Below the pieces are notes generated by a model. The model was not told the origin of the DNA and searched no databases. It saw only the letters and a list, made by a program, of their open reading frames with translations. A program made the translations under genes and the position numbers. 64,000 nt of DNA from Theileria orientalis strain Shintoku (taxonomy: Eukaryota; Apicomplexa; Aconoidasida; Piroplasmida; Theileriidae): assembly GCF_000740895.1 (NCBI RefSeq), contig NC_025263.1, forward strand, positions 1,550,001 through 1,614,000. Reading direction: 5' to 3'. Shown in pieces: positions 1-64,000 of this stretch (positions within the stretch are counted from its first letter, which is position 1; the number at the start of each line of letters is the position of its first letter).

Positions 1-19
1 ATTTAATCATAAATCACCA

Positions 20-835
20 ATGTACACAGTTGAATGTAGTAGATTAAAAAAAATTGACATGAAAACAGGACTGAAAAATAAGAGGAATCTGCCGCTGCTG
101 AGAGGCAGAGTCCACCTACTAAACTTGGTGACCCTGCCGATTTTGGCAGTGTCAGTCATAAGGAACCACACAGAGTCGCAAATAGTAGTGGCTTACTTTA
201 TATTCTTCGCCTGCTGCCTCTTTAACCTTATTGCGAGCTCAGTGCTGCACTTTAAAATATGGGACGAGCTTAGAATGGCACTGTTTACCAGGATAGACTA
301 CGCAGGTGAGAATTAGTAAACACTTAGATGTGTAAAAGATCGAAAACGACACGAACATGAAATAATGTGTTTTTAGGCATATTTCTGGTGATAGGGAGTT
401 CGGCATTCCCCTCGATTTTGTACTATATGAAAAACGACCTCTTTATGGCAATCGTATCGCTATTCCACTGGACAATAATATTTGCAGGTTTGAATACAAT
501 TTTAAACAGTTTTCTTAGGAGTTTTTGGGGCACTGATATTTGACTTCTCAAAGACTTCAAAATCATTTCGATCAATCATATACCCGTTCTTTGGCATTCC
601 GTACGCGTATTTGGCATACAAGTTACTGTTGGATGGCAAATACTACTCCATTTTGATGTCAATACTAACGGCAGCATTCTACATAACGGGGTCGGTGTTT
701 TACGCAACAGGAACGCCGAATCTCATACCAGGAATATTTGAATCACACGAACTATTTCACTTGTTCTGTTGGTTGGCTTTTATGGCCTCCTTTTTCCTAA
801 ACTATGACTTGACTAGACTAACTGTTAGTCAGTGA
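20..835 (+). CDS. Hemolysin III/PAQR-like membrane protein, array copy 1
   Basis: Predicted polytopic membrane protein of the hemolysin III/PAQR type. Exons are 20-305, 377-487 and 519-835, joined by two phase-1 introns that restore one frame. Exon 1 carries the LLRGRVH motif, two hydrophobic segments, an SSVLH motif (the S-x3-H of the family) and a membrane-entry DYAG motif with the conserved Asp. Exon 3 ends with FESHELFH, the H-x3-H motif that with the other His and Asp binds metal in PAQR and hemolysin III proteins. A second in-frame ATG lies at 59, so the first 13 residues are uncertain. Family members are receptors or hydrolase-like membrane proteins; substrate and membrane cannot be told here. 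It is the first of eight head-to-tail copies, and copies may also lie upstream of the window. Confidence 0.75.
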
Positions 836-1251
836 GTGCAATAGTAACCGTAATATCATATTTGGATAAACAACTCACACATTCAATGTATATTGTAAAC
901 TGTGTTCACATATATGAAACGAGGTGTAGATGGCAAGTAAAGTGGATAGGATATTGTAAATTTTATCTAATGTGTGTTAAACAAATTTTCGTAAACGCAG
1001 AAGTGTTGAATGACAATATGTGCAAAAAATAAAATACTAAATGATAAAAAGGGAAATAAAAGAAAATTTTTAATATGTATAAAGCAAATAACATATAAAC
1101 ATGAACAATGATCCCCATAGCATGGAATCTCAACAGAACTAAGGTTCACTACCAACCTCTTGATTTGAAACCCCTGTTGAAAAAAATAGTTAAGGAGTGG
1201 ATCGGTTAATCGCATTAAAAAATAACATATAGAATCTCCGGACATTAACTC
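836..1251. other. Spacer between array copies 1 and 2
   Basis: AT-rich spacer of about 0.4 kb. It must hold the end of the copy 1 transcript and the promoter of copy 2. I see no coding sequence, RNA gene or clear motif. Confidence 0.5.
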
Positions 1252-2029
1252 ATGATTGGCCCCGAATTCGGTCTTTTAAAGATGAAGAGTCGTACTTCCT
1301 TGTCTAAATACATTGAAGGGCTTAGAAGCCATAACAGGATAGTACCGTTGCTCAGGGGAAGGGTCCACATACTTAACGTATTCATCTACCTATACACGAT
1401 TTATAAATTGAAGGACAAAAGTTTGGCTACGGAATTCAAATATGCCTACGCAGTGGTGTATTTCGTATCAATATTCGGCTCAATCATAATAGCATGGTAT
1501 CATAACAACGTTTGGGATTTGAAGCAGAGGGCTTTATTCAAGAGAGTAGATTACGCATGTTAGTAACTAATATTCACAAATTTATTTTTAGTTATATTTC
1601 TTTCGATCGTATCGCCTTGGTTTCCTGTTCACATTTACTACATAAAGGACTGGTTTACGGCTGCGTTCGTGCTACTACATTGGGGACTGGCAATCACGGG
1701 TGAGTTAAGAGTTCAAATAATGGCCTGTAGGAGTGCTGGCGTCGCTCATATATGACTTCTCTATGGCTCCAAAATGGCTTAGAGTGGTGTTTTTCAATAT
1801 AGTAGGCCAGTTGAACTGGCACGTAGCATACAAGATGTACACATCGGGAAGAGTTCGGGAGTTTTATTACTTCTTAACCGGAACCACACTTTACTTCCTA
1901 TCGGGGATAGTATACGCAGCGAAATACCCGAACCCTGTCTCTAGAATATTTGAACACCACGAAGTGATGCATCTCTTGGTAGTGGCAGGAAACCTTTTCG
2001 CCTTTAAGACCAACTTTGAAATGGTGTAG
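1252..2029 (+). CDS. Hemolysin III/PAQR-like membrane protein, array copy 2
   Basis: Three exons (1252-1558, 1592-1699, 1731-2029) with the same phase-1 intron positions as the neighbours. The protein has LLRGRVH near residue 35, the DYA motif at the exon 1 end, and HHEVMH close to the C-terminus as the H-x3-H metal motif. The first junction gives DYAF instead of the usual DYAG, because exon 1 ends in T rather than G. In the SxxxH position it has IAWYH, so the Ser is replaced by Ile while the His is kept. The start is the first ATG; another lies ten codons later. Function is assigned only at family level. Confidence 0.72.
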
Positions 2030-2380
2030 CAAAAATAGTCAAGTAATCATATTTGCATACTAAAAAACGATATGAGAACGAGAAACTAGATGTTATTAAG
2101 TTGTTACTAGTTGTAATAATTTAAAGTTCACTTACAAATATGTGACTAATTACGTCCTTTCTCCCCCATACGACAAGGAGCTTAATATGCCATAAACTAG
2201 TGGTAGTGTTTTAATTTGTATGTATAAAATGGTTTAATTTGTAAATTAGTGGAATGCAGTTTTTAGGCCAGTATTTAAAGCCCAGAATAACAGGCAATCT
2301 CAACTTTAACAATGTGCCGTATGTAAGGAAAATGTGACTCGAAATGTTCGAAAGATAATGTGTAATATTAACCGGAAAAC
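2030..2380. other. Spacer between array copies 2 and 3
   Basis: AT-rich, about 0.35 kb. A run of C with flanking pyrimidines (ctcccccata near 2160) resembles similar C-runs in other spacers of the array (near 3420 and 4660). No gene seen. Confidence 0.45.
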
Positions 2381-3176
2381 ATGTTGAAATGGATTTGCTC
2401 TAAATTAGGGGAAAACGATAGGGATGTGCCCCTATTGAGGGGGAAGATACACTACCTAGTAGTCATATATTTCTCCACACTGCTGAAGAACGCCAAGGAT
2501 GATAATATTCCAGTTGAAACTAGATATGCGCTATTGATTTTCATGATGTGCATAACAATCAGCATGGTGGGTTGCAGTTTGTTGCACGGCAATCAGACGT
2601 ACAAGTACAGATCAGCATACAGAAGAATCGATATAGCAGGTGAGTTAAACGCTTACACATTTAGACAAAAATGGGATTAGAGTAAATTTTAGCCACCCTA
2701 TTAACGTGTTATCACCATGGTACAGGCATATTTCTGATAGTCTCCGGGAAAATGTTCCCTATGTACGTGCATTACATGAACAAGGACCGGGTTATGGCAG
2801 TTATGGCATCGTTACAGTGGCTTATGACGCTATCAGGTACCAAAAATGAGCATAGCATATGTTTTCAGGAGTGTTCGGCTCTCTGGTTTTCGATTACTCC
2901 AGCGTGACGAGGGAAGTGAGGTCGGTGGTGTTCTTCCTAACGAGCTCGCCGAACATGTACCTGTTCTACAGAATGTATAGGTGTGGCCAGTACTTAGCCC
3001 TGTTTTGCCTCGTGCTCGTATACTGGTTGATAGCTTCAGGAGCAATCATATACTGCAAGGAAAAGCTGCGTCTGTTGAAGGGAGTGTTCGAGTTCCACTA
3101 ATTTTTCCACGTAATTTGTATACTGTGCTGCGGATTGGTTGTTTTAGCAAACATCCTGGTAATACATTCGCAGTAG
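2381..3176 (+). pseudogene. Hemolysin III/PAQR-like copy 3, broken by a nonsense codon
   Basis: Exons 2381-2639, 2726-2836 and 2869 onward follow the array pattern, with LLRGKIH, SLLH, RIDIAG and the late hydrophobic segments. The frame stops at TAA (3099-3101) inside the H-x3-H motif, exactly where the other copies have a GAA Glu codon. After the stop the same frame continues with recognisable homologous sequence (FFHV and a last hydrophobic stretch) to a TAG at 3174-3176. The simplest reading is a single G-to-T change that removes the last helix and one metal ligand. It could be a recent pseudogene, a sequencing error or a stop read through; splice sites and other exons look intact. Confidence 0.7.
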
Positions 3177-3608
3177 AGGAGATAATTGTAGCATTAGTAT
3201 GTTGTGTAAAGTAAGTGGCTCCTTAAATTGGGAGAATGTATTCATAATGCGAAAAGGCATATTTTATGGCAGTTAAAACATTGGGCATATTGAGTACCAT
3301 AACTCAAAAAATAGTACGAAATATCGCTACAAACATGTATAATGGCAATTTTAATATCTGAAATTGACTTTATTTTTTGACTATACAAATAAGTAAGTGT
3401 AAATATGTGTAATTCAGTCCCCCATACCTATTACAAATATGGCCGTTGTTTATAAGTATAACGGCCCAAAGCGGTGTTTAAATAAATAAATTTTATTATT
3501 ATTGATAATTTAAATCATTATTGGCCTTGTAAAACTAACAAGAAGTTGATACAGTCATGATGCTATAGATTTTGTATATGATTCAATCCGTTAAAGTGGA
3601 TTGCTATT
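3177..3608. other. Spacer between array copies 3 and 4
   Basis: AT-rich spacer of about 0.43 kb with a TTTATTATTATT run near 3490. No coding sequence or RNA gene recognised. Confidence 0.45.
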
Positions 3609-4481
3609 ATGCTGAGTAAGATTGCTCATAGGATCCAATACCACAAGAGAGATGTGCCTCTTTTGAGAGGCAGAATACACTTATTATCCCTATGTTTCTA
3701 CCCTCTGGTTATAAAGTCGTTACTGAAAAAGAATGTGCCAAGGGAACTTAAGTATTCCTTGGTAATATTCATAGCAAGTCACCTTTTCAACCTGATTACA
3801 ACAACATTGTTACACAACAATCAGCTGTACAGATACAGATCAGCATACAAAAGAATCGACATAGCAAGTAGGTTAAGCGTTTACGCATATGTCTGAGTTG
3901 ACTTTACTTATACGTGTGTTTGAAAACGGTTAACTTTGTATAAATTTTTTAAGTAAATAGGTGTCCATAGGGTAAAAAGATAACACCCTTACAATTAATG
4001 ACGAAATAACTGGTGTTTAATGGTAATTTTATTCAGGTGTGTTCATATTGGCGCCCGGACTGTCAATTCCAATGGCAGTGTACTGTATGAAAAACGATTG
4101 GTTCATAGCCGCAACCGTATACCTGCAGTGGATTTTAACCTTCATTGGTACGACCAGGTAGCTAATCAGAGTGGTTCAGGAGTGTTTGGGTCTCTGGTGT
4201 TCGACGTCTGCTGCTTCCAGAAGGAGTACCGCTCAATCGTCGTCATGCTTGTGAATCTTCCGAACTTAATCCTGGTGTATAAGCTTCTCGTGAGGAGAGA
4301 GTACCCCAGCTTCCTACTCTCGGCATCCTGCTTGGTATGTTTCTTCGTGGGAGGCATAGTGTACTGCCAAGAAAGGCCAGCGTTGATAGAGGGAATAATG
4401 GGTCATCACGAAATCTTCCACCTACTAGCAGTCATAGGATTTGGTCTAATAGTGGGTGCAAACGGATTTGTGATCAAATGA
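3609..4481 (+). CDS. Hemolysin III/PAQR-like membrane protein, array copy 4
   Basis: Exons 3609-3867, 4037-4147 and 4180-4481, again with two phase-1 introns; the first intron is the longest in the array (about 170 nt). Motifs are LLRGRIH, TTLLH (Thr at the Ser position), RIDIAS with the conserved Asp, and HHEIFH near the C-terminus. Copies 3 and 4 share N-terminal and exon 1-end wording (YRYRSAYKRIDIA against YKYRSAYRRIDIA), so they are likely the closest pair. Copy 4 keeps the Glu in the histidine motif that copy 3 has lost. Predicted integral membrane protein; ligand unknown. Confidence 0.74.
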
Positions 4482-4907
4482 AATGAAATTGACAATAATG
4501 AGGATGATTTAAAGATAAGCAGTTACTCGAAGCACTCTCTAGACACATTCGGTTTTTTAAGTAAGGTTTTGGTTTAAATTTTTATTTAATTGCATTTTAT
4601 TTAAAACTGTTGTGAATTCTATTGAGAATAGCTTATATTCTTTAAATAACTTAACCACATTCCCCCATATAAAAAACAACATCAGCGGTTAATTTGTTAT
4701 TGGAAGCACTAATTATACGTATAACCTGTAGATTAAACGTATAAGACATTGGAAGATTCAATGTTGACCTCCAGTTTGGATTTGGGCGATGGCCTAAAGT
4801 GATTTGTACACATTTCTATACATTTAGGCTTTAACTATCAGTTGTAGATCAGCAGAATGTGGAAAGTGGTGGAATCGGAACTTGAAACGTCATAAAGCAA
4901 ATATATC
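4482..4907. other. Spacer between array copies 4 and 5
   Basis: AT-rich spacer of about 0.43 kb, with a TTCCCCC run near 4660 like those in other spacers. Nothing else recognised. Confidence 0.45.
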
Positions 4908-5653
4908 ATGGATGCTAATATGGACTCTAATAAAAATGTAGAAAAGCAAGTGCCTTCACTAAGGGGGAAAGTGCACATTCCCATATTCGCCCTCTTCATC
5001 CTTATCATTTTTGAGTTGTTTAAGTACAAGTGTGACTTGTCCTACAAGTTGGCATGTTACGTCTACTTGCTGTGTACCCTCTTCATCCTAATCACCGTTA
5101 CTGTGTTACACAACAACCACTGGAACAAGCACAACAGGTCGTTGCTGAGAAGACTGGACTATGCAGGTGTGTTTTAGAACAATAATGAATTCTGTTAGCT
5201 ATATTCCTGATGATTGGAGGCTCCGGGTTCCCATGCGCAGTACACTACCTCTTCAATAGCAAAATGGTCATAATGGTACTCACACATTGGTCAATAATAT
5301 TGTTTGGTGAGTACGTAAAGTGAATTAATGTAACTTTAGGCGCATTTGGGTCAATTTTGTTTAATTTCACGTGCACCCCTAAGTGGTTCCGATCATTGGT
5401 ATATACGTTGGTCTCAGCACCTTATTTCTTTTATCCATACATAGCCGCAACCATGAAGATGTATAAGGAGAGTGTGCTAATGCTGTCGATAGCATTTTTC
5501 TATATAACGGGATCGGTGTTTTACGCGCTCGGGAAGCCGAATCTGATACCGGGAATATTTGAATCACACGAACTATTTCACCTCTTTTGTTGTTTCGGAT
5601 TCATGTCGTCACTGTCAGTAAACTATATTTATTTGGAATACAACAAGGTGTAA
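4908..5653 (+). CDS. Hemolysin III/PAQR-like membrane protein, array copy 5
   Basis: Exons 4908-5166, 5199-5306 and 5340-5653; both introns are about 32 nt. The protein has a PSLRGKVH motif, VTVLH (Val at the Ser position), RLDYAG and FESHELFH. Exon 3 is very like that of copy 1 (the FYITGSVFYA and PNLIPGIFESHELFHLF stretches are shared), while exon 1 differs more. That suggests either a common origin of copies 1 and 5 or gene conversion of the last exon. Function known only at family level. Confidence 0.74.
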
Positions 5654-6214
5654 TAGCTATATGAGAAAGTGTTGTTTGAGTGTTGAGATTCTCCGTTATC
5701 TCAAGCAATCCTTAAATACAAGCCATCGACTGATGCATAATTTAATAAAATAAAAAGTATATATTTACATAAATACGATACTTCCCGATAAAATCTGCCG
5801 GTCATTCCGACGTACAGTAAAGTAAAGAAAAGAGACCTAGGTAAGAATAAAAGCAAAAATATCTAATATAATACGTAATCTTCCTAGTGATAAAAAGAAA
5901 CCTAAGAACGAGGTTTAAGGTAAAATTAACAACAGTAAAGGGTATAATGTTATTTATACACATTTGATGCGTCCCCATCGTAAAAACAAGACGGTAATAA
6001 AAAACTAGAAATAAATTTAAAAAAATAATTTAGGACCTTTTTTCTCAAGTTTATGTTTTGTTATTCCTCAGGTCCTAATAATAATTGTAATTATAGATCT
6101 GTACTATCTCTCATTTACTTGTTTCAAATCCTCTGATATCTAATAAATTGAATTGATTGTTCCAGGAGGCGCAACATTTTATTTCAAACATTATTCTCAT
6201 TTGTACTATAGATT
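5654..6214. other. Spacer between array copies 5 and 6
   Basis: The longest spacer of the array, about 0.56 kb, strongly AT-rich. Neither strand has a convincing reading frame; no RNA gene recognised. Confidence 0.45.
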
Positions 6215-6990
6215 ATGACCTCTAATAAATTTGATAAAAGCCCTTCAGGGGGATCTAAGGAGGCAAAGCTACCTGTTCTCAGGGGCAAAATTAACCTTCT
6301 CTTCTTCCTGATATTTCCCATCGTGTTGTTTAAAATTTTCTTTAAACAAAAAAACTTAGAAAAAATGCCATTTCTTATTTTTTCATTCTGCGCCGCATTC
6401 AATTTTTTGTCTAGTATTGTTTTACATTTGAGGATATGGGAGCAGGAAGAGTATTCAGTATTAAGAAGAATAGATTATGCAGGTTTGTGTGTAATTTACT
6501 AAGATTTATTAGGAATATTTCTGATGATCGGTGCTGGCGGGATACCTACTTACTCATTACTGATGACCAACGATTTTATGGTAATTCTAGGAGTACTGCA
6601 CTGGATATTGATTTTTACAGGTACGTGTAAGTAAGAAATAGATGGAATTTAGGCGTATTCTCGTCACTGTTGTTTAATTTCTGCTACACATCTAAAAGAG
6701 TCAGGTCAATTGTCTACGTCCTCATATCGACACCCTATTATATTCTATTACCCATGTTTTTAAGGTCAAAATACCATAATGCCATTGTTTCGCTCATTCT
6801 AGGTGGTTTGATATACACACTAGGAGCGTTTGTATACGGCTCTAAATTTCCAAACTTGATACCAGGAGTATTTGAATATCATGAACTGTTCCATATATTC
6901 TGCTTGCTCGGATTTTCAGGAGTTTCAATGGCTAACTTTTTTATTTGTAAAAACGATAGAGCAACAGTACTTCAAAGGGTATTTGGATAG
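6215..6990 (+). CDS. Hemolysin III/PAQR-like membrane protein, array copy 6
   Basis: Exons 6215-6482, 6513-6620 and 6653-6990; introns are 30 and 32 nt. Motifs: PVLRGKIN (the usual His is Asn), SSIVLH (a Ser at the S-x3-H position), RIDYAG, and FEYHELFH as H-x3-H. The C-terminal tail after the last helix is longer and more basic than in its neighbours. Codon use is more AT-rich than in copies 1-5. Predicted membrane protein; substrate unknown. Confidence 0.74.
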
Positions 6991-7335
6991 AAACATTGAC
7001 TTGTAAAATTAATATCATTTGAATAACATAATATGTATGGTTAATAGCTACTAATTTATCCTATGTGTTTGACCTTACGATTTAAATAAATAGATAATAC
7101 GGATTCTACTTCCCCATTTCTGTGTTAATCGGTTCAATATTGTTAGTTTGTTTTTATAATTGTAACCTGAGACTTACAATTATATAATTTTGTATTATAT
7201 ATTTACTTGATTCATATTATTTACTTGTCACAAATTATGAATTTGATTTAATGTTTTGTTATTGTTATATTTACCATTATTCTCTATAGATTTGCTTTAC
7301 ATAGCATACACTAATATTTAATATTTTAAATTAAA
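6991..7335. other. Spacer and upstream region of array copy 7
   Basis: AT-rich. From 7098 to the gene start it is part of a long direct repeat with the region upstream of copy 8, so it probably contains a promoter shared by duplication. Confidence 0.5.
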
Positions 7336-7406
7336 ATGAAGGATCATAAATTGAATTTTTTATATAATAAGAGAAAGGGCGTCCCTCTATTACGAGGAAG
7401 AATATA
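7098..7406 (+). repeat. Direct repeat, unit 1 (upstream region plus start of copy 7)
   Basis: About 309 bp that look identical, base for base, to 8235-8543. The repeat covers about 240 bp of upstream sequence and the first 70 or so coding bases, then identity stops abruptly inside codons for the RGRIY motif. Confidence 0.85.
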
Positions 7407-8078
7407 TATTTTTAATTTCTTGATGATACCATTGTATTATTACAGTATTACAAAATATGAGTTGGATAATGACACTAGACTCACATTCTACATACACTTT
7501 TTGTGTTATGTGTTTAATACACTGGCGTGTGCTTTATACCATAATGGCTCCTGTAACTTAATAGACAGATCAACCTATAGAAGAATGGATTACGCAGGTA
7601 CTGAATGTGGTTTTTAATCATAATTCAGGGGTATTTATGGCAAATTTGGGATCGCCCTTTCCCGGAATGATGTATTTCCTGAAAACAGACTTGGATCTTA
7701 TTGTATTATTGACACATTTGTTTGTAAATTTTCTAGGTACTCACACACAAAACATAATTATTTATAGGAGCTTTGGCGTATTTAAACACGGACCTTATTT
7801 ACTCAAAGAGGTTTTACAGATACGTGATGCTGGCGGCACCAAACTTTATTTCAGTACATTTTTTGTACAATATTTTTGCACACAAAAGGTACCTGGCCCT
7901 AGTATTTTACCTTATATCCTCAACTTTGTTCATGTCCGGGGCTATCATTTGGACGACTCAGAAGCCAAATTTTTTTGAAGGAGTGTTTGAGTTCCACGAA
8001 CTTTGCCATACATTTTATCTAATTGCCATATTTATGGCCTTTATGATGAATTGTAGCATAATAATATGGCAAAGGTAA
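7336..8078 (+). CDS. Hemolysin III/PAQR-like membrane protein, array copy 7
   Basis: Exons 7336-7597, 7629-7736 and 7768-8078, with the two usual phase-1 introns of about 31 nt. The protein starts MKDHKLNFLYNKRKGVP, identical to copy 8, followed by LLRGRIY (Tyr in place of His), CALYH (Cys at the Ser position), RRMDYAG, and FEFHELCH as the H-x3-H motif. Beyond the shared first 23 residues it is well diverged from copy 8, so the 5' end was copied or converted recently. Predicted membrane protein; ligand unknown. Confidence 0.74.
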
Positions 8079-8472
8079 AATCGTCATTGTAACAATAATG
8101 TTACTTAGTAAATGTGCACCAAAACCTGAGAATATAAGGCACCTGAATGATGGAATCCTCTTTTAAATTAATTTAATATATCAGTTTTTGTTTGTACATT
8201 AAAATATTGTGCCTCAATTATTGAGTTTGTTTGTTACGGATTCTACTTCCCCATTTCTGTGTTAATCGGTTCAATATTGTTAGTTTGTTTTTATAATTGT
8301 AACCTGAGACTTACAATTATATAATTTTGTATTATATATTTACTTGATTCATATTATTTACTTGTCACAAATTATGAATTTGATTTAATGTTTTGTTATT
8401 GTTATATTTACCATTATTCTCTATAGATTTGCTTTACATAGCATACACTAATATTTAATATTTTAAATTAAA
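8079..8472. other. Spacer and upstream region of array copy 8
   Basis: AT-rich; 8235 onward repeats the region before copy 7. No other feature seen. Confidence 0.5.
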
Positions 8473-8543
8473 ATGAAGGATCATAAATTGAATTTTTTAT
8501 ATAATAAGAGAAAGGGCGTCCCTCTATTACGAGGAAGAATATA
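8235..8543 (+). repeat. Direct repeat, unit 2 (upstream region plus start of copy 8)
   Basis: Second unit of the 309-bp direct repeat; offset from the first is exactly 1137 bp, which is also the distance between the two start codons. Confidence 0.85.
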
Positions 8544-9238
8544 CATCCTAAATTTGTTTATGTTGCCCCTCTTCTACTTTAAATACCTGAAATTGAGACC
8601 TGACTATTTGTCTAGGCTTAGCATATATATATATCTCCTCGGAATTCTACTGCATACCGTGGCTTGCGTAGTTTTTCACGCAAGTTCAGGAAACACGTTT
8701 TACAGATCAGTTTTGAGAAGAATCGACTACGGAGGTAAGAAGAAAGTTAAAAAAATAATACGTAGCAATTTTTTTGATAAACATAACCAACGCATTTCCC
8801 GCGTTTGTACACTTCATCGAAAAGGATAAGCACGTTATCATGCTAGTCTTCCACTTGTTAATTAACTTCTACGGTAAGATAGGGCCTCATGACGTATTTT
8901 TAGGAATGTTTGCGTGTTTGCTGATGAATTTTATATTCACAGAAAAGTCGCTGAGAATATTTCTGTTTTGGATATCGCACAGCATCTGCAACTTCGTGCC
9001 TTACAAGTTCTACATGTATAAAATGCACATGGCACTGTTTTACTATGTTTTCGGATACATCATGGTAGCAACAGGAGTGTTGGTGTACTACCTGGAGAAG
9101 CCAAACTTTTTCAAGGGAATGTTTGAGTTCCACGAGCTCTCGCACCTCCTCTACACACTCTCCTCAATATGTATCTTCATGTGGAACGGAATAGGAATGG
9201 GACTGATGGATAAAAAAATAGAGTACCTGAACCAGTAA
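8473..9238 (+). CDS. Hemolysin III/PAQR-like membrane protein, array copy 8
   Basis: Exons 8473-8734, 8766-8873 and 8904-9238. LLRGRIY, CVVFH (Cys at the Ser position), RRIDYGG and FEFHELSH are in the expected places. Exon 1 begins with the same 23 residues as copy 7 and then becomes less AT-rich, closer to copies 1-5. It ends the array: the next gene is on the opposite strand and its stop lies 23 bp away. Function assigned at family level only. Confidence 0.74.
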
Positions 9239-9261
9239 TATGCTATCACGTAACAAATGAG

Positions 9262-10047
9262 TTAAAAATTTACATAGTTAGAGTTATTGCAATTATGTGA
9301 CTTATGGTTCCTGCAACTCGCGCCAGGATTGTGCTGAGTCCTCCCGATGCCACAAGCAGGCTGCCGCCCGAAAGCAGGGCCGTTGAACCTGGCGAAATGC
9401 TGAGCGTTTTGAACGTTAGACATGCAGGGAGAGTTCCTGGGAGGAGAGTCTTGAGGATTTGAAACAATGACGTTAGGTGGACAGTTTTGAACATAAATAG
9501 GCTGAGGGCGCTCGTTCTTTACAATAACGTTCGGGGCAGGCTGTCTGACGACAATGGGAGGAGTCGAACGGTTCCTCACAACCACGGTGTGCGGCTTCTG
9601 AACAACGACAGTGGGAGGGTTCGGCTTGTTGGTGACATAGTAAACCTGGTCGTTTTGTCTGAAGCCAGCTCCATGAGTGTTGTTTCCTGAGACGCAATTT
9701 GCACAGGTCCCCTTCCTGTTCACGACGTTAACGGTTTCTGAGTTGTGCGTACACACGTGATTAGGGCCGTGCCTGCAGTTGGAGGCGACCTCTACGTTGG
9801 TATATCCTTGATTGTGGAATAAATTATCATCCTTTTTACACGAGTGTGAACAGATGTTGCCGGTGGAGCAAGGTCGTTGGCACCTTCGGTTTATGTGAAA
9901 GTCCCGCTCCTGAATCGGCTCCCCCAGATGAAGCCACCCCTCAAACTCGATCTCGGAACCTTCCTCAGCATTTGGTGTTAGTTTCGGAAACGGTATCCTC
10001 AAACGGTTGCCACAAGTATCTTTTTTACCAGACAAATAGGAACTCAT
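9262..10047 (-). CDS. Cys-rich protein with Val/Pro repeat block, unknown function
   Basis: Single-exon frame of 261 residues starting at an ATG. The N-terminal half has scattered Cys and His, including CQRPC near residue 57 and several CxxC- or CxxxC-like pairs. The middle (about residues 138-195) is a run of short units such as PPTVVV, HTVVV, PPIVV, PNVIV, PQPIYV and PNVIV, spaced 9-13 residues apart. Alternating Val/Ile with Pro and charged residues is reminiscent of alveolin or articulin repeats of apicomplexan pellicle proteins, but the match is loose and I do not assign it. No signal peptide or membrane segment. It faces the hemolysin III-like array tail to tail. Confidence 0.6.
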   Translation of the reverse strand: MSSYLSGKKDTCGNRLRIPFPKLTPNAEEGSEIEFEGWLHLGEPIQERDFHINRRCQRPCSTGNICSHSCKKDDNLFHNQGYTNVEVASNCRHGPNHVCTHNSETVNVVNRKGTCANCVSGNNTHGAGFRQNDQVYYVTNKPNPPTVVVQKPHTVVVRNRSTPPIVVRQPAPNVIVKNERPQPIYVQNCPPNVIVSNPQDSPPRNSPCMSNVQNAQHFARFNGPAFGRQPACGIGRTQHNPGASCRNHKSHNCNNSNYVNF

Positions 10048-10805
10048 CGTTAAACATTAACAAAAAATAAACATGGATAATATTGGCATGAGCCATGTGT
10101 GTTTTCAAACTCAGGTGGGTCTTGCATGTCATAATTCGATAGGAATTTTTTTATTAAGATGTATGTGCAATGGATATGGATATAGTAATTAGAAATACGT
10201 CCATCTCGTCCACATAATTGGTGAAATCAGTAAATCACGATTTTTTCATGTTTGCCGCTTTAACATCCCACACATTGATTTAATAAATGTTGAGGATGAT
10301 AATGTTTGTTTAAATAAACGCAGATACCATTTACTTCCTTCCTATAATGCTGTATACGCCCACTCTTCTCTTATGTGTAAGGTGTGTAAAAACAAAGTTG
10401 AAAATAACGGTAATAAACGAATGTGTAACCATATAAATAATTCTTTAAAAATTTAGAAGAAAATTGAGTAACCTTTCAAACTTTATATTGATGATAATTA
10501 TACTTAATATATATTAGCAAATCGACTAGCCAATATTGAAAACAAACACAACTGTCTATAATTAAACCATGAAAATAGTTATAAAATACATTTAAAAAAA
10601 TAATAGTCTATAGAAGGATGGTGAAACTTAAAATATAATTCTTATTTATAATTGTTTATAGCCCTCACAATACATGTTATATTAACCTTAATTGAATTAG
10701 TATAAAATAAGATTTGTAATGTAATATATTGTGTAAATGATTTTTATGTTTAAAAAATTATTTAAAATAAGATTAAAATGACAATTCGACAACAAAATAG
10801 TAGAT
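10048..10805. other. Divergent intergenic region
   Basis: About 0.76 kb, very AT-rich, between the starts of a minus-strand and a plus-strand gene, so both promoters should lie here. No motif or RNA gene recognised. Confidence 0.5.
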
Positions 10806-12464
10806 ATGTATTCATCCAGGATTCCACTAATTTTCAACTCTTATCGCAGAAGTGTCGGATTCATAGTTAGACATAGTAACGCTAACGATAAGAAAAAGTA
10901 TGAAACACCAGCAGATATAGCAAAATTCATAGGTAAGAAGGAGAATAATAAATAAGTTTAACACTAATAAAACGTAGAAAAGTCGGCAAGATTGCGTTCT
11001 GAAAACAAGAATGTGGACTATGAGCTGTGTATAAGCTTGCTCGAAGAGATAAGATTGAGAATAAATCAATTTACAGTCACGGAAGTTAGAACAATAGCAT
11101 ACAGCGTGACGGAGTTGTTCGAAGGGGATGAGATTGGCGAATTGTGTAAAGTAGTGGCAGATTTCGCTCTAAAAAGGTCGTGTATGATGCCGATATGTGT
11201 GCTGTCGCCACTAGTAAACAGTAAGTGGATGAGTGTGTGCATAGCAAAGGCACAAGTTAAACTAACGAGAATGTAGGCGTAAGTAAGATGGGAATGAAGG
11301 AGCAGAGTTTCTACAACAAGGTGATAGCAGTGCTGATAGATAGAATGGATGAAGCGAACAGCATGGACCTGGCGACAATCGCAAACACGCTGGTGTTGTT
11401 GAAAAATAGAAAGGTGCACGTGGACGGAGACGTGGTGAGAAGCGCAGCGACCGCAATATCAAGAATGTGTATGAGAAGAGAGATCATGGAGGAAATGTCA
11501 GCAACAAACTCAGTGCTGATAATGTACTCGTTCGCAAAGCTGGAGATCATGGACTGGGAGCTGTTCGATAAGCTGCTGGAGCTGATGAAGAAGATCAACA
11601 AGGAAAACTTTGAACCGCACCAAATACCGCTGGTGCTGCACGTGTTCTCAGTGTTTAACATAAAGAAGGACGCAAGAATGCCGCTAATACTGGACTACAT
11701 CGTGGAAACGGCAGGAATAATGACGTACCAGAACATAGCAAATTGCCTAGTGTCACTGGCGAGACTGAATAAAAGAAGATACGATGTAATAAGAGGTAGG
11801 CCACAGAAATATGGAAGATAGGGAAATGGAAATTTGTAGCACTGGTGGAAAACTTGAAGGAGAAGATGGAAACAATTAAGATCAGAGAGCTGGGTAAGTG
11901 GAAGGAAAATACAAATTTAACAGCGAACATACTGTGGAGTCTAGGAAAACTAAGCTACAACGACAAGGAGTTTGTAGACGAGTGTCTGAGGAAGGTGGCG
12001 GAGTGCGGTGACATAGACGCAATATCATACGCGCAAGTGTTTGAGGCCCTGAAGGAGTACAAGACGAGGAGGCAGGGGAACGTGATGCTGAGCATGAAGG
12101 ACGAGGAGCTGATGGAACACCTGTTGAACAAATACATGAAGATCATGAGGAGTTCGCCGAATCAAATAATAACACAAGTGGCATGGTAAGAAATCGTCAC
12201 AAGATAAATGAAAAAAGTAGCCAGATGGATAGGTGGATAAATAGACAAGATGAAAAACTAGTACGATAGTTAATTAGGGTTATGAGTATGTTATAATAAG
12301 AATACAGAGTTGTATGAACACTCAGGTGCTGCTCAGTCATGGATTTTGATAGGAATAAAGTGATAGAAGAGTCATTAGAGGAGTTGTCGAAGAGAAAGTT
12401 GAACAAGGTGGAACAAAAATACGTAAATCTGTTAACAGAAAGAATAAAGAGAGAAAATAGGTAA
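10806..12464 (+). CDS. Helical-repeat protein, likely mitochondrial (heptatricopeptide/RAP-like)
   Basis: Six exons (10806-10932, 10978-11220, 11277-11795, 11840-11893, 11924-12185, 12326-12464) give about 447 residues. The first exon encodes a basic, hydroxylated, amphipathic leader (MYSSRIPLIFNSYRRS) that looks like a mitochondrial presequence. The rest is made of helical units of about 35-38 residues with recurrent wording: LATIANTLVLL, YQNIANCLVSLARL, ANILWSLGKLSY, ISYAQVFEAL. This resembles the heptatricopeptide (RAP-associated) repeats of apicomplexan organellar RNA-binding proteins, which act with fragmented mitochondrial rRNA. No C-terminal RAP domain is obvious. Exons 4 and 6 are the least certain. 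The next gene starts 127 bp downstream. Confidence 0.55.
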
Positions 12465-12591
12465 AATAAAAAGGAAAAAAAGAATAAAAAATGTAAATTA
12501 AACTAATAGTATAAAATATGTGGTGAATGAAATAATAGTGTATGAAAAGTATGTGTTAATAATAAATAAAAGATGTGTACGAGTAAAAAAT

Positions 12592-13783
12592 ATGTTCCCA
12601 TACTGTAGCTTTGAAGGAGATGCGAAGAGCTGCGTGACGAGAGCAAGATTCTCACCATTAAGGAAAGAATCCTTGGCAGTGGCAGTGGATTCCCTAGGAT
12701 ACATAAGGCTGATGGACCTGAAGGCACAAAAAGGAGCGAACCACAAGTACTTTGAAGGAATATTCATGGAAAATGACATGAATCTGCCACATCTGTGCGA
12801 CTTCGCATTCAGTAACACAGGAAAATGTGTATACGTGTCCTCGTCGGACGGATACGTGTCAGTGAGCGCAGTAAACATGATAGGAACGCACCTAAACAAG
12901 GACAACAGCCTGCTGACGATAGGAGAAACACACACAGGAGGAACGCTGTGCGTGTGCCCCTCGCCAGACCACGACTTCATACTGTACACGGGCGGAGGAG
13001 ACGGATTCCTTAAAATGTGGGACCTGAGACTAATGTCGAGCAGAAACATATACTACGCAAACGAAAATGACCTCAACAGTAAGCCATGGTCAAAGCCACT
13101 AAGTTCACTCTGGGCACACGTGACGCCACTCTCGTCAATAAGCCTTAAGGTGGCAAAAAGAATAGTGACATGCGGATTCAACGAAAACATAAGAATATGG
13201 GACGCACAAACACTCATGCCAATACAGACAATAGAAGCAGGACCGGACGAAATGGGAGTGTGGGACCTGCTGGTGGACGATAGTAAAAGAAAGCTGGTGT
13301 GCGTAGGAGACCTGGGAGGAATAAAAACATACGAGTACGAGTCGAAGCAGGACAAATTCGCCATCAAAAACGCTAAAAAAATTAAACAGAACGACAGAGA
13401 AGGCTACAAAAGCCTGCAGCTGGAGGAAGAAGACCAGGTGCTTTTCAGAAGCTGGAAGAGAATCTGCCAGGATGGCAAAAACCTGGTGATTCCAAGAATA
13501 GACAACGAAGATAAGGTGAAGGCATACATAATAGACATGAACACGGGGAAGATGGTGGACAGTCTGAGCTGCAACGGTGAAATGGAACCGAAAAAATGTA
13601 ACATTTCGTCAGTGGATGTACACCCTGATCCTGATGTAGGGCTCATACTTTCGGGAGGTTAGCTATACGCGATGCGTGAATACATGTGATATGTGCATAT
13701 TTTTAAGCTAAAATAAATATGTGTCCTTAGGTTCGGTAATGAACGGAATGTGTACAGTGTGGATGAAAAAAAATGTACAATAG
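12592..13783 (+). CDS. WD40-repeat protein, unassigned
   Basis: Two exons, 12592-13657 and 13731-13783; joining them completes the last repeat (LSGGSVMNGMCTVW) before a TAG. The only in-frame ATG near the 5' end gives MFPYCSFEGD. At least five WD40-like units are visible, ending in IRLMDL, LKMWDLR, IRIWDAQ, a LVCVGDLGG strand and the final CTVW. A single beta-propeller of about 370 residues is expected. It lacks other domains and I cannot tell it from the many WD40 scaffolds of ribosome biogenesis or trafficking. The NAP gene begins 57 bp after its stop. Confidence 0.7.
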
Positions 13784-13839
13784 CAAAAGCACAAGTAAAC
13801 ACAAAAAAACAGAGGATTCGCAAGAGGACCGGCCACAAA

Positions 13840-14834
13840 ATGGAAGAATTGTTAATAGTAAAAAGCTTAAATAAATTACAGGCGAAATCGGCCGATTTGA
13901 CTGAGGAATTGAACATTAGGCTGACGGAGTTGTACAAGTGGTACAACAGGCAGCTTAATGCAATATCGGAAGACAGAGTAGCCATATTGAACGATCCGGC
14001 GAGTAAATACAGGCCAACAGTGGATATAAAGCAGTTGTCAGCCAGAGAGACCACGGATCCGTACGTGAGATTCCCGGAGGAGGTGGTGGACATTGAGCTG
14101 AGTTTGCAAAACCTGAGTGTGAAGGACGAGGTGATCAACATTGAAAACTCGGAGTACGGAACGAAGAGCTGGCCAGGATTTTGGCTTAACGCGTTCCTGG
14201 GCTGCAAAACTTCACGCCTGTGGGTCTCGGAGGAGGACTTTGACATACTGTATCACCTGAACGACGTGAGAGTGGAGGTCCACGAGTCGAACGAAATCGA
14301 GGAGTCCTTTGAAATAGCATTCCATTTCACGGAAAATAAGTACTTTTCTAACACGAAGTTGTGGAGAAAGTTCAACTTTCTCAGGGACGACGTAACATCG
14401 GAGTCGAGCAACATATCATGGATAAACTACGTAAGAGCTCAGACTTAACAGCCGTATTACAGGAGATTCCGGAATCATATCAAGGGTTCTTTAGATTTTT
14501 CGAGTCGAAGGTAAGTAAAGCATTTATTTAGTAACACCAACATGATTATTTTATACTATACTTGTGTATATGTATGTGTTTATTTTTTTGCTATTGATCC
14601 CATCTTAACCTAAATTTCCTTTATTTGCGTAACCTATCTAACTTTATTTAGATTGAATATGATGACCTGAAGATGGCAATGTGTATAAAGGATAGAATAT
14701 GGAGGAATCCACTAAAATACGTGAGGCGTTACCAGGCAGAGATGGATGGTGAATCAGTAGAGTCAGAGTCAGACGATGAGCCAGAAGTGGAAAGTCAAGT
14801 TGGATCGAGGTACCCATTTTCATGGCTATTTTAG
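13840..14834 (+). CDS. Nucleosome assembly protein (NAP/SET family)
   Basis: Exons 13840-14430, 14463-14510 and 14652-14834 encode about 273 residues. The start is the ATG of MEELLIVKSLNKLQAK, opening a long dimerisation helix. The NAP signature follows: WPGFWLNAFLGC, then VSEEDFDILYHLNDVRVE and IAFHFTENKYFSNTKLWRKF, matching the FW-AFL, ISE-D-L--L-DV-VE and I-FHF-EN-YF pattern of SET/NAP1. The last exons give YQGFFRFFESK and KDRIWRNPLKYVRRY, then a short acidic tail (ESESDDEPEVES), shorter than in yeast NAP1. These proteins escort histones H2A-H2B and help chromatin assembly. The second intron carries a long pyrimidine tract. It sits 57 bp after the WD40 gene. Confidence 0.82.
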
Positions 14835-15632
14835 CAAAAAAACTGAAAGTATTTCAATTAATATTATTTGATGAGCAACGCGTGCACACGTTACCACTGG
14901 TAACACTATAGTTAGAACTAAAGATTCAATCTAAGTTATTAGAAATAATGCTAGAGCCAATGTGTGGGTAACAATTTGTTGATTTATATAAACAGTCAGT
15001 ATGTCAGGATCATAACAGGCCCAACTCACAGTGTGTATTAAATAAACAAAATATACTATACAAATTCTTAATATTTTAATCACTTGTGAATTTTTAATTT
15101 TATGTTTGGATTTAACTAATATTTGAGTTAAATTTCCAATGTCAAATACATTTATCACTATATGTCATACTCAACACAATATCATAATAATGAACATATA
15201 CTTGTACAATAAATTAGAATTTAAATATTTATACAAGTTGATGCAACTACTGCTGTTTAATAAATTCGGTTATGGTGTTGAACTATAAACAGATATTTAA
15301 AATATTAATTACTTACAAATACATCCAAGTCATATAAACACATTTAATAACACGTTAAAATTAATGGAGTTGAAAATACTTTTATTTTGATAATTTAATA
15401 ATTTACTACAGTTGGACACTAACAAATATAAACAGTAAGTTATCAGACACACAATACTGTTTACTAGTTGCACATTCACCTGAACAACAAATAACATAAA
15501 ATTAATAAATATATAATGTGAAGGACTTTATATTATTCGACGAGCGGCGTAGTAAACAAAAGTCCCAGATTGTTTATTACTGATTTAGCAAATGTTTTGT
15601 TAATACTTTATCCAGCTAAATTATGCAACTGT
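14835..15632. repeat. Repeat unit A, downstream flank of secreted gene A
   Basis: Non-coding, AT-rich. From about 14960 (aatgtgtgggtaacaa) it matches 18450-19118 and 21760-22427 with scattered substitutions and small indels. Near 15535 all three copies carry a GC-richer block (cgacgagcggcgtagtaaac) that may belong to the 3' UTR of the minus-strand secreted gene. A 75-codon open frame within it is not convincing. Confidence 0.7.
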
Positions 15633-16181
15633 TTATTCTGCTGGTGCTGCAGGCAATGATTTCACATGATGTGCTAGATGATGTAAAAATTCGGCTTCTG
15701 GGAGTTTTACACTTAAGAAGTCCTTGCCCAGCAAATCAACCACGGCGCGAACAAAAGGTACGAGACCCAAGACCTTTCCAGCTGCAGCTCCTTCGAATAG
15801 AAGGAAACCATGTGCAACACCACCAAGTGCTGTGAGGTGCTCAAGGTGAACATACATTTTACCATCAACCTTTCCGAAGAAGTGGAAGTCCAAAAGCAAT
15901 TCTCCAGCAGCTCCCTCCCATACAACGTGATTTTCGCAGACGAGTTTTTTTACCAAAGCATGGACTGGCTTAACCCAGGTTAGGTGGAAACCCTTGTGAT
16001 CAACCGTCCTGTGCAAGAAAACTCCGTCTGGAAGTTTAAGAGGGCACTTGGTTTTGTCTGTGCCTGCTTTCCAATCGACAAAACCGAGCTCTTTCAAATT
16101 AACTGTACCATTGAATGCGTTTTCAGCGGCAGCGAGTTTGGCAGACCAAAAGGCGAGAAAGGCCAATATAGCGAATTTCAT
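15633..16181 (-). CDS. Small secreted protein, family copy A
   Basis: 182 residues in one exon. The N-terminus MKFAILAFLAFWSAKLAAA is a clear signal peptide, identical in copies B and C. The mature part has conserved blocks: LPDGVFLH, TVDH, TWVKPVH, GAAGELLLD, HFFGK, VHLEHLTALGGVAHGF and LLHHLA-like His-rich C-terminal wording, plus two conserved Cys. No transmembrane segment or GPI signal, so release or vacuolar location is expected. I do not recognise the family. Copy A is the most divergent of the three (it lacks the Ala-rich stretch after the signal peptide). Upstream flank is shared with the other copies. Confidence 0.7.
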   Translation of the reverse strand: MKFAILAFLAFWSAKLAAAENAFNGTVNLKELGFVDWKAGTDKTKCPLKLPDGVFLHRTVDHKGFHLTWVKPVHALVKKLVCENHVVWEGAAGELLLDFHFFGKVDGKMYVHLEHLTALGGVAHGFLLFEGAAAGKVLGLVPFVRAVVDLLGKDFLSVKLPEAEFLHHLAHHVKSLPAAPAE

Positions 16182-16972
16182 TGTATTCGATGTAATGTCT
16201 AGTTAAAAGTGAATTATAATAACTGCTTAATCAATCCCCAGTACCCGATGGGGATTTAAGTAGTTGGTATACCCCTTACATCGACTCCAACTCGTCAACA
16301 CCTCTCATCACACATTGACTCCAAACTGGTCGTTAGTTCACGTAATGAGTTGTTTGTTATTGAATGACTGTATTTGGCCATAATTACTACCCATAATAAC
16401 ATCCATTATAACCACTAATTTCAAATTGATTTCTTCATTCTGTCTAGTTGTCAGATAGTTGAATGAGATAAACCCTGTTTTTTCAATATTTGAACTTGTT
16501 ATAGTTATGAACCAGAGTATTCATTTATCCAGTCTGTACAGACACACTCAGTTATGTTTCCATATCAACCATGTGTTACTAAAACGTATTGTACATTACC
16601 AAACAACTGTTTAGAAGTTATCTATACATCTAATATACATTAATGTTGTGTTTGTGTCAAATGGTTGATACACACATTAGCAACAAATAACAGATATCAT
16701 ACATATCATATATGTATGTGTATAAATATATGTGATTTTAATTAAAAATTATGATAAATTCATATTAAATAGTTTATTTAAACCAATTTTGTATATATAG
16801 ACACAATACATGATTAGGTTGAGTAATATTAGTGCTACCCAACTGATTGTTAATTATGCCACAAAAAGTGATATCAAGTAGTCGGAAATTAGAGAAAACT
16901 ATAGTACATTAAATATGTTGATTGTTAGACAACAGAAGTCTGTTATGCGATGTGAAATGGGCAATTTGTGTG
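16182..16972. repeat. Repeat unit A, upstream flank of secreted gene A
   Basis: About 0.79 kb of AT-rich sequence nearly identical to 19710-20465 and largely to 23004-23790. It should contain the minus-strand promoter of secreted gene A. A perfect palindrome lies 53 nt before the ATG. The end (to about 16970) matches copy C but not copy B, which is cut earlier. Confidence 0.75.
16234..16255. promoter_or_regulatory. Palindrome upstream of secreted gene A
   Basis: Inverted repeat ATCCCC, ten-base spacer, GGGGAT, 53 nt upstream of the gene's ATG. Same sequence and spacing at copies B and C. Possible transcription factor site or core-promoter element; inference only. Confidence 0.5.
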
Positions 16973-18133
16973 TTAATCATAAGTTAGATTCCAAATCTTT
17001 AAGCAACCGTCCCTGCCGCCAGATACTAAGATGTTGCCCTGTTTTAAAATTAGATCACGGACGTTCTTTTCAACGTCCTTTTTCAACTTCCCGCTGGAAC
17101 TGAGAAGGTCGGGGTTTGAAAAGGATAAGCAGGTGACCATACCCTCGTGAGCAGACTTGAAAAGCACACCGTGGCCTCCAGAGGTGTCATTGATGGGCCA
17201 GAAGAGAATGTCGCCAGAGGAGCAACCAGACATGACGAACCTCTCTAGAGGGTCAAGAGTGCAGTGGAGCTTATAATTATTATAGCGATGGCCGCTGTAG
17301 GTGTTAAGAACGGACCCATTGTCTACAAGCTTAATTGAGTCGTCAAGAGAAGCCAAAATGTAGCAGTCAGGAACTCCAGTAAGGACAGAAATCCTAAAAA
17401 GTAATAATAGGATTATAAAACTAACGAGATAACGGAGTGGGTGAAGGAGTCGTCCTTTAAGAGGCCCTTGCGAAGGTCGTAGTGGCGGACGTGCCCGTCT
17501 ATTGAAGAGGCAGAAATTGTTGAATTGGACTCGACGACGCAGGAAACTGTGTCCTTGGCGTCCGGAAAAGTCTGCACTGGATGTCTATTCCTGTTGTCCC
17601 ATATCTTCACAGTCCTGTCCTCGCTGCCAGTGACCAAAAGATCGTTCTTCCAAATGTAGTTACAACATCCAATCTTACCTGAATAAAATCATGTAGTAAA
17701 GTGATCATCTGAGTTTAAAACAGATGGACAGTCAAAAGTATAACTAATCCATACCTCCATGATTGTATTTTCTAATCACCTTGGCCTCGAGAGTATCCCA
17801 CAAGAACGCGGAATGCTCAGCACCAACAGTTACAAAATTCTTATTGTCCTCTCTCAAACACACGTCATTAACTTCGTAATTGTGTGGACCTGAATGAACG
17901 TAAATTCTATTTGTAATTAAATAGAGAATTACCAAAAAATTTCTTAATGTGTAGCTGTTTGGAAGGATTCCACAACCTAACGCTCCTGTCGTTGGCAGCG
18001 CTCATGCAATAGACCCCCGTGGAGTCAAACTTGATGTTATTTATGCATCCTAAATAATTTAAATTGAATCTAAAGTTAAATCCGTACCTCTGTGCTCATT
18101 TAACGATGACTGTAGAGTTAACTTGATGGTCAT
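16973..18133 (-). CDS. WD40 protein, WDR83/MORG1-like
   Basis: Five exons on the minus strand: 18089/88-18133, 17933-18049, 17755-17889, 17426-17678 and 16973-17393. Reading through them gives a seven-blade WD40 propeller: the units end in VRLWNP, SAFLWDT, VKIWDNR, VRHYDLR, SIKLVDN, ILFWPIN and LKIWNL. The order and wording (YEVNDVC, VVRKF-like VIRKYNHGG, VKIWDNRNRHPVQTF, ISASSIDGHVRHYDLRKG, YKLHCTL) follow WDR83/MORG1, a scaffold linked to splicing and MAPK signalling in animals. A 47-bp relic of its first exon exists at 20496-20542, part of a tandem duplication. Confidence 0.72.
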
Positions 18134-18186
18134 ATTATATAGTAAAACAAGTATAATACACAAAAATATGTTACAAATACGTTAAA

Positions 18187-18451
18187 TCAGGTGGGCTGAA
18201 ACTTAAAGGGAGTGAAGTTGGAATAATCATTTAGTATTTTGGCGTACTTGTGTAGTGCCTCCACTATGTCGTTGTCGGACTCCTCTCTGGCCCTGGATTC
18301 CATGACGAGGCCGTTGTTTATGTTGGAAAATTCGTCCAAAATTTTGGTCTTCAGCTTCTTCTCGGATTCCTCCTTGAACTTCTTCAAATCAGAGAGCTCC
18401 GTTTTCAAGTTATGGTAAGAAGAGTTAATCTTGTCGAGCTCTTTGGTAATG
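18187..18451 (-). pseudogene. 3' fragment of SF-assemblin gene
   Basis: Nearly identical to the last part of the intact SF-assemblin gene at 20596-20860, including its stop codon and the 53 bp that separate it from WDR83. It breaks off after ggtaatg and joins directly to repeat unit B. The unit starts with aatgtgt in the other copies, so the junction shows a short microhomology. Only about 85 codons of the 345 remain; no start codon context or upstream exons are present. Confidence 0.8.
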
Positions 18452-19118
18452 TGTAAACAACAAATTTGTAATTTCTATAAACAGTCAGTATGTCAGGATC
18501 ATAACAGGCCCAACTCACAGTGTGTATTAAATAAACAAAATATACTATACAAATCCTTAATATTTTAATAACTTGCTAATTTTTAATTTTATGTTTGGTT
18601 TTAACTAATATTTGAGTTAAATTCCCAATGTCAAATACATTTATCACTATATGTCATACTTAACACAATATCATAATAATGAACATATACTTGTACAATA
18701 AATTAGAATTTAAATATTTATACAAGTTGATGCAACTACTGCTGTTTAATAAATTCGGTTATGGTGTTGAACTATAAACAGATATTTAAATTATTGTTAT
18801 ATAATTACAATTACAATTATGTTATATAAACACATTCAATAACACATTATAATTAATAGTTGAAAATACTTTTATTTTGATAATTTAATAATTTACTACA
18901 GTTTGACACTAATAATATTAACAATAACCTATCAAACATACAATACTGTGTACTAATTGCACATTCACTAAAGAACAATTAACATAAAATATTCATATAA
19001 TGTGAAGGACTTTATATTATTCGACGAGCGGCGTAGTAAACAAAAGTCCCGGATTGTTTATTACTGTTTTACTTAAATTTTAATGATCAGTTGATGCACT
19101 TATTTATGCAACTGCTTA
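18452..19118. repeat. Repeat unit B, downstream flank of secreted gene B
   Basis: Matches 14960-15632 and 21760-22427. Contains the conserved cgacgagcggcgtagtaaac block. A local difference (aattacaattacaattatg near 18800) replaces sequence seen in copies A and C. Non-coding. Confidence 0.75.
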
Positions 19119-19709
19119 TTAAGATGCTGCTGCATCAGGCAGTGCCTTTAATCCGAGACCATGATGGAATGCAAGATGATGTAACAATTCGTGTGCTGGG
19201 AGTCTCTTCACACCCAAGAATTCCTTTGCGAACAAGGCAGCTACTTCCTTGACGAATGGTGCAAGTCCCAAAACTACTGGTTTGTCAAGAGCATTTTTTG
19301 CAAATTTAAGAAAACCGTGTGCAACACCACCAAGTGCAGTGAGGTGTTCCAGGTGAACAAACATGTCTGCATCGGTCTTTCCAAAGAAATGGAGATCCAA
19401 AAGTAATTCTCCAGCCGCTCCCTTCCATACGGCGCGGTTTCCGCAAACTACCTCGTTTACCAATCCGTGAACTGGTTTAACCCATGTGTAGTGATGTCCA
19501 TTGTGATCTACTGTCTTGTGCAAAAATACTCCGTCGGGAAGTGTACCAAGGGGGCATCCGCTTACAGCTGAAGCATTAGGATCTTTGTGGGCACCCCAAA
19601 GAACGAACTTCAAATCTTTCAAATCAACTTTACCAGCGGCTGCTGCATTTGCAGCTGCAGCGAGTTTGGCAGACCAAAAAGCGAGAAAGGCCAATATAGC
19701 GAATTTCAT
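19119..19709 (-). CDS. Small secreted protein, family copy B
   Basis: 196 residues, one exon, with the same signal peptide as copies A and C. After the cleavage region there is an Ala-rich stretch (AAAANAAAAGKVDLKDL). Copies B and C are almost the same protein: they differ mainly in a short variable segment around residues 35-50 (B is five residues longer) and in a few substitutions such as R/H and F/Y. Two Cys are conserved with A and C. The C-terminus has HELLHHLAFHHGLGLKALPD. The variable patch next to strongly conserved flanks may indicate selection on that surface. Family not recognised; secreted or vacuolar location inferred from the signal peptide. Confidence 0.72.
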   Translation of the reverse strand: MKFAILAFLAFWSAKLAAAANAAAAGKVDLKDLKFVLWGAHKDPNASAVSGCPLGTLPDGVFLHKTVDHNGHHYTWVKPVHGLVNEVVCGNRAVWKGAAGELLLDLHFFGKTDADMFVHLEHLTALGGVAHGFLKFAKNALDKPVVLGLAPFVKEVAALFAKEFLGVKRLPAHELLHHLAFHHGLGLKALPDAAAS

Positions 19710-20495
19710 TGTATTCGATGTAATGTCTACTTAATAGTGAATTATAATAACTGCTTAATCAATCCCCAGTACCCGATGGGGATTTAAGTAGTTGGTATAC
19801 CCCTTACATCGACTCCAACTCGTTAACACCTCTCATCACACATTGACTCCAAACTGGTCGTTAGTTCACGTAATGAGTTGTTTGTTATTGAATGACTGTA
19901 TTTGGCCATAATTACTACCCATAATAACATCCATTATAACCACTAATTTCAAATTGATTTCTTCATTCTGTCTAGTTGTCAGATAGTTGAATGAGATAAA
20001 CCCTGTTTTTTCAATATTTGAACTTGTTATAGTTATGAACCAGAGTATTCATTTATCCAGTTTGTACAGACACACTCAGTTATGTTTCCATATCAACCAT
20101 GTGTTACTAAAACGTATTGTACATTACCAAACAACTGTTTAGAAGTTATCTATACATCTAATATACATTAATGTTGTGTTTGTGTCAAATGGTTGATACA
20201 CACATTAGCAACAAATAACAGATATCATACATATCATATATGTATGTGTATAAATATATGTGATTTTAATTAAAAATTATGATAAATTCATATTAAATAG
20301 TTTATTTAAACCAATTTTGTATATATAGACACAATACATGATTAGGTTGAGTAATATTAGTGCTACCCAACTGATTGTTAATTATGCCACAAAAAGTGAT
20401 ATCAAGTAGTCGGAAATAAATGAAAACTATAGTACATTAAATATGTTGATTGTTAGACAACAGAAGATTTTGAGATTTAATTTTTTAAAATTTTT
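19710..20495. repeat. Repeat unit B, upstream flank of secreted gene B
   Basis: Nearly identical to 16182-16933. Ends at gacaacagaag (about 20466), then about 30 bp of AT-rich filler leads to the WDR83 relic. Should contain the promoter of secreted gene B. Confidence 0.75.
19762..19783. promoter_or_regulatory. Palindrome upstream of secreted gene B
   Basis: ATCCCC, ten-base spacer, GGGGAT, 53 nt before the ATG, as at copies A and C. Confidence 0.5.
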
Positions 20496-20542
20496 AACCT
20501 CTTCTCATTTAATGATGACTGTAGAGTTAACTTGATGATCAT
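20496..20542 (-). pseudogene. Relic of WDR83 first exon
   Basis: Minus strand from 20542 reads ATGATCATCAAGTTAACTCT and on to a sequence matching the first exon and donor region of WDR83 (18086-18133) with a few changes. The rest of the gene is missing. It lies 53 bp from the intact SF-assemblin stop, the same arrangement as the intact WDR83 next to the SF-assemblin fragment. Confidence 0.75.
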
Positions 20543-20595
20543 ATTATATAGTAAAACAAGTATAATACACAAAAATATGTTACAGATACGTTAAA

Positions 20596-21727
20596 TCAGA
20601 TGGGCTGGAACTTAAAGGGAGTGAAGTTGGAATAATCATTTAGTATTTTGGCGTACTTGTGTAGTGCCTCCACTATGTCGTTGTCGGACTCCTCTCTGGC
20701 CCTGGATTCCATGACGAGGCCGTTGTTTATGTTGGAAAATTCGTCCAAAATTTTGGTCTTCAGCTTCTTCTCGGATTCCTCCTTGAACTTCTTCAAATCA
20801 GAGAGCTCCGTTTTCATGTTATGGTAAGAAGAGTTAATCTTGTCGAGCTCTTTGGTAATGGATGAGTCAGTTTTCATTTCAATTTCAGACAACTTCTTGA
20901 CTATCTGCTCCTCCCGCTCCTGTCTGGCCATCTTCTCCTCGTCAAAGGACTTCTAAAGCATTATTAGTTATCAAGTGTAGTACCTGGAGGTTCGATAGGT
21001 TCTTCTCCAATACCATACAGTTTGTCTCAATTGTGCTAGTAAACTTAGAGTCATTTTCGTTCACATATGTTTGAATACTGTCTATTCTATCCGATAATGT
21101 CTGGATCACGTTGTCGAGCTGGTCCAACTTTTGCATAAACAGGTTTTCCACCCTGTTTTGAACTGAGTTTATCTGAGTTTCGAAAATCTAAAGGGCCATA
21201 TAATAAAGAGCAACTCACTCCGTGAAGTGCCTTTATGGTCTCCATCCTTCTTTTAGACTCCAGAGTTATTGCGTTTTGTAACTTATTCAGCGATTCGTTA
21301 ATGTTAATTAACCTATTTTCTTCCTGGTGCCGCTTGTGCTTCGCCTGGAGCTCCATTTGTCTCTCGAAACCGACCAGTTTATCATTCAAGATGAGTAGTT
21401 TAGACCTAGTTCCGGTGTTGAACCTCGGATCGTACGATTCGGGGTTTTCCAAAAGCTTGCTGATGACTAAGCAGTCATATAAAATAATAAATTCTTACCG
21501 GGGTAGGATGACTGTGTTTCTTGTTTAAGAGATGTGTCCAAAGAGTTTGTAATTGAGTATAATGAAGAACCAGCTGTTCTAGAATGTTTCATCAATTTCT
21601 TTATCAGCAAGTCATCTTTTAAATCAACTAATGTACAGTTTTTGTGGTTGCCCACAGAATTATCATATTTAGTTCTGATTTCAGATAAAACTGAATTCTT
21701 TCCAGTATTTTTTAAAATATCGATCAT
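20596..21727 (-). CDS. SF-assemblin (striated fibre assemblin)
   Basis: Exons 21499-21727, 21219-21466, 20984-21187 and 20596-20952 encode about 345 residues. From about residue 95 the protein is one long coiled coil with the SF-assemblin wording: ITLESKRRMETIKALHG, then DNVIQTLSDRIDSIQ, NLSNLQ-KSFDEEKMARQEREEQ, and a C-terminal AREESDNDIVEALHKYAKIL close to the RE--DDEIVEAL--Y motif of the family. SF-assemblin forms the striated fibre that links centrosome to daughter buds in apicomplexan division. The first 95 residues are a non-coiled head. The 3' end is duplicated at 18187-18451. Confidence 0.78.
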
Positions 21728-22427
21728 ATTATATTAAAGATTACAACAAAATTAAAAATGTGTGGGCAACAATTTGTTGATTTCTATAAACAGTCAGTAT
21801 GTCAGGATCATAACAGGCCCAACTCACAGTGTGTATTAAATAAACAAAATATACTATACAAATCCTTAATATTTTAATAAATTGTGAATTTTTAATTTTA
21901 TGTTTGGATTTAACTAATATTTGAGTTAAATTTCCAATGTCAAATACATTTATCACTATATGTCATACTCAACACAATATCATAATAATCAACATAAACT
22001 TGTACAACAAATTAGAATTTAAATATTTATACAAGTTGATGCAACTACTGCTGTTTAATAAATTCGGTTATGGTGTTGAACTATAAACAGATATTTAAAA
22101 TATTAATTACTTACAAATACATCCAAGTCATATAAACACATTCAATAACACATTATAATTAATAGTTGAAAATACTTTTATTTTGATAATTTAATAATTT
22201 ACTACAGTTTGACACTAATAATATTAACAATAACCTATCAAACATACAATACTGTGTACTAATTGCACATTCACCTGAACAACAACTTTTAAATTATTTA
22301 AGTATATAATGTGAAGGACTTTATATTATTCGACGAGCGGCGTAGTAAACAAAAGTCCCGGATTGTTTATTACTGTTTTACTTAAATTTTAATGATCAGT
22401 TGATGCACTTATTTATGCAACTGCTTA
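21728..22427. repeat. Repeat unit C, downstream flank of secreted gene C
   Basis: Holds the upstream region of the SF-assemblin gene for about 30 bp, then from about 21755 matches 14960-15632 and 18452-19118. Contains the conserved GC-richer block near 22330. Non-coding. Confidence 0.7.
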
Positions 22428-23003
22428 TTAAGATGCTGCTGCATCAGGCAGTGCCTTTAATCCGAGACCATGATGGAATGCAAGATGATGTAACAATTCG
22501 TGTGCTGCAAGTCTCTTTACACCCAAAAATTCTTTTTTAAACAAGGCAGCTACTTCCTTGACGAATGGTGCAAGTCCCAAAACTACTGGTTTGTCAAGAG
22601 CATTTTTTGCAAATTTAAGAAAACCGTGTGCAACACCACCAAGTGCAGTGAGGTGTTCCAGGTGGACATACATGTCTGCATCGGTCTTTCCAAAGAAATG
22701 GAGGTCTAACAGCAATTCTCCAGCCGCTCCCTTCCATACGGCGTGGTTTCCACAAACAACCTCGTTTACCAATCCATGGACTGGTTTAACCCATGTGTAG
22801 TGATGTCCATTGTGATCTACTGTCTTGTGCAAAAATACTCCGTCGGGAAGTGTACCAAGAGGACATGCGGTTGCGGAACTGTGTCCTTCCCAAGCGACAA
22901 ACTTCAAATCTTTCAAATCAACTTTACCAGCGGCTGCTGCATTTGCAGCTGCAGCGAGTTTGGCAGACCAAAAAGCGAGAAAGGCCAATATAGCGAATTT
23001 CAT
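22428..23003 (-). CDS. Small secreted protein, family copy C
   Basis: 191 residues, single exon, signal peptide and Ala-rich start identical to copy B. It differs from B in the short variable segment (AWEGHSSATACPLG against a longer version in B) and in a few residues toward the C-terminus (FKKEFLGVKRLAAHELLHH). Both Cys are present. With copies A and B it forms a triplicated locus with shared 5' and 3' flanks. Function unknown. Confidence 0.72.
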   Translation of the reverse strand: MKFAILAFLAFWSAKLAAAANAAAAGKVDLKDLKFVAWEGHSSATACPLGTLPDGVFLHKTVDHNGHHYTWVKPVHGLVNEVVCGNHAVWKGAAGELLLDLHFFGKTDADMYVHLEHLTALGGVAHGFLKFAKNALDKPVVLGLAPFVKEVAALFKKEFLGVKRLAAHELLHHLAFHHGLGLKALPDAAAS

Positions 23004-23943
23004 TGTATTCGATGTAATGTCTACTTAATAGTGAATTATAATAACTGCTTAATCAATCCCCAGTACCCGATGGGGATTTAAGTAGTTGGTATACCCCTTA
23101 CATCGACTCCAACTCGTTAACACCTCTCATCACACATTGACTCCAAACTGGTCGTTAGTTCACGTAATGAGTTGTTTGTTATTGAATGACTGTATTTGGC
23201 CATAATTACTACCCATAATAACATCAATTATAACAACGAATTTCAAATTTATTTCTTCATTCTGTCTAGTTGCCAACAAGTTGAATGAGATAAACCCTGT
23301 TTTTTCAATATTTGAACTTGTTATAGTTATGAACCAGAGTATTCATTTATCCAGTCTGTACAGACACACTCAATTTGGTTCCATTTCAACCATGTTGGTT
23401 CCTAAAACATATTGTACATTACCAAAAAAGTGTTTACACGTTATCTATACATCTAATATACATTAATGTTGTGTTTGTGTCAAATGGTTGATACACACAT
23501 TAGCAACAAATAACAGATATCATACATATCATATATGTATGTGTATAAATATATGTAATTTTAATTTAAAATTGTGAAAAATTAAATTTGAATAATTTAT
23601 TTATACAAATTTTGTATATATAGACACAATACATGATTAGGTTGAGTAATATTAGTGCTACCCAACTGATTGTTAATTATGACACAAAAAGTGATATCAA
23701 GTAGTCGGAAATTCATGAAAACTATAGTAGATTAAATATGTTGATTGTTAGACAACAGAAGTCTGTTATGCGATGTGAAATGGGCAATTTGTGTGTATAT
23801 ATTACACTGTGAGGTGCTCATTGCCGTATGTCATCAAATATGACAAACTAAAATATTCAGCTGCTATTCAATCATCAAAAGGTGAATCTAAAAACTATGA
23901 TACATTATAACCTTCTTCCTATACAAAATGAAACGAGGTTGAG
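23004..23943. repeat. Repeat unit C, upstream flank of secreted gene C
   Basis: Matches unit A to about 23797 (up to caatttgtgtgt), with more substitutions between 23220 and 23610 than A and B show between them, so C is the older relation over this part. The last 150 bp before the acidic protein gene are unique and non-coding. Confidence 0.7.
23056..23077. promoter_or_regulatory. Palindrome upstream of secreted gene C
   Basis: Third copy of ATCCCC, ten-base spacer, GGGGAT, again 53 nt before the ATG. Confidence 0.5.
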
Positions 23944-26900
23944 TTATAACCAGATACAACCATCCTGTGTTGGAGTAGATTGTTGATCATTTGATAATAA
24001 TTCAGGCTTATTCTCCAAACTCTCAGAGGTAATTTCATCTACATCTTTGTCATTAGGATCAGAGTGACCAGAAGATTTCGGTGATTCATTTTCAGAGGGG
24101 TCTGCAGCTCGTAAATTTGATTTTGATGTGTCTTCCATGGTGGAAGTTGGCTCAGCGTCTATGTGAAACGTAGATGATCGTCGCTGTACTGGCTCCGTGT
24201 ATTGCTCAGATGTATGGCTCGGTGACTGCGTTAGTTCAGTATTCTCAGGCTGATCAGTTGATGACTCTGGGAGAAGTGAATTGCCAGAATCTTCAAAAGA
24301 CCCTTCTAGGGGGGTTGTGTGAACTGTAGGTAGATCTTGATCAATTGATATATTAGAATCTTCTGATGGTGTGTGTTCAGTGTTATTTTCAGTCGATGTG
24401 TATTGAGGCTGAACTTGAGCTGTTGTTGAGTCAGGTTGCTGTGTAGATTCTACTTCTTGCTCTAGTGAACTGGATTCTGTTGGTGTAGTGTGTTCAACAG
24501 TATCATCATCCGTAGATGACTGACCTTGGTTTGACAATTGTTCATTCGGTGTAGTTAAATCTTCTGTGAGATGTTGATCATTTTCATTTGCATCATCTTC
24601 TTCGTCCGACAAAAGTGGAATGTCTTGTGAATACTCGGACAAGTCTATATCTGTAAAACCTGCATCTCCTTGGGATGTTGTAGCTCCTTGAGGTTCTGCA
24701 TTTTGGCTCGGGGGTACTGAATTGCCTGTTAGATTGCCCATGGGTGTGTTGTGCTTTATAAAAAAGCCAAACTTAATTGTAACTCCATCTGAGAATGTGA
24801 CTTGTTGTTCATTTTCGTTGTGTGAGTAGCGAAAAATACGAATAATTGGAAAATTGTTAAAAAAATTCATCAATCCTGCATTTTCATCATATTGAATTTG
24901 CTCAAACACATCTGCCAGTTGTTCCTGCTGATTTGCTATTGTCGGTTGTTCCTGCTGATTTGCTATTGTCGGTTGTTCCTGCTGATTTGCTATTGTCGGT
25001 TGTTCCTGCTGATTTGCTGTATTCTGTTGGTCCTGTTGATTTGATTCGTCAGCTACAGCTTCTGTATAAGGTTCTGCAAAAGTAGGTGACGTGGAGTATT
25101 CGGATATAGCTTGTTCCCCAATTTCAGATGTGGGTGGCCCTGATTGTAATGAAGTTGAATCTTCGGATGCATTTGGTTCAGTGAAAGTTTGATTTTCGTT
25201 TTCAACAGTGGCATCTTCTTCACCTGGTGATTCTGATTGAACAATACTGGTATCTTGTGAAGTATTAATTTCACTGTGACACTGTGATGAATTATGTTCA
25301 GCCTCCTGTGCTTGAGTGTCCTGTGTCTCCTCTTGAGCCACTGAACTGGTTTCTACTTTTTCGTTAGGCTCAGATTCTACGGTAACGGTAGTAAGTACTG
25401 ATTCAGACTCAGGTAAAACAGAAGTATTCTCTGAATCGGACTCAGCTGTATCAGTAGTAGACTCTGATTCGGCCAAGATGGTTGTATCTTGAGAAGTGAT
25501 TTCTGCAGATTCGATTTTTTCGCCTGATTCAGATAAATCTGAATTATCTTCAGGATCAGCAATTGTACTAGTATCTTGATGACTGGGCTCTTCAGTAATA
25601 GCTTCTGCAGAACCTGGTTGATCAGTAGAAGATTCCTGCTCGTTTGTACCACTTGGCTCAGTAACTTGGTTCTCCATAGCTGCCTTACCATCTGTATACT
25701 GAAAATCTGAAGATTCAACAGGATCCTCTGATACTGATTGATTGTCGTTAGGAACTGTAAAACTAGCAAATTCGGACACACTTTGTTCACATACATCTTC
25801 AGTTGTCGACTGTGTTAGCTCTATTGAAGCTGAATCTTCAGTTTCTACTTGTTCTGAGTCAAGCTGATCTGAGGTAGGATGATCTTCTGCTCCAGTCAAC
25901 TCAGTGGCCGGTTGTACTGAAGAAATTGATTCTTCAGAACTCTTATCTGCTTCGTTTTCAAAGTGATCCTCAGCAGATGCAGCCCCTTCTGTATTCATTT
26001 CATCCGTAGAAGTTTCCTGTTGGTCTATTGTACTGGTTGGATCTAGTGAAAGTGATATTGTGGGATCGTCATCCTCTTCTTCAGCAATAGGAGCAAGCGT
26101 TGGGGAATGTGGTCGTGTATCGTTCGAAGCACTATTCGCGTTTTGACTTTCCGAAGTATGAGAGTGGTAGTCGTCTGTAATAGATACCGCAAAGCGAGGC
26201 GTTTCAATGACTGTTACCCTATCTGAATGTTGCTGATTACCTTCTGTGTGACTACTTGATTCTTCTGGTACTCTCTGCGATGTACTAGCACCATCAGTGT
26301 TTGACTCTGCTTGATTCTGACTCGCTCGATGCGCTTGACTGAGGGATGAGTCCACAAACGCGCCCACTGACCCAAAATGAAGTATTGTTAACAATGAATC
26401 TGAAACATCTAACGAATTGGCATTTCTTAGATAGCCTGGTGGCTCCTGGTAATTTGCTTTATCTACTTCTGTTATTACATTCTTTAGATTGGTTTTATCG
26501 AAATAATGTGTCTCTTTAATGTATTTTAAAACGATGGAAGCTCTTATGAGATGATCTTTGAGCTTAGGGCATTGTAATATCACTTTTTGATGATCTCGAG
26601 AATAAGCAGCTGTGGCGGTCCCTATTTCATAGAATAGACCGTCATCGTGAATGTAGTCGTAGTTTGCCAACGCATAACAAAAATCTGATTTTAAATCGAA
26701 ATTCTTTATCCAGCCCTTGAAACAGCCGATATAGACAGACTCTACTTGAAATCCCAGTCTGGGATAATAAACGTAGAAAAATATATCGTCTATTACATGT
26801 TTTTCTACGATGAACCTGGTATGATCGGCATTCTTGTCGATGTTCAAGGTAATGACGCGGTCAACGTCCGATAATCCCGGCTCGCATAAGAGTAGGGTCA

Positions 26901-27063
26901 CTACGGTGAGTAACCCGAGTATATAGGAGGCCAGTGAGCCTATTTTGCACCCGAACGGCAGTAACTTAATTAAATAATCAACAGAGGAAGAAATTAGAAT
27001 CTTTATATGGGGAGGAAGAGCTCGAAAGAAGAACGTTCTCAGGGTAATTTGGAAATCTATCAA
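23944..27063 (-). CDS. Large acidic Ser/Thr/Gln-rich protein, 5' end unresolved
   Basis: An open frame of about 1039 codons. The 5' part encodes a strongly hydrophobic stretch (YILGLLTVVTLLL, about residues 47-59) followed by about 180 residues of ordinary globular composition. From about residue 240 to the end it is low-complexity, rich in Glu, Ser, Thr, Gln and Asp. A 9-residue unit QQEQPTIAN is repeated about three times perfectly near 24910-25010, with degenerate units beside it. A short globular island (FFNNFPIIRIFRYS, FGFFIKHNTP) follows. The layout recalls the secreted Gln/Pro-rich SVSP-type proteins of Theileria, but I see no decisive motif. No ATG occurs before about residue 355 and a stop sits just upstream of 27063, so a small upstream exon, a frameshift or decay must be assumed. 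Confidence 0.6.
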   Translation of the reverse strand: MIDFQITLRTFFFRALPPHIKILISSSVDYLIKLLPFGCKIGSLASYILGLLTVVTLLLCEPGLSDVDRVITLNIDKNADHTRFIVEKHVIDDIFFYVYYPRLGFQVESVYIGCFKGWIKNFDLKSDFCYALANYDYIHDDGLFYEIGTATAAYSRDHQKVILQCPKLKDHLIRASIVLKYIKETHYFDKTNLKNVITEVDKANYQEPPGYLRNANSLDVSDSLLTILHFGSVGAFVDSSLSQAHRASQNQAESNTDGASTSQRVPEESSSHTEGNQQHSDRVTVIETPRFAVSITDDYHSHTSESQNANSASNDTRPHSPTLAPIAEEEDDDPTISLSLDPTSTIDQQETSTDEMNTEGAASAEDHFENEADKSSEESISSVQPATELTGAEDHPTSDQLDSEQVETEDSASIELTQSTTEDVCEQSVSEFASFTVPNDNQSVSEDPVESSDFQYTDGKAAMENQVTEPSGTNEQESSTDQPGSAEAITEEPSHQDTSTIADPEDNSDLSESGEKIESAEITSQDTTILAESESTTDTAESDSENTSVLPESESVLTTVTVESEPNEKVETSSVAQEETQDTQAQEAEHNSSQCHSEINTSQDTSIVQSESPGEEDATVENENQTFTEPNASEDSTSLQSGPPTSEIGEQAISEYSTSPTFAEPYTEAVADESNQQDQQNTANQQEQPTIANQQEQPTIANQQEQPTIANQQEQLADVFEQIQYDENAGLMNFFNNFPIIRIFRYSHNENEQQVTFSDGVTIKFGFFIKHNTPMGNLTGNSVPPSQNAEPQGATTSQGDAGFTDIDLSEYSQDIPLLSDEEDDANENDQHLTEDLTTPNEQLSNQGQSSTDDDTVEHTTPTESSSLEQEVESTQQPDSTTAQVQPQYTSTENNTEHTPSEDSNISIDQDLPTVHTTPLEGSFEDSGNSLLPESSTDQPENTELTQSPSHTSEQYTEPVQRRSSTFHIDAEPTSTMEDTSKSNLRAADPSENESPKSSGHSDPNDKDVDEITSESLENKPELLSNDQQSTPTQDGCIWL
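24905..25020 (-). repeat. 27-bp tandem repeat in the acidic protein gene
   Basis: Three near-perfect 27-bp units encoding QQEQPTIAN plus diverged units on both sides. Number of units may vary between isolates. Confidence 0.8.
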
Positions 27064-27143
27064 TCACAAAATCCATACAAAAATCCTTTTATGAGCTTTA
27101 TATGAACTGTTGAGGAAAAATTTAAATTGGGCCCTAAACGAGC

Positions 27144-28711
27144 TCATTCGTAGGCCTTGTAGTGGATCGACTCCCTTCTACAGCGATCCGTCACATTATC
27201 CCTGATATGGACGATCCTGTCGGAGACGCGTTTGATGATTTCCATGCTCGTGGTCTTGGAGCCGGAATCGACGAACCTGAGGATGCCCATGTTCTCGACG
27301 ACCTCGAGTGGATTCGACTTGACGTGAATGAGCCTCGAGTCGCTGTACTTCCCAACCGCCACAATGTCAATGCCATAAATCTAAAGTAAACGTTAAAGGT
27401 GCTGCTTAAGCGCAGTGGTTGCCACTGTAAGGAAGTTGCGTCCAGTGCCATCGTACAAGGCGCCATATAGCGATGATACTTTGTACTTTAGCAGGAGACT
27501 GTGCGTAGAGTATGCGTAGCTTATATCTATGTAGTTACCTTCACAAAGTCCTTCGTTATCTTGTACGGCGCCCCTAGGATCACGTCGTCTGTGTATTTCA
27601 TGGCTGACACGATCAGGCAGCGGTCGAGCATGTTCGTGAACGGAAAGGGCGAGCCCTTGATCGTCCTGACTGTCTGGTCGTCGTAGATTCCAACTATCAA
27701 GTAGTCCCCGAGTGCGCGCGCTGCCTTCAGGAACCTCACGTGGCCGTTGTGAAAGAGGTCAAAACTCCCGTCCACGTAAACAACTTTGCCTTGCCCTGGT
27801 CTATCCTTGTTCGACAGGAACTTGGAGAGCAGGTTCAGGCTCAGTCTGCACCTCGGATACGACACGTGCCGCTCCCCGAGTTGTCTGGCGGACTCCACGT
27901 CCGTGAGGCCCTCAGTCAGCAGTTCGTGTTCGTTCTTCTTCAGAGCCTTGTCGAAATCAGAGGACACTGCCTGGTGGTTCTCATTGGCCAGGTGATAGAA
28001 CCTTTCAAACTCCAGCGACTCAATAAGCCTGGATAGTGTTGTGGAAGTGCTCACACCTGATCACAAATATTAGTTGAGTGTCTTATATTGAATTATAATT
28101 GGCTATGAATGCTCTAAATATGCGAATCCTGCCAAGTAAATTTGCATGTGCTCAAGCTAGGAGTTGAAAATATACATAATTGAGCGTACATATAGCAGGC
28201 CGACCCTCAGGGGCAACTGTGTGTAACTAATATTAAATCTGAGTTTCCGCGGTTTCATATCCGCTTTTAATTATATATAACTAATTCAAATACTTAAGGC
28301 AGTACCATATGACCTCTTAAAGTGAATCATGAGGCCGGCGTTTTTCGGCTCAAGGTAGCAGTCCTTGCCACTGGTGCCAATTGCGATATCGTCTCCGTGT
28401 GCAACGTAGTCACACTTCGCGGTGTTGAGCAGAAAATCGAGAGTGACGTCGTAGGGAACGCCGACCATGACCTCGTCCACCCATTTACAGCCCATCACGA
28501 TCTCGGCTCGCTCTTCCTGGGTGTATATGGGACAGATGCCCTTGGCGCGCCTCGTTTCCTCATCGGATATTATTCCTATGACCAGCTTTCCGCCGAGCTC
28601 ATACGACTGCCTCAGGGCGTTCAAATGGCCCCAATGGATTAGGTCGAAAACGCCATCTACGTAGATGCGAGATTCTGACAAATTTTTGAGGTCAACCTTA
28701 GAATCTACCAT
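27144..28711 (-). CDS. Ethanolamine-phosphate cytidylyltransferase
   Basis: Exons 28306-28711, 27539-28056 and 27144-27380 give about 386 residues. It has two tandem cytidylyltransferase domains, as in PCYT2/ECT. The first has VDGVFDLIHWGHLNALRQS (HxGH nucleotide motif) and GIISDEETRRAKG; the second has VDGSFDLFHNGHVRFLKAA and GIYDDQTVR. The junction FKRSYG-VSTSTTLSRL matches the linker of the family (FKR--GVSTT-L). It makes CDP-ethanolamine from CTP and phosphoethanolamine, the regulated step of the Kennedy pathway to phosphatidylethanolamine. Both HxGH motifs are intact, although in many homologues only the first domain is active. The start ATG is 183 bp from the divergent LENG1-like gene. 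Confidence 0.9.
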
Positions 28712-28891
28712 TTGTATAGTAACATTTAATACGTCTCATAGTTTATGAGTTTACAAACAAATATATGTACACAATATAATAAAAATCAAATCTTGACCAA
28801 CACCGTATGAGTCGCCCTACTCACACGGTACATAGGTTGGGAATTTTAATAAATAAGCTTTTATAATACATAAATTTATGTACTTTTAAAA

Positions 28892-29611
28892 ATGGGAGGC
28901 CACGGTGGTCTAAACATACTGCCACAGAAGAAGTGGAACGTGTATCGCCATGATCGGCAGTATCAAGTGAAGTTCGATGAGCATCGAGACATAGAAAAAA
29001 AACTAAAGGACAAAGAACTCACTAAAAGGGAATTTCTGAGTGATTCACTGGTTGAACTGAGGAGAAGAGCGCAGGATGTAAGGAATAGGGACATAGAAGT
29101 GGAACATCCAGTGAAAAAAAGGAAACCGTCCTCACATAAGCACAATAGGACCAAGAAGTCGGATGAAAAAGAGTCCGATGATGATAATATTCCATCAGAA
29201 ACAGTTTCAAAGCCGCCTGAAAAGAAATCAACGGGCCATATAAATTTTTTTGAAAAAGAAGAGAGAGAAGCCGAAGAATTAAGTAATAAGAGGAGAGAGC
29301 ATTTAATTAAAAGTGGTCATTATATATATAATAAGGACTCAAGGGGTCCACAGAAAATAAACGTGTTCGTAGACGACGAAAACGCAAAAGTAACACCAGA
29401 TTTTAAAAAGCAGCCAATTCCATGGTATATGAAGCCAAAGAGTGATGTATCATATTATTCAGAAAAGGAATTCAAGGAAAATGGAACATCAGACTTATTG
29501 GCAAAAGAATCGAAAAAATATCGCAAATCAAAGGAAGAGCTCAGAAATGAAAGATTATCCAGAGAATCTTCAGAAAGAGAAAGAGCTTTAGCACTTTTGA
29601 AGTCAAAATAA
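28892..29611 (+). CDS. LENG1/CIR-N domain protein, probable spliceosome-associated factor
   Basis: 239 residues, one exon. The N-terminus GGLNILPQKKWNVYRHDRQYQV followed by a charged helix matches the CIR N-terminal domain as found in LENG1 (NILP-KSWHV). The centre is basic and Ser-rich with a KKRK-type stretch, and the C-terminal third has IPWYMKPK and a charged helix (NERLSRESSERERALALLKSK). In animals such proteins are nuclear and some are found with spliceosomes or as corepressor partners. Starts on the first ATG (AAAATGGGAGG). Confidence 0.65.
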   Translation: MGGHGGLNILPQKKWNVYRHDRQYQVKFDEHRDIEKKLKDKELTKREFLSDSLVELRRRAQDVRNRDIEVEHPVKKRKPSSHKHNRTKKSDEKESDDDNIPSETVSKPPEKKSTGHINFFEKEEREAEELSNKRREHLIKSGHYIYNKDSRGPQKINVFVDDENAKVTPDFKKQPIPWYMKPKSDVSYYSEKEFKENGTSDLLAKESKKYRKSKEELRNERLSRESSERERALALLKSK

Positions 29612-29703
29612 TATATTTGAGTGTAATTAGTGTATGTGTGTATATATTTAGTGCAATTATTCGTGACCTGAATGGGGAGAAAAATTTTAATATAATAGAG
29701 TCA

Positions 29704-32700
29704 ATGATTGATATATCGGAGATACAATGCTCATTAAATAGAGCAGTATCGTCAGTATTTGGAATAAGTAAGACGGAAAATGAGTTAAACTCATTAAAGT
29801 CGCTCTGTTCAGCATTAGATAGATTAAGTCTGGACAGCAGTGACCCAAAAAAGGATAAATTGACAGTAAATTATGTAAAATACTATTGTAACGGAAACTA
29901 CTATCAATTTCTGGAAAATTTAAGGAAGTTGTTGCTTTTGTTTGCACATAGATTTGTTAATATAAAGTCAGTGGAATCGGAACTGGCACATTTGTACATT
30001 AAAATATTTTTAAACATAACAAACACATTTAAAAGGAATAATATCGCATTTCAAACGGAGCTGCTGTGTATCTGTGTACTTAAAATTTGGTGTAACGTAC
30101 TGTGCATAAACAACAGCAATAAAATAGACGAGGAAACATTTGAAAAAAACAAAGAAATATTTGAGGAGTATGTGCCACTGGTGATAAATGTGTACAAGTG
30201 TAGTAAAAATGAAAAGGAGTGGAGTAAATTGTTGTACATTACTTTGGAAATATTAAAAAACACACACGATGAAGAGCTGCTTTATCAAATATTTGAAGGC
30301 CTAGAATGTATACACACAGGATTAAAGGTGAATGAGGTGTACCCAGGAGTAGTATCAGCACTGATAAATAAGCTGAAGGAACTGAATAGAAAACAGTTGA
30401 TAAAATCAGTAAACACACTGATAGTGTGGTTTAGAGCCTTTTTAGAAGGAAAGAAGGAAAGTAACTTGAGTGATTTGGAATATTTGAAGAAAATTCTGAG
30501 TGAAAAGGAAGAAAAGGATGAATTGTTGAATAAAACGGAAGAATCGCTGGGATATTTGATAAGAAGGTTCCGAAACACGCACTCAGAAGCGGTGACTAAG
30601 GTGTGTTTGAGTTGCGTAGACTATGAGAGTCTGAAAAGTGAGTTGAGGCAGCAGATGTGTGAAAGTATACTGGAGTCGGTGATTAAAAAGGATGGAAGCG
30701 GTGAAATTGAAAGGAAAATAGAAGGACTGTCAGTATCGTCGAAGCTGATAATGAGAGATATGGTGTCAGAGAGGATGAGTGAGCCAGGAAGGAAAGCAGT
30801 TGAAACATTTGAAGCATACCTGAGAATACGAGGCTGCTTCCCCTGGGAAATGGACGAATATATGGTAATTAAGTTCATGATAGACAACGTAGAAGTGGAT
30901 TACGAAGGAATGGATGATAAGGTAACGGTGAACAGGAAGTATTTGGTAGACGCAAGGGAAGGAGTAAGCGCAATAGGAGACAAGGGGGGAAGAAGGTGGG
31001 AAGCAGCGGAAAGTTTCTGCATAAAATACTTTGAAGGAATATCGAAAGAAAAAAAAGTAGGAATCTTTACAAATTTACTGATAATATTGAAGAATAGTAC
31101 CACAATACCAGTGTACGTGAGAGCGTTGCACGTGTTGAACGACTTGGTAGTAAGCGGGAATGGAAAAGAAAGTTTCATATCAGAGGATATGATAATTGAG
31201 CTGAGGACACTAATAATATCGAAGGACATGTTTGCAATGAGCAGGAGAGTGGAGGAGACGTTGGCGGCAAATGTAACGAAGGTTAAGCTGATGGACCTGC
31301 TCTCAGTGGTGATAAGAAGCGACGAGAGAGGAACGCTGAGTCACAGGGAAGTTGAAACGATGCTGTTTAACGTGATTCCAGAGGTAAACTCGGACTACAC
31401 GAGAGTGTCGCAATCATCGACTTCGTTGATGAGGGAGCTGAAAGAATATTTCAACAAGCACATAGGAAAGGAAGGTGCGGAGGTGCTAACAGGGATCAAT
31501 GATGAAAGGCGTTCAAAAGAGGGCGACTCAGAGTTGCAACATCCACAACCAGCACTACAACAACAACTAGTTCACATTCAACAGTTACAATTATCACAGC
31601 AACAACAACAAACACAGCAACTATTATCACAGCCGCTAGTACAACAGCAACAACCACAATCACTGCTACCACTACACAACCAACAATCACTACACAAACA
31701 ACCACAAAACGATGAAGAAACAGAGTTTAGGCAGTTGCTGGAGTACTATACAAACAGTTTGATCAAGAAGGTCACGAGCAATATCGACAACAGAGGGGTG
31801 TCGGATGTGGTGTACACGCTGACGAGCTTTAACAACCGAAGAGTGGACATGAAGGTAATATTTGACCTGACAGTGCAGTTCTGTAAATACTTTGACGAAT
31901 TCGCAATAGATCGAGACTATGAATTCGATGAGAAGTTGAATGAGGTGTTGTACAGCTTTAACTACATGTTGCTGTACATGAAGAGGTACTTGATAGGGTC
32001 GAGGAGTGTGGAGTATAGCATCGCCGACGGTTCTGAGGACGCTTATAAACAGGAAAACAGAGCTGAAATGGAACAAAAAAGGCAAGAATGTCCAGAAGAT
32101 GTAATGGACGAGGACGGAAAAGGAGACTTTGTACTGAGTGTGTCAACGCTGATAATGACGAGGATGAGATACTACGTAGCAGATGAAAGTAGCAGTGTGA
32201 AGTATCTGGCACTGGTGGCACTGAGTAGAGCTTTGGAAATCAGTTCGAAAAACGAGTACATATACAGAATAAGAGTGCACGAAATATGGGATTGTCTGAC
32301 GCACTCGTTGGAAAATAACATTAACCAGTACAGAATAGTGTCAGTACTGCTGAAAATATATAAAAGTATAGTGAAAAATGTGTACGAATTTGTGGAAAAA
32401 AGGTAAGGAGGAAGAATAGATAATAGAAAAATGTAGGTTGATAAGAATATTGGAAGTGATGGAGAAGGTGGTATTCGAAGATGAGCAGATAGTAGGAGTG
32501 GCAGACGAGAGGAACGGAACAATAAGATACAAGTGTTACCTGGAAATAAGCGAATTCCTGGAGGAAGTGGCGAAAAGAGTGGTTAACAGGCGGATGTTCT
32601 CGAAGCTGATGCTGATATCGATAAAAATACACTCGCCGAAGACAAGTGGGTCGATAAAGGAGAAATTGAACGAAGTGTTTAAGAATCTGTCGAAGAAGGA

Positions 32701-32851
32701 TCCGACACTGGTGAGAAACGTGCTGATAGAAGTGAATAAGGGAGAAGGGATGAATAAGGCGTTTATAAAGTATGCGCTTAAGAGAGATGTGAAGAGAATG
32801 TGCAGCAAGGCTCCACCACAAGTGATGCTGGAAGAGCCGAGAGTAAACTAG
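29704..32851 (+). CDS. Large helical-repeat (HEAT-like) protein, possibly TTI1-like
   Basis: Exons 29704-32402 and 32437-32851, about 1037 residues; the first in-frame ATG is at 29704, 92 bp after the LENG1-like stop. The protein is nearly all helices with leucine/isoleucine spacing typical of HEAT or armadillo-like solenoids. A Gln-rich insert (runs such as LSQQQQQTQQLL) lies at about 31560-31700. Near the C-terminus RVHEIWDCLTHSL recalls the VHQ-WP-L motif of TTI1, a TELO2 partner in PIKK maturation, but this is weak; condensin or other solenoid subunits remain possible. It ends 8 bp before the next gene. Confidence 0.5.
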
Positions 32852-32859
32852 AAAGTAAA

Positions 32860-34779
32860 ATGTACAATAATCGCATAATTTTTATATATATAATAGTTAT
32901 CGCAATAGTGATTGGGAAAAACGATTGTATAAAAAATGAAACACGAAGCAGATACAGAGTGTGTAGCGCATATCCAAGATTGGCAGATTCTAACCTGAAA
33001 AGGAGCCTTCCTAGAATAAAACAAGTAGAAGTAAAGGGAGAATGGATAAAACTAAATAACTGCTCAGTTTCGAAGGTAGTGAAGGAAAAATTGAAGGAGT
33101 TGGGAATAGACGGAGAGTTGGTGAGGAATGTGGAAAGCGAAGAGGAGAGGAAGGAGGTGATAAAGTCAATAATCAACTTTGTGAACATAGTGTACAAGGA
33201 GTCAGGGTATTTTAGAAGCGAGGCGGCAGGATGGAATTATTTGGACTCGGGGGAGCTGAGGGTGGAGTGTGTCGAGAAAGAAATACCGGAGTGTAACTTC
33301 AGAGTGTTCGTGAAGGACGAAAGCGCAAGCAAGAGCGTGGAAATAAGGGCGGAGGACGTGATAAAGTCGTCGACGGTGACGATACCTACGGGGAGGTACA
33401 CGCAGCAGTCGAACGAGTACCTGAGAAGGAAGATGTTCAGAGGAGGGAAGATGAGCAGGCTGGACGCGAGGACGTTCGAAGCAGTGAGGGGCTCGGGAGT
33501 GTACAAAAACCTGCAGTACGTGGCGCACAAGGACGGAGAAGAGGTGTACGTGGACCTCTTCCACGACGGACAGGGCGTGGTGCACACGGTGAGTCCAACC
33601 ATATCGATAAGGCAGGGGGGGCCTGTTCTGAACCTCCTGTACCAAAACAAGAATTTCGGAAGCAGAAAGGCACTGCTGAACGTGGCGTCGGAGCTGAACC
33701 TGTTCAAGCTGCTGAACTACAACCACAAGCTGACGGTGAACGTGTACTCGGACATACTCGACTACGTTTTCTGGAGCGCAGACTGCTCGGACTGCACACT
33801 AGTCAACACGTTCGTATCAGTGACCATGAACGACATGATGGCGCTGATGAGGAACATAAACAGACTGAAGGTAGTGGACAGGGTGAAAGCAAGTTTAAAA
33901 AGTAAATTCAGCCGTAGACCTAAATCGAATGCCGATGGTGGCATTAGTGGCATTAGGGACAGTAGTAAGGGTTCCAACAATAGTAGCAGCAGCAACAGCA
34001 GTACTACCGGTAGTAGCAGTAGTGGCAGCAACAGCAGTAAGAGTGGCACGGTTAGCAGGGGAAAGTTCGGCATAGAAGAGCTGAAGGAGAAGACGAAATT
34101 GGAAAACTTGAAGGAGGCGGCACTGTCTAAGGTGAAATCGACTAAGAGTGACGGGAAGGCGGAAGAGCTGAGGAACAGTCAAGTGTGTGTGCGCATAATG
34201 AAGAAGGTCGGGAATCTGAAGTACACCCTGTCTCCGTACCTAGGGTCGACGGAGTTGGGGCTGTCGAATCAAGTGGCCTACAGGCTGGACACGAGTAAGC
34301 TGGACGAGCCAGTGGAAATCAACGCAAGCCTGAACAACAGTTACAAGTACAGAGATGAAATGGAAACCAGAGAGAGGGGGCGTGAAGAAGAGTCCTTGTG
34401 GAAATATAGAGCGGAGACGAGACTGATGGTGACGCTGAGATCAAGGTGCAGACTGCTCTGTAGGTACGTCTACGGGAACAAGATGTCCAGGGAGGACTAC
34501 AGAGGACTGTTTGAAAGCAAGGCGGAGAAGCCGTTCCTGGCGGCCTCGCACGACTTGTCAGTGCCAGTGACCTTTAAGTTTAAAATAGTGCCCTACGTAG
34601 GGGTGTTCGTGGACCTGCTCTTCAAGTCGATGAACGCGGAGGACCTGGACGTGAGTTTGGGGGTAAAGTTCACAGTGCTCAACCTGACTCTGTCGATACC
34701 GGTGCTGAACAAGGTGAAAACATCCTACGTGCTCAACAAGTTCGCAAAGGGTACGCAGAACTACCACATAGGAATATGA
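32860..34779 (+). CDS. POTRA/Omp85-type protein, candidate apicoplast Toc75
   Basis: 639 residues, one exon. It opens with a hydrophobic signal sequence (MYNNRIIFIYIIVIAIVIG) and a basic region that could serve as an apicoplast transit peptide. Residues about 55-150 look like a POTRA domain: IKQVEVKGEW, a helical stretch, IINFVNIVYKESGYFRSEA, then a strand ending VECVEKEIPE. The later part is beta-rich (alternating polar and hydrophobic) with an inserted Ser/Asn/Gly low-complexity linker near 33950-34050. It ends LNKFAKGTQNYHIGI, compatible with a barrel end. Toc75 homologues import proteins across an inner apicoplast membrane. Other Omp85 proteins (SAM50/Tob55) are an alternative, though the signal sequence favours the plastid. 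Only 8 bp separate its ATG from the upstream stop. Confidence 0.45.
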   Translation: MYNNRIIFIYIIVIAIVIGKNDCIKNETRSRYRVCSAYPRLADSNLKRSLPRIKQVEVKGEWIKLNNCSVSKVVKEKLKELGIDGELVRNVESEEERKEVIKSIINFVNIVYKESGYFRSEAAGWNYLDSGELRVECVEKEIPECNFRVFVKDESASKSVEIRAEDVIKSSTVTIPTGRYTQQSNEYLRRKMFRGGKMSRLDARTFEAVRGSGVYKNLQYVAHKDGEEVYVDLFHDGQGVVHTVSPTISIRQGGPVLNLLYQNKNFGSRKALLNVASELNLFKLLNYNHKLTVNVYSDILDYVFWSADCSDCTLVNTFVSVTMNDMMALMRNINRLKVVDRVKASLKSKFSRRPKSNADGGISGIRDSSKGSNNSSSSNSSTTGSSSSGSNSSKSGTVSRGKFGIEELKEKTKLENLKEAALSKVKSTKSDGKAEELRNSQVCVRIMKKVGNLKYTLSPYLGSTELGLSNQVAYRLDTSKLDEPVEINASLNNSYKYRDEMETRERGREEESLWKYRAETRLMVTLRSRCRLLCRYVYGNKMSREDYRGLFESKAEKPFLAASHDLSVPVTFKFKIVPYVGVFVDLLFKSMNAEDLDVSLGVKFTVLNLTLSIPVLNKVKTSYVLNKFAKGTQNYHIGI

Positions 34780-34920
34780 CTCACAGCCTGCCGCCCGTGC
34801 ATTACACAATGTTGTAACATGATTCATTGTCGTCAGTAATTTGTGACTGATTCAGAACAATCATTATCAGAACTGTGTATGGTGCATACGTAGAGTATAT
34901 GAACACGGCGAATGCCACAG

Positions 34921-37671
34921 TTAGGATTTGCAGTCCCAGTAAGCTTGGCACACGAATTCAAATTCCTGTTTTGAAAATTCGTTCCACCTGGAGAAAATTA
35001 AAAGTTAAATGGTCGCTACAGCATGTGGTTATGTATATGTGTGTGAGTAGGTAGGAACTTACGTTTTTGGAACCACAAATTCACTTTTGCATGGAAAGTC
35101 GTATTTGTAAGTAGCAGTGCACCTGGTACCGTCATGTTTCCAGTTCTTAGGGCAAACCTAAACCAAAAATTGGATTTGAACCGCTTTAAATACGTGTTAA
35201 CAACGAGTATATTTATGTATTTAAGTGTACCGAGGCAGTAGTAATAAGGCGTGAATTAGTACAATAAGCTTCTACATGGTATATCGAATGGATAAATGCG
35301 TACGTTTGTATAGTCTTTTTCACAGTTCCCGAGACAGTCCCAGAACGCGAGGCATCTTTGACTGAAGCTCTTTTTCGAGTCTGGAGTTGCGATTTCACTA
35401 AACTTAACGGACTTTCCACAAGGCCCAAAGTATGTGCTGGGAGCAATACAACTGTCACTTGCTTCTTCCCAGCCGTAAGGGCACCTCCTAAAAGTGACTG
35501 AATCAACATGGATTGTTATAGGCGGTATCCGATTATACAGGAAGTTAATGATATATGGATGATTATTACCTGAAATAGTTCTGTTTGCACTTGGTCTCTG
35601 ATTTATGCGATTTGGAAGGGAACCTGACGTTACAGGCGAACGCCCAGTTCCTCTTAAACCCAGGAGATACGTTGGTAAAATCCACCTTTGTGCCACACTG
35701 GGAGAAGTTATAGTTTATTTGGCCTATTTTTGGCCTGCAGATTGTGCGCAAAATTCGCCCGTCCAACTTAGTCTCGTGTTTCCAACCCAAGGGGCATGGT
35801 TCACGCACAAAGTCCTCATTGTCAACGTGATCGTCGCTACGTTAACATTAGTTATATGAGTGGTATTGGTATGGTCAGCATTAGTTAATACGATTACAAA
35901 TATTAGTAGTTGGTAGCAAAAACATACTTAAATTGTAATCTGCATGATTCATCAGATTTTTGGGTAAATCTGCTAATGATATTGTAGCAATTAGGGACAA
36001 AAGCCTGGTACGTCTTTGGAGCAATGCAGATATTTTCAAACTTGTCCCAGTTATCTATAAAATGATTAGTCATGGCATCAAGTGAGTGTGTGAACAAACG
36101 GCCTAGCAGGTACCAAACTCACATGGGCATTCATACTTCTTAGTGGTTATATTTGAGTCGATTTGCAGGAAACTTGGAGCCATGATCCTCTTTTCAAGCT
36201 TATCGATTGTAAACTAATGATGATTAGAACGTGTAATTATTGTATGTAGACGTTAAGAGTAATTACCTGCAGGGTCGATAAAAAGTTATCGTCGGTTGAC
36301 TTCTTCCTCAATTTATACAACTCGTTCAACTGCTTCTGCAGTATCTCAATGGGAGTGTCCTTCTCATTTACTCTGCGCCTCTTGAGTATCTTAAACCTGG
36401 ACTCTATGGCGCCGTCTTTGTAGATTTTGTCAGTTGACACCTTCAGGCTCTCCTTTACACTCTCCTCACCGGGGTAAAAATCCACTAAACATACCACTGA
36501 CCATATGTTTTTCAATCTTTTGGTCATTTTGCTAAAGTTGAATCTGACTTGGCATGGCCCCTAAACAGTGTAAATCAGCATCCATTTTTAATTTTTGTTT
36601 TTACTACGTTGCTGTGATTACCTTGTAACTAGGAGGAGCCAGGCAAAGGTTGGTGTCCTGGTCAAATGTCCACTGGTACGGGCACTTTTCATCCAAGTGC
36701 TGCTCATTGTTCATCTCAAAGTTCCTAAGGTGGTTTCCATGTACACTCATGCTAGTTACAACATCCACAGTTGCAGTTACAGTAGTACCAACTAAATCTA
36801 GCTACATAGCCTTGTAGTTACCATGATAAGTTGTATAAATCCGTTTTGATAAGCTTATCCTCTCTGCTCTCAAAGTGAATGATTCCTTGAAATTTTGGAC
36901 TAAAGTTCTCTAGGGGCGTGCAGAACTCTGACCCCGTGTATCCCAGAGGACAACTCTCACTCAGGTCCAGAAGATTGGAGGTCTTGAACATTGTATTATC
37001 CCAGGTCAGGTTACACTTTACTGTCAATTCATTCTTATTCCTCGCCAATTCCTCCAAACTGAGTTCATTGCAGACTCCGAGGTAGCTATCATGAGGCACG
37101 CAATTATTGCCCTTGGATGACCAGAATTTGGGACACTGTGTGACCTTATCTGGCATGTAAGCAGGCTTATTTACTTTACACGGCCAATTGAAAGAGCACT
37201 CTCTGGATAAATTCAGTTTGTCTAGGGGTGTTTTATCCGAAAAATCCATCAGCTTTTCACAAGATCCACTATATTCAGGGTCGGCCTTACAGTGGAGTCC
37301 ATCTCCCATATACGTCTAAGTAATTCAATATTGACAGGGGCACTTACCCATTTTTCGGGGCAGAAGGGAGTAAAATCAGGTTCACATTCAGAAGATTCAA
37401 AATTTTCCAGATCTAATATTTCAGATGCCCTCGAAATAGAGTCCCTAATCTTCACTTCCAAAGCTAAAAATGAATATTGTAAACACGACGTTGGACAAGA
37501 TAACTTGAGAATTTACATGAATAGGCCTTTACCTGCTTTTTTCAGTTCATCAAGGTCATCAATTTGCTTATTCTCGATTATATTCTTCAATGTGTCAAAC
37601 AACACACTAGATTCAGATAAAATGATAAAGTTGAAGAAAAGTAAAGGGGCTAGAACTGATTTATAAATCAT
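34921..37671 (-). CDS. CPW-WPC domain protein, secreted
   Basis: About ten exons on the minus strand. Exon 1 (37533-37671) starts MIYKSVLAPLLFFNFIILSES, a signal peptide; later exons begin at about 37463, 37315, 36720 and 36560. Several Cys-rich modules of CPW-WPC type follow: ECSFNWPC, CPKFWSSKGNNCVPHDSYLGVC, CPYQWTFDQDTNLCLAPPSYKGPC, ENICIAPKTY, CPLGWKHE, CPYGWEEASDSCIAPSTYFGPC, CPKNWKHDGTRC, and the end WDCKS at 34921. CPW-WPC proteins of Plasmodium are made in ookinetes and zygotes and at least some are exposed at the surface; here a vector-stage role is inference. A charged, Cys-poor spacer (about 36290-36500) splits the modules. Introns are short. Confidence 0.8.
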
Positions 37672-38107
37672 TCTGAATTTACATAAATGGTAGTTGGCGC
37701 CATTTTGTGTGCAAAGGACTGCGATAAGGGTAATATGTTACAAGCTAAGATGATGTTGTTTAAAGTGTATACACATTTGTCCATTAATGGATTATTTAAA
37801 AATAGAAAGGTTGATATAATATATGTGTAAACAAAATTGTAGGTTATAATACAAAATATGTGGTTTTAACTCAGTTTTGGAGTAATTCATAGGTCCCTAG
37901 CAGTGGAATTCTGCCCCATCTCAAAATAGAAAAATTAATAGAATCCGCAAGTTTTGGATGTTTTTTGAGTTTGTGTTGTTAAGATTTATTGTATATAATC
38001 ACGGACGTCCTAAAGTTTATATGCCGACCTTATCTGTTGTGTAATTTTAACTATGAATAATATTATTGTATAATATAACAACTAATCGCAAAATTATTAA
38101 ATAAAAA
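37672..38107. other. Divergent intergenic region
   Basis: 0.44 kb, AT-rich, between the starts of the CPW-WPC and SF3B3 genes; both promoters should lie here. No motif stands out. Confidence 0.5.
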
Positions 38108-41100
38108 ATGCCAGTTTTATATCATTTGACTTTAAAGAAGCCAACAGGAATAACAACGTGTGTTCAAGGGAGCTTCTCAGCGCCGAAGGCCCAGGAAATA
38201 GTGGTCGCCCGCTCACATATTTTGGAACTATACAGCCTGGACTCTAATGGAAAGCTGCAAACAGTAGCGAGCGCCGAGGTGTTTGGAATAGTTAGAGCAA
38301 TTTCAGCCTTCAGATTGACGGGCTCACAAAAGGACTATCTGGTAGTTGGCTCAGATAGCGGAAAGCTGGTGATTCTAGAGTTTTCGTTGGAGTTAAAAAC
38401 ATTTAAAAGAGTACACTGTGAAACATATGGAAAGACAGGTGAGTAGTAGCTGTAAATGGGCGATGAGTGCAAGAATTCATAGATAATTGAAATTATAAGC
38501 CAAAGGGACTGAATAATGTACAGGTGTCAGAAGGATAGTGCCAGGACAGTACCTGGGAGTGGACCCGAAGGGAAGAGCAGTGATGGTGGGAGCAGTGGAG
38601 CGCCAGAAGTTCGTGTACATCATGAACAGAGACTCGAAGGCGAACCTGACAATAAGCTCGCCACTGGAAGCACACAAGAGCCACTCAGTGTGCTTTGACC
38701 TGGTGGGACTGGAGGTGGGATTCGAAAACCCAATCTTCGCGTCAATAGAACAGAGCTACGAAAACGTAGATAGCCTGCAAATAGACCTGGACGAGGAGCT
38801 GACGGACGAGGCACTGAAGAAAGGAGTGTCGTTCTGGGAGATGGACCTGGGCCTGAACCACGTGGTGAAGAAGGTGACGCTGCCAGTGGACCTGACTGCG
38901 CACATGCTGGTGCCGGTGCCGGGAGGACCAGGAGGAGTGATAGTGTGCTGCGAAAACTTCCTGGTCTACAAAAACCTGGATCACGGAGACGTGTACTGCG
39001 CATACCCGAGGAGGCTGGAGGTTTCGGAGCACGCGAAGCTGCTGATCACGAGCTACGCAGTGCACAAAATGAAGGACTTCTTCTTCATACTGCTGCAGTC
39101 GGAGTACGGAGACCTGTACAAAGTGGACCTGAACTACGACGATGCACAAGTTAAGGAAATAGTGGTGCGCTACTTTGACACAGTGGAGCTGGCGACGTCG
39201 ATGTGCATACTGAGGTCAGGGTACCTCTTCGTGGCCTCAGAGTTCGGAGACCACCACGTGTACCAGTTCACAGACCTGGGCAGCAACGAGAAGGACCCGA
39301 TGTGCACGAGTCTGCACCCGCACTCGAAGAGCGCGATCATAGCGTTTAAGCCGAGAGTGCTGCAAAACCTGTATGAGACGGACAAACTGCCGAGCCTGAG
39401 CAGCATAGTGGACATGAAGGTGGTGGACGTGATGGGCACGGGAGACTACGAGTTCATCATGGGCTGCGGAAGGTGGTACAACTCGCGCCTGAAGAGCCTG
39501 CGCTACGGACTGAGCACGGAGGAGCTGGCGTTCAACGAGCTGCCAGGGAGGCCGAGAGCAGTGTTCACAATAAAGTCGCTGGAAAGCAACTACGACGAGT
39601 TCATAATAGTCTCATTCCAAGGAAACACGCTGGTGCTCTCAATAGGAGAAGCAGTGGAGGAGGTGACGGACTCGTTCTTCCTGACATCGATAACGACGCT
39701 GCACTCGTGCTACATGAGTAACTACCACGCGACGGAGAGCCTGGAGGGAAGGTTCGAAGGAGGAGTCTCGGACGGGATATTCGTGCAGGTGCACGACAGC
39801 GGATTCAGGTACTCGCACGGACAAGTGGTGAAGGAGTGGAAGGTGCCGAGCACGAAGAGAGTGAAGTTGGCAGACAATAACCTGAACCAGCTGCTGCTGG
39901 TGCTCTCAGGAGGAGAGGTGGTGTACTTTGAGTTGGTGGACAACGACCTGGAGGAAGTGGCGAAGAGGAACCTGTCGACGGAGATCACGTGCGTGGCGCT
40001 GCAGCACACGCCGGCCTCGAAGGCAGGAGAGAGAGTGAGGAAGGGAGAGTTCTGCTGCGTAGGAAGCATCGACAACATAATCAGAGTGCTGAAGCTGGAC
40101 AAGACGCTGAAGATGTGCTCCTCGCAGCTGCTGAGCAACAACGCGCTGCCGGAGTCGCTGGCGCTGGTGACGGCGGAGACAGGGTCGGGATCTGGAGGAG
40201 GGAGTAGCGGAGGGCTGGGCGAGAGTGAGTCGTACCTGTACGTGGGTCTGAACAACGGAATCCTGATAAGAAACAACGTGGACAGCTTGGGGAACCTGAG
40301 CGACCAGGAAAGCAGGTTCATGGGCACGAAGGCAGTGAAGCTGAAGCTGGTGCACTACCTGCAGAGACAGTGCCTGCTGCTGATGACGACGAAGACGTAC
40401 ATCGTGATACCGAATTACCCGACGAACACGACGAATAACATGGAAATACTGCCGCTGCACCTGACGACGGGGAGCGGAGGAAGTTACGGAACGACGGTGG
40501 ACAGCATAGACACGTTCAACAGCCTGCTGTGCCTGAACGGGTTCGTGTGCATAATGAACAATAACCTGAAGATATTCAAGTGCATAGTTAACGACGACGT
40601 CTTCAGCGAAAGCAGCGTGGACCTGGACTACACGCCGAGAAAGCTGGTGCTGATGCCCTCGGAGGCGCCCTCAGCAGGCTCGCTCAACTACCTGCTGGCG
40701 CTGGTGGAGACGGACCACAACAGCTACAGCACGGAGCAGGCGGAGGAAATCAACAAGGAGTTGAGCAGCATAACGCTGGAGTCGGACTGCTTCGAGCTGA
40801 AGGCAGCGAAAAACTACAGAGCAGGACCAGGAAAGTGGAGTAGCTGCGTGAGAATAGTGAACCCGATGAACCTGGAGACAGTGGTGAAGCTGCTCTTCAC
40901 GGAAAACGAGGCAGCAACGACAGCATACACGTGCGTGCTGAACAATAAGCAGCTGCTGGTGGTAGCAACAGTGAAGAACGTGCACCTGTACCCGCAGAAC
41001 AAGGTCTACGGGTCGAGTGGAGCATCAGGGGCAAACGGATCTTATGGAAATTCGGGAATTACAGGAGCCAACGGAACGAATGGATCCAGTGGATCCAGTG

Positions 41101-42011
41101 GATTTTCGGGAAGCGACCAGGGCTACCAGGACAACGACGAGGTCGAGGGGTGCATAAGAGTGTACGAGTACAACTCGAACTACAGCAACCTGGCGACCTC
41201 AGGAATGAACATTAAGCTGCTGCATGTGACGAACACGAAGGGCTGGATACGCTGCTTCAACAACTACGAAAACAAACTGCTGCTCTGCGCAATAGGAACC
41301 AGGTTGAGAATGTACGCACTGGGAAAGAAGCAGCTGCTGCTGAAGGGAGAACACAGAAGCCTGACGAACTACGGATTCATGGATATCAAGGTGATCGGAA
41401 GCAGAATATACTGCGGAGACATAAGAGAAAGCGTGCAGCTGCTGAGAATCAAGTTCTACGGAGAGGAGACGGGAGAGTTTGAGATGACAGCGACGAGCAC
41501 GGGTCCGAGGTGGCTGTCGACGATGGAGCTCCTGGACTACAGCACAGTGATGGCGGCGGACAAGTTCGACTCAGTATTCGTGGCGCGAGTGCCGAACAAC
41601 GAGGACGTGGTGAGGAACAACTACTTTGAGTACCAAAACCAGTTCCACCTCTCGGACCTGGTGACCTCGCTGAGCAAAGTGAAGCTGAACAGCGTGTACG
41701 GAGAACTCGTGGTCTACAGCACGATCCTGGGCAGCCTGGGAGCATTCGTGACCTTTACGAGCAAGGACGAAGTCGACTTCCTGCAGCACCTGGAAATGCT
41801 CCTCGCAAACGAGCTGGACACGCTGAGCGGGCGGGAGGCGCAGATGCACAGAAGCTACTACTTCCCAGTGCAAAACGTTATCGACGGGGACCTGTGCGAG
41901 CTGTACTTTAACCTGAGTAGCGACCTGAAGGCGAAGATAGCGAACCAGCTTAACGTGAAGGTGGCGGAGGTGGTGAAGAAGCTGAAGAACATAAGAAACA
42001 GAGTATTCTAA
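38108..42011 (+). CDS. Splicing factor 3B subunit 3 (SF3B3/SAP130)
   Basis: Exons 38108-38438 and 38524-42011, about 1272 residues. The N-terminus (YHLTLKKPTGITTCVQGSF, QEIVVARSHILELY, VFGIVRAISAFRLTG, DYLVVGSDSGKLVILE) and the stretch after the intron (RRIVPGQYLGVDPKGRAVM, LTISSPLEAHKSH, VGFENPIFA) follow human SF3B3 closely. SF3B3 is a three-propeller scaffold of the U2 snRNP SF3b complex. The family also includes DDB1 and CPSF160, but the wording is SF3B3. It is a little longer than the human protein (1217); a Gly/Ser/Asn insert near 41010-41110 and another Gly/Ser stretch near 40185-40215 account for part. Coding GC is high with many CTG/GTG codons, unlike its neighbours. Confidence 0.93.
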
Positions 42012-43020
42012 CAAGGTGGACTAATAGTGTTTTCTGCACGCAATGTGAGTATACACGGTAAATAATGCACAGACATGGCCAATACGCATAAAAATGTACG
42101 TGTACATACATGCATATGTATAGCGAGGTAAAAGTGATAGTAGCCGTGACCGAAGAGTTAGGGGTACGAAAAAGATAGGGCCCATATAATGGAGATAAAA
42201 GGTCGGAATGTGAACAGAAAGGATGAAGATAAGGTTATATTAGTGGAAGGTAAGGCGATGAAGTACACAAAAAGGAGATTAAGGAAATTTATGAAAAAAA
42301 CTGAATAGAGTCGGGTGTATAGAAAGGAAGGAATTTGAATAAATAGAAAATAGAGGTAGACCTGACAAACAGTGGTATTTTGAAGTAGAAATAGTTAATG
42401 GAAATTAAAATAGAGTGATTAAAATAAAATGTGTCGAGTAATAAAGAAGAATGATGAAGATTAATTAACAACATTTATAATGAGAATAAAAAGAGAGTAA
42501 AAAACGTCGAATAAGGCTAAAAAAAGAATTCCTTAAGAAAAATTGTGCAAAGAATCAAAATAGTGAGAAAAAAATTAAAAAATGAATAAAAAAAGACATA
42601 GTGTGTGTAAATTAATCACAACATGAAAAATGAACACACAAAGTTATAGAGACCAAAAAATTGAATGTTATAGGAAAATGAATGAATAGTGACAGCAGAA
42701 ATAAGAGAAAATAGGTAAAAGTCAGAAGATTTGTCACAGGAATAAAAAACACGTAGGGGGGTTAAAAAGTGGAAGGTTTACAGCGGTAAGAACACAAAGT
42801 AAACGGCGCTGCAATCAACTCATGCAAGCAAAACTTACTTTTAGTAGGTGGTTAAAAGGGGAATTTAGATGTCCGAGACGATAACGCGCTCGAAAAAGAG
42901 AGTTCAACTTTCTACACACCACCGGTAGGAGTTGACACACCCAACGTACGATAACACTATGTGTATGTTGGGCACCAAACATCATCACTTCTAGTTTAGT
43001 TGCAAGTCGAAATCACCAAA
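42012..43020. other. Gene-free region downstream of SF3B3
   Basis: About 1 kb, purine-rich on the plus strand (runs of A and G, many gaaaaa/aagg tracts) between 42130 and 42780. From about 42850 the composition becomes balanced, perhaps a promoter or 5' UTR for the small gene at 43021. No tRNA or other RNA gene recognised. Confidence 0.45.
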
Positions 43021-43215
43021 ATGACAAGATCCTCCGATTCAGTTCTCGAGAGCTCCAGGAGCAGCTCAGAAAAGGTTACCCAAGTCCAGCGCGATTCTTT
43101 CGTCTCCAAAGACGACAAGGACAAGGATAAGGTAAAGTACTCATCTCAAACCAAAGATGTCTCTCCGTCTGAGTCCGAGAGGTCACATCAGGATGTTTCA
43201 AGGGAGGTACTTTAA
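43021..43215 (+). CDS. Small Ser/Asp/Lys-rich protein or first exon
   Basis: A 64-codon frame from an ATG in good context (accaaaATGACAAG). The product is hydrophilic, rich in Ser, Asp, Lys and Gln (SSDSVLESSRSSSEK, SKDDKDKDKVKY) with no domain. Its base composition is balanced and stands out from the AT-rich surroundings, which is the main reason to consider it coding. It stops shortly after a GTACTT that could be a weak donor (43206), so it may be exon 1 of a longer gene; I did not find the next exon. Confidence 0.35.
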   Translation: MTRSSDSVLESSRSSSEKVTQVQRDSFVSKDDKDKDKVKYSSQTKDVSPSESERSHQDVSREVL

Positions 43216-44172
43216 TTCGTCTGAATTAGGGGAGCTCTTATTCATTTGTTAGAGCTTGATGAGTTATCTGCAACCCTTTACATGATCTAATTTCATATTT
43301 ATGCCAAGTATGTGTTTATTTATTTTCTATTTGTTTCTGCACACGTTTTCCTTATTCGTTGATGTTGTTTATTTGCACGTTTGCGTGCCCTGATGTCGTT
43401 TGTACAACGTTCTGCTGTCACCGTTTGCCCAGTTTATTAACGCAATAACTATTTAATTATAGATTTTAATGATAAATTAAAGCAATATCTAGGCTTATTA
43501 GTAATAAATATAATGCTATGACAGAATGGTGTGAATGTGTAAAAAGATGAATGAATTAAGTGTCTAAGATAAAATGTCAGAACAAAAACTATGGTAGCGA
43601 GTTTATGTGTAGAACCGATTAAAATAAAAGAGATAGTGAGTGATCATGTCAAATTCCATTTAATGATAAAACAGCGTGGGTTATGGAAAAAGGGACAAAT
43701 AACAGAAATGTGAACAATACGATCTAAAATGAAATTCAATAAAATGCATATATTTTGTTTTCAAAGCTGATAAAACGTATATTAATAAAAATGTGTAAAC
43801 AGACGTATTAATGGATTATAGATAAAGCACATTAAAGATACAAATGTTAAATGTGTAAAACCATAAAATTTAAATAAAAACATAGAATTTAGACGGGTAA
43901 TTGATATGCTAATGTGGTTAGTGTTTATATATGTTAATTAAGTGTGTAAATATGAGTGTTCGAGAAGTGTTTAGAGGAGATCATAGACACAAAAACACTC
44001 GTAAAATTAGATCACAGGTATTTTTTTGAATTATATGGGCCCTATGTAGGAGTTTGGGTGGAAGAACAGGGCCAAAAACTTTAATTTGTTGATGTTGTGT
44101 GGGGATGCAGGATTTCGATAATTGATAGATGCCATAGTCATACATTAAAATCAACTCGAAAACCTAGAAACA
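43216..44172. other. Gene-free region before RanBP1
   Basis: 0.96 kb, AT-rich, with pyrimidine-rich stretches at 43300-43400 and A-rich stretches after 43480. No coding sequence or RNA gene recognised. The last part should hold the RanBP1 promoter. Confidence 0.45.
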
Positions 44173-45181
44173 ATGCCAGACGCTGTTGATTACGTAGTGG
44201 ATTCAATGACACAGTCAGCTGAGAAGGTGAAAAAAGATGTAGTGGATACCTTCAACAAGGCTGTTGAAACATCAGACAACTTTAAGGAGAAAGTCAAGGA
44301 AACATTTAATCTGGTATCAGACACTACAAAAAATTTCTCCGAGTCATTTACGTTCGATAACGTATCAGAAGGTGCTAAAAAAATGGCAGATACAGTCTCA
44401 GGATCCCTCGACAAGATGCCAGAAAAGGTTAAGGAAACACTTAATATGGTATCAGAGGGAGCACAAGATCTGCTTGGAAAAGTTAAGGAGAATGTGGGAG
44501 GATTTTTGGATAATTCGGACAAAAAAACAGAGGAAACGTCCGCATCTGAAAATCCAGAGTATGTAGAAGAGGAGGAGGTTGTGGAAGGCGACTGGAAAGC
44601 AAGAAAGGTGAGTAAAATGAGCATAAAACAGTTGTCGAAAGATGAGCATTTATAACCATAAATACCATGACATTGACACAATTTACTATGTAGATAGTGA
44701 GTACAGTAGCAGCAACATGGCTACGTCAACAAAATAACGTAATATTTAGGTCGAAGTCAAGGAGATTAAGGTGGAGACTGGAGAGGAAGATGAAGAAGTG
44801 TTCTGGAAGCAGAGGTCGAAGCTCTACAGGTGGGCAACAGACACGGACGGAACCGGAGTGTGGAAGGAGAGGGGACTGGGAGAGTCCAAGCTCCTGAAGC
44901 ACAAAACGACTGGAAAAATTAGGTTCTTGCTGAGACAGGAGAAAACCTTCAAAGTAGTCGCAAACCACTACGTTCTGGAGAGAAACGGACTCTGCAAACT
45001 CACTCCGAACGTAGGAAGTGATAAGATTTGGGTATGGTCTGCGCACAACACTTTGGACGAGGAAAGTAAGCTTGAGCAGTTGGCACTGAAGTTCCCGAAC
45101 GTAGATCAGGCCAAGTTATTCAAGGAAAAGTTCGAGGAGGCAGCGAAGCTCAACGAGCCACTCTTTGGCGAATCACAGTAA
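44173..45181 (+). CDS. Ran-binding protein 1 with an N-terminal amphipathic extension
   Basis: Exons 44173-44607 and 44750-45181. Exon 2 and the last residues of exon 1 form a Ran-binding domain: EVFWKQRSKLYRWA, GVWKERGLGESKLLKHK, KIRFLLRQEKTFKVVANHYV, WVWSAHNTLDEE, LALKFPNVDQAKLFKEKFEEA. RanBP1 binds Ran-GTP and helps RanGAP in nuclear transport. Exon 1 adds about 140 residues of repeated amphipathic helix (KEKVKETFNLVSD and PEKVKETLNMVSE, with Ala/Val/Phe on one face), not present in animal RanBP1. It ends in an acidic stretch (EEEEVVEGD). The extension resembles LEA or apolipoprotein-like helices. Confidence 0.88.
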
Positions 45182-45459
45182 TATAGTAGCCCATTGACGG
45201 ATATGTGCTAAAATTGATACTGATGCAGTACATTATAATTTAACTTAACTGACCATATAAATGTATTAAAGTATCGAAAAGATAAGTGAATGTACAAGTG
45301 TATTAAAGTATCAAATAGATAAGTGAATGTACTAGTGACTTAACTAAATAAATAGGTGTACTGGTGACTTAACTAAATAGAGTATTGTAAAGTGAACGAA
45401 GGGTAATGAGTATAAAATTATATTACATAAATTAAATTTACAGGTAAATTGCCAGTAAA

Positions 45460-45999
45460 TTAAAGAAAAGGATGGTGTTTCCTTATGTTCACATCCACCT
45501 TATTGTAAAGCTCAGAATAGTCGAGTTTAGAAACGTCGGAATCAGAAAGCTTGGAAATCCTCTTGGCAAAGTCGTTGAAAGGCTTTACGACGAGAACAAC
45601 GCAAGTGGGCCGCCTCGAGTGACAAACGTCGGAAAGAATCTTTTTAGAAGTAACGTAGGCATAGGACAGAGAAAGCTCCTCGCAGAGAATGGGAAGGTGT
45701 GCGACGGTGTCAACGGGGTGGACGTCAGAGGCAATGAGAACGATGCCAGTGGCGCCCTTGCGAAGAGATTTAGTGACGTCCTGAACACCACGCTTTACGA
45801 GGCGAGTTAACTCAAGGTCAGAGTACCCCTTGCCCTCAGTGTTGTTCATTTTAGCCAGCTTCTCAACGGCAATAGCACGCTTGACAAGCTTCAGGGACCT
45901 GAGAAGAGACTTGCCGCCGAGTCTGGGCTTAGCGATGGGAGAGACGTAGGCAGATTCCTCAACTAAGGGTTCCTCGACGTTCTGAGTAGATTCAGACAT
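45460..45999 (-). CDS. H/ACA snoRNP protein NHP2 (L7Ae family)
   Basis: 179 residues, single exon, ATG start. The L7Ae/NHP2 core is clear: RGVQDVTKSLRKGATGIVLIASDVHPVD, LPILCEELSLSYAYV and CVVLVV. NHP2 is one of four core proteins of H/ACA particles, which guide pseudouridylation of rRNA. The N-terminal 40 residues are acidic then basic, and the C-terminus (after about residue 142) carries an extra segment (ISKLSDSDVSKLDYSELYNK) not usual in yeast NHP2. Converges with RanBP1, whose stop lies 278 bp away. Confidence 0.88.
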   Translation of the reverse strand: MSESTQNVEEPLVEESAYVSPIAKPRLGGKSLLRSLKLVKRAIAVEKLAKMNNTEGKGYSDLELTRLVKRGVQDVTKSLRKGATGIVLIASDVHPVDTVAHLPILCEELSLSYAYVTSKKILSDVCHSRRPTCVVLVVKPFNDFAKRISKLSDSDVSKLDYSELYNKVDVNIRKHHPFL

Positions 46000-46303
46000 T
46001 GAAATGTAAGCGACAATTGTGAAAAATTAAATGAAGTTAAAGAAAGGTAAAGCGGTATGATCAAAAACTGAAAATAGACTCAAAAAACATTAAATGAAAA
46101 CCAATAATGTTAACCAATGTATATATTACAAGAAAAAGTTATGAATAAAATAAATTTGAAAATAAAATAATAAAAACGGGAAAATATAAAAAGTATAATT
46201 GGAGTAAAACAACCCTTCAATTATGGTAGCAAAAAGTGGTAAAAGAGTATAATAAATAAATAATAAATAAAATATATGTGATTTATTATTTTTGTCTTCA
46301 TAA
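46000..46303. other. Divergent intergenic region
   Basis: About 0.3 kb, extremely AT-rich, between the starts of NHP2 and the glutaredoxin gene. Nothing else recognised. Confidence 0.5.
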
Positions 46304-46909
46304 ATGAATACAATTAAGTGTATTGTAGGAATTCCTAGTAATCTTTTAAAATCATACTCAGCAATAAGCATACCACGTAAAAGTAACTTAAGATGGTCAA
46401 TAAGTCAAATGAATAATTGCACTGTAAAATACAATGGTAAAATAAGTATTGTGAAGTCAAAATAAGATAATTTAGGCCCTAGAAGTAACAATATAACGAA
46501 AAGAACATTCTCAACGGAAGGAGACCTGGAAAAGGTAAGGAGTAGATATATTTTATTAAATTTTGAAATATTATGTAGGAAATAGAAGAAAAACTTAAAA
46601 AAACAATAGAATCCGAAAAAATATTAATATTTATAAAGGGGACACCAGAGGATCCACAGTGTAAATATAGCGCAAAGGTTAGATGTGTAAAAATGACATT
46701 AAATTTAGATGATAGAAATATTAAATAATTATAAACTGAACGATTACGCGTACATCAACGTGTTTTCACACGACCTGTTGAGAAAATGTGTAAAAAATGT
46801 TAGCAACTGGCCAACGTTTCCACAACTGTACATAAAAGGAAAATTAATAGGAGGATGCGATGTAGTCGATGAATTACATAGCTCAGGAGAACTGGAAAAA
46901 TTATTTTAA
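46304..46909 (+). CDS. Monothiol-type glutaredoxin with CKYS active site
   Basis: Four exons (46304-46436, 46476-46534, 46579-46677, 46709-46909) encode about 163 residues. The first 70 residues are basic and Ser-rich (SIPRKSNLRW, ITKRTFSTEGD), compatible with a mitochondrial presequence. The glutaredoxin domain reads ILIFIKGTPEDPQCKYSAK then MIEIL, WPTFPQLYIKGKLIGGCDVVDEL, matching Grx5-type wording (KGTP--P-CGFS, TFPQ-Y--G-FIGG-D). The CGFS motif is CKYS here; the first Cys is kept. Grx5 proteins carry iron-sulfur clusters with glutathione. Two of the four exons are under 100 nt, and the third intron falls just after the active site. Confidence 0.82.
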
Positions 46910-47843
46910 AAAAATATGAAATAATGTGTGTGTAAAAAAAATGTGATAAAAACAATAGGGTGTATAAAAAACAAAAGTCACAAATATCAACAAATAATAA
47001 ATATATAAATAGTAATATTAATTATAGACAAATATACGTAATAGATCTAAAAATTGGCATGCACATAATGCAAATCGGAATCTAGTAATAAAATTGTCTT
47101 AAAAACAGGCGTCAAATTAAATATTAAAATTAAAGGAATCTTAATAACTAAATAATAACAAATAATCGAAAATAAAAATATAAATTTAGCATGATCTCAT
47201 CTGTGTGTTAGGGTGTGAAATTTTGCCGGATGTGTTAAGTTGCATGCCACAATATGTGTAGATTTAACTCGGTAAATCAGATGAAATTTTTAAAAATAAA
47301 AAGAAACAATAGATAAAGGAATTTGATAAAAATATGTGGAAATTATGGGAAAAAAATACGGCCAAATAAGGCCAAAATCATGTACGGTATATAATGCATA
47401 GAATCTGGGGGCGCTGCTTAAATAGATGTATGTACTGCCTAAATGGTGTTAATTTACATATAATATGTTATCAATCAGTACGGTGCTGAAATCATTATAT
47501 ACTAGGATAATATAATGAGTAAAGGAGTAAGTGATTGATTATATATTAAGGGTCAAATTATAAATATTAACAAACCCCTTAAATGTTCAAATTGTATTAT
47601 TAGATTATAAATTGAAGGAAAAAACTAACAAAAAACTTTATTTTAATCTAATATATATAGATTAAATTCAATGTAGTAATTCGGTGTAATATAATCAATA
47701 ATATTTAATGAAGTCAATAATATTTATTCAAGAATTTTTATCGTAAAAAAGCAGAGTTTTAAATTATTTCTTTAAACTAATATTTGGTGTGTAAGAAAAA
47801 AATAAATCCGGAAGTAAGTTCAATGAAATCTGAGTAATCTAAG
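46910..47843. other. Gene-free region before the ApiAP2 gene
   Basis: 0.93 kb, very AT-rich (many ataaataaa and attaaaa tracts). It should include the ApiAP2 promoter and perhaps a long 5' UTR. No coding sequence or RNA gene recognised. Confidence 0.45.
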
Positions 47844-50800
47844 ATGGAGAAGGACGGACTGTATTTGTTGACCATCGGTCAAATTTTGGAAAACACAAGA
47901 AATATATCAAATATTAGCCTGTATTATAATCGTATATCCCTAATAAATAATTTAAGACGTTATGAAAACAATTATTGCTGGGTACATGAGACGAGAAGTC
48001 AATTCAAAAAATTTACAGATACAGTTTCATGTGCATGTGTGGAACCTAAAAATGAGTTGGATTTAACAATTTTGACAAAAGGTTTTAAGTGTCCACAAGA
48101 ATGTTACGTGAGGAATTTGAGCTCAGAACTGAAAAATACGAACCTTATTGTAGATTTCAGCTCCTCACAATGCATAAGCATAATATACAAAGGGAGACTG
48201 TACCTATACAGCAACCTTTCGACGTGTAAAATGGTGAATAACATCACCTCTGAAAAAGAAAGCTCTCGAGGGATAATTTGCGAAGACTGTAAGATAGGAG
48301 AATCAGCTCTCTTCAGCAAGGAAGACATTGAAAAGGCCCTGTATGACATCATCGAGAGAGGAGAGGACCAGAAGTACGGGCTGACTCTCCTGGAACACAC
48401 GTCGCTCGGAAGCGCTCTATACGGACTCGAGAAGGTCCAGGACTCTGTGAAGTCAATAGGGATCCTGGAGGGTCTGATCGCAGACGAGCCTAAGCAGAGT
48501 GCGATAGACAAGATCAACGTGATCGACTGCGACATTCTCCTTGAGGACGTAAACCCAGCAACAATCAGATGCGATAGCCACGTCTCGTCGAAGCCGAAGG
48601 ACTGCAACAGCTGCAAGTACATCAGCGACCTGAACAAGTACCTAAACTCACCAATCATTAGCTACTGCGACCACAACTCGCCCAGCTGCGAGCACTCGAA
48701 CAACAGCTGCGACCGCAGCGTAAGCTCGTGCGACCACTCGCTGAGCGGAGGATGCGACCACATAGTAAACGCGTCGCTGGAGCCGCTCTCAGGAGGAATC
48801 GGCGAAGCTAACGTGATCACGTGCGACCACATGGCAGGAGAGTGCTATCACAGCGTGTTGTCGTGCGTTCACAGGTCGGAGTGCGAAAGGTGCAACGAGA
48901 GCTGCAACAAAGAAGACCACGTACACAAGGACCGCAAAATAACCGATCACGCTCACAACGAAGGCTGCAAATCTGACCACGTTCACAAGGAATGCAAAAT
49001 TTATGAAAACTGCGCGACCTGCCACTGCGCCAAGTGCCTGCACGCCTGCACCAAGTGTGAAGGCCCTGGAGAGCAAATTGTGAAGCTGAAGGAGGGAAAG
49101 CTGAGCCGCGATTACCTGCTGGAGTGCGTGAGGTACGCAAACGGCCTCGTGGAGAGAGCAATGGGAGAGCTGGAGTCGATCTGCTCCTCCCTGATCAACC
49201 AGACGAACGCAATGTGCCAGCCGCCACTTAACATATCAATCAGGTTCCTGGAGCACTTCCTGTGCTACGAGTACGCAGTGGAGTACAGCAGCGACGTAAA
49301 CCTCCTGAGCAAGGACAGCCTTTACGAGTTAAACGCGCTCGACAAGCAGAACGTGATCCTGCACGAGTTCATACAATGCAACGTGCTGACGAAGCGGGTG
49401 CTCGACCACACGTTCGACATCATCCTGGCGCGCATAAAAACGTACACGACGCCGAAGACGCAGAGCATTGGCGCAATGGATATGGCAGCGATTGAGGCCC
49501 ACACGGCCACTAAAAGTAAGGGTGAGTCCTCCGAGTTTAAGGGCGAGGACCTAATGAAGGACGAGCTGGACGAAATTGTGCCGCTTAACCTGGGTGAACA
49601 CCTGAATCAAATTGGTCACTCTCTGGAAGGAGCGACCCCTGACTCGTCAGGAAGGAGCACAGTGCTGGTGAGCGGACGCATAGTGTGTCAAACGACGGAT
49701 GGAGGAATTTTGGCAAACGCTGACATTGGCGAAAATGCCAATACCAGCTACGACACAGTTGCCGCAGACTACCAGCTCGACGGAAGGAAGGGAAGGAAGC
49801 GCGGAAAAAGTAAAAAGCCATTCAACAGCGTGCACGCCAACTACCAAAACGCAGAAGCCACGATAAACCACGCTTCTACAGCCAACGAGAGTGACGGAGC
49901 GGATGTGGCAGGAGATCGCATTCGTACCACAATAGCAGGGCCCGCAGGCCACACGTTTCATACAACGGGAGTGAAAGGAGAGCACGCGAAGGGCTTTAAC
50001 GGGAACGAGGAAGGAGTGCACACGAACGGAGTGTGTGTGGGATTGTCGTTCTGTGACGAATGCATAAACGAGAGCTCTGAGAGGATTGGATTCTCAAAAA
50101 TAGAAAACATGCTCTTGGGAGGCGTCGACAACAATGGAATTGGAGAAACGAGCAGAGATGACAGCAAGGAAGCTAGCGCAGACAGCGGAGAAGAGATGAC
50201 GGAGTCAAACGAATCGAACACTATGGTGACGCCGTCCTCAAGAAACGAGAGGTTCGGAGATGAACAAATCAACTCGTACGACCTGAACGACACGAAGCTA
50301 GTGTTCCCCGCCGAACTTAACATAGGATCCGACAACACAATTAACTCAATCCAGGACATATACACGGGTAGTCCAGGAACGGATCAGACGATGAGTGAAG
50401 ACAGCACGCACGAGTCTGACGGCAAAAACGGAGAAAGCGACCAGGACGAAGTAGCAGGCCCAGAAATATACCCATACTGGTGGACATTCTACGGAGAGGA
50501 TAACACGCTGGGCGAGGGAGACCTCAACGGACGCTACGAAGGAATCAGAAGGTTCACGCGCTCGTCCTACGTCAAGGACGAGGCGAGCACGCCGAAAAAC
50601 AAGAAGACGGGCAACGGAGCAAACTACCTGCTGACGAGGTGCGTGAGCTCGGACTTCAGCACGAAGTCGAACATCAACGTGTCAGGCCTGCACTCTAGCA
50701 GAGAGACACTATGCCCAAGCGAGTTCAACCAGTCGCAGTCAGACTCGTCGCCGAAGCAGCAATTATGCTTCTGCAAGACGTGCATACCCTTCATCTCGAA

Positions 50801-52160
50801 CATCACGAGAATATTCCCAAACGCAACAGCAGAGTTGACGCCGCGCACGGCCTCAATGGCCTCGTCGGCAAACCTGAGCTCGAGGTCCTCGAGCACCGGA
50901 AGAGGAGCGAGTCAGGAGAGGCTGCCGAGAGCAGGCGTCAACGGAAGCCCAGAGCTGACGCCGAAGACGGAAATCAACGGAAGCAGCCTCTCCCTCAACC
51001 TGATCTCGCGCGACTCGCGCGAGGAGGACTTGGACAAGGAGATGTCGATAGTAAACGGCCTGAGAAGGTCAATACGAGTGGCTCTGGACGTGGGCTCCGC
51101 AATCAGGAAGAAGATGAAGGAGGAGCACAAGCCGCTCATGGACACGCTCAACGTGGCGCTGCTCTCTAGTTTCAGGCTCGGCGAGTTCCTATTCAACAAC
51201 CCGAACATGTACGGAACGAGCGTGTACACGACCGGAAGCATCGAGCTTGACAACAGGTACGACTTTTTCGAAAAGCCCGAAGGACTCATTGAAAAGATAC
51301 GCCTAGGAGACCAGCAGGCAGGAAACAGGACGCCGGAGCTGGGAGACGGAGAGGCGAAGTCGGAGCGCGCGGAGGAGGAGATCGGAAACCTGCTCTGCAT
51401 CGACGTCGCAGTCGACGCAGTCGACACTGAGCGCAGCACCTTCGAGAGCGACCAGTACCTGGCCTACGACATCGTGAGCGAGGAGGACGCGTGCTCATAC
51501 AGCAGCCTCAGCTCAAGCAGCCCGAAGATGTTCAACAAGCGCAAGAGCCCGAGCCGCGCGAGAAGAACATACCGCAGCCTCAGCAGCTTCGACGGTCTGC
51601 CGGGCAGGCGCAGCTTCGAGGGACTGCCTACGAGCAGAAGAAGCACGCGCGAGCTGAGCCAGACTGACGACATGTACATCTACGACATGAACAACCTGAG
51701 CGACAAGGGCGAGTTCGACGACTGGTACGTCGACTCGGACTCGAGCAAGAAGAGCTCGAAGTACGCACACAAGAGGATGCCGCCCAGCAGACCCTCGGTC
51801 TCGAACCTGACCGAGATCTACGGAAGCCAGGACATGCTCATCCCCATGGGCCCGCTGCCCATCGGAGTCTACTTCGACGCGAGCAGGAAGCTGTGGCGCT
51901 GCCAGTGGCGCGAGAACGGCAAGTTCCGCACCAAGGGCTTCTCCCTCGGCCACTACAACACGCTCGCCGACGCGCGCCACGCGTGCATCCTCTTCAGGTG
52001 CCAGGTGGGCAACATGAGCATTCAGCCCGAGTGGCTGACGCCCAACTACATCAAGGTGAGCGACCTGCTGAACAGGCGCGCGGCGCAGCCTGCGGCGGCT
52101 CCGAAGAAGTCGAGCAGGAAGAAGAAGCGCCAGGAGGACCTGTACGAGTCGTACGCGTAG
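47844..52160 (+). CDS. ApiAP2 transcription factor with a Cys/His-rich region
   Basis: Single exon, 1438 residues, starting at the ATG of MEKDGLYLLTIGQ. One AP2 domain sits at the C-terminus (about residues 1341-1400): GVYFDASRKLWRCQW, GKFRTKGFSLGHY, DARHACILFRCQV. This is the ApiAP2 three-strand plus helix pattern. A basic tail (SSRKKKRQED) follows. Residues about 253-408 are rich in Cys and His, with repeated CDH, CEH and DHVH units (SCDHS, GCDHI, TCDHM, CYHSV, CVHRS), a possible metal-binding region. The middle is acidic and Ser/Thr/Asn-rich. The gene starts AT-rich and becomes strongly GC-rich in its 3' half. It is probably a sequence-specific regulator of stage genes. Confidence 0.85.
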   Translation: MEKDGLYLLTIGQILENTRNISNISLYYNRISLINNLRRYENNYCWVHETRSQFKKFTDTVSCACVEPKNELDLTILTKGFKCPQECYVRNLSSELKNTNLIVDFSSSQCISIIYKGRLYLYSNLSTCKMVNNITSEKESSRGIICEDCKIGESALFSKEDIEKALYDIIERGEDQKYGLTLLEHTSLGSALYGLEKVQDSVKSIGILEGLIADEPKQSAIDKINVIDCDILLEDVNPATIRCDSHVSSKPKDCNSCKYISDLNKYLNSPIISYCDHNSPSCEHSNNSCDRSVSSCDHSLSGGCDHIVNASLEPLSGGIGEANVITCDHMAGECYHSVLSCVHRSECERCNESCNKEDHVHKDRKITDHAHNEGCKSDHVHKECKIYENCATCHCAKCLHACTKCEGPGEQIVKLKEGKLSRDYLLECVRYANGLVERAMGELESICSSLINQTNAMCQPPLNISIRFLEHFLCYEYAVEYSSDVNLLSKDSLYELNALDKQNVILHEFIQCNVLTKRVLDHTFDIILARIKTYTTPKTQSIGAMDMAAIEAHTATKSKGESSEFKGEDLMKDELDEIVPLNLGEHLNQIGHSLEGATPDSSGRSTVLVSGRIVCQTTDGGILANADIGENANTSYDTVAADYQLDGRKGRKRGKSKKPFNSVHANYQNAEATINHASTANESDGADVAGDRIRTTIAGPAGHTFHTTGVKGEHAKGFNGNEEGVHTNGVCVGLSFCDECINESSERIGFSKIENMLLGGVDNNGIGETSRDDSKEASADSGEEMTESNESNTMVTPSSRNERFGDEQINSYDLNDTKLVFPAELNIGSDNTINSIQDIYTGSPGTDQTMSEDSTHESDGKNGESDQDEVAGPEIYPYWWTFYGEDNTLGEGDLNGRYEGIRRFTRSSYVKDEASTPKNKKTGNGANYLLTRCVSSDFSTKSNINVSGLHSSRETLCPSEFNQSQSDSSPKQQLCFCKTCIPFISNITRIFPNATAELTPRTASMASSANLSSRSSSTGRGASQERLPRAGVNGSPELTPKTEINGSSLSLNLISRDSREEDLDKEMSIVNGLRRSIRVALDVGSAIRKKMKEEHKPLMDTLNVALLSSFRLGEFLFNNPNMYGTSVYTTGSIELDNRYDFFEKPEGLIEKIRLGDQQAGNRTPELGDGEAKSERAEEEIGNLLCIDVAVDAVDTERSTFESDQYLAYDIVSEEDACSYSSLSSSSPKMFNKRKSPSRARRTYRSLSSFDGLPGRRSFEGLPTSRRSTRELSQTDDMYIYDMNNLSDKGEFDDWYVDSDSSKKSSKYAHKRMPPSRPSVSNLTEIYGSQDMLIPMGPLPIGVYFDASRKLWRCQWRENGKFRTKGFSLGHYNTLADARHACILFRCQVGNMSIQPEWLTPNYIKVSDLLNRRAAQPAAAPKKSSRKKKRQEDLYESYA

Positions 52161-52635
52161 TCTGCACGCGGCAGCGTCCGCGAGCAGCAACGCGCGTGCG
52201 GGAGGTGCAGACTGTCTGCACGAACGCAGGGTTACCAGAACTAATCTCATAGTTACTATTTGCATATGCGCTATTTACGTGGTTCGTGGCAGCGCAGCGC
52301 AGTGCCTTCGCGATGGCGGCGCCATCGGTTTCCGAGTTTGGTAGCTAAATTACGCGTAAATGGCCTGTATCGTTAGTTTGTACGTAGTAGCTACTGACGG
52401 TTGTGCAGTGGACAGCTAGCTAGTGGATACCTGATGGCACGTATAAATAAAGGTGCAATTAAATTGACATAATAAATAAATAGGTATAAATAGATACGTA
52501 GTGGGCAACGAGGTAACAGGTAACCTTGTGAATGTTAATGGCAAGCAAGCGTGTAAATGTAGTATGAAAGCGGAAGCCACTAGCGCGTACACAAATGAGT
52601 GAAAGTGGAGTTTAAAATCTTAAACGGAAAATATG
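52161..52635. other. Convergent intergenic region
   Basis: 0.47 kb between the ends of the ApiAP2 and ClpB genes. The first 170 bp are GC-rich like the ApiAP2 3' end, the rest AT-rich. No gene seen. Confidence 0.45.
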
Positions 52636-55600
52636 TTACACTTGACTCTGAATCAGCAGGTTCCCGTCCCTGAAGGTCACGAGGATGTTGTCGTTCTCCT
52701 TGTAGGCGTCGGAGAGGATGCCGACGGCGATCGGAGACTCGATCTGCTTCTGAATCGTCCTCTTGAGCGGGCGCGCGCCGTAGGCAGGGTCGTAGCCGAT
52801 GTCGGCGATGTGGCTCATGGCCGCGTCGTCCACGGAGAGCCGAATGTTCTTCTCGGCGAGGCGGTCGCTCAGCCGCTCCATCTCCATGTTCACGATCTTC
52901 TTCAGCTCCTGCTTCGAGAGCGAGTCGAAGACGATGAACTCGTCGACGCGGTTCAGGAACTCGGGCGAGAAGGTCTGCCTGACCGAGGCCATGACCTTGT
53001 TCTTCATCTCGTTCCTCTTCTCCGGGAACCTGGCGAGCTCCAAAATGTTCTGACTGCCCAGGTTCGAGGTGAAGATGATGAGCGAGTTCGTGAAGTTGAC
53101 TCTCCTGCCGGTCGAGTCGGTGAGCCTTCCGTCGTCCAGGACTTGCAGGAGAATGTTGAAGACCTCGGGGTGCGCCTTTTCTCTAAGAAAAACGAGTCAG
53201 GTGAGTGTAGTAAGGGTAGCTAGTTAATCGGTGTACTATTTAACGTGGTACGTAGATATTTATATAACAGGGTGGGTAGATAAACAACTAGATAATAACC
53301 AAAAAAATTACTTAACAGGCTACCTAACCGACCAATTGGTTGGGTGCGTAGCTATCTATCTAACAGTGTACCTAACCAACCAATAAGCAAAACAACTATG
53401 TAACTACATAACCAATAAACTTACATCTCGTCGAACAGCACTATCGAGTACGGCTTCCTCCGCACTGCCTCAGTCAGCAGTCCGCCCTGCTCAAAGCCCA
53501 CGTAGCCCGGCGGAGCTCCGACCAGCCGTGACACGCTGTGCTTTTCCATGTACTCGCTCATGTCGAATCTGACGATCGCCTCCTCGGTGTCGAACAGCTG
53601 CTCTGCGATGGCCTTCGACAACTCGGTCTTTCCCACTCCGGTGGGTCCCAGGAACATCAGAGCCGCGATTGGCTTCTTCGGGTCGTTCATGCCCACCCTC
53701 GACCTCTGCACTGCGTGGACCACTGCGTCGATTGCCTCCTGCTGTCCCACGATTCTCTTGTGCAGCTCCTGGTTCAGGTGCAGCATCTTTTCCTTCTGAC
53801 TCTTCACTAGCTTTTCGAGTGGTATCCCGGTCCACTTGCTGACCACGGTGGCCACGTCCTCCTTGGTCACCTGGTCTCTCAGCAGTATCTGTCCACCGCT
53901 CTCAATCACCTAACAGTTGTTATCAGTGTTGTTGTAGTTGTGTTGTTAGTATTTGTAGTTAGTATTGATAGTGATAGTGGTACTGCTACTGCTAGTGTTA
54001 TTGCTATTATTACAACTAGTGTTATTGCTAATACTACTACTATTGCTATTGCCATTGCTATTACTAATGCTACTACTACTAATAATACTGCTACTACTAC
54101 TAGCTAACTACTGCATAATAATGCTATTACTACTATGTGCGTAGCATAATCAGTTGTATGTTTCTAACCTTCTTGATGTACTCCTCGTAGTTCTGCACAT
54201 TTTCCTTCAGCTGCTTCTCAAGGTCTGGCAGCGTCTCGAAACGCAGCTCTGCTGCTCTGTTCAGGTCGAAGTCTCTTTCCGCCTTTTCTATCTCTATCTT
54301 CACCACGTCCATCCTTTCCTTCACGTTCCTGATTCCGTCAACCAGCGATTTCTCCTTCACCCACATCTCATTCAACTCCTCCTACGCCATTTATTAATAC
54401 TGATGAAACAGAACCCTATTCTAATTACTCCGTAATACAGCCACACAGCCTAAAACACACCTTTTGCTTATTTAACTTCTGTACAAGATCCTCTATGTGC
54501 TTCAGACGCATCTGCTCCTGCCTGCTGCTCTTATTCTTCGTGTTTGGGAGCAGTCCGACGTCTCCTTCGTCGTTCGTTATTGATATTCTTTCCATTTCCA
54601 GCTGCAACAGTTTCCGTTCTATTGCATCCAGCTGCAGTGGCTTACTGCTCAGCTGTATCTTCAGCCTCGCAGCTGCTTCATCTACTAAATCGATTGCCTT
54701 ATCAGGCAAGAATCGATCACTGAATATAATTTGTAAGTCAATGATTAGTAGTAACAGTAGTAATAGTAGTAACAGTAACAGAAATAGTAGTAACAGTAAC
54801 AGAAATAGTAGTAATAGTAACAGAAATAGTAGTAATAGTAACAGAAATAGTAGTAACAGTAACAGAAATAGTAGTAACAGTAGAATATAGACGTACCTGA
54901 TGTAACGGTCACTCAGCTGTGCAGCCTGGATCAGTGTAGAATCCAGTATACGCACTCCGTGATGCACTTCATACCTTTCCCTTAACCCTCTCAGTATACT
55001 AATTGTTTCCTCCACACTCGGTTGGTCAACCTACGTGTAATTTGTATTTGTAAGTGTATGTAGGCTACATCTATGTAAGTGTATACTTGATACCGACATG
55101 TAAATGTGTAAATGTGCTGGCAATAACTAGCTGTTAATAAAAAAACATACGTATACTGGCTGAAAACGGCGTTCCAGCGCCTTGTCCTTCTCAATCTTCT
55201 GCCTGTACTCCTGAAGCGTGGTTGCACCTATGCAACGCAACTCTCCCCGCGCCAAAAGCGGCTTCAGGATGTTGCTTGCGTCCAGCGACCCCTGGGAGTC
55301 ACCCGCTCCCACCACCGTGTGTATCTCGTCGATGAACATCACGATTTCGCCCTGGGAGTTTTCCACCTCCTTCAGTATCTCCTTGAGCCTCTCCTCGAAC
55401 TCGCCCCTGTACATCGTACCTGCAGTCAATTCAGTTGTGTGCATTTTTATGCTATTACAGATCCCATTATCTAACTATACTAGGTAAGCAATTACCTGCC
55501 ACAATCGATGCTAAGTCTAGCGATAGCACTCTGCGGTCCTTCAAGGAATCCGGCACGTCTCCAGATACTATTCTGTTAGCCAGCCCCTCTGCTATTGCCG

Positions 55601-56769
55601 TCTTACCCACTCCCGGGTCTCCCAGCAGAACTGGGTTATTCTTAGTTCTTCTGCTCAGGATCTCTATAGTTCTCCTGATCTCGTTGTCTCTTCCTATCAC
55701 TGGGTCCAGCTTCCCACTTCTGGCCATTGCAGTTAAATCCTTACTATATTTACTCAGTTGCTTAAAACTCTGCAGTTATAATTTATCCGAGGTTCAAAAA
55801 TTACCTGTTCTGGGTTCCTCGAGGTCACTTTCCTTTTCCCTCTCACTGTGTTGACCGCATTTCTCAACTTTTCAAAGGTGACCTTGTTCTTCGACAGCCA
55901 GGGTCTCGTGAACTTGGAGTCTTCTGCCGCCAATCCGAGCAGCAAGTGTTCGACACTTATGAAGTCGTCCTAATAGTTGTTAATACCACAGCTTCATTAT
56001 ACTCTAACTACGTAAACATAGAGTTGACTAGCTAGCGAGGTACCCCAAACTCCGATCTGTAGCGCTTTGAAATCGTCAATACGTTCTCCAAAATTCTTCC
56101 AAGGATCTTCCTGTCTCCGAATGAGCCAGACATTCTAATCTGTTTACGCAGATGGGCCTCAAGGTCCTTTTTCATCTGAGCCGTGTCAACCCCTGAAGTT
56201 TGCAGAATCTTATGCACTATCGAGTCCTCCTCTGAGTTTAACAGGGCGTATAGCAGCATATCTCCTTCAACGTAAGAGGAGTCGAATTGGTTCGCAATCT
56301 CTGTCAACGAGCTGATTGCTTCCCAGGCCTTGTCTGTGTAGTCCTCTGAGTTAAGGGTATGGCCTCCTCCCATCATTCTCAGTGAGAAATTGTGTTTAAT
56401 TCCATCTAGCTCCGACTCATCTTTAGGGTCATTTTCAAATTGTTGAGTGTTCAGGTCCAGAACTGGGTCGGAACTGGGTCCCAGCGTACACACTGCTAAT
56501 TCAGGCTGTTCAAGGGAATCATCGCTGTTCGAATCTTCAGAAAACAAATCGTCCAGAGTAAATATATTACTGCTGGATGTGGGATTCATTTTTAAACCGA
56601 AATCCCGCTTATTTTCATGGAAATTGGATGAATTTGACTTTAAATTGGCTTTATTATTAATGTCCACACCACCCAGCAACAGGTTAAATCTCCCCTCATT
56701 GGGATAACGGAAGGATTCTATACATTTTAATAAAACTAAAGAAAAGAAAAGATGCTTAAGTTTCAACAT
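52636..56769 (-). CDS. ClpB-type Hsp100 disaggregase, probably apicoplast
   Basis: Nine exons: 56044-56769, 55805-55970, 55496-55769, 55151-55419, 54897-55030, 54461-54719, 54169-54381, 53425-53909, 52636-53182. [19 protein letters not shown] is a signal sequence and the next 100 or so residues could be a transit region, fitting apicoplast ClpB. The Clp-N domain ([10 protein letters not shown]) comes next. Walker motifs are GDPGVGKTA and GPTGVGKTE; Walker B strands are IVMFIDEIH and IVLFDEI-EKAHP. The middle domain ([20 protein letters not shown]) between the two AAA modules is typical of ClpB rather than ClpC. ClpB refolds aggregated proteins with ATP. Start is the second Met-like position: the first upstream codon is TTG, the ATG is at 56769. 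Confidence 0.92.
53935..54130. repeat. Trinucleotide-rich stretch in ClpB intron
   Basis: Intron 53910-54168 is mostly imperfect triplets of the type TAC/TAT/TAG/TTG (for example tactgctactgctagtg). Simple-sequence expansion inside an intron; probably length-variable. Confidence 0.7.
54738..54888. repeat. 21-bp satellite in ClpB intron
   Basis: Five to six units of a 21-bp repeat (agaaatagtagtaacagtaac and close variants) fill most of intron 54720-54896. The intron length is a multiple of three and it has no in-frame stop. Confidence 0.85.
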
Positions 56770-57537
56770 TTTAAAAAACAAAGGAAAATATGATAAAATT
56801 TGATAAAGGATATGTGATTTGCGATATTAAAATGATTCCAAATTAATTCGGTGTAACCAAATTAACATAACAAAAGCGAGTTGTTTATAAAAACAAAACA
56901 TGAGATTAAAGAGTTAACATATACTTGAACTAAGGAGTTTGCAAAGTACCCTATCAGGATTCTTATGGTGAAGATACCAACTAAACTCATCTCTCACTTT
57001 TATTATTCCTCTTCTGTTATGTATTATGTAATTGTAAATTATTTGAGTTTGAAAGGTTCTGATTTTTATAGTTCAAAGATTTGGTATACTTCGATGGTGA
57101 AATCGAAAGAATTATTACACACTAATGTATCCGAATCGCAAATTTAAAATCACTGACTTTCATCAGTCTAACTTGCTTAAATTGTAATTTGTAGTGTGTT
57201 TCAATAGAATCTGACTGGAGTATACTATCATTTGACCATGATTTTAACATGAGGAATGTGTTAAGTAATATGGTTACCATTCACTATTTTTAAATTGTTT
57301 AAAATCCAAATTTTGTACTATATTTTGTGTTAAAACTAAAATTGTTTTTTTCAATTTGTGGAATTGTCTTTATAATATAATTAACGCTCTCATAATAATA
57401 TTTAACTTTAGTTTGTAAATTAGGTTTCATTTTCCTGCTGATAGCTTATAAACACAGGAACAACAACTGTAACTCACCAATTTAATACACAAAAAATTTA
57501 ACACACGTCTAGAGATTCAAATGACTAGTTCTTTAAA
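56770..57537. other. Divergent intergenic region
   Basis: 0.77 kb, AT-rich, between the starts of the ClpB and Ulp1-like genes, so it should hold both promoters. A short open frame at 56965-57147 is not convincing. Confidence 0.5.
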
Positions 57538-59069
57538 ATGGAGGTACCTAGTAAAACAAATATAATTTTTAGGTCGATTGTAAGAAATGTTATAAAAATA
57601 TAAGCTCTAAAGATGGATTGTGCTCAGAATGTAGACTAAATTCAGACGAATCGCAAGGTTTTTTTGGAAAATTCAGCCACCTGTACAACACTATCCTCGG
57701 ATTAGCCCTTAAACCCAATGAAAACATAAATAACTCGAGATTTGATGAAAATTTAAAGGAAAATAAAAGACACGATGGGTTTTTCCGCAGAATAAAAAGT
57801 TTTTATAGAAATGTGGGCGAAGATGAGCCCGAAGAGTCGGATCACAGCGAGTCCACGAACATCGTGGAAACAAATGACCAAAATGAGGAATCTGCGGACA
57901 GAGATTGGTATATTCCAAGCATAAACCGCAACATGTCAATTGTGAAAAGAGTCACATGGGCGGACCAGGGCGAAGAATCGAGCAGCAACCCTGTCGATGC
58001 TGGGCCTGCGCAAGGGTCCTATTATCCACTGGAAAGCGGAACCAAATGGGATAGGAGCTTGAGCAGAGAAGCGAACGATGCCGAACAAGAGATTATAAGC
58101 TCTATGTCGTCGCTGGGCCTGCGCAGGATGGGGAAGGAATTGAAAAAGATAAACAAGGAATTCTCCAAATCGATGCACCTAGCGGCCAGACTAAAGGAGA
58201 AGCTGACCAAAAAAGACCACAAGCCCTGCGAGTACGACTACCTGCCGAAGGAGGGAGAAGGAGACAATAACCTGTGGCGCTTGAAGCCGAAGGACGAGGA
58301 GGAGTACCAGAAGCTGCTCTTCTTCAGAGAGGCGCCGCTCAGGAAGTACGGCGCCGAAGAGCTGAGTAGATCGATGGAAAGAGCAATGAACAGCAGAGGC
58401 AGGATCGTGGAGAGGTTCGGAATAGAGATAAACAGAATAAACATCAAGTGCCTCTTCGATACAAACTGGCTCAACGACGAGGTCATCAACTTCTACATGT
58501 TTATGCTGCAGGAGCAGAGCGAGCGCGCGCGGGCGAAGCAGCGGCTGCCCTCCTGCTACTTCTTCAACACCTACTTCTTCCCGACGCTCTGCGGATACGG
58601 AGTGCAGGGGTTGCACTACGACTACAGGTCGGTGGCGCGCTGGACCAAGAGGAAAAAGGTGAACGTGTTCGAAAGGGACCTGCTGATAGTGCCAGTGCAC
58701 GTGAACGAGGTCCACTGGGCGCTGGGCGTCCTGGACATGAGGAGGGGCTCGCGGAGGATCATGATATTCGACTCGCTGGGGGGGAAGAACCCGCGCTGGT
58801 TCAGGACCATCAGGCGCTGGCTGATCGACGAGCACAAGGATAAGCTGAAGAGGCCGCTCGAGGAGATCGGCGACTGGAGGATTCCGATGAACTACACTGC
58901 GGAGCCGTACGCGCCCCGCCAAAACAACAATTACGACTGCGGAGTGTTCCTGTGCCAGTTCGCGAAGGGCATAACGTTCGCCACGGGGTTCGGCTTCGCC
59001 AAGGAGTCCTCGCAGTACCTGAGGAACTCGATGGTCCACGAAATACTCAGAGCCCAGGTGGAAGTGTAG
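57538..59069 (+). CDS. Ulp1/SENP-type SUMO protease with N-terminal CxxC-CxxC motif
   Basis: Exon 1 is only ATGGAG (57538-57543); after a 29-nt intron exon 2 runs 57573-59069, giving about 500 residues. The first residues contain VDCKKCYKN and GLCSECRLN, a CxxC-x10-CxxC zinc ribbon-like pair. The C-terminal peptidase C48 domain has LFDTNWLNDEVINFYM, HWALGVLDM (catalytic His), MIFDSLGG (Asp) and NNYDCGVFLCQF (Cys). It is the Ulp1 type, which matures or removes SUMO. The middle is acidic and Ser-rich. Without the two-codon exon, the first in-frame ATG is about 100 residues later, so the tiny exon is inferred from frame and from the intact Cys pattern. Confidence 0.85.
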
Positions 59070-59409
59070 GAGTTACGACGCAGCTGCCGCGGAGATGAGC
59101 GTCAGGTATCGGGAGTTTCGCCAGCAGGTGACTTGCGCTAAGTAGCGGAGTCTTGCTCTGCCGACATCGGCCACCGCCGACCGTTGCTGATGGCATTCCA
59201 CTCAAAGTGGAAAATGTCGATGAATTCGCAGACTCAGGTGAATTGGGAAACGTCTTGGAAAAAATTGCGTGAATGTGTAAGGAGAAACCCCTGGAATCTC
59301 TACATGAATTGCTCCCCATAAGGAATCCGTAGTCTCAGTGAAAGAGAAGGTTCCAGAACCTTCTCAAGCAAATTTAATGAGAAATGTATATTCATGCGGT
59401 AAATAATTG
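59070..59409. other. Intergenic region with GC-rich start
   Basis: 0.34 kb. The first 150 bp keep the GC-rich composition of the protease gene, perhaps its 3' UTR; the rest is the upstream region of the hydrolase gene. No gene seen. Confidence 0.45.
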
Positions 59410-62331
59410 ATGTTTCACGCCAAAGCGTACGCAATTCTGTGTGTAATAATAAAATGTGTAGAAGCCGGTGAGGGAGCCGGCTTGGCGGAAGGGCGGCATG
59501 AAGGCGGGCTCGAGAGAAGAAGGCTCGACTACACGCCCGTGGAAATAGACTTGGACGCGAAAGTGGACGAAAACGAGGTCGAGTACCTCAAGGTGAGGCC
59601 GTACGACATCGACATTCGCCACTACAACCTGAGGGAGGGCTACAGCCTCGCGAGGGTGAGTAAGTCCGAGCAGGAGATTTGGAACAACTACAGGGACCAG
59701 GAGTGTGCCAACGTGTCGGTCGCGTACCAGGCCGACGCGCCCCTCCTGATGTGCGTCAACTGCGTTAACAGCTCAGGCGGCGACGAGCACTACTACTTGG
59801 TGAACGAGAACGGCCGGTGGCTCGGCCTGAGGGACCGGTCGTTCTACGCGGTCTTCAACCGCTTCTTCCTCGAGACGACCGTCAGCAGGACCACGGACCT
59901 GAACTTGCAGGCTGAGCTGCGTGAGGACGACTTCTACGTCAACAGGTCCCCCGACTTCCCCTTCACGGTGGTCGTCCCCAACGTGTCACTGCTGGTCAAC
60001 CGCCTGTACAGCGGCAACGACCTGATTTGGGAGTCGCCGTCCACGAGGCTCCTCTACGTGTCCCTGTTCAAGAACGCCGAAAAGCCCCTCATCTGCCTCA
60101 TCACCAGCAGCCTCACGCTCTTCTTCGTCAACGAGGGCCGACGGTGGCGCGAAATTTCTGAGTCTGAGTACGCCTGCGTTCTCAGGGAGCTGGGGGTGGA
60201 CCTCGCCAGCTTCGACAACTCCGTGGGCCTGGACGTCAGCAGTCCAGACAGCGAGCGCTTCCTCGTCACCTCCTTCGGGTCCGACCTCGTGTACTTCCGC
60301 AAGTGCAGCCCTCGCCCGGGCCTGAGGCTGACGATCGTGCGCGACTCTCAGGCGCCCAGTCGCCACGGCCATGAGGCCGGCAACCTGGTGTGGTCCTCCC
60401 CCCCCTCGTCCTCCGACCACTGCGTCTACGTTGGAATCAACATCATGGATGGCGTGCCCTCTCTGATGAACCTGTATATCAAGAACCACCGCGGCGACCA
60501 CAGGGTTGAGTACTTCGTGCGCGTCCACGACGGCTCGTGGGCCTCTATCACCGAGTCTGAGTACTTCTACGTGATGGAAAACAATAAGATGCCCGCCGAG
60601 TCGCCGAAGCGCATAAACCCTGCTCTGCTGAGGAGCCACTTCAGGAACAAGCAGGGCCTGCTCATCCAGACCTACTGTTCAAGGGCCCAGAACACAGAGG
60701 ATCAGGGCCCCGAGGCCCCCAATGATCAGCCGGCCAACGGCGATGGTCCTCACACACACGCGCACAAGTCCAGGGGCGCCTTCATTCTCGTTCACGGAAA
60801 CCGCGAGTACTTCGTCTCCAACTTCCTCAACAGCGAGACGCTCTGGAACTTCAAGAACTTCGGCTATCCCGCATTCCCAACCATTAACGCGGTCAGCGAC
60901 TTCGAGCTCATGGGCTCCAAGAGGGCCGACGTCCTTGGCAAGTTCGACGAGCTGTTTTCGCCTAATCTTAGCAGGCCCTCCCACTCAGGTTCAAACGCCT
61001 TAAATAACCAGAATGTGCCCCCCAGCCTCGTTGAGACTCCGCTGGGCCTGCAGAGGTTCCACTACGAGTGCAGTCTAGTCGGCGCCCTCAATGAGATGGG
61101 CTTCGACGTCTACGGAATGGACATGCAGTCCTTCGGACTCTCCGAGTCTGTCTCAGGTTCCAGGTGCTACGTCGACAGGTTCGACGACCTCGTCGACGAC
61201 CTTCTCCAGTTCGTGGACATCGTCAAGCGCGGCAAGTTCTCCGACAAGGGCCAGTCCTGGTACCCCGACGTCTTCTCCATGGGCACTGAGCTCCTCAACG
61301 ACAACCTGTTCCTGCTGGGCTACTCCATGGGCGCCAACGTGGTCCTCCAGGCTGCCCAGAAGTTCAACAGAGACACTGAGGGCCCTTTCAACTTCGTGAA
61401 CGGAATCGTGTCGCTGTCTGGCATGATTGATATGGACAAGAACTTCTCCAACGTCTTCGACAAGACCTTTTCAATGATGGCTCTGAATGTTCTGAACGCC
61501 GTTGTTCCGCACGCCGAGACTAATAAAGGTTCATACGACGACTGGACTAAGAAGATGAGTGACTACCAAAAACTATGTGTAGGTCTTTGCTTTAAATATA
61601 CATTTAATCAGTTTCAAACACTTAGCTATCTTTTTAACTTATGACTAATAAAAATTCAGGACGGCTTCTACTTTAGCAAGAACTACTCCTTCAGAACAAT
61701 ACATGAGATGTTTAAGGCCACAAAAAATTTGAAGAGTGGAATGCGTTATTATCCTGGTAACATGCCAACTCTCTTTGTGCACTGCGAAAAGGATCCCGTA
61801 TGCTCAATTGAGGTAAGAATTATGTAGCCTCCACCGTGTATTAAGCTAGCTATTTACCTTTCATGTATGTAGTTATCCAACACTAATGATTAGCTAGCCC
61901 AAATACAGTTAATTAGCTTGATATAATAATGTATTCGTAACAATGGCACTCTAATACTAGTGCAATTGTCACTAATTATTACTTAGGGACCCAAAAAGAT
62001 TTATCACGAATACATCAAAAACAACCCTTACAGCGAGTTCATTGAGCTCAAGGGCAACTCACATGAAACCCCTAGCCCGCTGTTTATGTACAACTTTTTA
62101 AACGAACTTAGAGCGTGGATTGGCGTTGTGTCATCTCACAAACAACCAACTCCACCTAGGTCAGGACCTATCGGAAAGAGCTCGGTCTGGAACATGATAG
62201 AGATAGTTTTATATGTTTTAATTGGATCGGTCTTAAAGACGATCCTCATAGTACTTGTGCTCAAGTACAGGAAGAAGAAAAAGAGGAATGTAGAACGATT
62301 AGTCGACAACGTGGATTGCATTGTACATTAG
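59410..62331 (+). CDS. FAINT-like repeats fused to alpha/beta hydrolase with C-terminal anchor
   Basis: Exons 59410-61578, 61660-61812 and 61987-62331, about 888 residues. A signal peptide (MFHAKAYAILCVIIKCVEAG) is followed by three diverged repeats (about residues 30-400). Each ends in a strand and WxxI/WxxL motif (YYLVNENGRWLGL, LFFVNEGRRWREIS, YFVRVHDGSWASIT) and has an IW or VW-S core, as in Theileria FAINT (DUF529) domains. The hydrolase part has AFILVHG, FDVYGMDMQSFGLSE, the nucleophile elbow GYSMG (Ser639), CEKDPVCS (Asp768) and GNSHE (His800), like monoglyceride lipase or lysophospholipase. A hydrophobic segment (MIEIVLYVLIGSVLKTILIVLVL) with a KKKKKR-like tail ends the protein. Likely a surface or secretory-membrane lipase; substrate unknown. 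Confidence 0.72.
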
Positions 62332-62391
62332 CCATGTAAAATAATAAATGACGTTTCGTCACAGGCTTTAATATAGTAAAATTTGTACACT

Positions 62392-62502
62392 GGTATGGTT
62401 ATATATGTGTATGTTGGTATGGTTATGTGTGTATGTTAGTATGGTTATGTGTGTATGTTAGTATGGTTATGTGTGTATGTTAGTATGGTTATGTGTGTGT
62501 AT
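62392..62502 (+). repeat. 22-bp tandem repeat
   Basis: About five units of gtatggttatgtgtgtatgtta, the first slightly changed, between the hydrolase gene and the next minus-strand gene. Probable length-variable minisatellite. Confidence 0.85.
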
Positions 62503-62613
62503 TAAACAATGTAATACATTAGACTATTTTACAGAAGTTTGGACTGAACCAATGAAAATATTTTACAGCAATATATAACTGAAGTTATAATTAGGTCAAA
62601 AGAGTAGTGATGG

Positions 62614-64000
62614 CTATTGAACGCGTTTACACTGGTCTAATATTGAATCAAGGCTATCCTCATTGACGAGTGAATCGACTTTTCTGTTATGGAGTTCCAA
62701 ATCAAACAAACAGCTACGTAACAGAGCAAGCTTTTTATCCAGTTCATCAATGGACTTAGATAGAATAGAAGCTGAAGTAGCCACTTTAGAATCTACATTG
62801 CCTAAGGATGACCCTAACTTGTTGGATGAAGTTGAACCTGTGTTGCCAGAAATTAAAGCTAATTTGGCCGTAGTGGAGCCCAGCTTGCTCAAAAAGGGTA
62901 TGCTGTTTCTAGGTCCTGTACTTGACTTAGAGGCCAAATTAAACTTAAAATGCCCTAAAACCTTCTGAATCTCATCGACAAATGATTCAACAGATACCAG
63001 GGGAGGTAGAGCAGTGATCATGGGATCGTTGCCGTAAGGGACCAGTAAATGATATAGAAATCCGCCGGACTTAGACAACTCGGTCTTCAGTGACGGGTTT
63101 ATAGGCTCCCTGAAAGCGCCAATGTCGACAAGAACGACCTTCAAAGTGTTTCTAAAAGGTTACATTAGACTAAGTTGCCATAAGTACTTACGATAAGATT
63201 GCACTGATCTCGGACAGAAGTGCTCGATTCAGACTAAGTAAAAGTGGATTCGTAAGATGTTGGTCCTTTTTATAGTAAAAAATGAGGACAGGAACCTTAG
63301 AGTCGAGTAGATTTAAAAGTGATTTAGAGTTGGTCAACACAGACAGTTTAGGGTTAGGACCATGATCCCTTATTGGTCTGTATTGGTGTTAGCAAGTTGG
63401 TTATATTGGTGTTAGTGTGTTAATTAACTAAGTGATAGGGAATTGATAATTGAGTAAGTAGCTAAGTGACAGGTAATATTGGTATTGATTAAACTAGGTT
63501 AGACGCTCACTATATCAGATGAACATACGTCGGTTGCGATGAAGGATCCTTGCGATTATTGCTGATGAAAATAAACAAACTAAGGGGAAAACAAAGCAGA
63601 AATATGACAGATAAAACAGATAAGCCTAAGATAATAATTTGATTATTGTAATGCGATGAAAACAAGGAGTAATTAATGAATAATTGGTGGCTAACTAATG
63701 ATAAAAAAAGTACCAGAAGAGAGCTTTTGATAAAAGGATTCCCCTGGAGTCAAGCGGGTGGGATGGACAAAAAAGGAATCTGAGTCTCTGTCGATAGAGT
63801 AACGGTGAAGGTTGCTGTTGGTGGTTCGTAGAGTGAGGTCATCAGTATCGTCATTCTTTGTCAGCCTGTGCGCATCTGCCAAATCAAGTTTGCGAAGGAA
63901 GTCTGAGGGTTTCAGATCATTTTTAGAAGAAAAGGGCCTTAAATGGTGGTGTATTGACCCTTTATCTAAAAAGGAAATTGGCCTTCCTCCCAAGGTAAGA
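62614..64000 (-). CDS. Unrecognised gene, 3' part only
   Basis: At least four exons on the minus strand, entering from beyond 64000: about 63710-64000, a short exon near 63540-63575, about 63190-63370, and 62614-63160. Reading gives a Ser/Asp-rich basic part (HRLTKNDDTDDLTL, YSIDRDSDSFFVHPTR), then VPVLIFYYKKDQH, LNRALLSEISAILS, LKVVLVDIGAF, a segment VSVESFVDEIQKVLG, and a helical, Ser-rich C-terminus (SIDELDKKLALLRSCLFDLELH) ending in VQ at 62614. The strand-helix-strand order with VPVLIFYYKK and KVVLVDIG is faintly thioredoxin-like but lacks a CxxC. I do not assign a function. The second and third exon edges are approximate. Confidence 0.45.

What the first reader, a model, noticed from the sequence alone, without database searches (positions are those of the whole stretch)
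59410..62331. FAINT-like domains joined to an alpha/beta hydrolase
A secreted, membrane-anchored protein with three FAINT-like repeats and an intact Ser639-Asp768-His800 triad. FAINT domains are known in large numbers in Theileria proteins, mostly without enzyme domains. A lipase with FAINT modules on its N-terminal side could link exported parasite proteins to lipid handling, and might act on host lipids. This is the strongest candidate for an undescribed protein type here.
Basis: partly seen in the sequence, partly recalled or inferred. Interest (0 to 1): 0.75.

Follow-up and report, generated by a model that had tools for sequence, protein, structure and literature searches.

The report
FAINT repeats fused to a lipase
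This parasite gene joins three copies of a poorly understood Theileria module to a monoglyceride-lipase-type enzyme with an intact active site, and it is one of a whole family of such genes in Theileria rather than a one-off, which gives a testable lead on what the module is for.

Summary
Window 59410-62331 is one three-exon gene of 888 codons: a signal-like N-terminus, three FAINT (DUF529, PF04385) units, an alpha/beta hydrolase with Ser639-Asp768-His800, and a C-terminal transmembrane helix with a basic tail. The genome length equals that of Theileria orientalis Shintoku. FAINT units and most of the hydrolase, nucleophile included, lie in one 745-codon frame, so this is not two genes. It is not unique. 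Of seven PST-A-like hydrolase loci found in the genome, six carry FAINT repeats. Orthologs occur in two other T. orientalis genomes, a paralog in T. annulata and at least 17 in T. equi. The triad is intact in 45 of 45 aligned rows, Plasmodium included. The hydrolase is distantly homologous to Plasmodium PST-A lysophospholipases, and its predicted fold is that of monoglyceride lipase. FAINT-less versions exist in Theileria and Babesia; the FAINT-bearing ones group together with moderate support. Best reading: a secreted, surface-anchored monoacylglycerol lipase or lysophospholipase that FAINT repeats position at the host interface to scavenge host lipid. Activity, location and substrate are untested. 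Public records hold these proteins as hypothetical or 'S33 domain' proteins; no paper I could search describes the combination.

The parts
59410..61578 (+). exon 1: signal-like N-terminus, three FAINT units, first part of the hydrolase incl. nucleophile (residues 1-723)
   Evidence: deposited P0001-P0003
61579..61659 (+). intron 1 (GT-AG, 81 nt), phase 0, before Asp724
   Evidence: same position in my paralog models
61660..61812 (+). exon 2 (residues 724-774), holds catalytic Asp768
61813..61986 (+). intron 2 (GT-AG, 174 nt), phase 0, before Gly775
   Evidence: same position in my paralog models
61987..62331 (+). exon 3 (residues 775-888 and stop): catalytic His800, transmembrane helix, basic tail
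59410..59469 (+). signal-peptide-like N-terminus (MFHAKAYAILCVIIKCVEAG)
   Evidence: hydropathy; helix 2-18 in the model of ortholog P0002
59533..59880 (+). FAINT unit 1 (residues 42-157)
   Evidence: 18.4 bits alone; beta strands then helix
59887..60195 (+). FAINT unit 2 (residues 160-262)
   Evidence: (15.2 bits alone)
60214..60594 (+). FAINT unit 3 (residues 269-395)
   Evidence: (15.7 bits alone)
60622..62136 (+). alpha/beta hydrolase domain, monoglyceride-lipase type (residues 405-824, introns included in the span)
61324..61326 (+). catalytic Ser639 (GYSMG)
   Evidence: aligns with Ser122 of human MGLL
61792..61794 (+). catalytic Asp768 (EKDPVC)
62062..62064 (+). catalytic His800 (GNSH)
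62191..62268 (+). C-terminal transmembrane helix (residues 843-868) followed by a basic tail
   Evidence: hydropathy 2.68 over 19 residues; helix 840-868 in P0002
60892..60942 (+). 51-nt in-frame coding stretch (17 aa) missing from the deposited model P0001, kept by both orthologs

Best explanation
The gene encodes a catalytically competent serine hydrolase of the monoacylglycerol-lipase/lysophospholipase kind, made as a type I membrane protein. The N-terminal signal (inferred) takes it into the secretory pathway. The three FAINT units and the hydrolase would lie outside the parasite or in a secretory lumen, the C-terminal helix would anchor it, and the basic tail would stay in the parasite cytosol (inferred). 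Because Theileria lies free in host cytoplasm, the enzyme would face host material. It would cleave monoacylglycerol or lysophospholipid to free fatty acid for uptake, with FAINT units as spacer, adhesion or positioning modules. Shown here: one gene, domain content, homology, conserved triad, predicted fold, membership of a multigene family. Inferred: activity, substrate, topology, location, role of FAINT.
Against: No activity, expression or location data were found. FAINT is not an export signal in itself: T. annulata TA11945 has one and stays in the parasite (PMC11237503 passage). 9 of 26 FAINT-bearing rows have no hydrophobic N-terminus in their models, so secretion is not uniform or first exons are missing. 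The signal-like stretch of this protein is short and holds a lysine. PST-A member PfPARE itself is cytoplasmic and acts on varied esters. PST-A score 128.8 is under its 218.25 cut-off. The PDB sequence match to MGLL is weak (22 bits; E 0.0046 for the matched stretch alone).
Confidence: 0.5

Rival explanations
1. Active lipase of the parasite's own secretory system (ER, rhoptry or spherical-body-like organelle, inner side of a vesicle) that remodels parasite lipids, with FAINT as an internal structural spacer; host lipid is not the substrate.
For: A FAINT protein can stay in the parasite (TA11945). The membrane anchor would hold this protein on a parasite membrane.
Against: FAINT proteins are over-represented among predicted secreted proteins (PMC3505731 passage). 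The expansion in T. equi looks more like an interface role than housekeeping (inference).
Confidence: 0.22
2. Serine hydrolase of another specificity (carboxylesterase, acyl-protein thioesterase, acyltransferase) rather than a lipase.
Confidence: 0.2
3. A pseudo-enzyme kept for binding, with FAINT as the working part.
For: Many surface families keep dead enzyme folds (general knowledge, no call).
Against: Triad intact in 45 of 45 rows, 26 of them FAINT-bearing. The three residues are among 26 invariant columns in a 24-row alignment of 40% mean column identity.
Confidence: 0.05
4. Artefact: two neighbouring genes read as one, or a chance frame.
For: None found.
Against: Both parts lie in one 745-codon frame. 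The same architecture recurs in three T. orientalis genomes, T. annulata and T. equi and in further loci of this genome.
Confidence: 0.01

Closest known systems
Plasmodium PST-A lysophospholipases (NCBIfam TIGR01607)
   Same: Homologous hydrolase (E 2.3e-37), same triad, multigene family; some members with evidence of export to the host red cell
   Different: Score 128.8 below the family cut-off 218.25; the nine Plasmodium rows fetched are 409-493 aa, list no FAINT and have no hydrophobic C-terminal helix; Plasmodium rows separate with 100/100 support
Monoglyceride lipase (human MGLL, M. tuberculosis Rv0183)
   Different: About 15-20% identity, longer inserts, FAINT units and membrane anchor added; activity unknown
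FAINT/DUF529 proteins of piroplasms (SVSP, TashAT, SfiI-related, p104, Babesia SBP3-like)
   Same: FAINT repeats, mostly with a signal peptide
   Different: Those in the passages read are not described as carrying an enzyme domain; this family ends in a lipase-type hydrolase
FAINT-less piroplasm hydrolases (T. annulata P0024, T. parva P0027, T. orientalis P0025/P0026 'acylglycerol lipase', Babesia 'lysophospholipase')
   Same: Nearest FAINT-less relatives of the hydrolase domain, triad intact
   Different: No FAINT in their precomputed Pfam lists nor, for the four scanned (P0025, P0027, P0028, P0030), at E <= 1; no hydrophobic C-terminal helix

Membership tests
FAINT / DUF529 (PF04385) | whole-protein score over the curated cut-off of 20.7 bits | tested here: met
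   32.1 bits full protein, 40.5 bits N-terminal part with 3 stretches
   FAINT is best family for each of the three units but at 18.4, 15.2 and 15.7 bits, under the cut-off; the predicted fold repeats three times
Hydrolase_4 (PF12146) | score over cut-off of 27 bits | tested here: met
   83.0 bits
Monoglyceride lipase type alpha/beta hydrolase | Ser-Asp-His triad in register with MGLL | tested here: met
Monoglyceride lipase type alpha/beta hydrolase | fold like MGLL | tested here: met
Monoglyceride lipase type alpha/beta hydrolase | hydrolysis of monoacylglycerol | not testable with these tools
   needs an assay
PST-A (TIGR01607) | score over the curated cut-off of 218.25 bits | tested here: not met
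   128.8 bits, E 2.3e-37 for P0001: homologous but outside the curated family; no locus of this genome passes it
Exported or surface-located Theileria protein | signal peptide and exposure to the host | tested here: inconclusive
   hydropathy only; location not testable

The most novel reading that the evidence does not exclude
Piroplasms have their own host-facing lipase family, in which one ancestral PST-A-like hydrolase acquired FAINT repeats and then multiplied. This parallels the separate expansion of PST-A lysophospholipases in Plasmodium. FAINT repeats would then be positioning or lipid-presenting modules for an enzyme, the first direct biochemical handle on a domain found in over 100 proteins per Theileria genome and still of unknown function.
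Probability: 0.35. Interest if true: 0.72.

Novelty: new variant of a known kind. Interest (0 to 1): 0.5.

Why it matters
FAINT domains occur in 142 proteins of T. orientalis Shintoku (PMC9323827 passage) and 271 of T. equi (PMC3505731 passage), with no known function. Here the domain sits next to an enzyme whose activity and inhibitors can be tested with standard lipase and activity-probe chemistry. Piroplasms lack fatty acid synthesis (PMC3505731 passage), so a host-facing lipase family would be a plausible feeding route and drug target in cattle and horse parasites. The contrast between 17 or more copies found in T. equi, six in T. orientalis and one found in T. annulata is a ready comparison.

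Full report
What is there. The window is C4:1550001-1614000 of a 9,010,364-base genome in 6 contigs. That is exactly the total length given for Theileria orientalis Shintoku in PMC9323827 (table passage), and one search returned a T. orientalis Shintoku protein matching the window gene. An open frame of 745 codons runs from 59407 to 61644. Spliced with two short AT-rich introns it gives an 888-residue protein. Shuffling the surrounding 4 kb 200 times gave no + strand frame longer than 232 codons. The deposited model P0001 (871 aa) is identical except for a 17-residue gap. Two orthologs deposited as T. orientalis, P0002 (888 aa, MACK_002577) and P0003 (882 aa, MACJ_002724), keep those residues, so the deposited Shintoku model probably treats 51 coding bases as an intron. 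I take these two to be the Buffeli and Chitose genomes of PMC9323827; that link is recalled and was not checked by a call.

Domains. Pfam finds FAINT (PF04385) and Hydrolase_4 (PF12146), both above cut-off. The FAINT units are divergent: each alone scores 15-18 bits (cut-off 20.7) with FAINT as its best family, and the gene is absent from the 150 best-scored places of a genome-wide FAINT scan that had 426 candidates. AlphaFold models of the ortholog P0002 (mean pLDDT 74.4) and of the window's own FAINT part (86.4) show three repeats of a similar beta-strand series, each ending in a helix. The predicted unit (about 100-125 residues) is longer than the 78-position Pfam model.

The family. Searching this genome with PST-A gives 16 exon-level matches at 7 loci, none over the cut-off (counts are lower bounds). 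Six loci also carry FAINT: the window gene, C3 298k, C1 2614k, C1 2653k, C3 1437k and C4 1981k. Evidence: for the window gene, 298k, 2653k and 1437k; rows in the same open frame for 2614k and 1981k. For 1981k the link of FAINT frame to hydrolase frame also rests on a splice that I modelled. The seventh, C1 1661k, has none that I found. Other PF12146 matches in the genome (such as C2 1311k, 43.7 bits) do not match PST-A and were not pursued. In the protein database, T. orientalis (three genomes), T. annulata (P0005) and T. equi hold FAINT-hydrolases: 17 T. equi proteins with both domains in the precomputed list (P0006-P0017, P0019-P0023), plus a truncated one, P0032. FAINT-less relatives occur in T. 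annulata, T. parva, T. orientalis, T. equi and Babesia, and more distant ones in Plasmodium. 22 of the 24 members of alignment A2 match FAINT and 24 of 24 match Hydrolase_4. Both introns sit at the same places in all seven T. orientalis loci as I modelled them; the search for junctions was guided by homology, so this is consistent rather than independent.

Conservation and tree. In 45 aligned hydrolase domains (26 FAINT-bearing, 10 FAINT-less piroplasm or unnamed, 9 Plasmodium; the window is one of the 45) the triad is Ser-Asp-His in 45 of 45; four fetched rows were left out beforehand (two duplicates, two truncated). Rows were cut around a serine motif for that alignment; an uncut alignment of 29 rows gave 28, the exception being a model I had joined wrongly. 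The FAINT-bearing rows form one group with moderate support (89/66; 91/84 for 23 rows without three long branches). An alternative that joins the window clade to the FAINT-less Theileria enzymes is not rejected (AU p 0.054). A single fusion followed by expansion is the simplest reading, not a proof.

Topology. A hydrophobic N-terminus (best 10-residue hydropathy over 2) is seen in 16 of 26 FAINT-bearing rows and missing in 9; one row is cut at its N-terminus. A strongly hydrophobic C-terminal segment (over 2.6) occurs only in the window protein and its two orthologs: 3 of 45 rows, the next highest value being 1.42. So this gene looks like the membrane-anchored version of a family whose other members lack such an anchor. 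These are hydropathy counts, not dedicated predictions.

How it most likely works. A signal-led, C-terminally anchored lipase with FAINT units between membrane entry and enzyme would expose the catalytic domain on the outer face of the parasite. T. parva and T. [quoted passage not shown] The Plasmodium relatives support both chemistry and place: PfPARE of the PST-A family is an active esterase with a Ser-Asp-His triad (PMC5263872 passages), and PST-A lysophospholipases are expanded in P. chabaudi, with evidence of export for two of five P. berghei members (PMC4242472 passages). Against it: PfPARE itself is cytoplasmic, a FAINT protein of T. annulata stays inside the parasite (PMC11237503 passage), and no expression, activity or location data were found for this gene. 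PMC5921998 tabulates a 'putative lysophospholipase' with PF12146 (XP_009692660.1) among predicted surface proteins with mean dN/dS 0.129 (section read). It may be this gene, but the accession was not matched, and it is not among the six proteins that paper confirmed by mass spectrometry.

What is known. Of ten searches of the held library, seven bear on the combination and three on the Plasmodium side. None returned a paper that, in the listing or passages I saw, describes FAINT repeats joined to a hydrolase. One search (FAINT domain + Theileria + lipase) found 0. One search (Theileria + FAINT + hydrolase) found 5: four judged off topic by title and one, PMC3976299, by its passages. One search (FAINT domain + Theileria) listed 16, of which I looked into six by term search. 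In eight papers on Theileria or apicomplexan gene families I searched the main text for 'hydrolase' and 'lipase': the only hit was a haloacid dehalogenase-like hydrolase family in PMC2826314. In three of them I also searched for 'lysophospholipase': the only hit was the PMC5921998 table entry. PMC3505731 says FAINT is not reported for B. bovis, while PMC5870374 describes three FAINT domains in B. bovis and B. orientalis SBP3 proteins, so FAINT is not strictly limited to Theileria. The main T. orientalis genome paper was not held, and subscription papers are not covered. Databases hold the domain pair as 'conserved hypothetical', 'hypothetical' or 'Serine aminopeptidase S33 domain-containing' proteins. 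Hence: a new variant of a known kind (known module plus known enzyme class, undescribed combination as far as searched), of moderate interest.

Noticed in passing
L042 (C1 2653k) against L043 (C1 2614k): Two neighbouring FAINT-hydrolase paralogs about 40 kb apart are 93-100% alike in 10 of 12 blocks of 40 alignment columns over columns 40-520 (FAINT units and N-terminal hydrolase; the other two blocks 45% and 80%), but only 28-47% alike over columns 520-760, where nucleophile, Asp and His lie; DNA 93.9% over 1.5 kb and no BLAST match beyond. Looks like gene conversion or a mosaic that keeps the catalytic halves different.
   Followed up: partly
window 60892-60942: The deposited model of this gene drops 51 in-frame coding bases, probably a false intron; both orthologs keep the residues.
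   Followed up: yes
window residues 137-145, 246-254, 377-385: Each FAINT unit has a Trp with an aromatic residue eight positions on, at the start of its closing helix; this lies beyond the Pfam FAINT match in each unit, so the Pfam model may cover only the first part of the real domain.
   Followed up: partly
L046 (C4 1981k) and L044 (C3 1437k): Very divergent FAINT-hydrolases with long low-complexity inserts around or inside the hydrolase, yet with the triad kept in my models.
   Followed up: no
window 57618-59069, 47844-52160, 38538-42011: Other genes in the window look like ordinary cellular genes: a Ulp1-type SUMO protease next door, an AP2-domain protein and a DDB1/CPSF1-like protein (9 frames scanned); none of the 150 listed FAINT places lies in the window.
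   Followed up: partly
window about 62395-62500: Short tandem repeat (TATGTTAGTATGGTTATGTGTG-like) just downstream of the gene, seen in the raw sequence.
   Followed up: no
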